DNA from: Candidatus Koribacter versatilis Ellin345
GTDB lineage: Bacteria; Acidobacteriota; Terriglobia; Terriglobales; Acidobacteriaceae
Reading direction: 5' to 3'
DNA length: 64,000 nt
NCBI RefSeq assembly: GCF_000014005.1
Contig: NC_008009.1
Coordinates: 5,510,501 to 5,574,500 of the forward strand
The notes beneath the pieces were generated by a model. That model made no database searches. It had not been told where the DNA came from and worked only from the letters and a program-made list of their open reading frames with translations. Both the position numbers and the translations under genes were made by a program. Each line of letters starts with the position of its first letter. Position 1 is the stretch's first letter. Below are positions 1-64,000 of this stretch, piece after piece.

Positions 1-12
1 AAATATCCCATA

Positions 13-79
13 CACCACAGAGGCGCAGAGGGCTTGAGAAGAAAACCTTAAACCTCTGTGCCTCTGAGTCTCCGTGGTG
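13..79. repeat. Inverted repeat of the CACCACAGAGG family
   Basis: The left arm CACCACAGAGGCGCAGAGG (13-31) is matched by an imperfect inverted right arm ending in CCGTGGTG at 79, with an AT-richer centre. Shorter pieces of the same motif occur near 17487-17504 and 39692-39715. It lies downstream of the minus-strand gene ending at 120. It looks like a dispersed intergenic palindrome; no coding potential is seen. Confidence 0.6.
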
Positions 80-88
80 AATGTCGTA

Positions 89-128
89 CAGAAGAGGATC
101 TACTTTTTCAGAAGAGGATCTACTTCTT
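89..128. repeat. 20-bp tandem duplication across a stop codon
   Basis: Two adjacent 20-bp units, both beginning CAGAAGAGGATCTACTT, differ at a single base. The proximal unit contains the stop codon of the minus-strand gene 120-758; the distal copy lies in its 3' untranslated region. It is probably a small slippage duplication. Confidence 0.75.
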
Positions 129-758
129 CGCCATTTCAATCTGCGCTTCCACAGTTTCAACGGCGCGCCCACGACGGATCAGCCACCAAACCAGCAGCGC
201 GGCTGCGATGACGGCCAGCACGATGAGCTTGGTCTTCATATGCCCGTGCATGATGAACTCGACCACGCCGGGGCCGAATTTGATCGTCAGGAAAGAGAGA
301 ATGAGGAAGCGCGCCATGCGTCCAGTGAAGATGCCAAGCAGGAAACGCCACACGCTCATCTCCGCGACGCCGGCGGCCAGCACGAACAGCTTGAAGGGCG
401 TAGGCGGCGGGAGTATGGCCGGCAGCGCAAGGGTAAGGAATTCGCTCTTCTCGAAGCGAGCGTGGATTTTTTCGAAGCGCTCCCGTCCGATGCGCTTTAC
501 CAGGAGCTCTTCCCCACCTTTGTAGCCGATCCCGTAAACCACGAGACTGCCGAGCGCTGACCCAATGGCGCCCATAAAGCAGTAAAGAAGAAAGCGTGAA
601 CGGTCGGCCCAAACAAACTGGGCAACGACGAAATCGAGCGGCATACCCAGGGCGGCAGCGTCGAGAGCTGCGATAGCTAGAACGCCCCAAGGTCCCCACG
701 GCAAAAGGATCCCGAGCAGGGCTTTGTACTTGGCGAATATGGCTTTAATCGGCTTCAC
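120..758 (-). CDS. VTT/DedA-like (YqaA-type) inner-membrane protein
   Basis: The 212-residue protein is strongly hydrophobic, with about five membrane segments near residues 14-35, 57-78, 112-135, 140-160 and 178-196. The proline-rich PPPTPFKLFVLAAGV stretch near residue 117 resembles the re-entrant region of the VTT (SNARE-associated Golgi/DedA) family. Members are linked to lipid translocation and envelope homeostasis, but the substrate here is unknown. The likely start is a GTG at 758; TACAAT lies 14 bases upstream. It appears monocistronic. Family placement is good, exact function is not known. Confidence 0.8.
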   Translation of the reverse strand: MKPIKAIFAKYKALLGILLPWGPWGVLAIAALDAAALGMPLDFVVAQFVWADRSRFLLYCFMGAIGSALGSLVVYGIGYKGGEELLVKRIGRERFEKIHARFEKSEFLTLALPAILPPPTPFKLFVLAAGVAEMSVWRFLLGIFTGRMARFLILSFLTIKFGPGVVEFIMHGHMKTKLIVLAVIAAALLVWWLIRRGRAVETVEAQIEMAKK

Positions 759-797
759 GGGACGAAACTTCTATTGTACGGGAGGCCTGACGGACGG

Positions 798-1198
798 CTA
801 TTTCGGCGAGATCTGGTTGTCGTCGTGAGGGCAGTTGTTCTGCACCGGCCGGTTCCGCAGAAATTCTTCGAGGGCCACGATCAGGCGGGCGGGATCGGTC
901 ATGTCCACATTGGCGTCGGCCCAGGGCGCCTGCTCCGGTTCACCGCGATGATAGACATGCAGGATCAGGAGGTCGGGACAATCCTGACGAATCTCGCGCA
1001 AGAGTCTGTCGCGGTCGGCGAAGGGGACACTGTTGTTCACGATGAGCGCCGTGACGCGATCATTGTGGAGGAGTTGGAGAATGTCATCCGGAGTCTTCGG
1101 AGTGATTACACGGTAGCCCGACGCAGAGAGCATCTGATTGCGTTTCAAGGTTTCAGCGGCGTCGGCGGTCAGCGTTGCAATCGTCAGTCGGGTCGAGG

Positions 1199-1202
<4 letters not shown>
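798..1202 (-). CDS. Degenerate response-regulator receiver domain (pseudo-receiver)
   Basis: The 134-residue protein has the length and alternating strand/helix pattern of a single receiver domain. The acidic pair normally after strand 1 is missing (TIATLTADA), and the phosphoacceptor position reads LIVNN, so Asn replaces Asp. It therefore probably cannot be phosphorylated conventionally. Its start overlaps the stop of the upstream canonical receiver gene by 4 bases (1199-1202), so the two are translationally coupled. No output domain is present. It may act by protein contact or as a partner of the first receiver; that is inference. Confidence 0.75.
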
Positions 1203-3812
<2,610 letters not shown>

Positions 3813-3824
3813 CGCTGTGGGTGC

Positions 3825-3849
3825 CCCACCCTTCCCGAAGGGAGGTGGG
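3825..3849. repeat. CCCACC...GGTGGG hairpin after ligA
   Basis: CCCACCCTTCCC pairs imperfectly with GGGAGGTGGG around a short loop, 13 bases after the ligA stop. It has no U-tract. Closely related hairpins occur at 33366-33391 (after tuf) and 24200-24226 (rpoB-rpoC gap), so this is a dispersed hairpin family that may stabilise 3' ends or attenuate transcription. Confidence 0.55.
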
Positions 3850-4007
3850 AAGAGGTGATGGATCTCACGTCGGTCGGTGTCCGCCATCACTTACTTCGTG
3901 ACACGAACCGCCTATTCTGCTCATGTGGGGGCATATCCCACCGCGACATTGTGTTCTTTGAAAACCGACGAAGGATCCCGAGAGCACCGCTTATCGCGCC
4001 CCGCAAC

Positions 4008-4124
4008 CTCTTTGTTTTGAAGATTTTGCCTCTAACTCCTTTAGATGGAATATTTTGCGAACTGTTCCGTAGCTAAGTCACGCGTTTTCAAGATTTTGCA
4101 ATTTCCTAGGGGGAGGGGGTACCC
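4008..4124 (-). repeat. Dispersed repeat with three GCAAAATATTC-like units, copy 1
   Basis: Read on the minus strand, the element starts GTACCCCCTCCCC directly after the stop of the phosphatase gene (4127). It then carries three spaced units of the form GCAAAATMTTS. It aligns along most of its length with 17344-17460 and in architecture with 41928-42038. The rest of the 3813-4126 gap holds only the hairpin above; a 73-codon plus-strand frame at 3855-4076 runs through the repeat and is not considered a gene. Confidence 0.7.
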
Positions 4125-4126
4125 GC

Positions 4127-5530
4127 TCACACGTGCTCGACGATCAGCAGGGTCAGGTCGTCGGACTGTTCGCGCTGGCCGCGCCAGCGCTCGACAGCCG
4201 TGATCACCGTACCGAGCAATTCGCCCGCAGAACCGTTGGAATCTTTCAGGATCGCGCTGAGGCGCTCACTGCCGAACTCTTCTTCCGCGACATTTTCGGA
4301 TTCGACAATGCCGTCGGTGTACATCGCGAGGCGGTCGCCGCGCGCAAATGGCACCGTCACTTCGGAATATTCCGCGATTGGCAGGATGCCGAGCGGTAGG
4401 CCGTTCTGCTCGACCGCGTCCAGCGTTCCAGAACTCGACCTCCACAGCAATAGCGGCGGATGTCCCGCAGCGGCGTAGCTGAGCGATTGCGCTTGCGGAT
4501 CGAGGACCGCAAAGGCCGCCGTGATGTACTGCCCGTGCGATTGCCCGCAGAAGGCGCGATTCAGTTCGGCAAGCAACTCGGCGGGCCGGGTGGTAACGCG
4601 CGACTCGATGCTAAGCGCCGTCTTGAGCATCGACGCGACCAGCGCCGCAGGCAGTCCGTGGCCAGAGACATCGGCGATGAAGAGCCCAATGCGATCGCCA
4701 CTGAGCGGCAGGAAGTCATAGAGATCGCCGGCCACGCTGGTCATCGGCTCATACTTCGCGGCAATCTGAAAGTGTGGGGTCGCCGGCGGGCCCGCGGGCA
4801 GGATACTCATCTGGATCCGACGCGCCTGGTCCATCTCGGCCTGCATCGTGACCATCCGGTTGTGGTCGCGCGAGACCCGGTACTGCACCGCATAGCCCAT
4901 TGCGAACAAGAAGACCAGGAAGCCAAAAGGCTCGGTCCACGCGCTCGGAACGACGCCGATTGCCGCGAGGTTGTCGTAGACGACCGTCAATTGAAAGACG
5001 ACAAAGCCGATGCCTGCGGAACGCAACGCCCCATCCAGCGGGATATAACGGCTGCGGATGTCGGCAACCAGCAGGATCGCCGTGAGCAACGACGTAGCGA
5101 TGACGAGCACGCCGTTGATCTTTGGGTACGACCAGGGGGAGTGGGTGAACAAATCGTGCGTGATCCCGACGACTGCGAACACGCCGAAGCAGCCAGCCGC
5201 AATTCGAAACCACTTGTGGGAACGCGGACTGGCGAAGTAGGTCCAGATGTAGATGCCGGCAATCGGCATCACGTAATTCATTGCGGACCACATTTGGCGG
5301 TCGAGATAAGTGGAGAGTCCGAGAACGAACGGGACGATGCGAAGCTGCAGCAGCAAACGGCTTCCGTAGAGGGTTCCAATCAGCCCGAAAAATGCGGTGA
5401 TCCGCTGGCGCGGCCGCGAGAAGACCCCTTGCAGAATGGAGAGCAAACCGACGGTCAGGATGAGAACGCCGATCGCGAAGTACACGAGGTCCACGCTCAA
5501 AATCGCACGGATCTCGGTGTCGCTATGCAC
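4127..5530 (-). CDS. Membrane-bound SpoIIE/RsbU-type serine phosphatase
   Basis: The 467-residue protein has about seven hydrophobic segments in residues 1-215, a short linker helix, and a C-terminal PP2C/SpoIIE phosphatase domain from about residue 240. Metal-binding motifs are visible: VAGDLYD, ADVSGHG, AMYTDG and SDDLTLL. Such enzymes dephosphorylate anti-sigma-factor antagonists in partner-switching stress pathways; no antagonist or anti-sigma kinase lies beside it. The start is a GTG at 5530 with TATAAT 6 bases upstream and no Shine-Dalgarno, suggesting a leaderless message. The signal sensed by the membrane part is unknown. Confidence 0.88.
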   Translation of the reverse strand: MHSDTEIRAILSVDLVYFAIGVLILTVGLLSILQGVFSRPRQRITAFFGLIGTLYGSRLLLQLRIVPFVLGLSTYLDRQMWSAMNYVMPIAGIYIWTYFASPRSHKWFRIAAGCFGVFAVVGITHDLFTHSPWSYPKINGVLVIATSLLTAILLVADIRSRYIPLDGALRSAGIGFVVFQLTVVYDNLAAIGVVPSAWTEPFGFLVFLFAMGYAVQYRVSRDHNRMVTMQAEMDQARRIQMSILPAGPPATPHFQIAAKYEPMTSVAGDLYDFLPLSGDRIGLFIADVSGHGLPAALVASMLKTALSIESRVTTRPAELLAELNRAFCGQSHGQYITAAFAVLDPQAQSLSYAAAGHPPLLLWRSSSGTLDAVEQNGLPLGILPIAEYSEVTVPFARGDRLAMYTDGIVESENVAEEEFGSERLSAILKDSNGSAGELLGTVITAVERWRGQREQSDDLTLLIVEHV

Positions 5531-5536
5531 GCGGCG

Positions 5537-5542
5537 ATTATA
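5537..5542 (-). promoter_or_regulatory. Perfect -10 hexamer 6 nt before the phosphatase GTG
   Basis: TATAAT on the minus strand is separated from the GTG at 5530 by six bases, which would place the transcription start at the initiator codon. The -35 region is weak. Confidence 0.55.
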
Positions 5543-5565
5543 TCGTTCGAATTCCGGACGAAAGA

Positions 5566-5591
5566 AAAGGGAGAGTGCTGGCTCTCCCTTT
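5566..5591 (-). terminator. Intrinsic terminator after the PRC-barrel gene
   Basis: A 10-bp stem AAAGGGAGAG/CTCTCCCTTT with a six-base loop is followed on the minus strand by TTCTTTC. It lies 25 bases after the stop at 5616 and separates this unit from the phosphatase gene. Confidence 0.75.
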
Positions 5592-5615
5592 CGCCGAAGC
5601 CCTCAGCGATGAAAG

Positions 5616-6494
5616 TTACGCGGCGCGGTCTTTCTTTTCGCCGCAACTTCCGCAGCGCGCGGTGATGTCCACGCGATTGCGGCGAAGCAGTTCTTCGAAC
5701 CCTTGCACACGGCGATGGCGCTGTTCGACCGGCATGTAAATGTCATCCGGGTTCGTGAGCGTATCCTGCTCGGCCATCATCGGATCGTCGGGCGCGATCG
5801 GAGCTTTGTCGTAAAGGCCGCGGATGGAATCGCGATGTTCGGTGCCGGCCGCAATCTCGTTACGCCGCGCGGCTGCGCGTGTCTCAGCGCTGATGTCTTT
5901 CTCGAGCCCTGCGGACGCTCCCGGACGAGCCGTGTCTTCGGCGCGAGCAGCAAGGCCCGCGGGACGCATGCGCGTCTTGTTAGGATCGGGCGTCGGGTCG
6001 CTGAACTTGTCGGCGATACGCTGGGGAGTGAAGTTGTAGCCCTCCAGCGCTTCCATGTTGCCAGTCGCAGGCGGCATCTCCGATGGCTCCGGCGTAAGGA
6101 TGTGGGTGCTGCCTTCCTTATGCATCACATCGCCGTCGGTCGTCCACTCTTTGCGGTAGCGACTTTCGTAGTCGCGGAAATCGCGGTCGCTGTCCACATG
6201 CTTCTCGTCATAGACGGGGAAACGTTCGATCTGGTCCTTGGTGAGGTTTACCGCGAAGTCGTCGTCGTGGTCAGGACGCGAGAAGATCTGGTTCGCGGGA
6301 ACGAGAAACTTCTTGGTGCTCAGCCAGCCGCCGGTATCCACGACGGCATAACGCAAGCTGCCGCTGGAGTGGTCGAAGATGACGTCGTCAATTTTGCCAA
6401 GCTTTTCGTCGCGGGCGCCGTAGAGTTCCGAGCCGCGGATATCGCCGGCATCTTTCGCGAATTCATAATCGCGCAGGGTTCCGAAGTGTGCCAT
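5616..6494 (-). CDS. PRC-barrel domain protein with C-terminal CxxC
   Basis: The N-terminal 100 residues match a PRC-barrel: GSELYGARDEKLGKIDDVIF followed by RYAVVDTGGW and a FLVPANQI strand. PRC-barrels occur in photosynthetic reaction centres, RimM and stress-related soil-bacterial proteins. The middle (residues 130-230) is charged and probably disordered. The tail contains a CGSCGEKK motif that could bind metal or be redox active. The 292-residue protein has no signal peptide. It follows the HIT and small membrane-protein genes on the same strand, with an 80-base gap. Specific function is unknown. Confidence 0.8.
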   Translation of the reverse strand: MAHFGTLRDYEFAKDAGDIRGSELYGARDEKLGKIDDVIFDHSSGSLRYAVVDTGGWLSTKKFLVPANQIFSRPDHDDDFAVNLTKDQIERFPVYDEKHVDSDRDFRDYESRYRKEWTTDGDVMHKEGSTHILTPEPSEMPPATGNMEALEGYNFTPQRIADKFSDPTPDPNKTRMRPAGLAARAEDTARPGASAGLEKDISAETRAAARRNEIAAGTEHRDSIRGLYDKAPIAPDDPMMAEQDTLTNPDDIYMPVEQRHRRVQGFEELLRRNRVDITARCGSCGEKKDRAA

Positions 6495-6574
6495 AAAAGG
6501 GTGCTCCTCCTACACCGATCGCGCTGCATGCGCGTACTTCGGGTAGGATGCGCACTCCTGAGCGGGAGTGGTGC

Positions 6575-6898
6575 TCAGTCCAGAGTGGTGGAAAAGAACC
6601 GGAAAATGTAGATAGGGATGAAGAGAAGTCCGGCGTAGAGCAGCCCGTTGATGATGAGCATAGCGGGAACGATCTTGAAGTACTCGCAATTCGACGCGCC
6701 TGCTTCCTGCGCGGTGCACGGGAACCAGGAGGTCGCCATATCCAGACCGGGACTCTGAATGCGGTGAATGAGGGATGCAGCGCTGGTTTGCGTTGCCTGC
6801 ACAAACTCACCATTGAGGATGAGAAGTAACCAGAGCACCAGCGAGGCAACGAATCCGACGGTCAGCGCGACGTAGAACGTCTTGCGGAACTTGATCAA
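6575..6898 (-). CDS. Small membrane protein of unknown function
   Basis: The 107-residue protein has two clear transmembrane segments, near residues 8-30 and 79-100, flanking a loop with two cysteines (WFPCTAQEAGASNCEY) that may be periplasmic and disulfide-bonded. Its ATG lies 1 base after the stop of the HIT gene, so the two are very likely cotranslated. I do not recognise the family. Confidence 0.7.
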   Translation of the reverse strand: MIKFRKTFYVALTVGFVASLVLWLLLILNGEFVQATQTSAASLIHRIQSPGLDMATSWFPCTAQEAGASNCEYFKIVPAMLIINGLLYAGLLFIPIYIFRFFSTTLD

Positions 6899-6899
6899 G

Positions 6900-7382
6900 T
6901 CAGGTCCTTAAAGTGCTCGCAATCTTCTCATAAGTCTGGTCGAGCGTCTCAGGTAAAACCCGCGTCTCGCCGACCACGCTAATGAAGTTCGCGTCAGCAG
7001 TCCATCGCGGCAGGACGTGCATGTGGATGTGGCCTGCAACTCCGGCTCCCGCGCACTTACCAATGTTCATGCCCAGATTCACGCCCTCGGCGTTATAAGT
7101 CTTCCGCAAGACCGACTCCATACGCTGCGAAAGGTCGATCATCTCGTGGGCGGCGTCGCGCGGAAGCTTGTCCAACTGGTCGAGGTGGGCGAAAGGGACG
7201 ACCATCACGTGCCCACTGGTGTAAGGGAACGCGTTGAGGATGATGTAGCAGTGCTCACCGCGGTGAACGATGTAGTTCTTGCGGTCGTCGTTTTCGCGGG
7301 GCTTGTCGCAGAAGATGCAGCCGGAAGCGCGGTCAGCCGAGGTGATGTACGCATAGCGCCAAGGCGTCCAGAGGTAGTCCAT
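6900..7382 (-). CDS. HIT-family nucleotide hydrolase/phosphorylase
   Basis: The 160-residue protein carries the histidine triad HIHMH at residues 118-122, with the central His120 as nucleophile, preceded by GMNIGKCAGAGVAG. The N-terminus WTPWRYAYI and the CIFC motif resemble the Ap4A phosphorylase-like HIT branch, which cleaves dinucleoside polyphosphates or nucleoside phosphoramidates. It is the first gene of a unit with the small membrane protein and perhaps the PRC-barrel gene. A promoter with a 17-bp spacer places transcription start at the ATG itself. Confidence 0.9.
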   Translation of the reverse strand: MDYLWTPWRYAYITSADRASGCIFCDKPRENDDRKNYIVHRGEHCYIILNAFPYTSGHVMVVPFAHLDQLDKLPRDAAHEMIDLSQRMESVLRKTYNAEGVNLGMNIGKCAGAGVAGHIHMHVLPRWTADANFISVVGETRVLPETLDQTYEKIASTLRT

Positions 7383-7388
7383 ACGTGG

Positions 7389-7417
7389 AGATTAGCGAAG
7401 GGAACTAAGGAGAGCAA
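7389..7417 (-). promoter_or_regulatory. HIT gene promoter, leaderless configuration
   Basis: On the minus strand, TTGCTC (7412-7417) and TAATCT (7389-7394) are separated by 17 bases. Only six bases separate the -10 from the ATG at 7382, and no Shine-Dalgarno is present. Confidence 0.6.
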
Positions 7418-7689
7418 CTTGGCCGTGGGCGAGGATGGATTTCGCATGACAAAGCTTCACGTTGTGTACTGAGGATGTTTATTGGGACGAAATTTGCTTC
7501 CAGCTCGCTCTCTCTGCATCCATCCTGGAGTCCAATCATCTAAGGGAGTCGGTATTCGTCGAGCTCAGGCGAGGGCCGGTTTTACGGGTGAAGTCTTTGT
7601 GGGAATGTTTGCGTTTTTGGTTAAATTTTAACCAGCAACTTGGACGCAAAAATTTTCTGCAAAGCATTGGTTAAAAAGGGTTGCCGGGT

Positions 7690-7719
7690 TTGACACTTGC
7701 TTTCAGCAAGGGCTATAGT
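7690..7719 (+). promoter_or_regulatory. rpsA promoter
   Basis: A perfect TTGACA (7690-7695) is followed after 18 bases by TATAGT (7714-7719). The expected start near 7726 gives an untranslated leader of about 150 bases for rpsA. Confidence 0.75.
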
Positions 7720-7875
7720 CAAAGAGTCTTCTGATGCGGGGCCCGCATTGGAAGATCCGGCCGCTGGATTGTCCAACCCGCTCAAACGGGCACTCATAAC
7801 CAAGACTTTCGCCAGCCGTCCGATGGATACGCTCTCTCAGTCTCTCAACTGAGGGCGCAAAACGCTGAATCAATA

Positions 7876-9705
7876 ATGCCTTTCGACGATCCAAACGTTA
7901 CCTCGTCCACCGAACAAAGCGAAGAACACGGTGCTGCAGCGTCGCAGCAGCCGGTTGCTGTGCAGGCCCATAATCCACCCGAGGCAAAGCCCACTGCGGG
8001 CCGTCCTCGCAACGAAGAGAACATGACGGAAGATTTCGCAACCGCACTCGAATCCTTTGAACAAGAACAGTCTGAGCAGGCATTGAATGAGGACCGCGTC
8101 CTCGTTGGCCGAGTGCTCAGCATAACCCCCCAGTACGTCGTCGTAGACGTGGGCTTGAAGTCCGAGGGCGTAGTGCCCATCGAGGAAGTCAAGGACCACG
8201 ACGGCAACGTTTCCTTCCAGCCGGGCGAAGAAATCGCCGTGATGCAGGAAAAGGGACACACCGAAGAGGGGTACGTGCACCTCTCCCACCAGAAGGCACA
8301 GCGCCTGAAGGCATGGGACGAGATCGAGAAAGCGTACAACGATAAATCTTCCATCAAGGCGCGGGCGATTGACCGCATCAAGGGTGGCCTCACCGTCGAC
8401 ATCATGGGAGCGCGCGCGTTCCTGCCAGGTTCCCAGGTGGACCTGCGGCCGGTGCGCAATCTTGACGCACTGAAGGGCCATGAGCTCGAAGTCCGGATCA
8501 TCAAGCTGAACAAGAAGCGCGGCAACATCGTAGTTTCGCGCAAGCAGATCCTGGAAGAAGAGCAGAACGACAAGAAGTCGAAGACGCTCGAGCACCTCAA
8601 CGAAGACGCGGTTCTCACCGGCACGGTGAAGAACCTGACCGACTACGGTGCGTTCGTTGACCTCGGCGGCATCGATGGCCTGCTGCACATCACCGACATG
8701 TCGTGGGGACGCCTGACTCATCCGCGCGACCTCGTTCAAGTCGGCGACCAGATCCAGGTAAAGGTGCTGAAGTTCGACCGAGATAAGCAGCGTGTCTCGC
8801 TGGGCTTCAAGCAGCTCACGCCTGACCCGTGGCTCGACGCATCCGAACGGTACCCGATTGGCGCGCGCGTACACGGCCGCGTGATCAGCGTGACCGACTA
8901 CGGTGCGTTCATCGAACTCGAACAGGGGATTGAAGGTCTCGTGCACGTGAGCGAGATGACCTGGTCGAAGCGGATGAAGCATCCGTCGAAAATCGTCAAC
9001 GTTGGCGATCAAGTCGACGCAGTGGTGCTGAACGTGAATCCGCAGGAACGTCGCATCAGCCTCGGCCTGAAGCAGCTCGAAACTAACCCGTGGGAGTCGC
9101 TGCATGAGAAGTTCCCGGTGGGCGGCGTGGTTGAGGGCAAGGTCCGCAACCTGACCGACTTCGGCGCGTTCATCGAGATTGAAGACGGCATCGACGGCCT
9201 CGTCCACGTCAGCAACCTGAGCTGGACGAAGCGCGTGAAGCATCCTTCGGAAGTGCTGAAGAAGGGCGATAAGGTCAAGGCTGTGGTGCTCGCAATCGAG
9301 CCCGACAACCGCCGCCTCTCGCTCGGCGTGAAGCAGTTACAGCCCGATGTCTGGGAGACGTTCTTCGAAACGCATCGCGTTGGCGACATCATCCACGGCA
9401 AGGTGCTGCGCCTCGCGAGCTTCGGTGCATTCATCGAGATCGCGGACGGAGTGGAGGGCCTGTGCCACAACTCCGAAGCGAGCGATGAGCACGGCGCTCC
9501 GCTCAAGCTGGAACCCGGACAAGAGTTCGACTTCAAGATCATCAAGATGAATCCTGATGAAAAGAAGGTCGGCCTCAGCCTCCGCGCAGTCGGCGAAGAA
9601 GCCAGCCGCGTAGAGATCGAGAACTACAAGGCTCCGGCCTCGAGTTCTCCGGGCGCTGCGACCATCGGCGAACTGCTAAGCTGGAAGCGAGAGCAGCAAG
9701 ACTAA
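7876..9705 (+). CDS. rpsA: 30S ribosomal protein S1
   Basis: The 609-residue protein has six S1 RNA-binding repeats. Repeats 3-6 are easily recognised by the series NLTDYGAFVDL, SVTDYGAFIEL, NLTDFGAFIEI and RLASFGAFIEI. S1 binds mRNA on the 30S subunit and helps initiation on structured leaders. The first 65 residues are an acidic, low-complexity extension rich in Glu and Gln. The gene stands alone, with a strong promoter and a strong terminator. Confidence 0.96.
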   Translation: MPFDDPNVTSSTEQSEEHGAAASQQPVAVQAHNPPEAKPTAGRPRNEENMTEDFATALESFEQEQSEQALNEDRVLVGRVLSITPQYVVVDVGLKSEGVVPIEEVKDHDGNVSFQPGEEIAVMQEKGHTEEGYVHLSHQKAQRLKAWDEIEKAYNDKSSIKARAIDRIKGGLTVDIMGARAFLPGSQVDLRPVRNLDALKGHELEVRIIKLNKKRGNIVVSRKQILEEEQNDKKSKTLEHLNEDAVLTGTVKNLTDYGAFVDLGGIDGLLHITDMSWGRLTHPRDLVQVGDQIQVKVLKFDRDKQRVSLGFKQLTPDPWLDASERYPIGARVHGRVISVTDYGAFIELEQGIEGLVHVSEMTWSKRMKHPSKIVNVGDQVDAVVLNVNPQERRISLGLKQLETNPWESLHEKFPVGGVVEGKVRNLTDFGAFIEIEDGIDGLVHVSNLSWTKRVKHPSEVLKKGDKVKAVVLAIEPDNRRLSLGVKQLQPDVWETFFETHRVGDIIHGKVLRLASFGAFIEIADGVEGLCHNSEASDEHGAPLKLEPGQEFDFKIIKMNPDEKKVGLSLRAVGEEASRVEIENYKAPASSSPGAATIGELLSWKREQQD

Positions 9706-9724
9706 CGTGGAACGGAAGTGAGCG

Positions 9725-9750
9725 AAGGCCGCCGAAAGGCGGCCTTTGTT
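9725..9750 (+). terminator. rpsA intrinsic terminator
   Basis: A perfect 9-bp stem AAGGCCGCC/GGCGGCCTT with a GAAA tetraloop is followed by TGTT, 20 bases after the rpsA stop. It lies between convergent genes and may act on both strands. Confidence 0.85.
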
Positions 9751-9774
9751 ATTGCATTAGAAATCGTAGGAAGG

Positions 9775-10152
9775 CTACTTTTCAATCTTGAGATTAATGC
9801 GGGGATCGCCACGGCCATCGAACTGGCTGAGCTTCTTGGTGGAGCTCTTCTTGCCGTCCTTGAGCGAGGCGTAGACTTCGTAATCCACATTCATGGAGAG
9901 CGCCGGGAAGCGGTAGCTGCCGTCTTTCTGAGAGACGTAGCTCTTGATGGCCAGGGTCTTCATGTCCTTGATGTAAACGATCGCGTCAGGCAACGGCTGG
10001 TCGCCGACGTCGGTGACCTGGCCGACGAGGGTGCGCGAGGTAACGGGCTTCTCTTTTTTCGGCATTGAGTAGCCGCCGCTGCCGAGTGTGAGCTGCGCTG
10101 CGGCGAAACTCGAGATGATCAGTACCAACGCAAGTGCGAACGTCTTTTTCAT
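9775..10152 (-). CDS. Secreted carboxypeptidase-regulatory-like domain protein
   Basis: The 125-residue protein has a signal peptide (MKKTFALALVLIISSFAAA) and one small beta-sandwich domain of the CarboxypepD_reg/transthyretin-like type: TLVGQVTDVGDQPLPDAIVYI then KDGSYRFPALSMNVDYEVYA. Such domains are common in extracytoplasmic acidobacterial proteins and usually contribute adhesion or stability. It follows a second protein of the same fold 39 bases upstream. No catalytic residues are seen. Confidence 0.75.
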   Translation of the reverse strand: MKKTFALALVLIISSFAAAQLTLGSGGYSMPKKEKPVTSRTLVGQVTDVGDQPLPDAIVYIKDMKTLAIKSYVSQKDGSYRFPALSMNVDYEVYASLKDGKKSSTKKLSQFDGRGDPRINLKIEK

Positions 10153-10191
10153 AAATCCTCCCGCACTCTATGCGGTACTTCTGTAAACCCA

Positions 10192-10572
10192 CTACTTGGC
10201 GAGATGTATCGAAATATCGGCCCGTTCGTTGCTGTGGATGTGGACTTTCGTCTGAGGTTTCGTCCCACCTTTCGGGACCTTGATGTCCGCAATCACCACA
10301 TAATCATTGTCGCCCGTCGGGACGCGTTGGGCAAACTCGCCGCTGTGGTCGGAAACCAGTTCCCACTTGGGCTTCTTGTCGCCGACGCGCTGGAGTTTTA
10401 CCGGAACGCCGGGAACCACACGGCCATCGGCGTCGAACACCGTGCCATAAATCAGCGCGTAGTCTTTCTTGTCGCCGGCAAACAGCACGGGCGAACCCAG
10501 GAAGAGAAGCAGCGCCGCGGCGATGACGCGACGGCGCGACAGTGCGAAGACGCTGCTGTTACTCGTCGCCAT
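10192..10572 (-). CDS. Secreted carboxypeptidase-regulatory-like domain protein
   Basis: Starting at the ATG at 10572 the protein has 126 residues. It has an N-terminal SRRRVIAAALLLFLG segment that looks like a Sec or weak Tat signal, then a beta-sandwich with YGTVFDADGRVVPGVPVKL and DHSGEFAQRVPTGDNDYVV. The fold resembles its downstream neighbour. The start lies 14 bases inside the LysW-like gene, so translation is probably coupled. The frame is open further upstream, but that extension only overlaps the LysW-like gene. Confidence 0.75.
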   Translation of the reverse strand: MATSNSSVFALSRRRVIAAALLLFLGSPVLFAGDKKDYALIYGTVFDADGRVVPGVPVKLQRVGDKKPKWELVSDHSGEFAQRVPTGDNDYVVIADIKVPKGGTKPQTKVHIHSNERADISIHLAK

Positions 10573-10753
10573 CCTCGCTTTCTTCTTCCAACTCTTCTTC
10601 TTCGTCGTCACCGCCCACTGGGCTGAGTTCCAGGGGTTCAATGCCGACGACCTCGAAGTCGGAACCACACTCGGGGCAGGAGACAATTTCGCCTTCGCCT
10701 ACTTCTTCTTCCGCGATGTCGAGATCACTCTCGCATTCGGGACAGATGACCAT
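10559..10753 (-). CDS. LysW-like amino-group carrier / zinc-ribbon protein
   Basis: The 64-residue protein has a four-cysteine ribbon (C4, C7, C26, C29: CPEC and CPECG), the EVVGIEPLELSP segment typical of LysW, and a very acidic tail ending in Glu. In LysW the C-terminal Glu carries the growing amino acid in lysine or arginine biosynthesis through alpha-aminoadipate or glutamate. The classical tail end is EDWGE; here it is EDGDE. No lysX, lysZ, lysY or argX is visible in the window. It is coupled to two small secreted proteins. It could be a carrier for another pathway or only a structural zinc ribbon. Confidence 0.72.
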   Translation of the reverse strand: MVICPECESDLDIAEEEVGEGEIVSCPECGSDFEVVGIEPLELSPVGGDDEEEELEEESEDGDE

Positions 10754-10941
10754 ACTTTCCTCCGTTGATTACCGGGTCTGCGTCGAAATCGGGCATGAGC
10801 CGCGAAATTCCGTCTTGCACCCTGTCAGTATATTTAGAATCTCTTACAGCTGGCGGTCAAGAGCAACGCCAAATTTTACGCGCCCTTGCTCAGGGCTGCG
10901 GAAACGGCATCCAACCGGATGTTTGCCGCGGAAAGATTCGA

Positions 10942-12375
10942 ATGTCCTTCGTATCTCGATTGAACTCTGCATGTCGAACCAGCGTTTCTTTGATGCTTGC
11001 CAACGCTATTGGTTGCGGGCTTGTGATGTTCAGCGGCGTATCCGCCGTTGCCCAGTCCAAGCCAGTGAAGAAACCATCTCAAGTATCGCCGGAAATCCAG
11101 GCAATACTGCGCGATGTTTCAGCAAAGCAGATCGAGGCCAACATCAACAAGCTCGTAAGTTTCGGCAACCGTTCCACGCTTTCGTCGGATGTACCTGCCG
11201 ATAGCGGTAAAGGCATTACCGCGGCGCACGAATGGATCAAGAGCGAATTCGAGCGCTACTCGAAAGAATGCGGCGGTTGTCTCGAGGTAAAGACGGACGA
11301 CTTCACCGAAAGTCCCATGGACCGCATCCCGAAGCCCACACAAATTACCAATGTTTACGCGGTTCTGAAGGGCACGGACCCGGCGAATGCCGACCGCATC
11401 GTGCTCGTCACCGGACATTACGATTCACGCAATTCGACGAACGAGAACACCACGGATCCCGCGCCAGGAGCCAATGACGATGGCAGCGGAACGGCGGTTT
11501 CGCTCGAATGTGCGCGAGTGCTGAGCAAGCACAAGTTTCCGGCGACGATCATCTTCCTCACCGTCGCGGGCGAAGAGCAGGGACTGAATGGCAGTAAACA
11601 CTTCGCCAAGATGGCGCGCGCGCAAGGCTGGCAGATCGAAGCAGCGTTGAATAACGACATCGTCGGCGGCAACAAAACACCGGGCGATACGACGCAGAAC
11701 CCGCACACGGTGCGGGTGTTCTCCGAAGGCGTTCCCGCAAACGCTACGGAAGCCGACCTCAGGTTGATCCGCGCCACTGGTACGGAGAATGACTCGCCGT
11801 CGCGCGAACTGGCGCGCTACGTCGGTGAAGTGGGCAAGGCCGACTTGCCGAAAACCTTTCAACCGACACTGATCTACCGCCGCGATCGCTTCCTCCGCGG
11901 TGGGGACCATAGCAGCTTCAATATGGAAGGATTTGCCGCCGTCCGGTTCACGGAATGGCGTGAGGACTTCCACCATCAGCACCAGAACCTGCGGACGGAA
12001 AACGGCATCGAATATGGTGATTTGCCGAAGTTCGTGGACTTCGAGTACGTTGCCAACGTCGCGCGGTTGAATGCCATTACGCTGGCTACACTGGCGATGG
12101 CGCCTGCTCCTCCAGACAATGCCCGGTTACAGACCAAAGACCTGGAGAACGGCACCACGATTACGTGGAAGCCCTCGCCGGGCGGGCTCGCGACGGGCTA
12201 CGAGGTGGTTTGGCGCAACACTTCATCGCCCGATTGGGAAGAATCGAAGGGCTTCCCAGCCGATGCGAACAGCGCCAAGATCGACGTGTCGAAAGACAAC
12301 GTCATTTTCGGGATCCGCGCCGTGGGCAAGAACGGGCTGAAGAGCCCAGTCGTAATTCCTCCGCCGGAGAGGTAG
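10942..12375 (+). CDS. Secreted M28-family zinc aminopeptidase with C-terminal Fn3-like domain
   Basis: From the ATG at 10942 the protein has 477 residues. It begins with a hydrophobic signal segment, followed by an M28 peptidase domain with GHYDSRNS, GANDDGSG and AGEEQGLNGS motifs supplying zinc ligands and the catalytic Glu, then NNDIVGG and a late HSSF. The last 90 residues (NARLQTKDLENGTTITW to the end) resemble a fibronectin type III domain. It probably trims peptides in the periplasm or outside the cell. The frame opens at 10765, but the upstream part lacks a signal peptide. The rhomboid gene follows 24 bases later. Confidence 0.88.
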   Translation: MSFVSRLNSACRTSVSLMLANAIGCGLVMFSGVSAVAQSKPVKKPSQVSPEIQAILRDVSAKQIEANINKLVSFGNRSTLSSDVPADSGKGITAAHEWIKSEFERYSKECGGCLEVKTDDFTESPMDRIPKPTQITNVYAVLKGTDPANADRIVLVTGHYDSRNSTNENTTDPAPGANDDGSGTAVSLECARVLSKHKFPATIIFLTVAGEEQGLNGSKHFAKMARAQGWQIEAALNNDIVGGNKTPGDTTQNPHTVRVFSEGVPANATEADLRLIRATGTENDSPSRELARYVGEVGKADLPKTFQPTLIYRRDRFLRGGDHSSFNMEGFAAVRFTEWREDFHHQHQNLRTENGIEYGDLPKFVDFEYVANVARLNAITLATLAMAPAPPDNARLQTKDLENGTTITWKPSPGGLATGYEVVWRNTSSPDWEESKGFPADANSAKIDVSKDNVIFGIRAVGKNGLKSPVVIPPPER

Positions 12376-12399
12376 GCTAGTGAAGAAGGTTTAGAAAGA

Positions 12400-13257
12400 A
12401 TGCGACGCACATCGGGAATGGAATTGAGCCTGCCGCCGTTTACGCCGGCAGTGACCTGGCTGTTGGGAATCAATGTTGGCGTGTTCTTCGTGATCGAGTT
12501 GCTCTCGCTTGCGAAGATGGGTGGACCGCTCCACCTGTTGGCCTATGCCGCGCTCGTTCCATTCAACGTACTGCACGGCCACGTGTATGAACTGGTCACG
12601 TATTCGTTCCTTCATGCCGGCGGTATGCACTTGTTCGGCAACATGCTGGGCCTTTGGATGTTCGGATCTCAGATCGAAGGCGACTTTGGCACCCGGCGAT
12701 TTTTGTCGTTCTACTTCTGGTGCGTAGTAGGCGGAGCGCTCACGACTGTAGCCGTCTCCTACACCGGAATCCTGGGTATCTCGCCACTCTTGCCGACGAT
12801 CGGTGCTTCGGCAGGTGTGTATGGCATCCTGATCGCGTTTGGCGTACTGCACGCAGACCAGGAAATCTATATGCTTCCCTTCCCGTTCAAAGTGAAGGCG
12901 AAGTATCTCGTCGGCATCCTGGTTGTGGTCACGCTCGCATTCGCTTTGTCGGAGAGCAACGGCACGTCGGGTGCTTCGATCGCCTACGCCGCCCATCTCG
13001 GCGGACTGATTTTCGGCTACATCTACATCAAGGCCTTTGCGCGACGCGGAGCGAAGTCCCTGGTTTCCGAACAGTATTACGGGATACGCAACGCGTATTA
13101 TCGCTGGAAGCGTAACCGCGCCAAGAAGAAGTTCGAAGTCTACATGCGCCAGCACAAGCGCGAGGACTACTTCGACCAGTACGGAAACTTCAAAGACCCA
13201 AACAGCAAAGACGACAAAGGCAATGGCCAATCGTCCGGCGGTGGATGGGTGAATTAA
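12400..13257 (+). CDS. Rhomboid-family intramembrane serine protease
   Basis: The 285-residue protein has six membrane segments. The catalytic motif GASAG has Ser137, the partner His199 lies in AYAAHLGG, and the oxyanion-side residues His77 and Asn81 are in MHLFGNMLG. It would cleave transmembrane substrates within the inner membrane. A basic, cytosolic C-terminal tail of about 75 residues ends in a disordered Gly/Asn/Asp-rich stretch. It is probably cotranscribed with the M28 peptidase. Its stop overlaps the convergent regulator gene by 4 bases. Confidence 0.93.
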   Translation: MRRTSGMELSLPPFTPAVTWLLGINVGVFFVIELLSLAKMGGPLHLLAYAALVPFNVLHGHVYELVTYSFLHAGGMHLFGNMLGLWMFGSQIEGDFGTRRFLSFYFWCVVGGALTTVAVSYTGILGISPLLPTIGASAGVYGILIAFGVLHADQEIYMLPFPFKVKAKYLVGILVVVTLAFALSESNGTSGASIAYAAHLGGLIFGYIYIKAFARRGAKSLVSEQYYGIRNAYYRWKRNRAKKKFEVYMRQHKREDYFDQYGNFKDPNSKDDKGNGQSSGGGWVN

Positions 13258-13562
13258 GTCTTCGACTTTCTGGAACGGCTACGCCACGGCATCTGTACCG
13301 CATAGACGGGTACAGCCGTGGCGTTCTCTTTCTCAATCTCCAGCAGCTTTCGCTTTGCGAGCCAACGCACCGCCGCCTGTGCAGAGCTCTTCGACACTCC
13401 CACCGACTCGGCCAGTTCCTGATAACTGACCTGCACCGGTCGCGTGCGCTGCTCCTGCTCAGCAGCGAGCCATAGGTACACAAGAAAACATACCGGGCGA
13501 TGGTCGTGACCGACGAGGTCGCGCATCAGGACATCGGTTACATAGGGATCGATATTCGGCAT
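13254..13562 (-). CDS. Small helix-turn-helix regulator
   Basis: The 102-residue protein contains a winged-helix-like segment: VSYQELAESVGVSKSSAQAAVRWLAKRKLLEIEK, typical of replication-initiator or MarR-like regulators. The start is the ATG at 13562; TATAGT lies 19 bases upstream. The frame stays open to 13700, but that part overlaps the upstream region of the VOC gene. Its basic C-terminus (WRSRSRKSK) may add DNA affinity. The target is unknown. Confidence 0.75.
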   Translation of the reverse strand: MPNIDPYVTDVLMRDLVGHDHRPVCFLVYLWLAAEQEQRTRPVQVSYQELAESVGVSKSSAQAAVRWLAKRKLLEIEKENATAVPVYAVQMPWRSRSRKSKT

Positions 13563-13659
13563 GGTTGCTGTACCGACGGCTACTATAGCATCGCCTGCCT
13601 GATTGCAAAACCGCGGGCCGCACAGATATTCTGCCCTCCACACGAAGGAGATTTCAAAG

Positions 13660-14028
13660 ATGATTCGCGGATTGAAATTTGTCAGCATCCCGGTGCGCAA
13701 TCAGGACGCTTCGCTTAAGTTCTTCACCGAAAAGCTCGGATTCAAAGTGGCGACAGACCAGCCTTTCAACGACAAGCAGCGCTGGATCGAGCTGAAGATT
13801 CCCGGCGCAGAGACCGGTATCACGCTTTTCACGCCGCCAGGACACGAAGACCGCATCGGCGGCTTCCAGCCGCTTTCGTTCTGGTGCGATGACGTCTTCG
13901 CGACGGCGGCAGCGATGAAGTCCAAAGGCGTGGAGTTCGCGCAGGACCCGAAGACCGAACACTGGGGCACATCGGCGATCTTTAAAGATGTCGACGGGAA
14001 TATGTACGTGCTGTCGAGCCGAAGCTAG
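13660..14028 (+). CDS. VOC-family (glyoxalase/bleomycin-resistance-like) protein
   Basis: The 122-residue single-module VOC protein begins MIRGLKFVSIPVRNQDASLKF and includes the FFTEKLGFKV and GNMYVL motifs at the two ends of the fold. Family members are metal-dependent isomerases, dioxygenases or antibiotic-binding proteins; substrate cannot be deduced. An AAGGAG Shine-Dalgarno at 13645-13650 fixes the start. It overlaps the convergent tautomerase gene by 4 bases. Confidence 0.85.
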   Translation: MIRGLKFVSIPVRNQDASLKFFTEKLGFKVATDQPFNDKQRWIELKIPGAETGITLFTPPGHEDRIGGFQPLSFWCDDVFATAAAMKSKGVEFAQDPKTEHWGTSAIFKDVDGNMYVLSSRS

Positions 14029-14408
14029 CCGGCGTACTGCGCTTCGCCATTTCCGAACGACCAGTTTTCTTTCGCAACTTCGACGAGGTTGATCAGGACG
14101 TCCTGCTTGCGGACATGCACCTGCTGGTGCAGGCCGTCGGCGACGGCTTTGTAGAACGCTTTCTTCTGATCGAGGGTGCGGCCGGAGTTGAGCGTGATCT
14201 GGATGAACATGCCTTCGTCCGTTCGCTCGATGCCAAGGTAAGTTGGACTAAACGTGAAGTCATCGGGTTCAACTTCGTTGATGATTTCAAAGCGGTCTTC
14301 ATTGGGAACATTCAGCGTGTCACGCATTGCCTGGTAGATGACATCGGCAACCTTGTGGCGATACGCGGTCGGGCGGCCTGCGATCATGTGCACGACAACG
14401 AGAGGCAT
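14025..14408 (-). CDS. Tautomerase-superfamily protein
   Basis: With the start at 14408 the protein begins Met-Pro-Leu-Val-Val, exposing the catalytic amino-terminal proline of the 4-oxalocrotonate tautomerase/MIF superfamily after Met removal. GRTLDQKKAFYKAVADGL matches the repeated family helix. The 127-residue length suggests a fused two-motif or MIF-like member. An AAGGAG Shine-Dalgarno precedes the ATG, whereas the longer open frame has none. Substrate is unknown. Confidence 0.85.
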   Translation of the reverse strand: MPLVVVHMIAGRPTAYRHKVADVIYQAMRDTLNVPNEDRFEIINEVEPDDFTFSPTYLGIERTDEGMFIQITLNSGRTLDQKKAFYKAVADGLHQQVHVRKQDVLINLVEVAKENWSFGNGEAQYAG

Positions 14409-14499
14409 GAGCTGCTCCTTGTACTCGTAGCTTGGAGCATGGAACCGCGCCGGTTGTCGCAATTTTTCTATCGTAGGACGAGTTAGGAGATTGACTCTA

Positions 14500-14802
14500 C
14501 TACTTGAACTCGACCACGGTTTCGAGCTCTTCCTGCACAGTTGTCAGCGTGCAGAGCTCCGGCAGGCGGAGCCAAAATTTATGGACCTCCGGGTCTTGCT
14601 GTGCGTCGTCGCGAGAGACGGCCGAGGTCCAGTAGCGCAGGTGGATGAGGCTGCCGGGGCGCTTTGGATTGCGGTAGAGGACGTCGCGGCTGTAGCCCTT
14701 GCGGAAGAGGAGCGCGTAGAGTTCGCGCAGCATCTCGACTAATTCGTCTTCTTTTCCGGGAAATGGTTCAAGGATGGCAAGGGCCAGGATCTCTTTGTTC
14801 AT
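14500..14802 (-). CDS. ABM-type (antibiotic biosynthesis monooxygenase-like) small protein
   Basis: The 100-residue protein begins MNKEILALAILEPFPGKEDEL, the ferredoxin-like strand-helix start of the ABM/dimeric alpha-beta barrel superfamily. Its ATG overlaps the pyk stop as ATGA (14799-14802), indicating translational coupling to pyruvate kinase. Members include heme-degrading and quinone monooxygenases; no cofactor residues can be assigned here. Confidence 0.78.
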   Translation of the reverse strand: MNKEILALAILEPFPGKEDELVEMLRELYALLFRKGYSRDVLYRNPKRPGSLIHLRYWTSAVSRDDAQQDPEVHKFWLRLPELCTLTTVQEELETVVEFK

Positions 14803-16328
14803 CGAATCTCTTTCTTCATCGGCGGCGCGTTCTCCGCGGGCGGTCGCTCTTCCTCGGACTCGCTGCCAATCACGTGCAGGCGCATGAAGTTCGTAGAACC
14901 TGATGTGGAACGCGTGCCCGCAACGACTCCAATGATATCTCCCGCAGCCACCTGGTGGGCACCGAGAAGTAACTGTTCGGCGTAGAGAATCATTTCTTTT
15001 GAGGAACGCAAAGGCTCGCACTGTACCGGATGCACTCCCCAAAACAGGTTCAGGCGGTTGATCACGGTGTCGAGGTGCGAGAAGGCGTAGATCGGCGGCT
15101 TGGGGCGATGCTTGGAGAGGATGCGCGCCGTGTTGCCCGATTCGGTATAGATGGCGATCGCGAGCATGTCGAGGTCTTCGGCGGCGTGCGAAACCGCATC
15201 GCACACGGCCTCAGAGATGGTGTTCTTGTGGTCTTCGTGACGGCGGCGACGGCCCTCGGCGAGGCAGTGCGACTCGGCTTCCGTAATGATGCGTGCCATC
15301 ATCGCCACGGCTTCGCGGGGATACTTGCCGCTGGCGGTCTCGCCCGAGAGCATGACGGCATCGGTGCCGTCGAAGATGGCGTTGGCCACGTCGCTGGCTT
15401 CGGCGCGCGTTGGGCGCGGATTGTCGATCATAGACTCCAGCATCTGTGTCGCGGTGATGACGGGAATGCGGCGGCTCTGCGAGCGCTTGATGATGTGCTT
15501 CTGAAGGACTGGCACTTTTTCGGGCGGCACTTCGACGCCGAGATCGCCGCGCGCAACCATGACACCGTCGGTCTCATTGAAGATCTCTTCCAAGTGCTCG
15601 ATAGCTTGGGGCTTTTCGAGCTTAGCGATGACGAAGACATTGCCCTGGTGCTCGGAGATCGCGTTGCGCACTTGCTTGAGATCGTTGGCGGTGCGCACGA
15701 ATGAGATGGCAACGGCATCCACGCCGTTTTTCAGACCGAACGCGAGATCTTCGAGGTCTTTATTGGTGAGCGCAGGAATGCTGAGGATCGCGCCGGGAAT
15801 GTTGATGCCCTGGTGCTCCTTGAGTTCGCCGCCGTTCACGATGTGGCACTCGACATCGGCGCCTTCGATGCGACTGACGCTGAGTTCAATCTTGCCGTCG
15901 GAGAGCAGGATGCGCGAGCCAGGCTGCACATCCAGGGCGAGGGTTTGAAAGGTGGTTGCGAGCAGCGAGGCATCGCCGACAATGTCGCGCGGCGTGATCG
16001 TGACCGTGTTGCCGGTTTCGAGCATCACGGGCTTGTGATCTTTGAGCAATCCGGTGCGGATCTTGGGACCTTGCAGGTCTTGCAGGATGCAGATAGAGCG
16101 CTGCTCCTCGGCCGCAACTTTACGCAGGCGCTGGATGACCACGAGATGCTCGTCGTGCGTACCATGCGAAAAATTCAAGCGAGCGACGTCCATGCCGGCG
16201 CGCATCAGCTCCTGCATCGCGGCCTCGGTATTGCAGGCGGGGCCGATGGTGCAAACGATCTTGGCACGGCGATGAGTGGCGGTGTGTTCGCCGGCGGGCT
16301 CGGTGAAGGCGTTATACGAGAAAGTCAT
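14799..16328 (-). CDS. pyk: Pyruvate kinase
   Basis: The 509-residue enzyme converts phosphoenolpyruvate and ADP to pyruvate and ATP in the last step of glycolysis. Visible motifs are KIVCTIGPA, DVARLNFSHG, the active-site MVARGDLGVEVP stretch, and ITATQMLESMI. The C-terminal allosteric domain is present. It has an approximately 20-residue N-terminal extension. It lies 7 bases after yihY and overlaps the ABM gene, so all three probably share one message. Confidence 0.96.
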   Translation of the reverse strand: MTFSYNAFTEPAGEHTATHRRAKIVCTIGPACNTEAAMQELMRAGMDVARLNFSHGTHDEHLVVIQRLRKVAAEEQRSICILQDLQGPKIRTGLLKDHKPVMLETGNTVTITPRDIVGDASLLATTFQTLALDVQPGSRILLSDGKIELSVSRIEGADVECHIVNGGELKEHQGINIPGAILSIPALTNKDLEDLAFGLKNGVDAVAISFVRTANDLKQVRNAISEHQGNVFVIAKLEKPQAIEHLEEIFNETDGVMVARGDLGVEVPPEKVPVLQKHIIKRSQSRRIPVITATQMLESMIDNPRPTRAEASDVANAIFDGTDAVMLSGETASGKYPREAVAMMARIITEAESHCLAEGRRRRHEDHKNTISEAVCDAVSHAAEDLDMLAIAIYTESGNTARILSKHRPKPPIYAFSHLDTVINRLNLFWGVHPVQCEPLRSSKEMILYAEQLLLGAHQVAAGDIIGVVAGTRSTSGSTNFMRLHVIGSESEEERPPAENAPPMKKEIR

Positions 16329-16335
16329 TCGATGT

Positions 16336-17226
16336 CTATTTCCGTTTCGCGGGCTCTTCTACAGGTACTTCGGTGGCTTTCAATTCCGAGTGCGCTCCGA
16401 AGAGGAAACGCGGATTGCGCAACGCGTTAAACTCGGCACCCACCAGCACCACCATCGAAATCAAATATAACCAGATCAGCAGCGCGATGGCGGTACCGAC
16501 CGAGCCGTAAATCACGTCGTAGTGGGCGAAATTCCGGATATACCAACCGAAGAGGACCGTGGAGCCGAACCACATCGCGGTGGCAAGCACGGCGCCCGGG
16601 AGCACCCGGTGCCAGGGTTGGGTGCGCGGGACGCCGTTGTGGTAGATGAGCGCGATGACGGCGATGCTGGTGACCGTCGCGATCAGCCAGCGCACCAGCG
16701 ACCACATGAGGAGGATGTACATTCCAAGTTCGCGGCCGGCGTGGAAGATCATCCAGTTCTCGATTTGGAGGCCGAACGCTACGAGGAACGAGGCGAAGGC
16801 CATGGGGCCGCCGGCCATGAGCACGAGGGAAATTGCGACCATGCGTTCCTGGATCAGGCCCCAGGTCTTTTGCAACTGGTAGGCGTTCCGGAAGCCTTCC
16901 ATCCACGAAATCATGACGCCGGTGGCGGTCCAGAGGGTCAGGATGGCGGTGGTGATGAGGAACTTCATCGGGATCGGGTGCTCGCCCTCGAAGTACTCCT
17001 GGACGGCGGAGGCCGTGCCTTCGGGGAGAATGCGGCCGACGGCATAGGAAATTTCGCGGACGAACGCGGCCGTGGTGTGCGACAGCGTGAGGGTGGAGGC
17101 GACGACCAGGACGGCGGGAAAGAGCGTGAGGATGGCGGAGTAGGCCGCCCCCTTCGCGACGGCGAAGGCGTCGTGCTGGAAGGCGCGCCAGAGGGCCCGC
17201 CGAAGATGGTCGAGGAAGTCGCGCAT
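16336..17226 (-). CDS. YihY/BrkB-family inner-membrane protein
   Basis: The 296-residue protein has about six membrane segments and the family signatures FAVAKGAAYSAILTLFPA near the N-terminus and YGSVGTAIALLIWLYLISMVVLVGAEFNA near the C-terminus. The family was once called ribonuclease BN by mistake; its role is unknown, possibly transport or envelope. It is the first gene of a yihY-pyk-ABM unit. Confidence 0.9.
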   Translation of the reverse strand: MRDFLDHLRRALWRAFQHDAFAVAKGAAYSAILTLFPAVLVVASTLTLSHTTAAFVREISYAVGRILPEGTASAVQEYFEGEHPIPMKFLITTAILTLWTATGVMISWMEGFRNAYQLQKTWGLIQERMVAISLVLMAGGPMAFASFLVAFGLQIENWMIFHAGRELGMYILLMWSLVRWLIATVTSIAVIALIYHNGVPRTQPWHRVLPGAVLATAMWFGSTVLFGWYIRNFAHYDVIYGSVGTAIALLIWLYLISMVVLVGAEFNALRNPRFLFGAHSELKATEVPVEEPAKRK

Positions 17227-17327
17227 CGCGGGAAAACTGCCTCAGTTTACACGTGCATGGGCGGCTTGGCTCTTGTCGAAGTTGTGACCACTTGCGACGC
17301 GTGGAGTGTCAGTGACTGCCCGGTCTG

Positions 17328-17341
17328 TACCGTTAACGGTA
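17328..17341. promoter_or_regulatory. Perfect 14-bp palindrome TACCGTTAACGGTA
   Basis: This self-complementary sequence lies about 100 bases upstream of the yihY start and two bases before the dispersed repeat. It has the symmetry of a dimeric repressor site; no regulator is assigned. Confidence 0.4.
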
Positions 17342-17343
17342 AA

Positions 17344-17460
17344 GTACCCCCCTCCCCTTCCAAAAAATGCAAAATCCTCAAAACAGGCGACTTAACTGAT
17401 ACATAGTCTGCAAATTCTTCCATCTAAACGGGTTATAGGCAAAATATTCTGGAATAAGGA
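17344..17460 (+). repeat. Dispersed repeat with three GCAAAATATTC-like units, copy 2
   Basis: The element begins GTACCCCCCTCCCC, then carries GCAAAATCCTCAAAAC, GCAAATTCTTCCATCTAAA and GCAAAATATTC units spaced 45 and 34 bases apart. It matches the reverse complement of 4008-4124 across most of its length, including GACTTA and TTCCATCTAAA. Confidence 0.7.
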
Positions 17461-17617
17461 CTTATCCCGCGATTAACGATCGAATTCACCACAGAAGCGC
17501 AGAGTTTTCAAAGAACCAGCCAAACTATTGGGAATGCCCCACATGGTCATAATCCATGAGGGTGCGCAAGAAAATCAGTGAGCTGCGGCACAGATCGTCG
17601 TGCGACGGGTCACAGTG

Positions 17618-18013
17618 CTACGGGCAGAGTACGGGCTTGATGTCCACGATAGGCGTGCCATCGATGCATTCGAGAGCGGAGACGTGGATGCCGCGTTCGG
17701 TGATCTCGAGGACCGTGGTTTCGTGGAGGCCGATGGGGTTGGGACGGTCGGGAGAGCGGGTGGCGAAGACGCCGGTGAGGGGTGCGTTGGGGATGCGGCG
17801 TGGATGGACCTGGAGCGTCTCGCGGCGAGATTCGTGGAGCCAGGTTAGGACGATGATCTTGTCGCCGGGGTTCATGCCGAGGAGGGCTTCTCGGTATTTG
17901 GGATCGAGTTCGAGCCAGGCGTCGGGGGCGTTTTCGTCGGGCTGGCGGGGGGCGTTTTTGCGGTCGGTGAGGGTGGAGCGGACTTGGCCGATGGGATTCA
18001 GGGTGAGCGTCAC
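17618..18013 (-). CDS. trmO: tRNA (N6-threonylcarbamoyladenosine-37) methyltransferase TrmO-like
   Basis: The 131-residue beta-barrel protein carries the TsaA/TrmO signature FATRSPDRPNPIGLH, which forms part of the AdoMet site, and the closing GTPIVDIKP motif. TrmO methylates t6A37 in tRNA-Thr to m6t6A. Length is close to the catalytic core only; the C-terminal extension of E. coli TrmO is absent. The start is a GTG at 18013 with TATACT 6 bases upstream and no Shine-Dalgarno. Confidence 0.88.
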   Translation of the reverse strand: MTLTLNPIGQVRSTLTDRKNAPRQPDENAPDAWLELDPKYREALLGMNPGDKIIVLTWLHESRRETLQVHPRRIPNAPLTGVFATRSPDRPNPIGLHETTVLEITERGIHVSALECIDGTPIVDIKPVLCP

Positions 18014-18019
18014 CGAAAT

Positions 18020-18025
18020 AGTATA
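18020..18025 (-). promoter_or_regulatory. -10 hexamer 6 nt before the trmO GTG
   Basis: TATACT on the minus strand ends six bases before the start codon, which implies a leaderless transcript. The expected -35 area falls inside the TCCTTCGACTGC repeat. Confidence 0.55.
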
Positions 18026-18030
18026 GCGAC

Positions 18031-18142
18031 CATAGGGGTCCTTCGACTGCGCACGCTGCGCGTGCTTCGCTCAGGATGACAGAAGCGCAGAAACAGCAGA
18101 TTCTTCGTCGCGCAAACGCGCTCCTCTGAATGACAAGAGAGG
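18031..18142. repeat. Two adjacent dispersed hairpin repeats (TCCTTCGACTGC and CAGCAGATTC types)
   Basis: The first part, 18031-18084, runs from ATAGGGGTCCTTCGACTGC to CTCAGGATGACAGAA with a GC palindrome inside; a relative lies at 51502-51563. The second part, 18090-18142, runs from AACAGCAGATTCTTCGTCGC to CTCCTCTGAATGACAAGAG; relatives lie at 18918-18968 and 49327-49362. Confidence 0.7.
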
Positions 18143-18226
18143 GTGGTGGTAGCGCTGGCACTTCCGGCGCTCACGCTTGCGGACGTAGGACCTGAAGAGC
18201 CGGACGACGCGAGACCCTGGTGTGAG

Positions 18227-18613
18227 TCAGCGAAGCAGATGGATGCGCACGCCGAGTTTTGCCTTTGTCCAAATTCGATCCGTGGTGTAGATGGGGAGCC
18301 GAAGGGCAAGGCCAAGGGCGAGGCAGGCCCGGTCTCCGAGAGACAAGCCGAGGGCCTTTGCTTGTTTGACGAGTGTTCCGGCGGCCTTGGCATGCTCCTC
18401 TTCAAACGTCGCGAGGATGGGCACGAGACCGACGACGATTTGCCACGACTGGTCCGGATCGCCGCCCGCTGCGACAAGCTTGGCCTGAACCTCAGCCGCA
18501 TTCACGGAGCTCATGATGGCGCCTTGCATAAGCGCTGGAGGCAATTGCTCGGATCCGGGCTCCTGGTTAAGAAGCGCGAGGAGAGCAGAGGAGTCGATGA
18601 CGCACTTACTCAC
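18227..18613 (-). CDS. PIN-domain toxin, VapC type
   Basis: The 128-residue PIN domain has the expected acidic residues Asp7 (VIDSSA), Glu41 (NAAEV), Asp94 (GDRACLA) and Asp112 (TTDRIW) for Mg-dependent RNase activity. VapC toxins cut tRNA or rRNA and slow growth when free of antitoxin. It overlaps the upstream AbrB-type antitoxin gene by 8 bases, the usual antitoxin-first order. Confidence 0.92.
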   Translation of the reverse strand: MSKCVIDSSALLALLNQEPGSEQLPPALMQGAIMSSVNAAEVQAKLVAAGGDPDQSWQIVVGLVPILATFEEEHAKAAGTLVKQAKALGLSLGDRACLALGLALRLPIYTTDRIWTKAKLGVRIHLLR

Positions 18614-18857
18614 GGCGCGCTTCCTTACGGCGCTCCTCGATCAATTCTGAAGACAGGCTTCGCCCCTTCGGGACGAAAGAACGAACGTATTCTTGTGCCT
18701 CCGCAATGCGGTTTTCCAGTGTGGAGATGCGGAGGCCATGCTCATCAGCCGTGAGCTGCACCTCATCGCCTTCCTTCCAACCTAAGGCTTCGCGAAAAGA
18801 GGCGGGGATCACGACCCGGCCTTTGGCGGCAATGCGGACCTTCACTCTTTGGGCCAT
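18606..18857 (-). CDS. AbrB/MazE-fold antitoxin (VapB type)
   Basis: The 83-residue protein begins MAQRVKVRIAAKGRVVIPASF, the swapped-hairpin AbrB DNA-binding domain, continues with GWKEGDEVQL, and ends in a charged helix that would bind and block the PIN toxin. A GAGGTAAGC Shine-Dalgarno precedes the ATG at 18857. A perfect inverted repeat overlaps its promoter, consistent with autorepression. Confidence 0.92.
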   Translation of the reverse strand: MAQRVKVRIAAKGRVVIPASFREALGWKEGDEVQLTADEHGLRISTLENRIAEAQEYVRSFVPKGRSLSSELIEERRKEARRE

Positions 18858-18875
18858 GCTTACCTCAGTGACACT

Positions 18876-18914
18876 ATTATAGCAAGGTGGCACAAAGTGT
18901 TTGATGTGCCACCT
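18876..18914 (-). promoter_or_regulatory. vapBC promoter and probable autoregulatory operator
   Basis: A perfect TATAAT -10 lies at 18876-18881 on the minus strand. A 10-bp perfect inverted repeat, AGGTGGCACA (18885-18894) and TGTGCCACCT (18905-18914), has a 10-base spacer. The half-sites are 20 bp centre to centre, or two helical turns, and cover the spacer and -35 area. The AbrB-fold antitoxin is the natural candidate to bind it. Confidence 0.72.
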
Positions 18915-18917
18915 GCG

Positions 18918-18968
18918 GAAACAGCAGATTCTTCGTCGCGCTGGCGCGCTCCTCTGAATGACAAGAGG
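18918..18968. repeat. CAGCAGATTC-type dispersed hairpin repeat
   Basis: It is nearly identical to 18090-18142 at both ends; the central palindrome differs (CGCGCTGGCGCG instead of CGCGCAAACGCG), so pairing is kept. The vapBC genes are thus bracketed by two direct copies. Confidence 0.7.
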
Positions 18969-19013
18969 CGGTAGTGGGGGAGTGGGGATAGGGAGGCTCA
19001 CGCGAAGCTGGGG

Positions 19014-19204
19014 CAGGGGCTAAAGCCCGTCTTTTTAGGAGCCTTTTCGGCATCGCTAAAGCGATGCCCTGATACAAGGCACGAATTGAAGCGATGTCCT
19101 GATACAAACCACGGTATTGAAGGGATGCCCTGGTACAAGCCAACGGTATTGAAGCGATGCCCTGGTACAAGCCAGCGGTATTGAAGCGATGCCCTGATTA
19201 CAAA
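19014..19204 (+). repeat. REP-like palindromic repeat with tandemly expanded tail (32-bp period)
   Basis: A head GGGCTAAAGCCC and a first complete tail hairpin GGCATCGCTAAAGCGATGCC followed by CTGATACAA are seen at 19014-19077. Four further partial tails follow, starting near 19085, 19115, 19147 and 19179; the last three are spaced exactly 32 bases. The partial tails keep only the right half (TTGAAGCGATGCCCTG). No spacer diversity like CRISPR is present. Confidence 0.75.
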
Positions 19205-19277
19205 CCTGTGGTTTCTGAGGAGCGTGAGGGTAAAGCGGGCTTGTATACTCGCATCCTCGAGGAGCGAACTGGTCCGA

Positions 19278-19745
19278 ATGCGATTCAGCTGGATTTTGAT
19301 TTGTGGGTTGGCGTTTGGCTGGATTGTTACGTGCGGCTCGGCTCGCGGCGAAGATCCGCCGGGGCATTGTTTTCGGATGGCGTTGGTGGATGATGGGAAG
19401 CCGGTGGATGCGCCGGCGCGGATTACCTTCGCGGACGGCTCGGAGCGCGAGGAAGTCGAAGCCCACGACAATCGGTATTGCGTGCCTGACTCGATGATGA
19501 ACGCGGAAACGCTCGATCTCATGTTCGAGGCGTCGGGAAGCCGGTTCAACCTGTTCCACGTGCGCATGCATTTGTTCGATTCGGACTGGGACGTTGCCTT
19601 CGGCAATAAGCGGTACGCACACGAAGAGCATTTGGCGAAGTCGATCCATTTTGAAGAGTCGTGCACCCTGCATATTCACCAGGACGAAGGCGATAAGGAC
19701 CTGACGATAGCCGCGTGCCGGCTGGCTTTGACTCGTCAGAAGTAG
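19278..19745 (+). CDS. Small secreted protein of unknown function
   Basis: From the ATG at 19278 the 155-residue protein has a signal peptide (MRFSWILICGLAFGWIVTCG, cut near SARG). The mature part has paired cysteines, a GSRFNLFHVRMHLFD stretch and a CTLHIHQDEGDKDL segment with several histidines and acids that could bind metal. TGTATACT at 19242-19249 resembles an extended -10. I do not recognise the family. A bidirectional terminator separates it from rpoC. Confidence 0.6.
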   Translation: MRFSWILICGLAFGWIVTCGSARGEDPPGHCFRMALVDDGKPVDAPARITFADGSEREEVEAHDNRYCVPDSMMNAETLDLMFEASGSRFNLFHVRMHLFDSDWDVAFGNKRYAHEEHLAKSIHFEESCTLHIHQDEGDKDLTIAACRLALTRQK

Positions 19746-19795
19746 TGGTTCTGCCGCGCAGCGAAGCGATCGCGCAGCAATCCAAAGCAAAAAAT

Positions 19796-19821
19796 AAGGG
19801 CGACCACGAATGGTCGCCCTT
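19796..19821. terminator. Bidirectional terminator at the end of rpoC
   Basis: An 11-bp perfect stem AAGGGCGACCA/TGGTCGCCCTT with a CGAA loop is followed on the minus strand by TATTTTTTGC, making a strong rpoC terminator 18 bases after its stop. It can also end the plus-strand gene at 19745. Confidence 0.9.
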
Positions 19822-19838
19822 TGATGGATTGAAGCTGG

Positions 19839-24050
<4,212 letters not shown>

Positions 24051-24231
24051 ATTGTCCTCCTTCCCCGCGGGTTCTTGCCTGTGGCTCGAATGCGGGGATC
24101 CGTGCAGCGCATCGTCGCTGCTGGCGTCTTCCGGATCACTTGCTGGAACGTTTCCTGGAAGAAGGGAAAGTTCCAAATACTGAAAGAGCGAGGGAACGTC
24201 CCCACCCTAGCTTCGCTAGAGTGGGGCACCC
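24051..24231 (-). other. rpoB-rpoC intergenic region with hairpin
   Basis: The 181-base gap is long for this gene pair. It holds a near-perfect 12-bp hairpin at 24200-24226 (CCCCACCCTAGC/GCTAGAGTGGGG, one mismatch), just after the rpoB stop, and an rpoC Shine-Dalgarno. The hairpin lacks a U-tract; it may be an mRNA processing or stabilising site. Confidence 0.6.
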
Positions 24232-28701
<4,470 letters not shown>

Positions 28702-29378
28702 TTAATAACTCCTGAGGGTGTGCCCTTCCGTTTTTTTCACAAAGGGAACTGGTACGATGAGCACCGAAAAGCTACTCAACGGACCTTCACGAACGGCAAA
28801 TGATGCTGGCCTATCAACTCGGGTACGACACAACCGGCAATCTCGCGCATCCAACCTGTGGTGCGCAAATCTGCACGGCGGCACGGCCACTTCTTAAGAA
28901 CAGGAAAACGCAAAACGTGTGCTGGCAACACGGTTTGCGACTGAAAACACGTATGCGCCCGTAGGGACAAAGCTCCCCGCAGGCGCCAACATCGCGCTTT
29001 CACGAACTTTAATCAGAACTCTTACTTCCCGCGCCAGTATCTCTTTGGCCTGTTCTCGTCCGCCTGCCGGAACGTGTGAGCCTCACGTATCCGCCGGGTC
29101 GGCCGTCCGCCATTTTCTTCGGTGTGTCGCACTCGGTTCTTTCGAACCGCAACCACGATGCCCGGGAATTCTGCGGTGACCCTGAGGAGGTCCCGCTCCG
29201 CTTCCTCGGCAACCATCGCGCCCCGATACGCCCGCTCAAAACGTAACGGAGAACGTGTTGTCTAACGCTCACCTTGCCTCATTACAAGATGAGTTGGAAC
29301 CCTGAAAAGATTCAAAGCCCCTTTTTTCAGGGGATTGCGGCGGCAAGCCCGTAGGATTGCCGCCGCATTGAGCCCAAA
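28702..29378 (-). other. Long rplL-rpoB intergenic region
   Basis: This 677-base gap is on the transcribed strand of the operon. Just after the rplL stop are a 10-bp hairpin GCGGCGGCAA/TTGCCGCCGC (29337-29366) and a CCCC...GGGG hairpin (29318-29333). In E. coli this gap contains an attenuator and an RNase III site; a similar role is possible here. Short frames (for example 28776-29003 minus) have no recognisable product. I see no convincing internal promoter. Confidence 0.6.
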
Positions 29379-29759
29379 CTACTTGACTTCGACAGTCGCG
29401 CCAGCTTCCTGGAACTTCTTCTGGATGGTCGCTGCTTCGTCCTTCGACACGCCTTCTTTCACGGTCTTCGGAGCGCCGTCAACCAGGTCCTTGGCTTCTT
29501 TCAAGCCGAGGCTGGTGACTTCGCGAACTGCCTTAATCACGTTGATCTTGTTTGCGCCCGCAGCGGTCAGGACGACGGTGAATTCCGTCTTCTCTTCCAC
29601 CGGAGCAGCCGCAGCAGCGCCACCGCCGCCGGCAACCATGACCGGGGCAGCCGCAGCAGCCGAGACGCCGAGGCGCGATTCGAGCTTCTTTACGAGTTCT
29701 GCCGCATCAAGCAGCGAGAGACCAACAATCTGTTCTTCCAACTGTGCTAAATCAGCCAT
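29379..29759 (-). CDS. rplL: 50S ribosomal protein L7/L12
   Basis: The 126-residue stalk protein has an N-terminal dimerisation helix ([24 protein letters not shown]), an Ala/Gly-rich hinge near residues 35-55, and the C-terminal globular domain [42 protein letters not shown] that recruits translation factors. It sits after rplJ as usual, but separated by a 389-base gap that carries repeats. Confidence 0.97.
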
Positions 29760-29977
29760 TTCCGTATCTCCAATTCTGTTTTCGTTATTCGTTGTGCGAT
29801 TTCGTTATTTCCCGTGAGGTCGATGTTCGAGGTCTTCCGGGTGGCAGTTACGCGATCCCCGCGTTACGTAAGCCCAACCTCTGCACCAGCCCAGACAAAG
29901 CCGGCGATCTAAACATGTCCCAACAACAGATAACGGAACCTTTTGGAGCCACTTTCGCGACTCCGAACCCTTGTACC

Positions 29978-30111
29978 GCAGGGGCTAAAGCCCAAATTCG
30001 GCCGGCCCCGTTCGGCACGACTAAAGTCGTGCCCTGATACAAACCTTCCGCACCTCTAAAGTCGTGCCCTGATACAAACTTCGGCACCTCTAAAGTCGTG
30101 CCCTGAACAAA
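29978..30111 (+). repeat. REP-like palindromic repeat with three tails, in the rplJ-rplL gap
   Basis: Head GGGGCTAAAGCCC at 29981-29993, a full tail hairpin GGCACGACTAAAGTCGTGCC at 30014-30033 with CTGATACAAA, then two partial tails at 30050-30078 and 30083-30111 (period 33-35). It is oriented against operon transcription. The remainder of the 29760-30148 gap shows no gene. Confidence 0.78.
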
Positions 30112-30148
30112 CCTTGGCACGGCGGGAGCAAGCTCTCGCCGGCTCTAA

Positions 30149-30697
30149 CTACTGGGCGGGTGCTTCTCCGCCCGAGAACTTTTGCTTTTCCACGCCCTGG
30201 TTCAAAACCACGGCGAGGTCGCGACCGGTTGCGTTCATCACCGTGACCAAACGCTGCGCCGGGGCGCTGATGAGGAAGAGCAGCTTCGAGTAAAGCTCTT
30301 CCTTCGAAGGCATGTTGGCGAGGGCATCGATGTCGGCGAGCTTGATGACCTTTCCGTCCACCACACCGGCTTTGAACTCATACTCCGGGTTGTCCTTGGC
30401 GTACTTGCTGAGCACCTTCGCGAGCTGGACCGGATCGCCGTCGGTGAACGCGACCGAGGTCACGCCCGCCAGGCCCTTCACGGCGTCTTCGATCTTGGTG
30501 CCCTTGGCGGCGCGCTCGGCGAGGGTGTTCTTCACCACCGAGTACTTGCCGCCCACGCTGCGGACTGCCTTGCGGAGTTCGTAGTCCTTCGAGACCGTAA
30601 GCTTGTTGAAGGTGCCCACGATGGCGTGGTTGGCCTTCTTGAAGTCTTCGGTCAGCTTCTCAGTTACTTCGATCTTTTTTGCTTTTGTGACTGCCAT
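30149..30697 (-). CDS. rplJ: 50S ribosomal protein L10
   Basis: The 182-residue L10 forms the base of the L7/L12 stalk. The N-terminal MAVTKAKKIEVTEKLTEDFKKA and the segment AVRSVGGKYSVVKNTLAERA are characteristic for binding 23S rRNA; the C-terminal helix carries L7/L12 dimers. It lies 23 bases after rplA, so the autoregulatory leader typical upstream of rplJ in E. coli has no room here. Confidence 0.95.
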   Translation of the reverse strand: MAVTKAKKIEVTEKLTEDFKKANHAIVGTFNKLTVSKDYELRKAVRSVGGKYSVVKNTLAERAAKGTKIEDAVKGLAGVTSVAFTDGDPVQLAKVLSKYAKDNPEYEFKAGVVDGKVIKLADIDALANMPSKEELYSKLLFLISAPAQRLVTVMNATGRDLAVVLNQGVEKQKFSGGEAPAQ

Positions 30698-30720
30698 GTC
30701 TGAATCCTCTTCGCGCTCGA

Positions 30721-31428
30721 CTAGCTCTTCGACGCTGCCTCAATGGCAGTCGTGTCAATGGAGATCCCAGGGCCCATCGTAGAGCTGAGGTAACAGCCCT
30801 TGATGTACTTGCCCTTGGCGGCGGACGGCTTGGCCTTGACCACGCTTGTGATCAGGGTCGTGGCGTTGTCCACCAGCTTGTCAGGCGGAAACGAAATCTT
30901 TCCAACCGGAACGTGGACCAATCCGGTCTTGTCGGTGCGGAACTCAACCTTACCGGCCTTCACTTCGCGGACGGCCGAGGCAACGTCAGTGGTGACGGTG
31001 CCAGTCTTCGGGTTCGGCATCAGGCCGCGGGGACCGAGCACTTTACCCAACTTACCGACGGAACGCATCATGTCGGGCGTCGAGATCACCGCGTCGTAAT
31101 CGGTCCAGCCCTCTTTCGCGATCTTCTCGACCATGTCCTCGCCGCCGACGAAATCAGCACCGGCCGCTTCGGCTTCGCGCTGCTTTTCACCGCTGGCGAT
31201 GACCAACACAATCTTGGTCTTGCCCAGACCGTGGGGCAGGACGACCGTGCCGCGGACCATCTGGTCAGCATGCTTCGGGTCGACACCCAAACGAAGCGTC
31301 AAGTCGACGGTCTCGTCGAACTTGGCGAACTTCACCTTCTGCAGGAGAGGAACTGCGTCCTGCAAAGCGTACGGACGCACTTCGACTTGCTTGCGCGCCG
31401 CTTCGATTTTCTTACCTGGCTTTGCCAT
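30721..31428 (-). CDS. rplA: 50S ribosomal protein L1
   Basis: The 235-residue two-domain protein binds 23S rRNA at the L1 stalk. Recognised by [46 protein letters not shown] and the C-terminal [11 protein letters not shown]. In many bacteria L1 represses its own operon by binding the rplK leader. A palindromic repeat lies between rplK and this gene. Confidence 0.97.
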
Positions 31429-31484
31429 GTTGCTCCTTGTCTTCCACCGCGCACCGTTACGTTGGTGTGCCGTGGTTTACGACT

Positions 31485-31550
31485 CAGGGGCTAAAGCCCC
31501 CGAACTTCTTTGGCCCGATCGGCACGACTAAAGTCGCGCCCTGATACAAA
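31485..31550 (+). repeat. REP-like palindromic repeat in the rplK-rplA gap
   Basis: Head CAGGGGCTAAAGCCCC and tail hairpin GGCACGACTAAAGTCGCGCC followed by CTGATACAAA, 20 bases between them. It ends two bases before the rplK stop codon and is read antisense to the operon. Confidence 0.78.
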
Positions 31551-31552
31551 TC

Positions 31553-31984
31553 TTACGGGACGATATCGATGCCCATCGAGCGCGCGGTGCCCTTGATGCT
31601 GTTGATCGCAGCTTCGACGGAGGCGGCGTTCAAGTCAGGCATCTTCTGCTTCGCGATCTCTACGACCTGCTTCTCGGTGACCTTGCCGACCTTGTCTTTG
31701 TTCGGCACGCCCGAGCCCTTGGCTACGCCAGCGGCCTTGCGGAGAAGGTCGGAGGCCGGCGGGGTCTTGGTCACGAAGGTGAAGCTGCGATCGTTATAAA
31801 CGGTGATGACGACCGGGATAGTGAATCCCTCGAGGTCCTTGCTCGCAGTCTTCGCGTTGAACTGCTTGCAGAACTCCATGATGTTGATCTGCGCCTGGCC
31901 GAGGGCCGGGCCGACCGGCGGGGCCGGCGTTGCCTTGCCTGCGGCGATCTGCAGTTTGACTTGTCCAGTTACTTTCTTTGCCAT
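31553..31984 (-). CDS. rplK: 50S ribosomal protein L11
   Basis: The 143-residue protein has the N-terminal [29 protein letters not shown] motif of L11, which binds the GTPase-associated 23S rRNA region and contacts release factors, RelA and thiopeptide drugs, and the C-terminal rRNA-binding domain ending [10 protein letters not shown]. It follows nusG after a 118-base gap filled by a repeat. Confidence 0.97.
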
Positions 31985-32003
31985 TGCGGATCCTTCTGTA
32001 CCT

Positions 32004-32069
32004 CAGGGGCTAAAGCCCCCTCAAACTCTGATCTCTTTCGGCAGCGCTGAAGCGCTGCCCTGATACAAA
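32004..32069 (+). repeat. REP-like palindromic repeat in the nusG-rplK gap
   Basis: Head CAGGGGCTAAAGCCCC and tail GGCAGCGCTGAAGCGCTGCC with CTGATACAAA. The tail stem differs from the GGCACGAC type at paired positions on both arms, so pairing is kept. A further GGCGGCGCAAAGCCGCC hairpin follows at about 32074-32090. Confidence 0.78.
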
Positions 32070-32102
32070 TCGCGGCGGCGCAAAGCCGCCTCTTTCACAA
32101 AC

Positions 32103-32702
32103 CTACGTAAGTACCTTTTCGACCTGACCGAACTCGAGTTCTACAGGGGTCGAACGTCCGAAGATCGTGACCATGACTTTCAGCGTTTCCTTGTCTTCGT
32201 TCACTTCGTCCACAACTCCCTGGAACGTAGCGAACGGACCTTCGCTGATGCGCACAGTCTCGTTCTTTTCGTACTTGACCTTGAGTTTCGGCTTCTCGCG
32301 GCTGTCGGCAACGCGATAGACGATCTGCTGCACTTCTTCTTCGCTGAGCGGCGTGGGCTGCTGGCCGGTTCCGACAAATCCGGTCACGCGCGGCGTGGAT
32401 TTCACCACGTGCCACACGTTGTCATCCATGTCCATCTCGACCAGTACATAGCCGGGATAGAACATGCGCTCGCTGGTGTACTTCTTGCCGCCCCGGACTT
32501 CCGTCACCGACTCGGTCGGAATCAGTACGCGGCCAATCTTGCCCTCGAGTCCGAAGGCATGAATGCGCGACTCCAGCGACTCCTTCACCTTGCGTTCAAA
32601 ACCCGAGTAGCTGTGGATGATGTACCACTTCATGTTCGGGTTCTGCAGGGGTTGGCCGTCCGGCGTCGGCTGCACTTCCGCGTTGTTGTTCGTCTCGTCC
32701 AT
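32103..32702 (-). CDS. nusG: Transcription termination/antitermination factor NusG
   Basis: The 199-residue protein has an NGN domain ([21 protein letters not shown], then [21 protein letters not shown]) that binds the polymerase clamp, and a C-terminal KOW domain ([24 protein letters not shown]) that contacts Rho or S10. About 24 acidic, polar residues precede the NGN domain. It lies directly after secE, the conserved order. Confidence 0.96.
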
Positions 32703-32711
32703 AGTCAGTTC

Positions 32712-32972
32712 TTAGTGGTGCTTGAAGTACGTAAACATGTAATCGATGCCCTTGCCGATCGCGTTATCCACCAACCAGAAGTACAGGCCGAAGATGAACA
32801 CGGTGATGATTACGACTACCGTGGTGGACTGCACTTCCTTGCGCGAAGGCGTGCTGACCTTCTTCATTTCCGTGCGCACGTCGTTGTAAAACGACTTGGT
32901 GCGCTGCGGCCAGCTCTTCATCCTGCTGCCCAGGCTGCTCTCGTCGGCGGTGACTACTGCCTGCTTTGCCAT
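32712..32972 (-). CDS. secE: Protein translocase subunit SecE
   Basis: From the ATG at 32972 (AGAAGGAT upstream) the protein has 86 residues: a soluble amphipathic segment with the family motif FYNDVRTEMKKVSTPSRKEVQSTT and one transmembrane helix (VVVIITVFIFGLYFWLVDNAI). It clamps SecY in the SecYEG channel. It lies between tRNA-Trp and nusG as in many bacteria. Confidence 0.95.
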   Translation of the reverse strand: MAKQAVVTADESSLGSRMKSWPQRTKSFYNDVRTEMKKVSTPSRKEVQSTTVVVIITVFIFGLYFWLVDNAIGKGIDYMFTYFKHH

Positions 32973-33012
32973 ATCCTTCTCACTCACTCGCGCGCTGTGC
33001 GCGCTCAATCTC

Positions 33013-33088
33013 TGGCAGGGGCGGAGGGATTCGAACCCCCAAGTCCGGTTTTGGAGACCGGCAGTTTAGCCGTTGAGCTTACGCCCCT
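33013..33088 (-). tRNA. tRNA-Trp (CCA)
   Basis: The 76-base cloverleaf has a 7-bp acceptor stem AGGGGCG/CGCCCCT, anticodon loop with CCA, a T arm GGGGGTTCGAATCCC and an encoded CCA end. It sits between rpmG and secE. Confidence 0.96.
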
Positions 33089-33109
33089 GTACTGCGACAG
33101 CCGAGCTGC

Positions 33110-33262
33110 CTATTTCACTTCCTTGTGAGAAGTATGCTTGCGGCACTTGCGGCAGAATTTGCTGAACTCGAGGCGGCCAGTAGTCGTCTTCTTGTTCTTG
33201 GTGGTGGAGTAGTTCTTGTCTTTGCAATCTCCACACTGCAGCTGAATGATTTCGCGGGGCAT
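33110..33262 (-). CDS. rpmG: 50S ribosomal protein L33
   Basis: This 50-residue gene encodes [20 protein letters not shown]..., with the L33 zinc ribbon formed by CGDC (Cys10, Cys13) and CRKC (Cys37, Cys40), so it is the zinc-binding form. It lies between tuf and tRNA-Trp, the usual order. An AAGGAG lies 12 bases before the ATG. Confidence 0.95.
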
Positions 33263-33365
33263 TGTTGGTTACAGCTCCTTTTTGTATTTGCTCGGCTTTC
33301 ACCGAGCCTTGTCCGGGTCGAAGCCCGGATATCGAAGATCTCTCTTCGAAGTTGAATCTGAGTGC

Positions 33366-33391
33366 CCCACCCTTCCCAAAGGGAGGGTGGG
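33366..33391. repeat. CCCACC...GGTGGG hairpin after tuf
   Basis: CCCACCCTTCCC pairs with GGGAGGGTGGG with one bulged base, 10 bases after the tuf stop. Same family as 3825-3849 and 24200-24226. There is no U-tract on the minus strand, so a processing or stabilising role is more likely than termination. Confidence 0.55.
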
Positions 33392-33401
33392 AAACCACGA
33401 A

Positions 33402-34589
33402 CTACGCAATAATCTCGCTGATGGTGCCCGCGCCGACGGTACGGCCGCCTTCACGAATCGCGAAGCGCAAGCCCTTTTCCATAGCTACCGGCGTGATCAA
33501 CTCGATCTCCAGTGCTACGTTGTCGCCCGGCATCACCATCTCCGTGCCTGCAGGCAAGGTCGCTACACCGGTCACGTCCGTGGTGCGGAAGTAGAACTGC
33601 GGACGGTAGCCCTTGAAGAACGGGGTATGACGCCCGCCTTCTTCCTTGCTCAACACGTAAACTTCGCCCTTGAACTTGGTGTGCGGGGTAATCGATCCAC
33701 CCTTCGCCAACACCATGCCGCGCTCCACATCGTCTTTACCGATACCGCGGAGCAGCAACCCGGCGTTGTCGCCAGCCAGACCTTCGTCCAGCTGCTTCTT
33801 GAACATTTCGACGCCCGTCACTACCGTCTTGCGGGTCTCGCGGAAGCCTACGATTTCCACTTCCTCGCCCACCTTCACCTTGCCACGCTCGATACGGCCG
33901 GTAACCACCGTGCCGCGGCCCGAGATCGAGAAGATGTCTTCGATCGGCATCAGGAACGGCTTGTCGATGTCGCGCGCCGGCAGCGGAATGTTCTTGTCCA
34001 CTGCTTCCATCAACTCATCGATCTTGGCTTCCCACTGCGCTTCACCGTTCAGTGCACCCAAGGCCGAACCACGAACTACCGGGAGGTCGTCGCCGGGGAA
34101 CCCGTACTTGTTCAGCAACTCGCGCACTTCCATCTCGACCAGGTCGATCAGTTCGGCGTCTTCGACGGCATCGCACTTGTTGAGGAACACCACCACGTAG
34201 GGGACGCCTACCTGGCGGGCAAGCAGCACGTGCTCTTTCGTCTGCGGCATCGGACCGTCGGTCGCCGCTACCACCAGGATCGCGCCATCCATCTGCGCCG
34301 CGCCGGTGATCATGTTCTTGATGTAATCAGCGTGGCCCGGGCAATCGACGTGGGCGTAGTGACGGTTCGCCGTCTCGTACTCCACGTGCGCCGTCGCAAT
34401 CGTGATACCGCGCTCGCGCTCTTCCGGTGCGTTGTCGATCGAATCGAACGAACGGAACGCAATCTTCGGGTTGTGCTTCGACAACACCTTCGTGATCGCC
34501 GCCGTCAACGTCGTCTTCCCGTGGTCAATGTGCCCAATCGTGCCAACGTTCACGTGCGGTTTGCTGCGGTCAAATTTCTCTTTCGCCAT
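33402..34589 (-). CDS. tuf: Elongation factor Tu
   Basis: The 395-residue GTPase delivers aminoacyl-tRNA to the ribosome. G-domain motifs [18 protein letters not shown] and NKCDAVED are clear; domains 2 and 3 follow ([28 protein letters not shown]). It lies 10 bases after the 116-codon ORF, within the tRNA-tuf-rpmG transcript. No second tuf copy is in the window. Confidence 0.98.
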
Positions 34590-34599
34590 CGTCTGTCAC

Positions 34600-34950
34600 C
34601 TAGTAATACCGATAAATTTTGTTGTACTTCTTTCGCAGTCCGTTATCCAGTTCCTCGAGCCGGGTCAGGTAAAACTCACGCATCTGGCCCTGGTCCGCTA
34701 CCGTCAACTGCTGCCACAACGAAACCGCCGTGGTTCCCGAGCTGGCCAATGTTGCATCGACCTGCTCGAGCAATTTCTTCTGCAAAACGGCTTCGAAATC
34801 GCGGACGTTCACGCTTTTCGAAACCAGCTTCTTCAAAAACTTCTCCACATTCGCCGGCGAGAACGTACGCTCAACCGACGAACGGAGCGCCGAGAAAGCC
34901 TCGGGACGCTCGATTGCAATGCTTGCCTGCTCGTAACCCACTTGCGACAT
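34600..34950 (-). CDS. Conserved-looking hypothetical protein between tRNA-Thr and tuf
   Basis: From the ATG at 34950 the protein has 116 residues, is mostly helical and charged, and has no signal peptide, membrane segment or cysteine. It includes FLKKLVSKSVNVRDFEAVLQKKLLEQVD and ends RKKYNKIYRYY. It lies 60 bases after tRNA-Thr and 10 bases before tuf, so it shares their transcript. The frame extends upstream into the tRNA, which argues for the shorter start. I do not recognise it; a translation-related role is inference from position only. Confidence 0.72.
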   Translation of the reverse strand: MSQVGYEQASIAIERPEAFSALRSSVERTFSPANVEKFLKKLVSKSVNVRDFEAVLQKKLLEQVDATLASSGTTAVSLWQQLTVADQGQMREFYLTRLEELDNGLRKKYNKIYRYY

Positions 34951-35010
34951 CGATCTCGTTTCCGGGATCGCCGTGTTTTTCCGGCGACGTGGGGATGTAT
35001 TGCAAAACTC

Positions 35011-35086
<76 letters not shown>

Positions 35087-35106
35087 CCGCACTACTCGTC
35101 ACAGTC

Positions 35107-35181
35107 TGGAGCGGGAGACGGGAATCGAACCCGCGACCAACAGCTTGGAAGGCTGTGACTCTACCACTGAGTTACTCCCGC
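35107..35181 (-). tRNA. tRNA-Gly (TCC)
   Basis: The 75-base cloverleaf has acceptor GCGGGAG/CTCCCGC, anticodon loop CTTCCAA with TCC and an encoded CCA. It corresponds in position and anticodon to E. coli glyT. Confidence 0.96.
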
Positions 35182-35187
35182 CCTTCC

Positions 35188-35254
35188 GCAGGGGCTAAAG
35201 CCCCACTCCATTTGCGACCTTTGCGGCACGACTAAAATCGTGCCCTGATACAAA
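35188..35254 (+). repeat. REP-like palindromic repeat in the tRNA cluster
   Basis: Head GGGGCTAAAGCCCC and tail GGCACGACTAAAATCGTGCC with CTGATACAAA, between the 64-codon ORF and tRNA-Gly, antisense to transcription. It would be transcribed as two hairpins within the tRNA precursor. Confidence 0.78.
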
Positions 35255-35264
35255 ACCGTCGCTG

Positions 35265-35459
35265 CTACTCGTCCGGGTCTTGCTTGTCCTTGTCGTCTTG
35301 CGATTCAAGCTTCTGCCGCATGCTCGTCGTCACCACGCGAATCGCAAAGAAGGCCAGGAATGCGATCGTCAGGTAGCGGAAGCGTTGATCGGACAGCGTG
35401 AACCACGCCACCACCGCGAGCAGCGCATATACACCGAGCGCAATCTGCAGGCGGCTCAT
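35265..35459 (-). CDS. Small two-helix membrane protein inside the tRNA cluster
   Basis: The 64-residue protein MSRLQIALGVYALLAVVAWF... has two transmembrane helices (about residues 5-22 and 30-47) and an acidic and basic C-terminal tail (SQDDKDKQDPDE). The ATG at 35459 starts 10 bases after the tRNA-Tyr CCA; an in-frame ATG at 35477 would lie inside the tRNA. I do not recognise it. Its cotranscription with tRNAs is unusual. Confidence 0.65.
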   Translation of the reverse strand: MSRLQIALGVYALLAVVAWFTLSDQRFRYLTIAFLAFFAIRVVTTSMRQKLESQDDKDKQDPDE

Positions 35460-35469
35460 GGAAGAATCC

Positions 35470-35557
35470 TGGTGCACAGGGGAGGATTCGAACCTCCGTA
35501 GCTCCTGGGAGCGGCAGATTTACAGTCTGCTGCCATTAACCACTCGGCCACCTGTGC
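35470..35557 (-). tRNA. tRNA-Tyr (GTA)
   Basis: The 88-base class II tRNA has acceptor GCACAGG/CCTGTGC, anticodon loop CTGTAAA with GTA, a long variable arm and an encoded CCA. The 264 bases up to the next tRNA (35558-35821) show no further gene. Confidence 0.96.
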
Positions 35558-35821
35558 ACATACCATTTCCGAGCGAAACCGGGAACGCTGGGAATCCGGA
35601 CTGTTTAAAACTTTCAAAGACCACTCAGCCTTACGGCCCGCGAAGACGCGCTTCGCGTTTCTACTGCCTTCGCGTTCACTTGTGGGAGTCATGCCAATTA
35701 CCGCGGATCACATACTTCCGCACGCAACTGGTGCTGCCGGAAGGTTCTCTACTGGAGGCGTCCTCTTGAAGCGCTGCGCGTTTTACTACCGAACGGTCCG
35801 GCATGCCGGGCCACAATCTTT

Positions 35822-35897
35822 TGGAGCTGGCGAAGGGATTTGAACCCCCGACCCTCTGATTACAAATCAGATGCTCTACCAGCTGAGCTACGCCAGC
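35822..35897 (-). tRNA. tRNA-Thr (TGT)
   Basis: The 76-base cloverleaf has acceptor GCTGGCG/CGCCAGC, anticodon loop TTTGTAA with TGT and an encoded CCA. It is the first element of the cluster, like E. coli thrU. Confidence 0.96.
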
Positions 35898-35966
35898 ACT
35901 CGGAAACACCCTACCGAAATCGGCAGAAGCTCCCTGAAATCAACTCGAAGCACGGGCAAGAAATAA

Positions 35967-35995
35967 AGGGTAACACACGGAAACTGGCCACGCAA
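35967..35995 (-). promoter_or_regulatory. Possible promoter of the tRNA-tuf operon
   Basis: On the minus strand TTGCGT (35990-35995) and TACCCT (35967-35972) are 17 bases apart, about 70 bases upstream of tRNA-Thr(TGT). The -10 is a weak match. The rest of the 35898-36209 gap shows no gene. Confidence 0.35.
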
Positions 35996-36209
35996 CCGAG
36001 CTTCCGCCCGAGCGCACCTCTCCGTGATCGCACCGAAACTACGAATTATGATCGCAAACTCGCTGCTCTCGGGAAGCCGAAATTCTGCGAGCGCACTCCG
36101 CAACCGCCGGAGTGCTATCATGCGGGTACTTTATGATTTTAGCGCAGAATCCACGAACTTGACTACCTGCCGCCGCGGCGAATTTTAGCCCTGTCCCGGC
36201 GCTCACTCG

Positions 36210-37280
36210 ATGAAATCTCGAAGATCGAAAATCTGGATTGCTGTCGCCGTTCTCGTCATCCTGGCCGCCATCGGCGGCGCCCTCTACCTACGCAAACATG
36301 CTGCCCCAGAGCCGGCCCGCCTGCTGCCTGACGGCGATGCCATCCTCTACGCAAACCTCAAACCAGTCCGTGTTTTCAGTAACTTCGGGAAGGAACCCCA
36401 GAAGGGGCGCGACCCCGATTACCAGGATTTCGTCAATCAGACCGGCTTTGAGTTCGAGCGCGACTTGGATGAAGCTGCGGTTTCCGAACACGGCGCACTA
36501 GTGGGCGCGATGGGGCCGGATACCGTTCCGCCGGCGACCCGCTTCTCGTGGATCTTCGTTGGCCGCTTCAATTCCGAGAAACTAACCGGATGGCTGAAGG
36601 CTCGCGCCAACGATGCCGATCAGTACCGCGGAGCTTCGGTTTACAGCATTCCGCTACAAGGGCGGACGGTTCGTGTCGCGATTTTGTCGGTGGATACGGT
36701 CGCGGCTTCCAACGTTGACGGATCGCAGGACATTCACGGCATCATCGATCGCTATCGTGCCTCGGCGCTGCCGGTCGGCGGACCGAGCCTTGTACGCAGC
36801 TTCTACAAGAATGTGCCCATCGGCAGTGTGCTGTGGACGATCCTGCGCACCAACACTGCCGGTGAACATAGCTCGCCATTCTTGCCCGGAGATGCGTCGT
36901 TGTTCGTTCCGGCGAACACGACAATTGTGCTCTCCGCGCGCGCGCTCACTTCCGTGCACGTGCAGGCTGATTTGTTCACGCCGAGTGAAAACGACGCCAA
37001 GAAGTTCAAGCAGAAGACCGACGTCTTCCTCGCGCTTTTCAAGGGCGTCGAGACGAATGTTGGCGTGAACGGCAACGACAAGGACGTGAAGGACGCGTTC
37101 GACAACATCAAGGTCGAACAGACCGGCGCAACGGCGACCATCAGCGCAGTGATCCCGTTCGACTTCTTCAAGAAACTGTTAGCCGATACTCCCGAACAAG
37201 TCGCACAGCAACCTGCGCCCGAACCGGTTGCGCCGCCTGCACCTGCGCCGAAGAAGCCGGTGCACAAGAAGTCGAAGTAA
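36210..37280 (+). CDS. Membrane-anchored hypothetical protein
   Basis: The 356-residue protein begins with a basic stretch and one transmembrane anchor (IWIAVAVLVILAAIGGALYL), then a large extracytoplasmic part starting ARLLPDGDAILYANLKPVRVF. The C-terminus is rich in Pro, Ala and Lys (QQPAPEPVAPPAPAPKKPVH). The DAILYANLKP start resembles bacterial DUF3352-like proteins, but I cannot confirm this. It is convergent with the anti-sigma factor gene, 2 bases apart. Confidence 0.7.
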   Translation: MKSRRSKIWIAVAVLVILAAIGGALYLRKHAAPEPARLLPDGDAILYANLKPVRVFSNFGKEPQKGRDPDYQDFVNQTGFEFERDLDEAAVSEHGALVGAMGPDTVPPATRFSWIFVGRFNSEKLTGWLKARANDADQYRGASVYSIPLQGRTVRVAILSVDTVAASNVDGSQDIHGIIDRYRASALPVGGPSLVRSFYKNVPIGSVLWTILRTNTAGEHSSPFLPGDASLFVPANTTIVLSARALTSVHVQADLFTPSENDAKKFKQKTDVFLALFKGVETNVGVNGNDKDVKDAFDNIKVEQTGATATISAVIPFDFFKKLLADTPEQVAQQPAPEPVAPPAPAPKKPVHKKSK

Positions 37281-37282
37281 GC

Positions 37283-38077
37283 TCAGCGCGCCTTCGCCTG
37301 GATCAACCCGACAAACTCTCGCAGTTCCTGCGGATTGAGATCGCTCACCGCCCAAAACTCCAGTGAGCCGTTCTTCCAGTGGAGGAGGCTGTAGCCGTTG
37401 CGCATGGTTGCGCTGAGGGGAGCGGTCGTGCTCTCGGGCCACATCGAGAGATTGATGACGTGCTTGCGGCGGCGATAAACGACGGTTGCCACGGGGCGGC
37501 CATCGATGTAGTCGAGGCGTCCGCCGGCGAGTTCGAAGCCATCACTGGTGAGATCGACGACCGGCGGCGCGAAGTCGAGCTTGCCATCAAACCATGGCTT
37601 CACCGTGTGCTGGTCGGTGGAGGGCACATCGTAGAGGTGATCGGCCATGAGCGAGCGAACGTGGCTGTCGAGCATTTCCTGCGCGAGCAGCGTGTTCTGC
37701 TCGGAGTTTGCCGGGCGCGTTGGTAGCCAGTGCCACGCGAAGACCGCGAGGATCAGGACAGCGGCAACCGCGATGCCTAGCGGTCTCCACCAGGCGACGC
37801 GCTCTCGCTTCGGTGGAGTGATGAGGCGTGGCTGTTCGCGCACTCCGGCTTCTTCGAGGATTGCGCTGTGCACGCGCGCGTTAAGACTCGCAGGCATCGT
37901 GCCGTAAACGCCGCTGCTTCGCACGACACTCGCGAGGGACTTCGCCTGCTTCAGTTGCTCGGCACACGCGCTGCACGTTTCGAGATGGCGCTCGACCTCC
38001 ACCGCGCGCGAGACGTCGAGTTCGCGGTCGGCATAGAGTTCGATCAGCGGCCGCGCATCTTCACATTGCATGCTCAT
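37283..38077 (-). CDS. Anti-sigma factor with zinc-finger (zf-HC2) domain
   Basis: The 264-residue protein has an N-terminal ZAS motif, His31-x3-Cys35-x2-Cys38 (RHLETCSACAEQL), one transmembrane helix near residues 100-118, and a periplasmic domain of about 145 residues. It should hold the cognate ECF sigma factor inactive at the membrane until a signal is sensed. Its ATG overlaps the sigma factor stop by 4 bases. Confidence 0.9.
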   Translation of the reverse strand: MSMQCEDARPLIELYADRELDVSRAVEVERHLETCSACAEQLKQAKSLASVVRSSGVYGTMPASLNARVHSAILEEAGVREQPRLITPPKRERVAWWRPLGIAVAAVLILAVFAWHWLPTRPANSEQNTLLAQEMLDSHVRSLMADHLYDVPSTDQHTVKPWFDGKLDFAPPVVDLTSDGFELAGGRLDYIDGRPVATVVYRRRKHVINLSMWPESTTAPLSATMRNGYSLLHWKNGSLEFWAVSDLNPQELREFVGLIQAKAR

Positions 38078-38595
38078 GCTCCCTTTCCCGCCTGCTTCTG
38101 CAGTCGCTGCCGCAACTGCTGGCGCGCTCGCGACAGGCGCGACATTACGGTGCCAACCGGCGCGCCCGTGATCTCCGCGATCTGCTTGTACGAAAGCTCT
38201 TCCATTTCGCGTAGTACCAGCGCCTCGCGGAACTCTGTCGGCAACTCCTCGATGGCGCGGCGGACGTCCGCAGCATCCGCGGTCTGAAGTACCGACGCTT
38301 CCGGCGTTGCGCTCTCACCCGAGTGCTGCTCCTCCTCGAACTCGACGACCTCCTGCACGTTGCGCGTGCGCGAGAGAAACGAGTAGCAGACGTTGCGCAC
38401 GATCACCAGCAGCCAAGTGCGGGCGTCTCCGCCGTGATAACCGTCGAGCCCGCGGAAGGCGCGCAGCGATGCTTCCTGCACGAGGTCCTCGGCATCAGCA
38501 CTGTTGCCAACGATCAGGTGAGCGAGGTTGTAGGCGCGCGCGAGATGCGGCGTCACCACTCGGTCGAATTCGCGCACGCGCTCGTGGCTCTCCAT
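38074..38595 (-). CDS. ECF-family RNA polymerase sigma factor
   Basis: The 173-residue protein has sigma-2 (YNLAHLIVGNSADAEDLVQEASLRAFRGLDGY, then RTWLLVIVRN) and sigma-4 (LPTEFREALVLREMEELSYKQIAEITGAPVGTVMSRLSRARQQLR). It is coupled to its anti-sigma factor and divergent from the exported phosphoesterase-cupredoxin genes, which are plausible targets. Confidence 0.95.
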   Translation of the reverse strand: MESHERVREFDRVVTPHLARAYNLAHLIVGNSADAEDLVQEASLRAFRGLDGYHGGDARTWLLVIVRNVCYSFLSRTRNVQEVVEFEEEQHSGESATPEASVLQTADAADVRRAIEELPTEFREALVLREMEELSYKQIAEITGAPVGTVMSRLSRARQQLRQRLQKQAGKGA

Positions 38596-38720
38596 TACGC
38601 CTAACCGGTACAGACTCTCCTCGAAGCGAGTTTATTCCCGACGAGAAATCTAGCACCGTGAAGGAATATTCGCACTGTGCTCGCGGTCTGTACTCACGCA
38701 ACCACAAATGGGAGGTTCGC

Positions 38721-39680
38721 GTGGAAGACAAACCAACTCTGATTGAGCAGATCCAGTCGAACGATGGCATTGATCGTCGCGGGTTCCTGAAGTGCATGGC
38801 ATGGGCGGGAACGGCGACCGTCTGCGTGCTGCAAGGCGGGGTGCTGAAGTCGTTCGCAGCGGATGACATGGCGAAGATGAAGCACCACAAGGGCGATTTC
38901 GCATTCGTCCAGATCAGCGACAGCCACATTGGCTTCAACAAGCCGGCCAACACAGACGTCACCGCGACGTTGAACCATGCGATCGCCAAGATCAACGCAT
39001 TGCCGGTACAGCCCGAGTTCATCCTGCACACAGGCGATCTCTCGCACCTCAGCGAGCCCGGCGAATTCGACACGCTCGACCAGGCGCTCAAGTCGGTGAA
39101 GACGGGGCAAGTGTTCTACGTTCCCGGTGAACACGATGTGCTCAACGATAACGGCGTGCAGTATCGCGAGCGCTACGGCAAGAACACCAAGGGCGACGGC
39201 TGGTACAGCTTCGACAAGAACGGAGTGCACTTCGTCGGGCTGGTGAACGTGATGAACCTCAAAGCCGGTGGACTTGGATCGCTGGGGCACGAGCAGCTCG
39301 AGTGGTTCGAAGATGATGTGCAGCACCTCAAGGCTTCGACGCCGGTTGTGGTGTTCGCGCACATTCCGCTGTGGTCGGTTTATCCCGATTGGGGTTGGGG
39401 AACCGATTACAGCGAGCAGGCGCTTGGCTATTTGAAGCGCTTCGGATCTGTGACCGTGCTCAACGGACACATTCACCAGGTGATGCAGAAGGTCGAAGGC
39501 AAAGTGTCGTTCCATACCGCGCGATCGACGGCGTTCCCGCAGCCTGAACCGGGCAAAGCAGCAGGTCCGGGACCGATGAAGGTTCCGGCGGAGAAGCTGG
39601 CGTCTGTGCTGGGAGTGACGGATGTGGATTTCGTGCGTGGGAAGCATTCGCTGGCTATCGTCGACAGCACTTTGGAATAA
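38721..39680 (+). CDS. Tat-exported calcineurin-type metallophosphoesterase
   Basis: From the GTG at 38721 (GGGAGG 5 bases upstream) the protein has 319 residues. A twin-arginine signal (RRGFLK at 19-24, then a hydrophobic stretch) predicts export in folded form. All metallophosphoesterase blocks are present: QISDSHIG, HTGDLSH, GEHD (in place of GNHD), FAHIPLW and NGHIHQ. Substrate unknown. A cupredoxin gene and a DUF2231 gene follow closely. Confidence 0.9.
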   Translation: MEDKPTLIEQIQSNDGIDRRGFLKCMAWAGTATVCVLQGGVLKSFAADDMAKMKHHKGDFAFVQISDSHIGFNKPANTDVTATLNHAIAKINALPVQPEFILHTGDLSHLSEPGEFDTLDQALKSVKTGQVFYVPGEHDVLNDNGVQYRERYGKNTKGDGWYSFDKNGVHFVGLVNVMNLKAGGLGSLGHEQLEWFEDDVQHLKASTPVVVFAHIPLWSVYPDWGWGTDYSEQALGYLKRFGSVTVLNGHIHQVMQKVEGKVSFHTARSTAFPQPEPGKAAGPGPMKVPAEKLASVLGVTDVDFVRGKHSLAIVDSTLE

Positions 39681-39726
39681 ACATCGTTTTCATCACAGAG
39701 GCACAGAGACGCAGAGGAGATTGGGT

Positions 39727-40050
39727 ATGAGAGTTCTGATGGTATTGGCAGTGTTGTTGGCGAGTGCAGTTGCATTCGCGCAGACGCCGGTCGCAGCGCA
39801 GCCGGCAACGGCGGTGGCGATCGATAACTTCATGTTCTCGCCGATGACGATTGAAGTGGAGCGCGGGACGACAATCACTTGGGTTAACAAGGACGACATT
39901 CCACATGTCGTCGCGAGCACGACGGGGAAGTTCAAGTCGCGTGCGATCGATACCGATGGGACGTTCGCCTTCACGTTCACGGAGCCGGGAACGTATGAGT
40001 ACTACTGCTCGATCCATCCGAAGATGGTCGGAAAGATCGTGGTGAAGTAG
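39727..40050 (+). CDS. Secreted cupredoxin (plastocyanin/amicyanin-like)
   Basis: The 107-residue protein has a signal peptide (MRVLMVLAVLLASAVAFAQ) and a single cupredoxin fold with the type 1 copper ligands His60 (DDIPHVV), Cys94, His97 and Met100 (YYCSIHPKM). It should carry single electrons in the periplasm. The ATG lies 46 bases after the phosphoesterase stop and downstream of a CACAGAGGCACAGAG repeat fragment. Confidence 0.93.
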   Translation: MRVLMVLAVLLASAVAFAQTPVAAQPATAVAIDNFMFSPMTIEVERGTTITWVNKDDIPHVVASTTGKFKSRAIDTDGTFAFTFTEPGTYEYYCSIHPKMVGKIVVK

Positions 40051-40051
40051 C

Positions 40052-40483
40052 GTGCACTTCTTCGACCTGCAACACACGTTACTTGCGAAGCACGCGCAAC
40101 ACATCGTGCTCGTACATTTCCCGATCGCGCTGGTCTGCGTCGCGCTGTTGTTCGACTTGCTGGCGCTGCGCTGGAGCGATCGGGGCTTTGCGGCAGCCGC
40201 GTACTTGAATCTCTCCATCGCCGCGGCTGCCGTTCTTCCGGTGGCGATCACGGGATTGTTGGCTTGGAAGTGGCAACTGGAAGGAGCGCCGCTGCGCGGA
40301 GTGCTGCGTCTGCATTTGCTGCTCGGCGTGAGTTCGGTGGTGATGATTGCCGCGACATGGTTCGCGGCGAAGCGGACGCGAGGATCGTCATCGAGTTGGC
40401 GGATTGCGATGGAATTCACGACAGTTGCGGTCGTCGCGGTCACGGCGCATTTGGGCGGATTTGTTTCGGGAGTGAATGTGTAG
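40052..40483 (+). CDS. DUF2231-like four-helix membrane protein
   Basis: The 143-residue protein has four hydrophobic helices and the family motif HIVLVHFPIAL. The GTG start lies one base after the cupredoxin stop, so the genes are translationally coupled. Several membrane-embedded histidines (residues 8, 14, 17, 22) could bind heme or copper; this and the coupling suggest a redox partner of the cupredoxin, but no function is established. Confidence 0.75.
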   Translation: MHFFDLQHTLLAKHAQHIVLVHFPIALVCVALLFDLLALRWSDRGFAAAAYLNLSIAAAAVLPVAITGLLAWKWQLEGAPLRGVLRLHLLLGVSSVVMIAATWFAAKRTRGSSSSWRIAMEFTTVAVVAVTAHLGGFVSGVNV

Positions 40484-40500
40484 CGGCGGTGTTGATCGTT

Positions 40501-40569
40501 GCAGGGGCTAAAGCCCCGAATCAATCAGGGGCCCTTTTCGGCAGCGCTGAAGCGCTGCCCTGATACAAA
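40501..40569 (+). repeat. REP-like palindromic repeat
   Basis: Head CAGGGGCTAAAGCCCC and tail GGCAGCGCTGAAGCGCTGCC with CTGATACAAA, between convergent genes. The tail is the same stem variant as in the nusG-rplK gap. Confidence 0.78.
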
Positions 40570-40605
40570 GCAAAGATGCGAAACGGAAATGCAGCTACAA
40601 AACAA

Positions 40606-40628
40606 AAGGCGCTCGTTGCGAGCGCCTT
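40606..40628 (-). terminator. Terminator of the M23 peptidase gene
   Basis: A 10-bp stem AAGGCGCTCG/CGAGCGCCTT with a 3-base loop is followed on the minus strand by TTGTTTTG, 24 bases after the stop. Confidence 0.8.
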
Positions 40629-40651
40629 AGTTTGATGGTTATAAAACTGTC

Positions 40652-41560
40652 TTACGATCCGCCGAAGACGTCGTCGCGCGGGGAAAGCTTGCGCAGATAT
40701 TTCTTCGGGTTGACCGGGGTATCGTTGATCCGCACCTCGTAGTGGAGGTGGGGGCCGGTGGTACGACCACTCATGCCTACGTATCCGATGACCTGGCCGC
40801 GCTGCACGTGCTGGCCCTCAATCACTGTAAAGCCGGAGAGATGTCCGTAGCGGGTGACGATGCCGTGTCCATGATCAAGCGAGATCATGCGGCCATATCC
40901 GCTGTAGAAGTCCGCAAAGGTCACGTCGCCGTCGGCAGGTGCAAGTACCGGTTGGCCGAAGGTCGAAGAGATATCGATACCGGGATGGAAGGCGCCTTCA
41001 CCGTTGAACGGATCGGAGCGCTCACCGAACGGGCCGGTGATCGGACCGGTGACTGGCCAGTACTGCGGCGCATCGGCAGCTCGAACCCAGTCGGTCAGCG
41101 AGACTGCGTGGCTATAGCTGTTGCCAATGCCGGCAGTCGCTACGCCGGTCATCGCGCTGTCGCGAAGGGCGTAGAGACGGTTCAGCGATTCGGTGAACTT
41201 CACCGGGCTGTCTGCATCTTTTGTGGTGGCGATGAGCTTGCCGTCAGGCTTGAGGCCGTAAAGGACAGAAACTTCATTAGCGACAGAACCGAGCGAGGCG
41301 ACCTGGATTTCCTTTTCCTGGTTCGACTGCTCGAGCTGGCTGTATTGCGACTTCAGGGCCTCTTTTTCAGAGCGAAGCTGATTGAAGCGGGTCACCTTCA
41401 TCAGCATGCGAGTGTAAGACCCGGCCATGCCAGTGATGGTGAACATCCCGATCAGTGCCCCTACCATGAACACATATAGGTAGTGGATAGGAATCGGGAT
41501 TTTCCGCAGTTGGCCCTCAGCATCACGGGCCACAAACAGAATATAAAAGCGCTTTCTCAA
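40652..41560 (-). CDS. Membrane-anchored M23 (LytM-type) peptidase
   Basis: The 302-residue protein has one transmembrane helix (residues 27-48), a coiled-coil segment (about 55-95) and a C-terminal M23 domain with zinc ligands His192 and Asp196 (FHPGIDIS) and His271/His273 (HLHYEV). It would cut peptidoglycan cross-bridges or regulate amidases. The start is a TTG at 41560 with CGGAG upstream. A terminator closes the gene. Confidence 0.93.
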   Translation of the reverse strand: MRKRFYILFVARDAEGQLRKIPIPIHYLYVFMVGALIGMFTITGMAGSYTRMLMKVTRFNQLRSEKEALKSQYSQLEQSNQEKEIQVASLGSVANEVSVLYGLKPDGKLIATTKDADSPVKFTESLNRLYALRDSAMTGVATAGIGNSYSHAVSLTDWVRAADAPQYWPVTGPITGPFGERSDPFNGEGAFHPGIDISSTFGQPVLAPADGDVTFADFYSGYGRMISLDHGHGIVTRYGHLSGFTVIEGQHVQRGQVIGYVGMSGRTTGPHLHYEVRINDTPVNPKKYLRKLSPRDDVFGGS

Positions 41561-41927
41561 AACTATAAAACTCCGATCCGAGACCGATGTCTGCGGAGGA
41601 TTATTGCTTCAAACCCGCGGGGCCAGAGTTAGGGTCCGGCGAATCTTACAGACGTTGCGGCTGAAGCCTTGGCAGCTCCTGAATATTGGCTGCCGAGTAC
41701 CTGGCAATTTCTCCAGGTTCAAAGTAACAACGAAGTAACCAAAATCTCAGGTAAAGGACTCATGAAAGCTATCAACCGGGGTTCCCGCTTGTCAACCAGA
41801 ACTGTCTCCGACCTGACACACACATGGCCATTCGAAAGCGGTCCGGCGGGCATGACCGAAGGTTTCCAGGCGCTTGAAATAGGAGCCAAGCTGCACAAAC
41901 GGAGTTGCCCCTCCTAAGTATCGATAA

Positions 41928-42038
41928 GTAACCCCCATCCGGTGCACGAATCTTTATTTTCAATAATTTAGCCTATAGACTCCTCGCAAAATATTCAAAA
42001 CGCGAGACTTATAGGTAAAATATTCAAAAATAAGGGGT
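41928..42038 (+). repeat. Dispersed repeat with GCAAAATATTC units, copy 3
   Basis: A C-rich start GTAACCCCCATCC is followed by CCTATAGACTCCTC, GCAAAATATTCAAAACGC, GACTTATAGG and TAAAATATTCAAAAATAAGG. Order and motifs match the copies at 4008-4124 and 17344-17460, but the first unit is eroded. Confidence 0.6.
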
Positions 42039-42071
42039 TAAGCCCGTTTCATTGGGAAGAACACGTCAACC

Positions 42072-42090
42072 GCGTGGGTCTGACCCACGC
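42072..42090. repeat. 9-bp perfect palindrome GCGTGGGTC-T-GACCCACGC
   Basis: The two 9-base arms have a single central base. It lies about 70 bases beyond the amidohydrolase stop. It could be an operator, a cruciform or part of another dispersed repeat; a one-base loop does not fit a normal RNA terminator. Confidence 0.5.
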
Positions 42091-42162
42091 CATCAGGGTA
42101 CGTGAAATCGCAACGGACGGCTGTGACGCATGGCACTCGGCACAGTGAGCCCCTGTACTTTT

Positions 42163-43860
42163 TTACGGCTTGGCTCCATAGACGGTCTCGCCACCGAAAA
42201 CGGTCCAGAGAACCTTAGTATCCCGAACATCTTCGGCAGCGATGGTCAGGACGTCCCGATCCACGAGGGCGAAGTCGGCCTGCTTGCCTTCTGCGATCGA
42301 GCCAATGGACTCCTGGCGGTCGAGAGCCCGCGCGGCGTTGATGGTGTAGGCGTAGAGCATGGCCTCGCGCGGCATACGCTGTGACGGATCAAGGACGCCC
42401 TCGGGACCCTTTCGGGTTTCGGCGGTGTAAATCGCCTGGAAGACGTCTGCGGTGGAAACCGGCCAGTCACTGGCGCCCGCGACCGTAGCACCGGTGTCGA
42501 GAATGGAGCGCGCCGGATATTGCCACCCATAGAGATAGGGATCGATATAGGGCTTGAGCAGCTTGGTGCTATCGACTTCGGCGCGCGCCCAAAGGAGCTG
42601 CATGGACGCTATGACCTTGAGGTCGTGGATGCGGCTGATGTCCTCGGGCCGCACGAACTGGAGATGGGTGATGGTATGCGGCAGCTTCGACGAAGGATTT
42701 GAGCTGCGCGCCGCCTGGATGCCGTTGAGCGCTTCGGTGACAGCCTGATCGCCGATGGCGTGAACGTGGATGATCATGCCGTTCTTTTCGGCGGCGACGC
42801 AGATGCGCTGGAAGTCTTCCGGCTTGAAGAGCAGTTCGCCGGTGCGGCCGGTGTTCAAGTACGGTTTCGACATCACCGCGGTCTGCGATGGGATCTCGGC
42901 AACACCATCGGCGAAGACCTTGATGCCGATGACCTTCACATCTGGGACATCTTTGAAGCTCTCGCGCAGATCGAGCGCGTGTTTGAACTGGCCGTCGGGA
43001 TCGCCTTTCTTGAAGGCGATGACGGGTAGCGCGCCGACGTGCGATTTCAGTTCGCCCTTTTCGGCGAGTCCGCGGTAGGCGGCGAGGATGGCGTCGCTCA
43101 CCGCGGGATCGAGCCACGCGGTGATACCGAGGTGATGCATGTAGTCGACAGCAGCACGCGCGGCGGAGAGCATGCGCGCTGCGTCGGGCTTCGGCATGAT
43201 TTGCTCGACTTTCTCGTTGCCGAGATCAACCAGGAAGCCGTTCGGTTCGAGGTCCTTGCTGAAGCCGTAGTAGCCGCGCGCGGTCTGGTCGAGTCCACTG
43301 ATCAATTGCTTGTTGATGCCGGCGCGCTCGAGGAGAACTTTGTTCGCCCAGGCGGTGTGACCATCCATGCCTTCGAGATAGACAGGGACCTTGGCGTAGT
43401 CGCCGGAATTGAAATGCTCGTTGAGTTCTTTGTTGTGAGACCAGTACTCAAGCGGCAGGCCGGAGACGTCGAGCACATCGCCCATCATTCCGCGGCCGTT
43501 CTTGCGTGACTCGGCGGCGAACTTGAAGAGGTCTTCCATGGTCGAGGCGCTCTCGCCCAGGTCGGCAGAGATGAGACTGAGGCCACCGTCGACAGCATGG
43601 GCGTGGCTGTCGATGAGGCCGGGCAGAAGCAAGTTTCCCTTGAGATCAACTTTCTCAGCGCTGCCGCTGACGGCCTTGGACACTTCAGCGAAAGTCCCAA
43701 CGGCAACGATTTTGTCGCCACGAATGGCGACGGCTTCCGCGTAGGGATGCGTGGTATCGGCAGTGAAGATTTTGCCGTTGTAGAGAATGCGCTCGTCGGC
43801 GGCGAAAGCAATGCAGGCGAGAAGGAGACAGAAGGCAATCGTCGAGAAAATTCGGCGCAT
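42163..43860 (-). CDS. Secreted YtcJ-like amidohydrolase
   Basis: From the ATG at 43860 the protein has 565 residues with a signal peptide (MRRIFSTIAFCLLLACIAFA). It is an amidohydrolase of the YtcJ/amidohydrolase-3 type: the opening ILYNGKIFTADTTHPYAEAVAIRGDKIVAVG, the metal motif LLPGLIDSHAH, and late IHVHAIGDQAV. It hydrolyses an unknown amide or formamide outside the cytoplasm. It is divergent from thiL. Confidence 0.9.
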   Translation of the reverse strand: MRRIFSTIAFCLLLACIAFAADERILYNGKIFTADTTHPYAEAVAIRGDKIVAVGTFAEVSKAVSGSAEKVDLKGNLLLPGLIDSHAHAVDGGLSLISADLGESASTMEDLFKFAAESRKNGRGMMGDVLDVSGLPLEYWSHNKELNEHFNSGDYAKVPVYLEGMDGHTAWANKVLLERAGINKQLISGLDQTARGYYGFSKDLEPNGFLVDLGNEKVEQIMPKPDAARMLSAARAAVDYMHHLGITAWLDPAVSDAILAAYRGLAEKGELKSHVGALPVIAFKKGDPDGQFKHALDLRESFKDVPDVKVIGIKVFADGVAEIPSQTAVMSKPYLNTGRTGELLFKPEDFQRICVAAEKNGMIIHVHAIGDQAVTEALNGIQAARSSNPSSKLPHTITHLQFVRPEDISRIHDLKVIASMQLLWARAEVDSTKLLKPYIDPYLYGWQYPARSILDTGATVAGASDWPVSTADVFQAIYTAETRKGPEGVLDPSQRMPREAMLYAYTINAARALDRQESIGSIAEGKQADFALVDRDVLTIAAEDVRDTKVLWTVFGGETVYGAKP

Positions 43861-43966
43861 CAGGACCCCCGGGAAAAAAGGCAATTCGTTAGGCTGGAAG
43901 CAACAGCTTCTCTGAAAGGGAGCACGATACCACACCGATCCACAGGCCGCGGCGGGGCACAGGATT

Positions 43967-43972
43967 TACACT
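43967..43972 (+). promoter_or_regulatory. -10 hexamer 6 nt before the thiL GTG
   Basis: TACACT ends six bases before the GTG at 43979; there is no Shine-Dalgarno. Leaderless initiation is suggested. Confidence 0.45.
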
Positions 43973-43978
43973 GCACGC

Positions 43979-44935
43979 GTGCCCCTTTCCGAACGAGCTT
44001 TGATTGAGCGCATCCGGCGGCGAGCGTCATCGCGCAAGTTCTCGGCGATCACGCGCGGCATTGGCGACGATTGCGCCGTGCTCGATCCGCCACCGGGACA
44101 TGAACTACTGGTGACGACGGATTTCTGCCTGGAGAACGTGCACTTCCGTCGCGAATGGCATCCGGCGAAAGCTGTCGGACACCGGTGTCTCGTGCGCGGG
44201 CTGAGTGACATCGCGGCAATGGGTGGCGATCCGCTGGCTGCGTTCCTCTCGCTCGCGTTGCCGGCGGAGATTCCGCAGAAGTGGGTGGATGGATTCTTCG
44301 ATGGCTTGTTAGCGCTGGCGGAGAGATGGAAGGTGCCGCTTGCAGGTGGTGATATTGCGCAGTCGCCACAAGGCGTGATGGCGGACATTATGGTGCTGGG
44401 CTCGGTGCCGCGCGGCAAAGCGATTCTACGTTCCGGCGGGAAGCCCGGCGATGTGCTGTATGTCACGGGAACGCTGGGATTGTCGGTCGCAGCGTTGCAG
44501 GCGTTTCGCGCGGGAAAGAAGCCGACAGCGAAGTCTACGCCGCGACATTTCTTCCCGGACCCGCGAATTGATATCGGCCGCCTACTGCGCGAACGCAAGC
44601 TGGCTACGGCGATGATCGACCTGAGCGATGGACTATCAACCGATCTTTCGCATATTTGCGATGAGAGCGGCGTGGGGGCAGTGGTGTATGCCACATCGGT
44701 GCCGTACGTGGGCGGGGAAAACGGATTGGAATTCGCGCTGAATGGTGGTGAGGACTATGAACTGCTTTTCACCGCGAACCCGCGGGCGCGAGTGCCGAAA
44801 GAAATCGACGGCGTACCTGTGACTGCGATTGGCGAGATCGTGCAGCGGCGCGGCATGTGGCTGGAAGACAAGCGCGGTAAAGTCGCGAAATTGAGGCCGC
44901 GCGGCTGGGAACACTTCCGCGGAGAAAAGAAATAG
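43979..44935 (+). CDS. thiL: Thiamine-monophosphate kinase
   Basis: The 318-residue enzyme phosphorylates thiamine monophosphate to the diphosphate cofactor. Family motifs are ITRGIGDDCAVLDPP (phosphate/Mg site), LVTTDFCLENVHFR, RGLSDIAAMGG and DLSDGLSTDL. No other thiamine gene is nearby. The membrane-anchored phospholipase D-like gene follows 3 bases after its stop. Confidence 0.95.
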   Translation: MPLSERALIERIRRRASSRKFSAITRGIGDDCAVLDPPPGHELLVTTDFCLENVHFRREWHPAKAVGHRCLVRGLSDIAAMGGDPLAAFLSLALPAEIPQKWVDGFFDGLLALAERWKVPLAGGDIAQSPQGVMADIMVLGSVPRGKAILRSGGKPGDVLYVTGTLGLSVAALQAFRAGKKPTAKSTPRHFFPDPRIDIGRLLRERKLATAMIDLSDGLSTDLSHICDESGVGAVVYATSVPYVGGENGLEFALNGGEDYELLFTANPRARVPKEIDGVPVTAIGEIVQRRGMWLEDKRGKVAKLRPRGWEHFRGEKK

Positions 44936-44938
44936 AAG

Positions 44939-45559
44939 ATGGCCAAGGGACGTTCGGGCAGCTACCTGCTTACGTTGATCTTTCTTATCGGCGCCGTGTT
45001 GCTGGTGCAACGCGCGCAGCAGCACAAGCCGGTGGCGGTGCAGTTGGAGGAACTCACGCGGAGTGCGGAAGCAGGTTCGTCCGTCGCGGAGGAGCACTTC
45101 TCCCCGGGAGAGGATATTGAGCGGATTGACGTCGCCCGGCTGGAGCAGGCGAAGAGCTCGGTGGACATCGCGATGTATGCCTTCACCGACCAATATATTG
45201 CCGATGCGCTGAAGCAGCTCGCGGAGCGCGGGGTGAAGGTCCGCATTTATCGTGATCAACAGCAGTACGAGGAAGAACAGAACCACGCTTCGAAGAAAGA
45301 CAGCGATTCGACTACGTCACTTTTGACAGGTCTTGCGAATGTGCAGGTCCGCGTGAAGGGCAAGCGCGAGCTGATGCACCTGAAGGCTTACGTGATTGAC
45401 GGCACGGTGCTGCGCGATGGCAGCGCCAACTGGTCGCCTTCAGGCGAGAAGCGGCAGGACAACAACGCCCACTTTACGGCTGATCCGGCGCAGGTGAAGG
45501 CGTTTCAGCGCGACTTCGACGAGATGTGGGGCCGAACCGACAACCTGATCGTCCAATAG
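44939..45559 (+). CDS. Membrane-anchored single-HKD phospholipase D-like protein
   Basis: The 206-residue protein has one N-terminal membrane helix (residues 8-24) and one PLD motif, His147-x-Lys149-x4-Asp154, followed by GSANWS (161-166). Single-HKD proteins such as the nuclease Nuc work as dimers, so the substrate may be nucleic acid or phospholipid. An insertion rich in Asp, Ser and Lys (residues 110-128) interrupts the domain. It is cotranscribed with thiL, which suggests no clear functional link. Confidence 0.87.
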   Translation: MAKGRSGSYLLTLIFLIGAVLLVQRAQQHKPVAVQLEELTRSAEAGSSVAEEHFSPGEDIERIDVARLEQAKSSVDIAMYAFTDQYIADALKQLAERGVKVRIYRDQQQYEEEQNHASKKDSDSTTSLLTGLANVQVRVKGKRELMHLKAYVIDGTVLRDGSANWSPSGEKRQDNNAHFTADPAQVKAFQRDFDEMWGRTDNLIVQ

Positions 45560-45598
45560 AAGGTGACGTTTTGGGCACCCGATGGGGCGAATGCCCGA

Positions 45599-45626
45599 TT
45601 GCAATCTGCGCCAATCGCGATACTCT
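45599..45626 (+). promoter_or_regulatory. Promoter of the 45634 gene, leaderless configuration
   Basis: TTGCAA (45599-45604) and TACTCT (45621-45626) have a 16-base spacer. Seven bases separate the -10 from the ATG, with no Shine-Dalgarno. Confidence 0.55.
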
Positions 45627-45633
45627 ATTCATC

Positions 45634-46284
45634 ATGTTGAGAGTGCGTCTCGCCCGCGTTGCCGTAGTCGTATTGTCTTTAGCCGTAGCTGTCGGTGTCG
45701 GGGCGCAGGATGCCACTCAGCATGACCCGCATAATCCGCAGCTCACCATTCGTTCCGATGGAAAGAATGTCTATAAGGGCGATACCGAAAACGAATTCGA
45801 TGCCCAGAAGTACCTGACGCGGGAATTCGGACCGGGCTTTAAATTAGCGAAAGACATGCCGGTGTTGCTTGGCGACATGGACGGCGATGGGCGCGAAGAT
45901 GCTGCGTTCATCGTGACCGGCGGCAGCCCGATGTTGAGCGCTGGGGCGTTCGATTACAAGGTCATCGATCCCTACGATGGATACTGGTCGTTTGCCGATC
46001 CGAAGCTGAACATGCACGTGCCGATGACCGATCCAGGGAAGCACTACTACATCTGCATTGCGCACGACTGGAAGGGCGAGCATCCTAAGGCCAAGTTCGT
46101 GATCTTCAACCTGCCTTTCAAGTCCATCTCTCTGACGCCCACGAACCAAGTCAGCGGGCCGTGGAAGAAGAGCAAGAAGATTGTGGCGGCGCTCGCGACC
46201 GAGGAGTCTGACGGGCAGCAGGGCGCAGTGGTATGGAACGGCAGCGACTACAAATTCATCCAGCTCGGAAATACCGAGGACTGA
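45634..46284 (+). CDS. Secreted protein with one FG-GAP-like calcium motif
   Basis: The 216-residue protein has a signal peptide (MLRVRLARVAVVVLSLAVAV) and one LLGDMDGDGREDAAFIV segment, a DxDxDG calcium loop like those in FG-GAP/VCBS proteins. The rest is not recognised. The ATG at 45634 fits the promoter, while the longer open frame lacks a signal peptide at its start. Confidence 0.72.
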   Translation: MLRVRLARVAVVVLSLAVAVGVGAQDATQHDPHNPQLTIRSDGKNVYKGDTENEFDAQKYLTREFGPGFKLAKDMPVLLGDMDGDGREDAAFIVTGGSPMLSAGAFDYKVIDPYDGYWSFADPKLNMHVPMTDPGKHYYICIAHDWKGEHPKAKFVIFNLPFKSISLTPTNQVSGPWKKSKKIVAALATEESDGQQGAVVWNGSDYKFIQLGNTED

Positions 46285-46388
46285 TCCCCTCTCGCAATTA
46301 GGCAAATCTCTCCACCACACGTCGATGAGCGTCGTCACTGGCGATTGTGACGCAACTTTCGCGGCATGGCGAAGGGCACGCTTGTTGA

Positions 46389-46394
46389 TAGAAT
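46389..46394 (+). promoter_or_regulatory. -10 hexamer 7 nt before the pccB ATG
   Basis: TAGAAT ends seven bases before the ATG at 46402; no Shine-Dalgarno and only a weak -35. It supports the 46402 start over the in-frame ATG at 46366. Confidence 0.45.
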
Positions 46395-46401
46395 CGCGGC
46401 C

Positions 46402-47952
46402 ATGAATCTCGAGCAGAAGCTGGCCGAATTGAAGCGCCGCGACGAACTCGCGGAAGCCGGAGGCGGCGCCGAACGTCGCGAACGTGAGCACAAACAGGGC
46501 AAGATGTCAGCCCGGGAGCGCATCGAGTTCCTGCTCGATGAAGGCACGTTCGAAGAGACGGACAAGTTCGTCACTCACCGCTGCACTGACTTCGGCATGG
46601 ACGAGAACAAGATATTCGGCGACGGATTCGTCACCGGCTATGGACGCGTCGAAGGGCGGCTGATCTTTGTCTTCGCGCAAGACTTCACTGTGTTCGGCGG
46701 TTCGCTCTCCGAGACCAACGCTTCGAAGATCGTGAAGATCATGGATATGGCGATGCGGGTGGGCGCGCCCGTCATTGGGTTGAACGACAGCGGCGGCGCG
46801 CGCATTCAAGAAGGCGTGATGTCGCTCGCCGGATATGCCGACATCTTTTTGCGCAACACGCTGGCGAGCGGCGTGGTGCCGCAGATCTCGGCAATCATGG
46901 GGCCGTGCGCGGGCGGCGCGGTGTATTCGCCAGCGATCACCGATTTCATCCTGATGGTGGACAAGACGTCGTACATGTTTATCACCGGACCGGACGTAAT
47001 TAAGGCCGTGACCCACGAAGAAGTGAGTAAGGCCGAGCTTGGCGGCGCTGAGACGCATAACTCGAAATCGGGCGTGGCGCACTTCATGGCCCACGATGAT
47101 GCCGAGTGCCTGAGCATGGTGCGCGAGTTGTTGAGCTTTGTACCGTCGAACAACTTGGAGGATCCGCCGCGCAAAGCGTGCACCGACCCGGTGGACCGCG
47201 TGGAAGAGAAGCTCGACACGCTGGTGCCCGCTGAGAGCACCATGCCTTACGACATTAAAGACGCAATCAATCTCGTGGTGGACGATAACTACTTCTTCGA
47301 GGTGCAGGAGCACTACGCCAAGAATATCGTGGTAGGCTTTGCGCGATTGAATGGGCGGCCGGTAGGGATCGTCGCGAATCAGCCGAATTTCCTGGCCGGG
47401 GTGCTCGATATCAGCGCCAGCATCAAGGGCGCGCGCTTTGTGCGCTTCTGCGATTGCTTCAATATCCCGCTGATTACGTTTGAAGACGTGCCCGGATTTC
47501 TGCCGGGCGTTACCCAGGAACACGGCGGCATTATTACCCACGGCGCGAAGCTGCTCTTTGCGTTTGCCGAAGCGACGGTGCCGAAGATCACGGTGATCAC
47601 GCGCAAGGCCTACGGCGGCGCGTATTGCGTGATGGCGTCGAAGCACATTCGCACCGATGTGAACTATGCGTGGCCGACCGCGGAAATTGCCGTGATGGGG
47701 CCGGAGGGCGCGGTCAATATCGTGTACAAGCGGGAACTCGATAAGTCGCAGAACTTTGAGAAAGACCGCGCGGCGAAGATCGAGGAATTCCGCGATCGCT
47801 TTGCGAATCCGTACATCGCTGCGGAGCGTGGGTTCGTGGATGCCGTGATTCAACCGCGGGATACGCGCAAGAAGCTGATCCAGGCCCTGGAGATGTTGGA
47901 CTCCAAGCGGGACAAGAACCCTGCGAAGAAGCATGGGAATATACCGCTGTAA
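46402..47952 (+). CDS. pccB: Acyl-CoA (propionyl-CoA type) carboxylase, carboxyltransferase subunit
   Basis: The 516-residue protein has both halves of the crotonase-fold carboxyltransferase: [37 protein letters not shown] in the N half, and [16 protein letters not shown] in the C half. The start [22 protein letters not shown] is typical. It transfers carboxyl from biotin to propionyl- or acetyl-CoA; the biotin carboxylase and carrier are not in the window. Length and order of motifs are normal. Confidence 0.94.
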
Positions 47953-48045
47953 ATGAGAGGTTGCCTGAACGAAGCTCTTCATTCTGGCAACCTCCTCCTC
48001 GTTTCTTCCTCTCCAACCTCTAGCACCAAAACAGAGGGAGGAATT

Positions 48046-48351
48046 ATGCAATCCATTCGTAAAACCCTGCGTATTGCGCCGGCAGTTGCTGCCATGGGCG
48101 CGATGTTCCTGTTCGCGGGCGTGCCGCAGGCAAAGGCGGACGACGACCATCGCGAGTGCCGCGAGCGTATTGAAAAGGACCAGGTGAAACTCGACAAAGC
48201 GATCCAGCATCATGGTGAACGCAGTAAGCAGGCTGAGCATGCACGCCATGAGTTGAATGAGCAGCGTGAGCACTGCTGGAGCAAGTACCACGGCTACTGG
48301 GGCGCGGACCAGCGCTGGCACGATCAGCGCGATTGGGACGATCGCCACTAA
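48046..48351 (+). CDS. Small secreted, His- and Glu-rich protein
   Basis: The 101-residue protein has a signal peptide (residues 1-30) and a mature part rich in His, Arg, Glu and Trp, with CRERIEKDQVKLDKAIQHHGE helical segment and a YHGYWGADQRWHD tail. An excellent GAGGGAGG site precedes the ATG and a strong terminator follows. It could bind metal or be an envelope stress protein; no family is recognised. Confidence 0.72.
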   Translation: MQSIRKTLRIAPAVAAMGAMFLFAGVPQAKADDDHRECRERIEKDQVKLDKAIQHHGERSKQAEHARHELNEQREHCWSKYHGYWGADQRWHDQRDWDDRH

Positions 48352-48367
48352 ACTTTGCTGCAACGAC

Positions 48368-48392
48368 AAGGCCGCTTTCGAGCGGCCTTTTT
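48368..48392 (+). terminator. Terminator after the 48046 gene
   Basis: A 9-bp perfect stem AAGGCCGCT/AGCGGCCTT with a TTCG tetraloop is followed by TTT, 17 bases after the stop. Confidence 0.88.
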
Positions 48393-48411
48393 AGTGTTCA
48401 CCGGAATCGTT

Positions 48412-48417
48412 TAGAGT
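48412..48417 (+). promoter_or_regulatory. -10 hexamer 6 nt before the SemiSWEET GTG
   Basis: TAGAGT ends six bases before the GTG at 48424; there is no Shine-Dalgarno. The match is modest. Confidence 0.4.
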
Positions 48418-48423
48418 TATCTC

Positions 48424-48699
48424 GTGATCTCCAATGCACTCGTCGGATATATTGCAGGGACGTTGACTACCGCGTCATTCCTGCCGCAGGTTTGGCATTC
48501 ATTCCGCTCGCGCTCCTGCCGCGATCTCTCGTACGCGATGTTGTTTGTGATGGGAACCGGCACCGCGCTCTGGGCAATTTACGGCGTGATGTTGCAGCGC
48601 TGGCCCATCATTTTGCCCAACAGCATTACATTCGGGCTGATTTGCACACTGATCGGGATGAAGGCTTCGTATCATCCGCGAGCAAAGGAGCGACGGTAA
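48424..48699 (+). CDS. SemiSWEET-type sugar transporter
   Basis: The 91-residue protein has three transmembrane helices and the PQ-loop motif TTASFLPQVWHSFRSRSC in the first helix. Semi-SWEETs form dimers that move sugars by facilitated diffusion. The GTG start has no Shine-Dalgarno. The stop overlaps the LOG-family start as TAATG. Confidence 0.9.
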   Translation: MISNALVGYIAGTLTTASFLPQVWHSFRSRSCRDLSYAMLFVMGTGTALWAIYGVMLQRWPIILPNSITFGLICTLIGMKASYHPRAKERR

Positions 48700-49313
48700 T
48701 GGCGGGCCACAAGTTCTGCGTCTTTAGTTCCTCAAGCGATGCCATTGATCGCGAGTTCTTTAGCGCGGCGCTGGAACTCGGCATGGAGATCGCTCTGCGC
48801 AACGGCACGCTGGTTTTTGGTGGAACGAATGTTGGCTTGATGGGCGCCGTCGCGCGCGCCACGCAGAAGCACGGCGGCCAGGTGGTGGGCGTGATCCCAG
48901 ACTTCATGCGCGCCAAGGGAATTGCTTATGCAAGCGCCGATGAGCTGATCGTGACGAAAGACATGCGCGAGCGGAAAGCCACGATGGAAGCGCGAAGCGA
49001 TGCGTTCATCGCGCTGCCCGGCGGCTTCGGCACGCTCGAAGAGATGATCGAGATCATCACCCTGAAGCAGCTCAAGCAGCACACTAAGCCTGTGGTTTTC
49101 CTCGACATCAACAACTTTTATCGTCCGCTGCAACGGCTGTTCGAACACATGATCACGCAACACTTCGCCAAGGAAGCGATGCGCAAGATCTACCACTTCG
49201 CCAACGATGTGCCGGCGGCGTTCCGCTACATCGACGAGTACGAGCCGCCGAAGATGGACGAGAAGTGGACTCTGTCGGCGGAGATGGGCGAGATCAATAC
49301 GGACCGGGAGTAG
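48699..49313 (+). CDS. LOG-family protein (cytokinin riboside 5'-monophosphate phosphoribohydrolase-like)
   Basis: The 204-residue protein carries the family motif PGGFGTLEE (107-115) and the nearby MEARSDAFIALPGG stretch. LOG enzymes release adenine or cytokinin base from nucleoside monophosphates; in bacteria the role may be purine salvage or detoxification. It is translationally coupled to the SemiSWEET gene through a TAATG overlap. Confidence 0.92.
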   Translation: MAGHKFCVFSSSSDAIDREFFSAALELGMEIALRNGTLVFGGTNVGLMGAVARATQKHGGQVVGVIPDFMRAKGIAYASADELIVTKDMRERKATMEARSDAFIALPGGFGTLEEMIEIITLKQLKQHTKPVVFLDINNFYRPLQRLFEHMITQHFAKEAMRKIYHFANDVPAAFRYIDEYEPPKMDEKWTLSAEMGEINTDRE

Positions 49314-49326
49314 TGGCGCTCCCGAC

Positions 49327-49362
49327 AAACAGCAGATCCCTCGCTGCGCTCGGAATGAGAAG
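49327..49362. repeat. CAGCAGATTC-type dispersed repeat, short copy
   Basis: AACAGCAGATCCCTCGCTGC through CGGAATGAGAAGAG, matching both ends of 18090-18142 with a shorter centre. It lies in the 49314-49420 gap between convergent genes. Confidence 0.6.
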
Positions 49363-49420
49363 AGAACGTTTTGGAGCTGACGAGGATCTCACGGCTCACG
49401 AGAAACATTTTCCCAGAAAG

Positions 49421-50266
49421 CTAATTCGGCATCATGAATTCAAACGCTCTTGCCACGTAGGCCTTGAGGTTCTTGCGATCGACGACCGCGTCGAGCATGC
49501 CGTGCTTCAGCAGGAACTCCGAACGCTGAAAGCCCTCGGGTAGCTTCTGACGGATGGTCTGCTCGATGACGCGGGGGCCGGCGAAGCCGATGAGCGCGCC
49601 GGGCTCGGCGATGTTGAGGTCGCCGAGCATCGCGAAGCTGGCGGTGGTACCACCGGTGGTGGGGTCGGTAAGCACCGAAATAAACGGAACCTTGGCGGCT
49701 TCCATCCGCGCCAGTGCCGATGAGATTTTCGCCAACTGCATAAGGCTGATCACGCCTTCCATCATGCGGGCGCCGCCAGACGCCGAAACGATGATCAGCG
49801 GTGTTTTTTCGTCGGTGGCGCGTTCCACCGCGCGAGTAATAACTTCGCCCACAACGGAGCCCATGCTGCCGCCGATGAAGCTGTACTCCATTACGCTCGA
49901 GATCACCGGCCGCCCGTAGATCGTGCCCTTGGCGTTGATGATGGCATCGCTCAAACCGGTGTCTTTCTGCGCGCGCTTGAGGCGGCCGGCGTACGGTTTC
50001 AGATCGGTGAACTTCAGCGGATCGGTGGATTGAAGGTTGGTGTCGAAGGTCTCGTACTTGGCGTCGTCGTAGAGATAGCTGAGGCGGGTGCGCGCATCAA
50101 TGCGGAAATGCTTATTGCACTTCGGGCAGACGTTGTAGTTCTCTTCAAGATCCTTCTTCCAGATGATCTGCCGGCACTGCTCGCACTTCACCCACAAGCC
50201 TTCGGTGCGGACCTTCTTCTCACCGGATGTATCGAGCTCAACGTTCTCGCGCTTGAACCAACTCAT
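49421..50266 (-). CDS. accD: Acetyl-CoA carboxylase carboxyltransferase subunit beta
   Basis: The 281-residue protein begins MSWFKRENVE and has the N-terminal zinc ribbon Cys28, Cys31, Cys47, Cys50 (CEQC ... CPKC), followed by the carboxyltransferase core with the SASGGARMMEG and GGTTASFAMLGDLNIAEPGALIGFAGPRVIEQT stretches. It makes malonyl-CoA for fatty acid synthesis with AccA, not in the window. The cobO gene lies 39 bases upstream on the same strand. Confidence 0.95.
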   Translation of the reverse strand: MSWFKRENVELDTSGEKKVRTEGLWVKCEQCRQIIWKKDLEENYNVCPKCNKHFRIDARTRLSYLYDDAKYETFDTNLQSTDPLKFTDLKPYAGRLKRAQKDTGLSDAIINAKGTIYGRPVISSVMEYSFIGGSMGSVVGEVITRAVERATDEKTPLIIVSASGGARMMEGVISLMQLAKISSALARMEAAKVPFISVLTDPTTGGTTASFAMLGDLNIAEPGALIGFAGPRVIEQTIRQKLPEGFQRSEFLLKHGMLDAVVDRKNLKAYVARAFEFMMPN

Positions 50267-50305
50267 TGCCAGTTCCAATCTGCCCGCTTGGCTGCGGGTC
50301 GCAGT

Positions 50306-50842
50306 CTAATATTCGATGCCGCGTTGCGCCAGGATGCCTTTCTGATAGGCATGCTTTACCTCGCGCATTTCGGTAACCGTGTCGGCGAGTTCCACGATTG
50401 TCGGATGCGCATTGCGCCCCGTCAATATGACGTGCACCATTTCCGGCTTGCGCTTTAAAACGTCCGCAACCTTGTCCGGATCCAGCATCTTGTAGCTGAT
50501 GGCGTAATTGATCTCGTCGAGAACGACAAGGTCCCAGTTACCGGAGAGGATGGCGTCGGCCGCTTGCTGCCACGCTTCTTCCACCATGCGGATGTCTTCG
50601 GGATCGGTCTCCGCGCCGCCGACTTTCACGAACCCGCGCCCCAACTGCTTCATGATGAACTTGTCGCCGAAGGCCTGCACGGCATCAAGCTCGCCATAGT
50701 GCCACGAGCCCTTAAGGAATTGCAGCATCAGCACCTTCATGCCATTCCCGACGGCACGCAGGGCAGTGCCCATGGCCGCGGTGGTCTTTCCCTTGCCGGG
50801 GCCCGTATTTACGATGATGAGACCTTTGCGAACGTCTGCCAT
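50306..50842 (-). CDS. cobO: Cob(I)yrinic acid a,c-diamide adenosyltransferase
   Basis: The 178-residue CobO/BtuR family enzyme transfers the adenosyl group of ATP to corrinoid cobalt. The P-loop GPGKGKTTAAMG is at residues 13-24; WDLVVLDEINYAISYK carries the Walker-B-like Asp, and MVHVILTGRNAHP the family signature. No other cobalamin gene or riboswitch is seen nearby. It is divergent from the DinB-like gene. Confidence 0.93.
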   Translation of the reverse strand: MADVRKGLIIVNTGPGKGKTTAAMGTALRAVGNGMKVLMLQFLKGSWHYGELDAVQAFGDKFIMKQLGRGFVKVGGAETDPEDIRMVEEAWQQAADAILSGNWDLVVLDEINYAISYKMLDPDKVADVLKRKPEMVHVILTGRNAHPTIVELADTVTEMREVKHAYQKGILAQRGIEY

Positions 50843-50924
50843 AAAGGTTCACCCACGCAGGGCGAACCTCTGATTGTAAATGGCGGAGCGGGGATAGGCG
50901 AACGGGCAACGCCTTGCACTGCGG

Positions 50925-50930
50925 TAGCAT
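50925..50930 (+). promoter_or_regulatory. -10 hexamer 7 nt before the DinB-like ATG
   Basis: TAGCAT ends seven bases before the ATG at 50938; there is no Shine-Dalgarno. The match is modest. Confidence 0.4.
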
Positions 50931-50937
50931 ATTCCGC

Positions 50938-51486
50938 ATGGCTCACCAATTCTCGACTTCTTACCTCAAAGATTCCATCGCTCTCTTCCGCTACTACAAA
51001 CAGCTCGGAGATCGTGCCATCGCGCAAGTCAGCGACGAGCACTTGGCCTCGACACTCGATCCCGAGATGAACTCCATCGCGCTGATCGTGAAACACTTGG
51101 CCGGCAACATGCGTTCGCGATGGACGGACTTCCTTACCACCGACGGCGAGAAGCCAGACCGTAACCGAGATAGCGAATTCGAAGCGGCGCCGCAGACACG
51201 CAAAGAGATCACGGCGATGTGGGAACAAGGCTGGGCGCTGGTCTTCGGTGCGCTTGAGCCTCTAACCGATGCCGACCTAACACGCACGGTAACGATTCGC
51301 CACGAGCCGCATTCGGTGATGCAGGCCATCAACCGGCAGATTGCGCACTACTCGTATCACGTGGGACAGATCGTATTTCTCGCGAAGCATTTCCAGTCGG
51401 ATCAGTGGAAGTCACTGAGCGTTCCGCGCAATCGTTCGGCGGAATTTAACGAGAAGGTGAAGCGCGGCGAAGCCAGCCAGAGGTAA
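50938..51486 (+). CDS. DinB-like (DUF1572) four-helix protein
   Basis: The 182-residue protein fits the DinB/YfiT fold: an N-terminal helix, His in IALIVKHLAGNMRSRW, and the late HYSYHVGQIVFLAKH motif, giving a likely three-His metal site. Related proteins are thiol transferases or of unknown role. It is divergent from cobO. Confidence 0.85.
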   Translation: MAHQFSTSYLKDSIALFRYYKQLGDRAIAQVSDEHLASTLDPEMNSIALIVKHLAGNMRSRWTDFLTTDGEKPDRNRDSEFEAAPQTRKEITAMWEQGWALVFGALEPLTDADLTRTVTIRHEPHSVMQAINRQIAHYSYHVGQIVFLAKHFQSDQWKSLSVPRNRSAEFNEKVKRGEASQR

Positions 51487-51501
51487 GGGAGTTGGAAATC
51501 T

Positions 51502-51563
51502 ATAGGGATCTTTCGACTGCGAATCCGGAGTGTTTCCCGGATTCTCCGCTCAGGATGACAGAA
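51502..51563. repeat. TCCTTCGACTGC-type dispersed repeat
   Basis: ATAGGGATCTTTCGACTGCG, a central palindrome with CGAATCCGGAG/CCGGATTC arms, then CTCAGGATGACAGAA. It matches 18031-18084 at both ends while the central stem has a different sequence. Confidence 0.65.
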
Positions 51564-51574
51564 CAAAAAGATTA

Positions 51575-51597
51575 AAGGCAGGGACATTCCCTGCCTT
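51575..51597 (-). terminator. Terminator of the HU gene
   Basis: A 10-bp stem AAGGCAGGGA/TCCCTGCCTT with a 3-base loop is followed on the minus strand by TAATCTTTTTG, 24 bases after the stop. Confidence 0.85.
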
Positions 51598-51620
51598 GGT
51601 GCAAATCCCGAAATCCAGCG

Positions 51621-51902
51621 TTACTTCGATTTGTTGACTGCCTTCTTGAGTTCCACGCCCGGTGTGAACTTTGCTACTTTTCGTGCGGCGATCTTTATGA
51701 CACTTCCCGTTTGCGGGTTGCGTCCATTGCGTGCGCGCCGCTGCGATACTGCGAAAGTTCCAAACCCCACCAACGTTACGCGCTCGCCCTTTTTCAGGGA
51801 GGTGGTAACGCCGTCGACCAAAGCGTCGATTGCTTCCGATGCACTGGTCTTGCTTATGCCCGAAGCTGCAGCGATCTTGTCCACAAGATCCGCTTTGTTC
51901 AT
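51621..51902 (-). CDS. HU-family DNA-binding protein
   Basis: The 93-residue nucleoid protein has the HU start [21 protein letters not shown] and the arm region [21 protein letters not shown] with the DNA-intercalating Asn-Pro. HU bends and compacts DNA. A GAGGAGG Shine-Dalgarno precedes the ATG. It is monocistronic with a strong terminator. Confidence 0.96.
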
Positions 51903-52041
51903 GAAGCCTCCTCGCAGGGCCCCAGCCCCTTGGCAATTCAGGAGGGATTAGCCTTGCGCGGAGGTTTTTATCCCGCGTAGAAGGTGAAGTCAATAGGGCG
52001 AACGGCTTTTATTTTTCCATTCGCCCCATCGATCGAGAGTT

Positions 52042-54504
52042 CTAGGCGACCGCCGGAACTGGCTCCGGTGTGCCATTTTGCGCCACCGCGTTCTGGAAGA
52101 CCCCGACATAAAGGCCGAGCCGCTCCCCAATCGAGATGAGGTGATTCTGGGCCTCAGCACTCAGGCATTCCGGTATCTGCGGCGCCCGCTGCAGCAGATC
52201 AAAGAACATGTTCTGCGCCCGCCACAGGTCGACGTCGAAGGGCACCATCTTGAGCAGGCTGAGTGCTTCATCGAACCGCGAAAGGTTCTTCAGGCTCAGA
52301 TCGGATTCCAATGCCTCGCCGATGCGGTTAATCGTCTTCTTCAGGACGAACGCAAGCCCTTCAACATCGAGTTCGATGTTCTCCCGCTTAACGGTGCCGA
52401 GCAGGTCCTGGATTTCCCCGATGTTCAGGTTCGGCCCGGAGAACGCCGCGCGCAGCCGCGAGTTAAGCACGAACTCAGCCGTCACTCGCAGGATGTACGG
52501 CAAAGGGGCATGAATACTGCCCAGGAACTGCATCAGCGACGCGTGGTGCTCGTAAATTTGACGATAAGCGGTGTCGGCTTCGTTCAACGTTGAGCGCAAT
52601 ACCTGGTCCACAATGCGGCGCTGCTCATCGCGGAACAGCGACTTCAAGTTGTAGGTGGTGCTGTCGAAGTGCTTGTCGAACACACGCAGGACGGCCGCGA
52701 TGTCGCCGCCAAGATAGGCCTCCTCCGTCTCACTGCGCAGTGCCTCGTATTCCTGTTCACCTTGGAAATAGCGCACTCCGGCGTTCACATTATGATCGCC
52801 GAAGTGGATCACGCCGAAAGTGGTATCGGCCTCTTCGAGCGTCACACGGGAACAGATCACCGCGCGACCCACGGCAGAACGGGTGCGTCCGGCAGCGCGC
52901 TGCTCGTGCTGCTTGAGGTTTACGTCGTAGGCGTAGATCGAGCTATGGGTGTTGTAGCCGTCGAACAGCGACGCAATCGCGTAATGCGCTCCAACGCTCA
53001 GCAGGTTCACCTGCGCGGGCTTCACTGAACGCTCATAAATGTCGCGACCGTTGCCGATTTCCTTGAGATTGCTGCGTGCCTGGGCGAGCTTCGCAAGGAA
53101 GTGCTGCTCGAAGCCGTTCCCGAAGAGGTCCTGCGCCAATTGCAACGCGCGTCCGGCATACATGATGACCTGCACGGTCTCGATGCCGGAGAGCTCATCG
53201 AAGAACCAGCCGCAACTGGTGTACATGAGCATCGCGTGACGCTGCATTTCGAGCAGCTTCAGCGCCTGCACGCGCTCTTCTTTACTCAGTTCGTGGGTTT
53301 GCTGCTTGGCGAAGAAACGGTCGAGGCTCGGCTTCGTACGATCGAGGATTACATCAACGTACTCGTCCCGTGCCTGGCAGGGGTTCTTCAGAAGTTTGCC
53401 GGCAGCTTCTTCGTAAGGCTTGTTGAGCCCATTGCGAAGTTCGTCGAGTGCGTTGCGCAACGGAGTGCGCCAATCCTGCGTCCATCCGGGCTTCATGCCG
53501 GAGTTGCATCCACAGTTGCTGCGCCAGCGTTCGATGCCATGCGCGCAGCTCCACGATGTGTTATTGACGATCTCCACTTCGTGCGTCGCCGGATTCTTCT
53601 CCAGGTACTCGCCGTAATTCGTGATCTTCGCGAGGTTGTTGCTCTCGATGTAATGCAGCGCATATGCGAGCGCCATTTCGCCGTGGCGATGGTGGTGCCC
53701 ATAGGTCTCGCCATCGGTTGCGATGTGCATTAACTGAGACCAATCGCGGTTCTCACTGAATCCGCTGAGCAGCCGCTGGGCAAAGGTCTCGCCATTTGAG
53801 AGCAGCCCTTCGAACGCCACCGCGCGAGAGATTGGACCGTCGTAGAAGAACAGCGTGATCTGCTTACCGCTCGGAAGCTTGCAGAGATACGCGCGCGTAG
53901 GATCGATTTGCCCGCCCTGCACGCCCTTCCAGCGTCCGCCCGGACCGAGCTTGCGGACTTGCCCGGCCTGGTGCGGCGCCAGCACCGTGAACTTGATGCC
54001 CTGGTCCACCAACACTTCGAGACTCTCGACATCGACCGCGGCCTCCGGCAGCCACATTCCTTCCGGCGAGCGGCCAAAGCGCTTTTCGAAATCGTGAATG
54101 CCCCAGATGACCTGCGTCTGCTTGTCGCTGCGGTTCGCCAGCGGCAGGATCATGTGGTTATAGGCCTGCGCCATCGCATTGCCATGACCAGAGAAACGCT
54201 CCGCGCTTTGACGATCGGAATCGAGAATGCGCTGATAGATGTTCGGCGCTTTCTCCTCCATCCAACTCAACAACGTAGGTCCGAAGTTGAAACTGATGTG
54301 CCCGTAGTTGCTGTAGATCTCGTGAATGCGTCCGTTTGGGCCGAGAATACGCGCCGCCGAATTCGGCGCATAGCACTCCGCCGTAACCCGCTCATTCCAG
54401 TCGTGAAATGGATAGGCGGAGTCCTGCTGCTCGATGGCCTCAAGCCACGGGTTCTCTCGCGGCGGTTGATAAAAATGAGAATGAATACAGATGTAACGTT
54501 CCAT
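52042..54504 (-). CDS. GH57-like glycosidase with DUF3536 region
   Basis: The 820-residue protein begins MERYICIHSHFYQPPRENPW, with the His-x-His of family GH57 (alpha-amylase/branching enzyme group). Further motifs are HISFNFGPTLLSW, FGRSPEGMWLPEAAVD and ATDGETYGHHHRHGEMAL, the latter two in positions expected for catalytic acids. The C-terminal 500 residues match the DUF3536-type extension and are helical. It probably acts on alpha-glucans such as glycogen or starch. No signal peptide is present. It follows aceA after a terminator. Confidence 0.87.
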   Translation of the reverse strand: MERYICIHSHFYQPPRENPWLEAIEQQDSAYPFHDWNERVTAECYAPNSAARILGPNGRIHEIYSNYGHISFNFGPTLLSWMEEKAPNIYQRILDSDRQSAERFSGHGNAMAQAYNHMILPLANRSDKQTQVIWGIHDFEKRFGRSPEGMWLPEAAVDVESLEVLVDQGIKFTVLAPHQAGQVRKLGPGGRWKGVQGGQIDPTRAYLCKLPSGKQITLFFYDGPISRAVAFEGLLSNGETFAQRLLSGFSENRDWSQLMHIATDGETYGHHHRHGEMALAYALHYIESNNLAKITNYGEYLEKNPATHEVEIVNNTSWSCAHGIERWRSNCGCNSGMKPGWTQDWRTPLRNALDELRNGLNKPYEEAAGKLLKNPCQARDEYVDVILDRTKPSLDRFFAKQQTHELSKEERVQALKLLEMQRHAMLMYTSCGWFFDELSGIETVQVIMYAGRALQLAQDLFGNGFEQHFLAKLAQARSNLKEIGNGRDIYERSVKPAQVNLLSVGAHYAIASLFDGYNTHSSIYAYDVNLKQHEQRAAGRTRSAVGRAVICSRVTLEEADTTFGVIHFGDHNVNAGVRYFQGEQEYEALRSETEEAYLGGDIAAVLRVFDKHFDSTTYNLKSLFRDEQRRIVDQVLRSTLNEADTAYRQIYEHHASLMQFLGSIHAPLPYILRVTAEFVLNSRLRAAFSGPNLNIGEIQDLLGTVKRENIELDVEGLAFVLKKTINRIGEALESDLSLKNLSRFDEALSLLKMVPFDVDLWRAQNMFFDLLQRAPQIPECLSAEAQNHLISIGERLGLYVGVFQNAVAQNGTPEPVPAVA

Positions 54505-54580
54505 AGGAGGGCACAGCGGTTCGTGAGTTTTAGATGCAAAAACCCATTGCGGGGATTAAGTGCCTGAAAACACAAAAATT

Positions 54581-54598
54581 GGCGGGCCGAAGCCCGCC
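54581..54598 (-). terminator. Terminator after aceA
   Basis: A 7-bp stem GGCGGGC/GCCCGCC with a CGAA loop is followed on the minus strand by AATTTTTGTGTTTTC, 32 bases after the aceA stop. Confidence 0.8.
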
Positions 54599-54630
54599 GT
54601 CCGGAGAAGTGAAAGAAACAAAAGGAGAAA

Positions 54631-55947
54631 CTAGTCGGCCGCCACGCCGCTCTTTTCGGGCGTTTCGCTAGCGTGGAACTGTTCGGCTTCCGTGGAGTGT
54701 TCGAGGGCCCGGGTCGAGGCCTTGCCGCTGGTGACCACGTTCTGCACCTGGTCGAAGTAGCCGGTGCCTACGAAGCGCTGGTGTTTCGCCGCTTCGTAAC
54801 CCTCGGGCTCCAGTTGGAATTCCCGCTGCTGCAGGGCGGAATAGGCCGTCATGCCGCTCTGACGATAACCCGTGGCCAACTCGTACATGCTGAGGTTCAG
54901 CGCATGGAACCCCGCCAGGGTAATGAACTGGAACTTGTAACCCATTTCCGCGAGCGCCGGCTGGAAGCGCGCGATGTCTTCCTCCGACAATTTCTTCTTC
55001 CAGTTGAACGACGGAGAGCAGTTGTAAGCAAGCATCTTTCCCGGAAACTTCGCATGGATCGCCTCCGCGAAGCGCTGCGCCTCGCCGATGTTGGGTTCCG
55101 AAGTTTCGCACCAGATCAGGTCCGCATACGGTGCGTAGGCCAAGCCGCGCGCGATGGCGGAATCCAACCCGCCGCGAATGCAGAAGAAGCCTTCGCTGGT
55201 GCGCTCGCCGGTGCAGAACTCGCGATCGTAGGGATCGATGTCGCTGGTGAGCAGATGGGCGCTGTTCGCATCGGTACGCGCCAGGATCAGCGTCGGCACG
55301 CCGCAGATGTCGGCTGCCAAGCGAGCTGCGACCAGCTTCTGGATCGCTTCGCCGGTCGGTACCAGAACTTTGCCGCCGAGGTGCCCGCACTTCTTCGCCG
55401 AAGACAGTTGGTCCTCGAAGTGAACGCAGGCTGCTCCCGACTCGATCATCGCTTTCATCAACTCGAAGGCGTTGAGGTTGCCGCCGAAGCCGGCTTCGGC
55501 ATCGGCGATCATCGGCGCGAGGAAATACATTCCATTCTTCCCCTCGGAGTGATGGATCTGATCGGCGCGCAACAGTGCGTTGTTCAATCGGCGCACAAGG
55601 TTCGGAACGCTATCTGCCGGATACAAGCTTTGGTCGGGATACATTTGGCCCGCGTCATTGGCGTCGCCCGCCACTTGCCAGCCCGAGACGTAGATCGCTT
55701 TCAATCCGGCTTTGACCATCTGCACCGCCTGGTTGCCGGTCAATGCACCGAGCGCCTGGGTGTATTTGTCTTCTTGAAGCAGCTTCCACAGCCGCTCTGC
55801 GCCGAGGCGCGCCAGCGTGTGGTCAATGCGAATGGTGCCGCGCAATCGCGCAACGTCTTCTGCGGTGTAAGGCCGGGTGATGCCCTTCCAGCGTGGGTTG
55901 GTCTCCCAGTCAAGGCGAAGCTGGGCAGTCGGGTTCTCCGTTGCCAT
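54631..55947 (-). CDS. aceA: Isocitrate lyase
   Basis: The 438-residue enzyme splits isocitrate to succinate and glyoxylate. The catalytic motif [14 protein letters not shown] contains the active-site Cys; [22 protein letters not shown] and the [10 protein letters not shown] motif are also conserved. The start [15 protein letters not shown] follows AAGGAAG. It follows aceB with a 275-base gap; together they form the glyoxylate shunt for growth on acetate or fatty acids. Confidence 0.96.
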
Positions 55948-56222
55948 AGGACTTCCTTTCAAATCGCGAATTTGAATTTGTGCACCCGCCTGCCCGGTTA
56001 GGCCTCGACGAACACGCACTGCGTTCGGGTTTTTGCGAAGTCGCGTTCCACCACAGCGGATACACGCTTCAAGGCTCTCGGCGCGCCGGTCTTCGTCGTG
56101 CCGTAAGCCACCGCGGGAACCTTTCGCCGATCGTCGGTCGCAAAGTTCGTCACGGTACCCCGTCCAAATCCGCACCAAAAGGGTCGAACGGAGGGGTGTT
56201 CCAACAGCTTTTAAAACTTGGC

Positions 56223-57797
56223 CTAGAACGGATCGAACTCGCCGTTCTTCACCATGGCTTCCGCGATCCGTCTTGCTTCGCGGAAGGTTTCGGGCGAGCC
56301 CAGGTCTTTTCCTGGCTTCGCGATTAGTTTTTCCAACTCCTCATCGAAGAGCCGGGTAACGAGTTCAGCAGTGTGCTCAACGGAGTGGCCGTCGTCGTCA
56401 GTAATCGGAACGACAGTCGAATGTTTCCTCCGTTGCGCAATCATCAGGCGATAGATGCGGTCCGTCGCCAGATCTTCCATGTAGCCATCCAGCAGGCTTG
56501 CGCCTTTGCCGTTCAGCACGCCATTGCGATAGCGAATCACGGTGCGTACCGCAGCGCGCGTGCCATTGAGCGTGCGCTTTCCTACGCCCTTCGGCGCCGG
56601 ACGCAAATCCGGATACCGCTGGGCGTTCGCGCGCCGTGCGTGCAGTTGGTTCGGCTTCGGAAACTGGTCCACCGCGATCTGATTCTGATCGGGATGCCCT
56701 GTCCACGCGCCGTCCATCAGGCTGTTGGCTTCGTTCTTCTTGTCTTTGGCGAGCACGTCCAGAGCGCGCGCATTCAACTCCGCGTCTTCGCGGCTCGGAT
56801 ACAACGCGGTCATCCCGCCGATCGCCAGCGCTCCGCGCTTGTGGCAAATTTCCGGAATCAGCTCGCGCAAATTCTGGAAGAACAGCACATCGTGCGGAAT
56901 CGCGTTGCGGTCCGGCAGCACAAACTCCGGATCCTCCAGATTGAAGTGAATCAGGCTCGCCATGTAATCCCAGCGGCCGAGATTCAACCCGAGAATGTGA
57001 TCTCGCAGGTTGTAGAGAAATTCTTCCATCTGGTACGCCAGCGGATGCGACTCCACCAGCGCCATGCACTTGATGTAGCCCTTCGGCCAGCCGCGCAGGT
57101 CCTCGATCTTCTCGAACAGATCGCGCCACCATAGCGCTTCTTCCGCGCTCTCGCTCTTCGGAATGTAGATACAAAGGTTGTGCTTCACCTTGCTCGTATC
57201 CACCTGGTACGCCAGCGAACCGACGTCGAACAGCGAGGCCGACATCACCTCCGGCATTACGCCTGCCTGGTTCAAATGCATGCCACGAGCGCGCGTCCAG
57301 ATGACGACGTTGCTCTCTTTGATCGCGACTTCCTTGCCACGCTTCTGGTCGTAGTACGTGAGCTCGCCGTGCAGCGCGCTCAGCACGTTCTTCATGCCGA
57401 GCTGCTGGTGGTCCCATTGATTGACGGTGGAGTCTTCCAGATCGAGCATCACCCCGGGCGCGCCGGAGTTCAACATCTTCCCTACGAGCTCCGCTTCGTC
57501 CGCCGGACCGGTCATCTGGTTGCGCTGGTCTTCGCACCACTTCGGCAACTCGATGCGCCAGTTACCCTGCGTGGCCTCCGAGGGCTGCATATGTTCCGGC
57601 AGCTCGGCCCGATGCGACGCTTCCAACACGCGTTTACGCTTCGCCACCAACTTTTGCTGTCGTGGCGTGAACTCGTGATGCAATGTTTCGAGGAATTCGT
57701 AGAGCCCGGGCGCGAGGTCGCGCTTCGGATTGAAGCCCGCCGGTGCGGTGTTCAGCTGGAACCCGACTGCGGTTGGTAAATTCGCCGTGGTAACCAT
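56223..57797 (-). CDS. aceB: Malate synthase (A type)
   Basis: The 524-residue enzyme condenses glyoxylate with acetyl-CoA to malate. [20 protein letters not shown] and [15 protein letters not shown] are active-site blocks; the length is that of isoform A. The start at 57797 follows GAGGAAAT. Nine further codons lie in frame upstream but lack a ribosome site. Confidence 0.96.
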
Positions 57798-57942
57798 ATT
57801 TCCTCTTCGAAAAACAGCGGCCATCCGGTCGCGGCGAGAGCAATACAGATGCCCTGCTCTGTTTCCCGGTTGTCCTGCGGGAACACTGTTCCCCAGAAGG
57901 CTGCCCTTCTTCTTGAAACTTCAGTTGTGACTAAGTCTGTTG

Positions 57943-58686
57943 CTATGCGCTCTTTGACGCAGCAAACGCTTCAAACAGGTCTTTATCCGTCGCGCGAAGC
58001 CGCGTTAGTAAATCCACCCAGAGCGGCTGCAAAAACGGAATCTTGGCTATTTCGCGTTTGGCGGTCAGTGCCGCTTCCATCGCAATCGGTTTCGGTTCAC
58101 TGCCCAGTGCCCGCGCTGCCGCGGCCACCGTCAAATTCCGCTGCACCATGCCCTCGAGCAGCATCATGGCGACGGCCGCCAGTTGCACATTCGGCCCGCG
58201 CGTAATCGCCCCGTGGTTCGGCAAAATGATCGCGCGATGGTCGCGCAGCGCATCCGCCATCGGCTTCACGCGCGCTTCGGTGGACGCCAATCCCTGGTAG
58301 TCCTCTTCAACAATGGCGATATCGCCCGCAAGAATGCAGCTCTCCTGGTCGTAAATCTCCGGCACTTTGCGAAACGCGCTATAGGTCACGGTCGCCGGAG
58401 GATGGGTATGCACCAGCGCCACCACGTCGGGAACGTGGCGGTGGATCACTCCGTGTAACAAGATCGTGTCGTTCACCCAGCCTTCGCCGTCAACGATCTT
58501 CCCGTTGAAGTCGCAGGTAAGAATGTCGATCGGCATCAGGGTCGCAAACGACGGTCCGAAGCGGTTGACCAGCATACGGTCTTCGCCTACTGCCACGCTG
58601 ATGTGCCCGGCGTTGGCCACGCTCAGGCCGGCGCGATACAACGCACGCGCCGCGCAACAGATATCGAACTTTGGATTTTCGGACAC
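57943..58686 (-). CDS. Class II aldolase/adducin-family protein
   Basis: The 247-residue protein has the family pattern: CCAARALYRAGLSVANAGHISV, then the zinc-binding IHRHVPDVVALVHTHPPATV and a later LPNHGAITRGPN. Members are fuculose- or ribulose-phosphate aldolases or epimerases; the substrate here is unknown. The likely start is GTG at 58686 with a TTAGGA-like site. It precedes aceB by 145 bases. Confidence 0.85.
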   Translation of the reverse strand: MSENPKFDICCAARALYRAGLSVANAGHISVAVGEDRMLVNRFGPSFATLMPIDILTCDFNGKIVDGEGWVNDTILLHGVIHRHVPDVVALVHTHPPATVTYSAFRKVPEIYDQESCILAGDIAIVEEDYQGLASTEARVKPMADALRDHRAIILPNHGAITRGPNVQLAAVAMMLLEGMVQRNLTVAAAARALGSEPKPIAMEAALTAKREIAKIPFLQPLWVDLLTRLRATDKDLFEAFAASKSA

Positions 58687-58983
58687 GCTTCCTAACCCCT
58701 CGGAGGCTGACGATCATAACAACTTTTTCGGTGAAGAAAAGAAAAAAATGAATAGACATTCAGTGACAACAGTTGCAGAACTTCGTAACTGATTGATTCT
58801 TCGTCGTCACCGCCTCGCAGCAATTCTGCAATATTTTTGTCGCCGAAACCTGGTGGCTCAGTCCCAAAATGAAACTCAATTGGAAGTCCGGCGATCCCGA
58901 CGGAATCCGCTCGCGATTACCAAAGTTCGTTAGTGCTTGCTTTGTCGCGTGACATACTTCTACCCACCCTACGTGGACAGGTT

Positions 58984-59598
58984 ATGAACGTGCTGAGAAT
59001 TCTGCCGCTGCTGCTGGCCCTGCCACTCGCAGCGCAGACGCAGACAGTCTGTGGCCCCGATCCATCGGCCGATAAGGACCCCAGCCTGGGCGACTTCGCA
59101 CGCCAGCATCGCGCCGCGGCCTCGACGAAACACGCGACAGTGACGTTGAACGAAGAAGACCTGAAGCCAATTGGCCCGTTCCCCGACATCACGCTGGACG
59201 AGCAAGCCAACGACATCTCCATCGCAGCCGCCTATCGCGCCTACATCGAAATTCATACTCGGGTCGAGATAGATAACGCAGTCCACGATTGGTACGACCG
59301 CCAAGTCGCCGCCTACAACGCAAGGCGCGAAGAAGTCGCCCGCATTCAATCCGCACAGCAGGGCTCGATCCCCTACTACCCGCAGTACTACGCCGACGAT
59401 CAATACGATCCGCAAAAAGCGCGCGAGCAGAACGCCCTCGCGCAGGCCGGCATGCAGGCTGACCAGCGCATCATTGGCCGCAATCAGCAGGAGATGTCGC
59501 GTATCACTTCAGCACTCCAGCGGCTGCGCTCCACCTTCGACCCCAAGGGCGGCCGCTACGATTGGTTCAACACCAGCCTGTACCAGCAGCGCTATTGA
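58984..59598 (+). CDS. Secreted protein of unknown function
   Basis: The 204-residue protein has a signal peptide (MNVLRILPLLLALPLAAQ) and a mature part that is helical and rich in Gln, Ala, Tyr and Arg, with repeated Tyr-Asp-Arg-Gln-like segments. One cysteine (Cys near residue 23) follows the signal. The 297 bases before it (58687-58983) show no gene. I do not recognise the family. Confidence 0.7.
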   Translation: MNVLRILPLLLALPLAAQTQTVCGPDPSADKDPSLGDFARQHRAAASTKHATVTLNEEDLKPIGPFPDITLDEQANDISIAAAYRAYIEIHTRVEIDNAVHDWYDRQVAAYNARREEVARIQSAQQGSIPYYPQYYADDQYDPQKAREQNALAQAGMQADQRIIGRNQQEMSRITSALQRLRSTFDPKGGRYDWFNTSLYQQRY

Positions 59599-59707
59599 TT
59601 CGTCCCCCGCGAGTAGAAGAAGAGTCGTGTCACGAATTTTTCACCACAAAGGTGGTGATTGCCCGCGAATCCCAAGTACAATCCTGCTACTTTCGTGGAG
59701 GATATTC

Positions 59708-61522
59708 TTGGATCGATTCCGTCGCCTACTCTTCATTTTGCTCACGTTCACTGGCGTTGCTCTCGCCGCCGTCGGCAGCAGCACCACCACAACTCTGAGC
59801 ATAACCAGCGCCGGGGCACCGGTGGCTTACGTCTCCGCACCTTCCACGATCAAGCTCACGGCGACAGTGAAATCCTCCGCCTTGGCCGTTTTTCCCGGGC
59901 TGGTAAAGTTCTGCGATAAATCCATCAACGCTACCTGCAGCGGAAATGCGTTCCTGGGAACCGCGCAGCTCACGTCCTCCGGCAAAGCATCGCTCGCAAC
60001 CCGTTTCGGATATGGCGCGCATTCTCTGCAGGCAATCTTCGTCGGCACGCGCTTCTACTTCAGTTCGCAGTCCAGCGCGGCTTCGTTCTCGCAGAAGTGG
60101 AAAACAGGAGCCTCGCTCTCGCACGTCAATTCCGTCGCTGGCGCAAAGCCTGGAACGTTTGACCTCTCTGTCACTTTGACGGGCTTACAAGCCGCAGCGC
60201 TGCCGGCTGCACCTACAGGCTCGATCTCGTTTCTTGATGCCAGCAACGGCAACGCGGTCGTAGCCACTGCACCGTTAGGCGGCGGTGCCGGGGGAACACT
60301 CACAGTTCGCCAGACCGACCAGCCTCTTGTCGGCGCGATGCCATGGTCCGCGATGACCGCCGACTTCAACAACGACGGCATCCCCGACGTTGCCGTGCAC
60401 AACGGCGAAGGCACGCTCTCCATCCTCCTCGGAAATGGTGACGGAACCTTCCAGCCGCAAGCGAAAATTTCCGGGACGTTCATCCCCGAACCCCAAGCTC
60501 TCGCTATCGCTGATTTCAATTCGGATGGAAATGCGGACCTTGCATATGCCACCACGGTTGGCGTCTCCGGTGGATACTCAATCCTCTTCGGCAATGGCAA
60601 TGGAACCTTCCAGGCACCTGTTACCACCCCCCTTCCGGGCGGCGGGACGTGGGGCTTGGCCGCGGCTGACTTCAATCGCGACGGCATTCCCGACCTCTTC
60701 GCGCTCCCACTCGGCCCCAGCGGTACACCCATTCCCAGCGGCTTCATGATCCTGATCGGAAATGGCGACGGATCCTTCGTTTCGTCAACCCAGCACCCGG
60801 AGATGGGCCTTGTAATGTCATTCGCGACCGCCGATTTCAACGGCGATGGCATTACCGATCTCGTCGTCGGCTACGGAACGTTCGGCAACACGCAACTCGG
60901 CGTCCTGCTCGGCAATGGCGATGGAACCTTCCAGGCACCCGCATCACCCGTTGCTTTGGGGAACTCGTATAGGTTTGCAACTGCCGATCTGAACCACGAC
61001 GGGAAACTAGACTTGGTCGTCGCGGGGGCACAGTCTGCATCGGGCTACTACGGCGCTTATTCCTTACTCGGAAATGGCGACGGCTCGTTCCAAACCCCGG
61101 TTGCCATTGACACAACGTCCGTCTTTCCGGCTTCTCTCGCTGACTTCAACTTCGATGGCATCCCCGACGTCGTGATCGGACACACCGACTATCACGGCTC
61201 GATCGAAGTACGGCTCGGCAATGGAGACGGTTCATTCCGTGCAGGCGTCACGCTGCCCACCGGAGCCTACCCGGTTCAACTCCCGATCGTTGATCTCAAC
61301 GGCGACGGCAAGCCCGACATCCTCGTGATTAATCAGGGATCGAACAACTCTCATCCCGAGCGGCTGAATGTCCTGCTGGACTGGTGGGGCAATCCGTCGA
61401 GTGTCACCGCGAGCAGCGTAACCATCACGGGCGCCGGCACCCACAACATCAAAGCGTCGTTCGCTGGCGACACCAATTACCGTCAGTCGACTTCGGCGAC
61501 AACCGCTGTCACCGTACCCTAG
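59708..61522 (+). CDS. Secreted FG-GAP/VCBS beta-propeller protein with Ig-like N-terminal domains
   Basis: From the TTG at 59708 (GGAGG 6 bases upstream) the protein has 604 residues. A signal segment is followed by two Ig-like domains of about 100 residues. From about residue 210 there are seven calcium loops of the form DxNxDGxxD (DFNNDGIPD, DFNSDGNAD, DFNRDGIPD, DFNGDGITD, DLNHDGKLD, DFNFDGIPD, DLNGDGKPD), spaced about 50 residues, consistent with a seven-bladed integrin-like propeller. It ends with another Ig-like piece. It likely acts in adhesion; no enzyme motif is seen. Confidence 0.85.
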   Translation: MDRFRRLLFILLTFTGVALAAVGSSTTTTLSITSAGAPVAYVSAPSTIKLTATVKSSALAVFPGLVKFCDKSINATCSGNAFLGTAQLTSSGKASLATRFGYGAHSLQAIFVGTRFYFSSQSSAASFSQKWKTGASLSHVNSVAGAKPGTFDLSVTLTGLQAAALPAAPTGSISFLDASNGNAVVATAPLGGGAGGTLTVRQTDQPLVGAMPWSAMTADFNNDGIPDVAVHNGEGTLSILLGNGDGTFQPQAKISGTFIPEPQALAIADFNSDGNADLAYATTVGVSGGYSILFGNGNGTFQAPVTTPLPGGGTWGLAAADFNRDGIPDLFALPLGPSGTPIPSGFMILIGNGDGSFVSSTQHPEMGLVMSFATADFNGDGITDLVVGYGTFGNTQLGVLLGNGDGTFQAPASPVALGNSYRFATADLNHDGKLDLVVAGAQSASGYYGAYSLLGNGDGSFQTPVAIDTTSVFPASLADFNFDGIPDVVIGHTDYHGSIEVRLGNGDGSFRAGVTLPTGAYPVQLPIVDLNGDGKPDILVINQGSNNSHPERLNVLLDWWGNPSSVTASSVTITGAGTHNIKASFAGDTNYRQSTSATTAVTVP

Positions 61523-61548
61523 GCCCTCCGCAGCGCAGTGCGGTGTCC

Positions 61549-64000
61549 TTACCGGCTGCGACGAACTGTGTAGCTCCCGTGTCTAGGCCCCAAAACCGCC
61601 GACACGGGAGCTTGAGGCGCCGGCAACGGGCCGTTCCATGCCGCAACCGGGAGGTCATCGACCGGGACCGGAAGAGTCATTGCGCTGATACCACTCGCGG
61701 ACACTGCGAAGATAGTCTGTCCCGTCGAGTCTAGGGCGACCTGCGGTGCGGCGAAACTGGCTGAACCCGATTCCGTCTGCAACTCTTCAGGCGTCATAAG
61801 CCGGGCGCGCAGAGTACCGGTCTGCGTATCCCAGAATTCGATAGAGTCTCCCAATGCGACCACCAGCACGTTTCCTTTAGGGCCAAATACTGAGCCCAAT
61901 ACGAGAGAATCGTCTGCAGGGCTGAGCAGCGGACCTTCATTGAAATTGACGAGATGAAGTCCCGACTCAAAGAACCCTATAACGTCGCCTCCATTTGATT
62001 CCGCGAGGATCCCAGCGAAATGTGATCCGTCCGCTGAGACGGCCAAGTCAGACCAGAATTGAGCGCCAAACTGCGGCGTGCTCGTCGTTTTGTAGGTGGA
62101 GATGTCAGTTCGGTACGCCTGCCCTGTGGTGACACCGGTGTCAATGCCATAAATCACACTTCCGTCCGGCGGTGATGCGATCAGCCACCCTAGATAAGTT
62201 GGAATAACTTTCCCGGTTGATGTTGCGAGATCGATTTCAACAGGCGGCCTTCCGCCGAATACGGCCTTGTTCTCCTTGGTTATCACGACCCTGCCCCACG
62301 AGAACCCAGGGTTCGGCGTCGAGACCGAGAAGGTTTTCGATGGGTCGTCAGGGTTGACGACAGCGGCGTAGCCTGCGCTGGCGACAGCCACTAATCGGCT
62401 TCCATCCGGACTGAGCGCTATATATCCGTAGTTCGCAGAACCAGCGAATGCCGGCAGCGCAAACGGCGTGTTCCACGTCAGCGAGATCGGGTCCAGGACA
62501 TCGATCTCGGAGGCCTTTAGGGCATAGAGCAAGTTGCGATGCGAATCGAAGAGCAGTTGCAACACTCCACTCGTCGCTACCACGTGCGCGGATGGGATGT
62601 ATGAAACCGCGCCCTTGACCGTGCTCGATCCGTACGCGCTTGTCACAGTGACATCCGCGGTTGTGGAAGCGGAGAGCGTTGGTGGTTGCAGACGAACTCC
62701 TTGTAAGCTGCCCTTCGAAAGCGAAACCTGCTCAACGTTCGCGGCAGCTAGCCCGCCTACCGACACCGCCGGAACGGAGGATGCATCGGAGAAAAAACCA
62801 AAACCGAACGCATACAAAGATTGTTCTCCCACGGGAGATAAGAGGTTTGCGCTCACCGCAGCAGCCTTTGCCCCGTAGGAGAATGCAAATGGCAGCGTCC
62901 TGGAACTCCCTGCCGAATCGACGCACTCCACATCAACCGGGCCTGCTTGGGAAGACGCCGGCGCAGTCACTTGGGTGCCGTCTGCGGACACGGTTCCGGC
63001 CGCTCCAGCGAAGTAGAAGGAGTAGCCGGCAAAAAGACTGCTGTTAAACGTGGAATATGTCAGGCTCGCGTTCAGGCCTGCATTGGGCGGGTTCGGGAGG
63101 GGGCATTCCGGCCCGTCCAAGGTAGCGCCCGCTTCGGTCGGATTTGGAACCGGTGTCTGCGCTGTATCGATTACTTCGTATCCGCCATCGAATCCGACAA
63201 AGGCCCGTCCGACGCCGTCGATCGCGATTATCGTCGAGTAAACATCTGCTCTGTCTCCGAAAGCAGGTTGGTATCCGAGCGCCGTATAGGAGTTCGCATC
63301 GACCATCTCAAGCGAGACCGGGAAAATATTCTGCATGATGAGGCGGTTCCCGTCCGCAGTGAATCGCACGGTGGTGCCTGAATCCTGAAAAGCGGATGAA
63401 TACGGTACTGTCGCGAGTACATTGAATGAGTGATCGAGGAAGGTGACTTGCGATGCGGAAGCGACAGCAATCTTGCTTCCGTCAGCGTTCAGCGCGTAAC
63501 CCCGAACACCAAACGAATCGGCGGGCGGGTTGACCGTCGCCAGATCCACGACTGACGTAATACTGTCATCGTCCGAACTATACAAATAGAACTTGTCCAC
63601 CGCGAAAGCCGCCCATTTGCGGTCCGCACTTCGAACCATGCTCTTCGTGGACCAACTCGAAGCTCCGTTCAGAGGGCCAAGTTCCGTATACGTGTTCTTC
63701 TTTGAATCCCACTTTATTAAGTGAGCGGCGCCATCTGCGCCACCTCCCGCGATTCCCATTTCCTGGGTCAGCAGAAAGACGATGCCATTGGCCATCGCCA
63801 CAACGGATGGACAATTCAAGCTATAGGAGATACGCGGCAATGTCGGCAGCAGATGAATCGTCGCCTTGAGAGTATCTTCGTCCAGCGTGAAGAACTCTTG
63901 AGCAACCGTGCCGATAACGAGCGTCTTGCCGTCCGCCATTTGGTCAACGCTCCACGCCTGCGGTACCGAGACTCTCGCTTTGATCGTGAAATCAGAACCG
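61549..64000 (-). CDS. Large probably extracellular beta-propeller/Ig-like protein, partial
   Basis: The reading frame continues past the window edge, so the amino-terminus is missing; an internal Met at 63939 is not the start. The 816 visible residues have WD40/YncE-like blades (GYIALSPDGSRLVAVASAGYAAVVNP; LAVSADGSHFAGILAESNGG) on both sides of a middle region with an IPT/TIG-like Ig domain (ADVTVTSAYGSSTVKGAVSY). It is convergent with the FG-GAP gene. Probably a surface or secreted structural protein; no catalytic motif is seen. Confidence 0.75.
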   Translation of the reverse strand, partial: GSDFTIKARVSVPQAWSVDQMADGKTLVIGTVAQEFFTLDEDTLKATIHLLPTLPRISYSLNCPSVVAMANGIVFLLTQEMGIAGGGADGAAHLIKWDSKKNTYTELGPLNGASSWSTKSMVRSADRKWAAFAVDKFYLYSSDDDSITSVVDLATVNPPADSFGVRGYALNADGSKIAVASASQVTFLDHSFNVLATVPYSSAFQDSGTTVRFTADGNRLIMQNIFPVSLEMVDANSYTALGYQPAFGDRADVYSTIIAIDGVGRAFVGFDGGYEVIDTAQTPVPNPTEAGATLDGPECPLPNPPNAGLNASLTYSTFNSSLFAGYSFYFAGAAGTVSADGTQVTAPASSQAGPVDVECVDSAGSSRTLPFAFSYGAKAAAVSANLLSPVGEQSLYAFGFGFFSDASSVPAVSVGGLAAANVEQVSLSKGSLQGVRLQPPTLSASTTADVTVTSAYGSSTVKGAVSYIPSAHVVATSGVLQLLFDSHRNLLYALKASEIDVLDPISLTWNTPFALPAFAGSANYGYIALSPDGSRLVAVASAGYAAVVNPDDPSKTFSVSTPNPGFSWGRVVITKENKAVFGGRPPVEIDLATSTGKVIPTYLGWLIASPPDGSVIYGIDTGVTTGQAYRTDISTYKTTSTPQFGAQFWSDLAVSADGSHFAGILAESNGGDVIGFFESGLHLVNFNEGPLLSPADDSLVLGSVFGPKGNVLVVALGDSIEFWDTQTGTLRARLMTPEELQTESGSASFAAPQVALDSTGQTIFAVSASGISAMTLPVPVDDLPVAAWNGPLPAPQAPVSAVLGPRHGSYTVRRSR

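Follow-up and report, generated by a model that had tools for sequence, protein, structure and literature searches.

We suggest that the 64-residue protein encoded at positions 10559 to 10753 of the DNA analyzed here, a 64,000-nucleotide stretch of the Candidatus Koribacter versatilis Ellin345 genome (hereafter, the window), belongs to a second family of proteins with the fold of LysW, in which a zinc ribbon and an acidic tail would form a binding adaptor and not an amino-group carrier. We regard this reading as reasonably probable. The LysW-like fold was recovered by structure prediction, and the look-alike has probably been put to another use than that of a carrier, because the fixed end of the carrier and the enzyme that loads it are both absent. 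The features concerned are the following.

10559 to 10753, minus strand: gene for the acid-tailed LysW-fold zinc ribbon, 64 residues (open reading frame, PF21344 at 44.5 bits, and match of the predicted model to LysW)
10759 to 10763, minus strand: ribosome-binding site GGAGG of this gene, from the sequence
10559 to 10572, minus strand: 14-base overlap between the end of this gene and the start of the next, where the codons GAT GGC GAC GAG TAA contain ATG
10192 to 10572, minus strand: overlapping next gene, 126 residues, CarboxypepD_reg-like, exported as judged by eye, with its ATG at 10572
9775 to 10152, minus strand: second downstream gene, 125 residues, transthyretin/carboxypeptidase-D-like beta-sandwich (PF13620 at 32.6 bits, and model), exported as judged by eye
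10765 to 12375, plus strand: divergent gene, by eye presumably an M28-type peptidase, true start uncertain, found near the LysW-like gene in 38 of 61 Terriglobales loci
12400 to 13257, plus strand: divergent gene, by eye presumably a rhomboid-type membrane protease, found near the operon in 54 of the same 61 loci

The 64-residue open reading frame carries four cysteines (CPEC...CPEC), the motif EVVG and a tail ending in EEESEDGDE, and it scores 44.5 bits on PF21344 (Zn_ribbon_LysW), whose cut-off is 27. Reading frame, ribosome-binding site and domain match thus confirm the original prediction of a LysW-like protein with an EDGDE end. The 14-base overlap that had been described was also found, at the ATG at 10572, from which the next gene encodes 126 residues; the list of open reading frames starts it at an upstream TTG and gives 164. 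Export of the two downstream proteins was judged from their N-terminal sequences. The host genome, 5.65 Mb in one contig, holds a single PF21344 protein. Within the window, Rfam at gathering scores returned five tRNAs and nothing else.

The AlphaFold model of the 64-residue protein has a mean pLDDT of 76.9, with residues 1-40 at 83-88 and the last 14 at 55-58. LysW structures take all of the first five places among its Foldseek matches, led by 5eio_C from T. thermophilus (TM 0.83 by target, rmsd 1.2 over 45 columns), and it matches LysW 3wwl with an E-value of 9e-4. A sequence profile run against solved chains likewise gave LysW 3wwl as the best match (E 2e-11). The model therefore predicts a LysW fold with a four-cysteine zinc ribbon, shared with LysW/ArgW (TIGR01206, NF041070; 3wwl, 5k2m, 5eio) together with the E-V-V core, the P-L-E-L strand and the acidic tail. 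No difference from PF21344 was found, although membership of that domain family does not fix function. We propose that the protein consists of a rigid cytosolic zinc ribbon and, behind it, an Asp/Glu tail that is probably disordered and has no conserved site for attaching an amino group; the ribbon would dock on one partner, and the tail would bind metal ions or a basic surface. The low pLDDT of the tail is in keeping with this, whereas the fold, being LysW's own, and the Glu with which the protein does end speak against it, and both agree with a carrier.

If the protein were a true amino-group carrier of an unknown pathway, as one half of the original prediction had it, it would have to be loaded by a ligase outside the LysX family. 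We consider this very improbable. The TIGR01206 equivalog model for LysW scored it at 33.3 bits against a cut-off of 53.2, whereas six LysWs from LysX-encoding Acidobacteriota genomes, used as controls, scored 59.3-74 bits and all passed; four relatives unlinked to LysX scored 27-43.7 bits. The protein thus differs from LysW/ArgW in falling below both family cut-offs. No LysX/ArgX (TIGR02144) exceeded the cut-off anywhere in the host genome, so that the earlier claim of no lysine genes holds genome-wide for this enzyme. Among 199 Acidobacteriota genomes, 21 of them from Terriglobia, LysX passed the cut-off in 24, none of which is from Terriglobia. Somewhat against the adaptor, the host genome has four TIGR02144 matches below the cut-off (best E 2.6e-8) and one partial RimK (PF08443) match of 20.7 bits, covering positions 10-68 of 188 in a 474-residue frame, which reaches the Pfam cut-off of 21 only together with neighbouring matches in its frame. 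LysZ and LysY were covered through ArgB only: a single ArgB passed the cut-off (221.9 bits), and it lies inside an arginine cluster. LysA of the diaminopimelate route is present (480.8 bits, cut-off 297.9), and ArgJ was not found across the host genome. The arginine cluster (L258:259-3644) reads argR-argC-argB-argF, the names except ArgB being assigned by eye; neither LysW nor LysX lies beside it in the 3.7 kb seen.

The tail was compared across relatives, its conservation having been named in the original prediction as a test. In 61 Terriglobales loci (the window and 60 PF21344-positive genomes picked to cover different genera), the last residue was Glu in 36, Ser in 10, Tyr in eight, Asp in four and Ala in three. 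A scan of a wider collection, built on closer sequences since a broad LysW-like alignment was too variable, gave at least 115 relatives, the best 80 of which are all, by title, from Acidobacteria or groups within it. Among 79 complete open reading frames from these best 80, a set that shares some genomes with the 61 loci, the last residue was Glu in 42, Ser in 18, Tyr in five, Asp in five, Ala in four, Gly in two, and Arg, Val and Lys in one each. Outside Terriglobia, 35 relatives unlinked to LysX ended in Glu (12), Tyr (7), Asp (4), Phe (4) or other residues (8). In contrast, 18 of 20 LysWs encoded within 5 kb of LysX end in EDWGE and the other two in EDWGQ; these 20 leave out four of the 24 LysX genomes (those of L168, L169 and L170, and G208). 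The tail is thus not conserved among relatives of the 64-residue protein, which ends in EDGDE and not in EDWGE, and this counts against a carrier, as does the missing Trp of EDWGE.

According to excerpts of PMC10433800, the amino acid being carried is attached to the last Glu of EDWGE, and Natrinema gari did not grow without arginine once the terminal Glu of ArgW was changed to Ala, which also argues against a carrier in a family where this residue varies. In favour of one, LysW-like carriers (AmCPs) do exist outside lysine synthesis, in natural-product clusters, as described in excerpts of PMC12022981 and PMC8346489. The 64-residue protein resembles them in being LysW-like outside lysine synthesis, but according to the same excerpts they sit in biosynthetic clusters, those of PMC12022981 beside rimK, and no such gene occurs among the shared neighbours here. 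Judging from sequence comparison, the protein is unlikely to be an amino-group carrier, and the other half of the original prediction, a repurposed zinc ribbon, is supported.

The LysWs at the three loci L168, L169 and L170, from genomes that encode LysX, were read separately and all end in EDWGQ. Such ends were seen at L168:5058-5249 (G151), L169:4971-5162 (G179) and L170:5070-5243 (G328), and in the LysX genomes G158 (L123:1477-1653) and G154 (L124:1477-1662). Known carrier chemistry uses the side-chain carboxyl of the terminal Glu, so these LysWs would need deamidation or another mode of attachment.

A tree built from the ribbon only, with the tails removed (85 rows, 44 columns, bootstrap not converged), placed 18 LysX-linked rows on one side of a branch with support of 91/88, and 31 Terriglobales rows on a side of another branch with 95/85; for the unlinked rows from other classes, two changes are required. 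Tail, LysX linkage and tree thus separate two LysW-fold families. The acid-tailed one has tails of 6-57 residues, about 70% Asp/Glu. This composition, the variable last residue and the separate branch all favour the adaptor.

We propose that the EDGD-like end of the tail was shaped by the overlapping start codon of the next gene. A GD-type end was found in 16 of 25 loci with a gene of the overlapping type, as against three of the 36 without it, and nine relatives have a GTG start at the equivalent place, 14 bases before the end of the LysW-like gene. All 16 loci that we sorted as having a 4-base overlap end in Glu, the sole acidic residue compatible with an ATG or GTG start there. These patterns fit a tail end set by the overlap. 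Against this, three GD-type ends beside a gene of the overlapping type lack a start codon there (L081, L091, L093), and three others occur without such a gene (L059, L088, L090). In addition, the 17 loci sorted as without tight overlap, in several of which the next start is uncertain, end in Glu 14 times and in Asp three times, although the ten residues before the end contain 39 E and 51 D (binomial p 0.002, kinship ignored). There may thus be some selection for terminal Glu, an observation that sits better with a carrier than with the adaptor.

Turning to distribution, PF21344 matches occur in 146 of 150 Terriglobales genomes, a near-universal presence that agrees with an adaptor, and the 125-residue transthyretin-like partner lies downstream of the LysW-like gene in 58 of the 61 loci; on these two counts the locus is beyond chance. 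Relatives of the overlapping 126-residue protein are encoded in 25 of the 61. The coupling to exported proteins claimed by the original prediction therefore holds, although it is the second gene, rather than the overlapping one, that encodes the conserved partner. In the loci from the collection scan, the 125-residue partner is downstream in 74 of 77 with more than 900 bases of room and in two of three with less, and a further Terriglobia locus (L142) has both exported-type partners. At an E-value of 1e-6, 149 of the 150 genomes encode relatives of the partner, often several each; viral contigs scanned with it gave none.

The model of the 125-residue partner has a mean pLDDT of 86.9 and matches 3mn8_C with a Z-score of 12.0 (rmsd 5.5 over 103) and 3e8v with 11.8 (rmsd 2.2 over 78). 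PF13620 is narrowly reached, at 32.6 bits against a cut-off of 32.3, while the overlapping protein, scored as 164 residues from the TTG, stays below it at 30.8 bits. In its predicted beta-sandwich and its Z-score of 12.0 to carboxypeptidase D, the partner resembles the carboxypeptidase regulatory-like or transthyretin-like domains of PF13620; unlike those of enzymes, it is a small stand-alone protein with no enzyme part. In Terriglobia, the acid-tailed ribbon would probably be co-translated with these exported proteins. PF21344 has no match in G039 and G044 (99 and 100% complete), two genomes in which the partner and the rhomboid-type gene are still adjacent (L256:7774-9086 and L257:7000-8311). 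These natural losses argue against an obligatory link of the LysW-like gene to either neighbour and weigh against the adaptor.

The same near-universal presence in the order and the polyacidic tails of 6-57 residues could also be expected of an acidic protein with a general regulatory role (a DNA mimic, for instance, or a factor of RNA polymerase or the ribosome) whose operon partners differ by class, and the neighbours do differ between classes. We think such a regulator unlikely. Only one shared neighbour reads as a translation gene, which we take by eye to be that of ribosomal protein S1; in 22 of the 61 loci it is found on the opposite strand, at a distance of about 2 kb. LysW also accounts for all of the five top-scoring Foldseek matches, which tells against this reading.

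Outside Terriglobia, the acid-tailed gene has a different neighbour. Forty further loci from outside the order were examined, of which 36 gave a ribbon reading frame by profile; leaving out the Terriglobia locus L142, there remain 35 loci from 33 genomes. In 15 of the 35 (L135, L136, L137, L140, L145, L146, L148, L153, L155, L156, L160, L161, L162, L164 and L165), larE lies downstream in the same orientation, no more than about 1.1 kb away, its reading frame overlapping that of the ribbon by 4-13 bases in six (L148, L155, L160, L162, L164 and L165). The gap is 0.7-1.0 kb in L137 and L145, and in L145 another gene intervenes. The larE scores are 318-328 bits in the three loci scored (cut-off 150), and the other loci were over the cut-off in the genome search. 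By comparison of positions, larE lies near the acid-tailed gene in 16 of 44 genomes, in eight families. An opposite-strand gene was also seen upstream of the acid-tailed gene in 10 of the 36 loci (e.g., L153:4082-4855); the one that was scored is similar to response-regulator receivers but does not reach the curated cut-offs.

LarE performs the ATP-dependent sulfur insertion for the nickel-pincer cofactor. The acid-tailed ribbon might assist LarE, for instance through a bound metal ion or by docking on it, with the two proteins in Terriglobia still working together from separated genes; this is a tentative idea with a modest chance of being right. Apart from the shared loci, it is favoured by co-occurrence: outside Terriglobia, 42 of 44 genomes that carry the acid-tailed gene also have larE, as against 81 of 134 that do not carry it (p 3e-6); the counts are 42 of 44 against 72 of 114 at 90% completeness, and 16 of 16 against 29 of 46 by family (p 0.003). 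The larE gene is also found in 19 of 21 Terriglobia genomes, and the host genome has both larE (167465-168244, away from the LysW-like gene) and larC. However, the genomes counted are related to each other, ribbon matches below the cut-off were scored as absent, and one match (G164, in a 440-residue frame with no ribbon reading frame) was dropped. Furthermore, larE is missing from the shared neighbours in Terriglobia, the gene between in L145 does not fit, and four genomes have the acid-tailed gene without larE (G012 and G022, which also lack larC, and G277 and G320). For larC, of the same pathway, the counts are 41 of 44 against 83 of 134, and the association is weaker by family (p 0.09). Excerpts of PMC9283937 name no such helper. 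More speculatively still, and in our estimate rather improbably, the acid-tailed family could be a hitherto overlooked accessory factor, across much of Acidobacteriota, of sulfur insertion of the LarE type and of nickel-pincer cofactor synthesis: the zinc ribbon would dock on LarE and the Asp/Glu tail would handle metal, and in Terriglobia the family would have moved beside exported transthyretin-like proteins.

We recognised no published description of an acid-tailed LysW-like family in the open-licence PMC literature. In the excerpts at hand, a lysine riboswitch paper uses 'lysW' for an unrelated transporter (PMC5584792), and a DNA polymerase paper (PMC7544198) brings up LysW only for its structural kinship with other zinc ribbons. 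Resemblance alone could lead to acid-tailed ribbons such as the one studied here being labelled lysine carriers. The overlap at the end of the gene suggests how the final residues of a protein can be dictated by a start codon that overlaps them, so that they imitate a functional motif. If the link with LarE holds, the family would also supply a partner that can be tested in a cofactor pathway for which the excerpts of PMC9283937 name no such helper.
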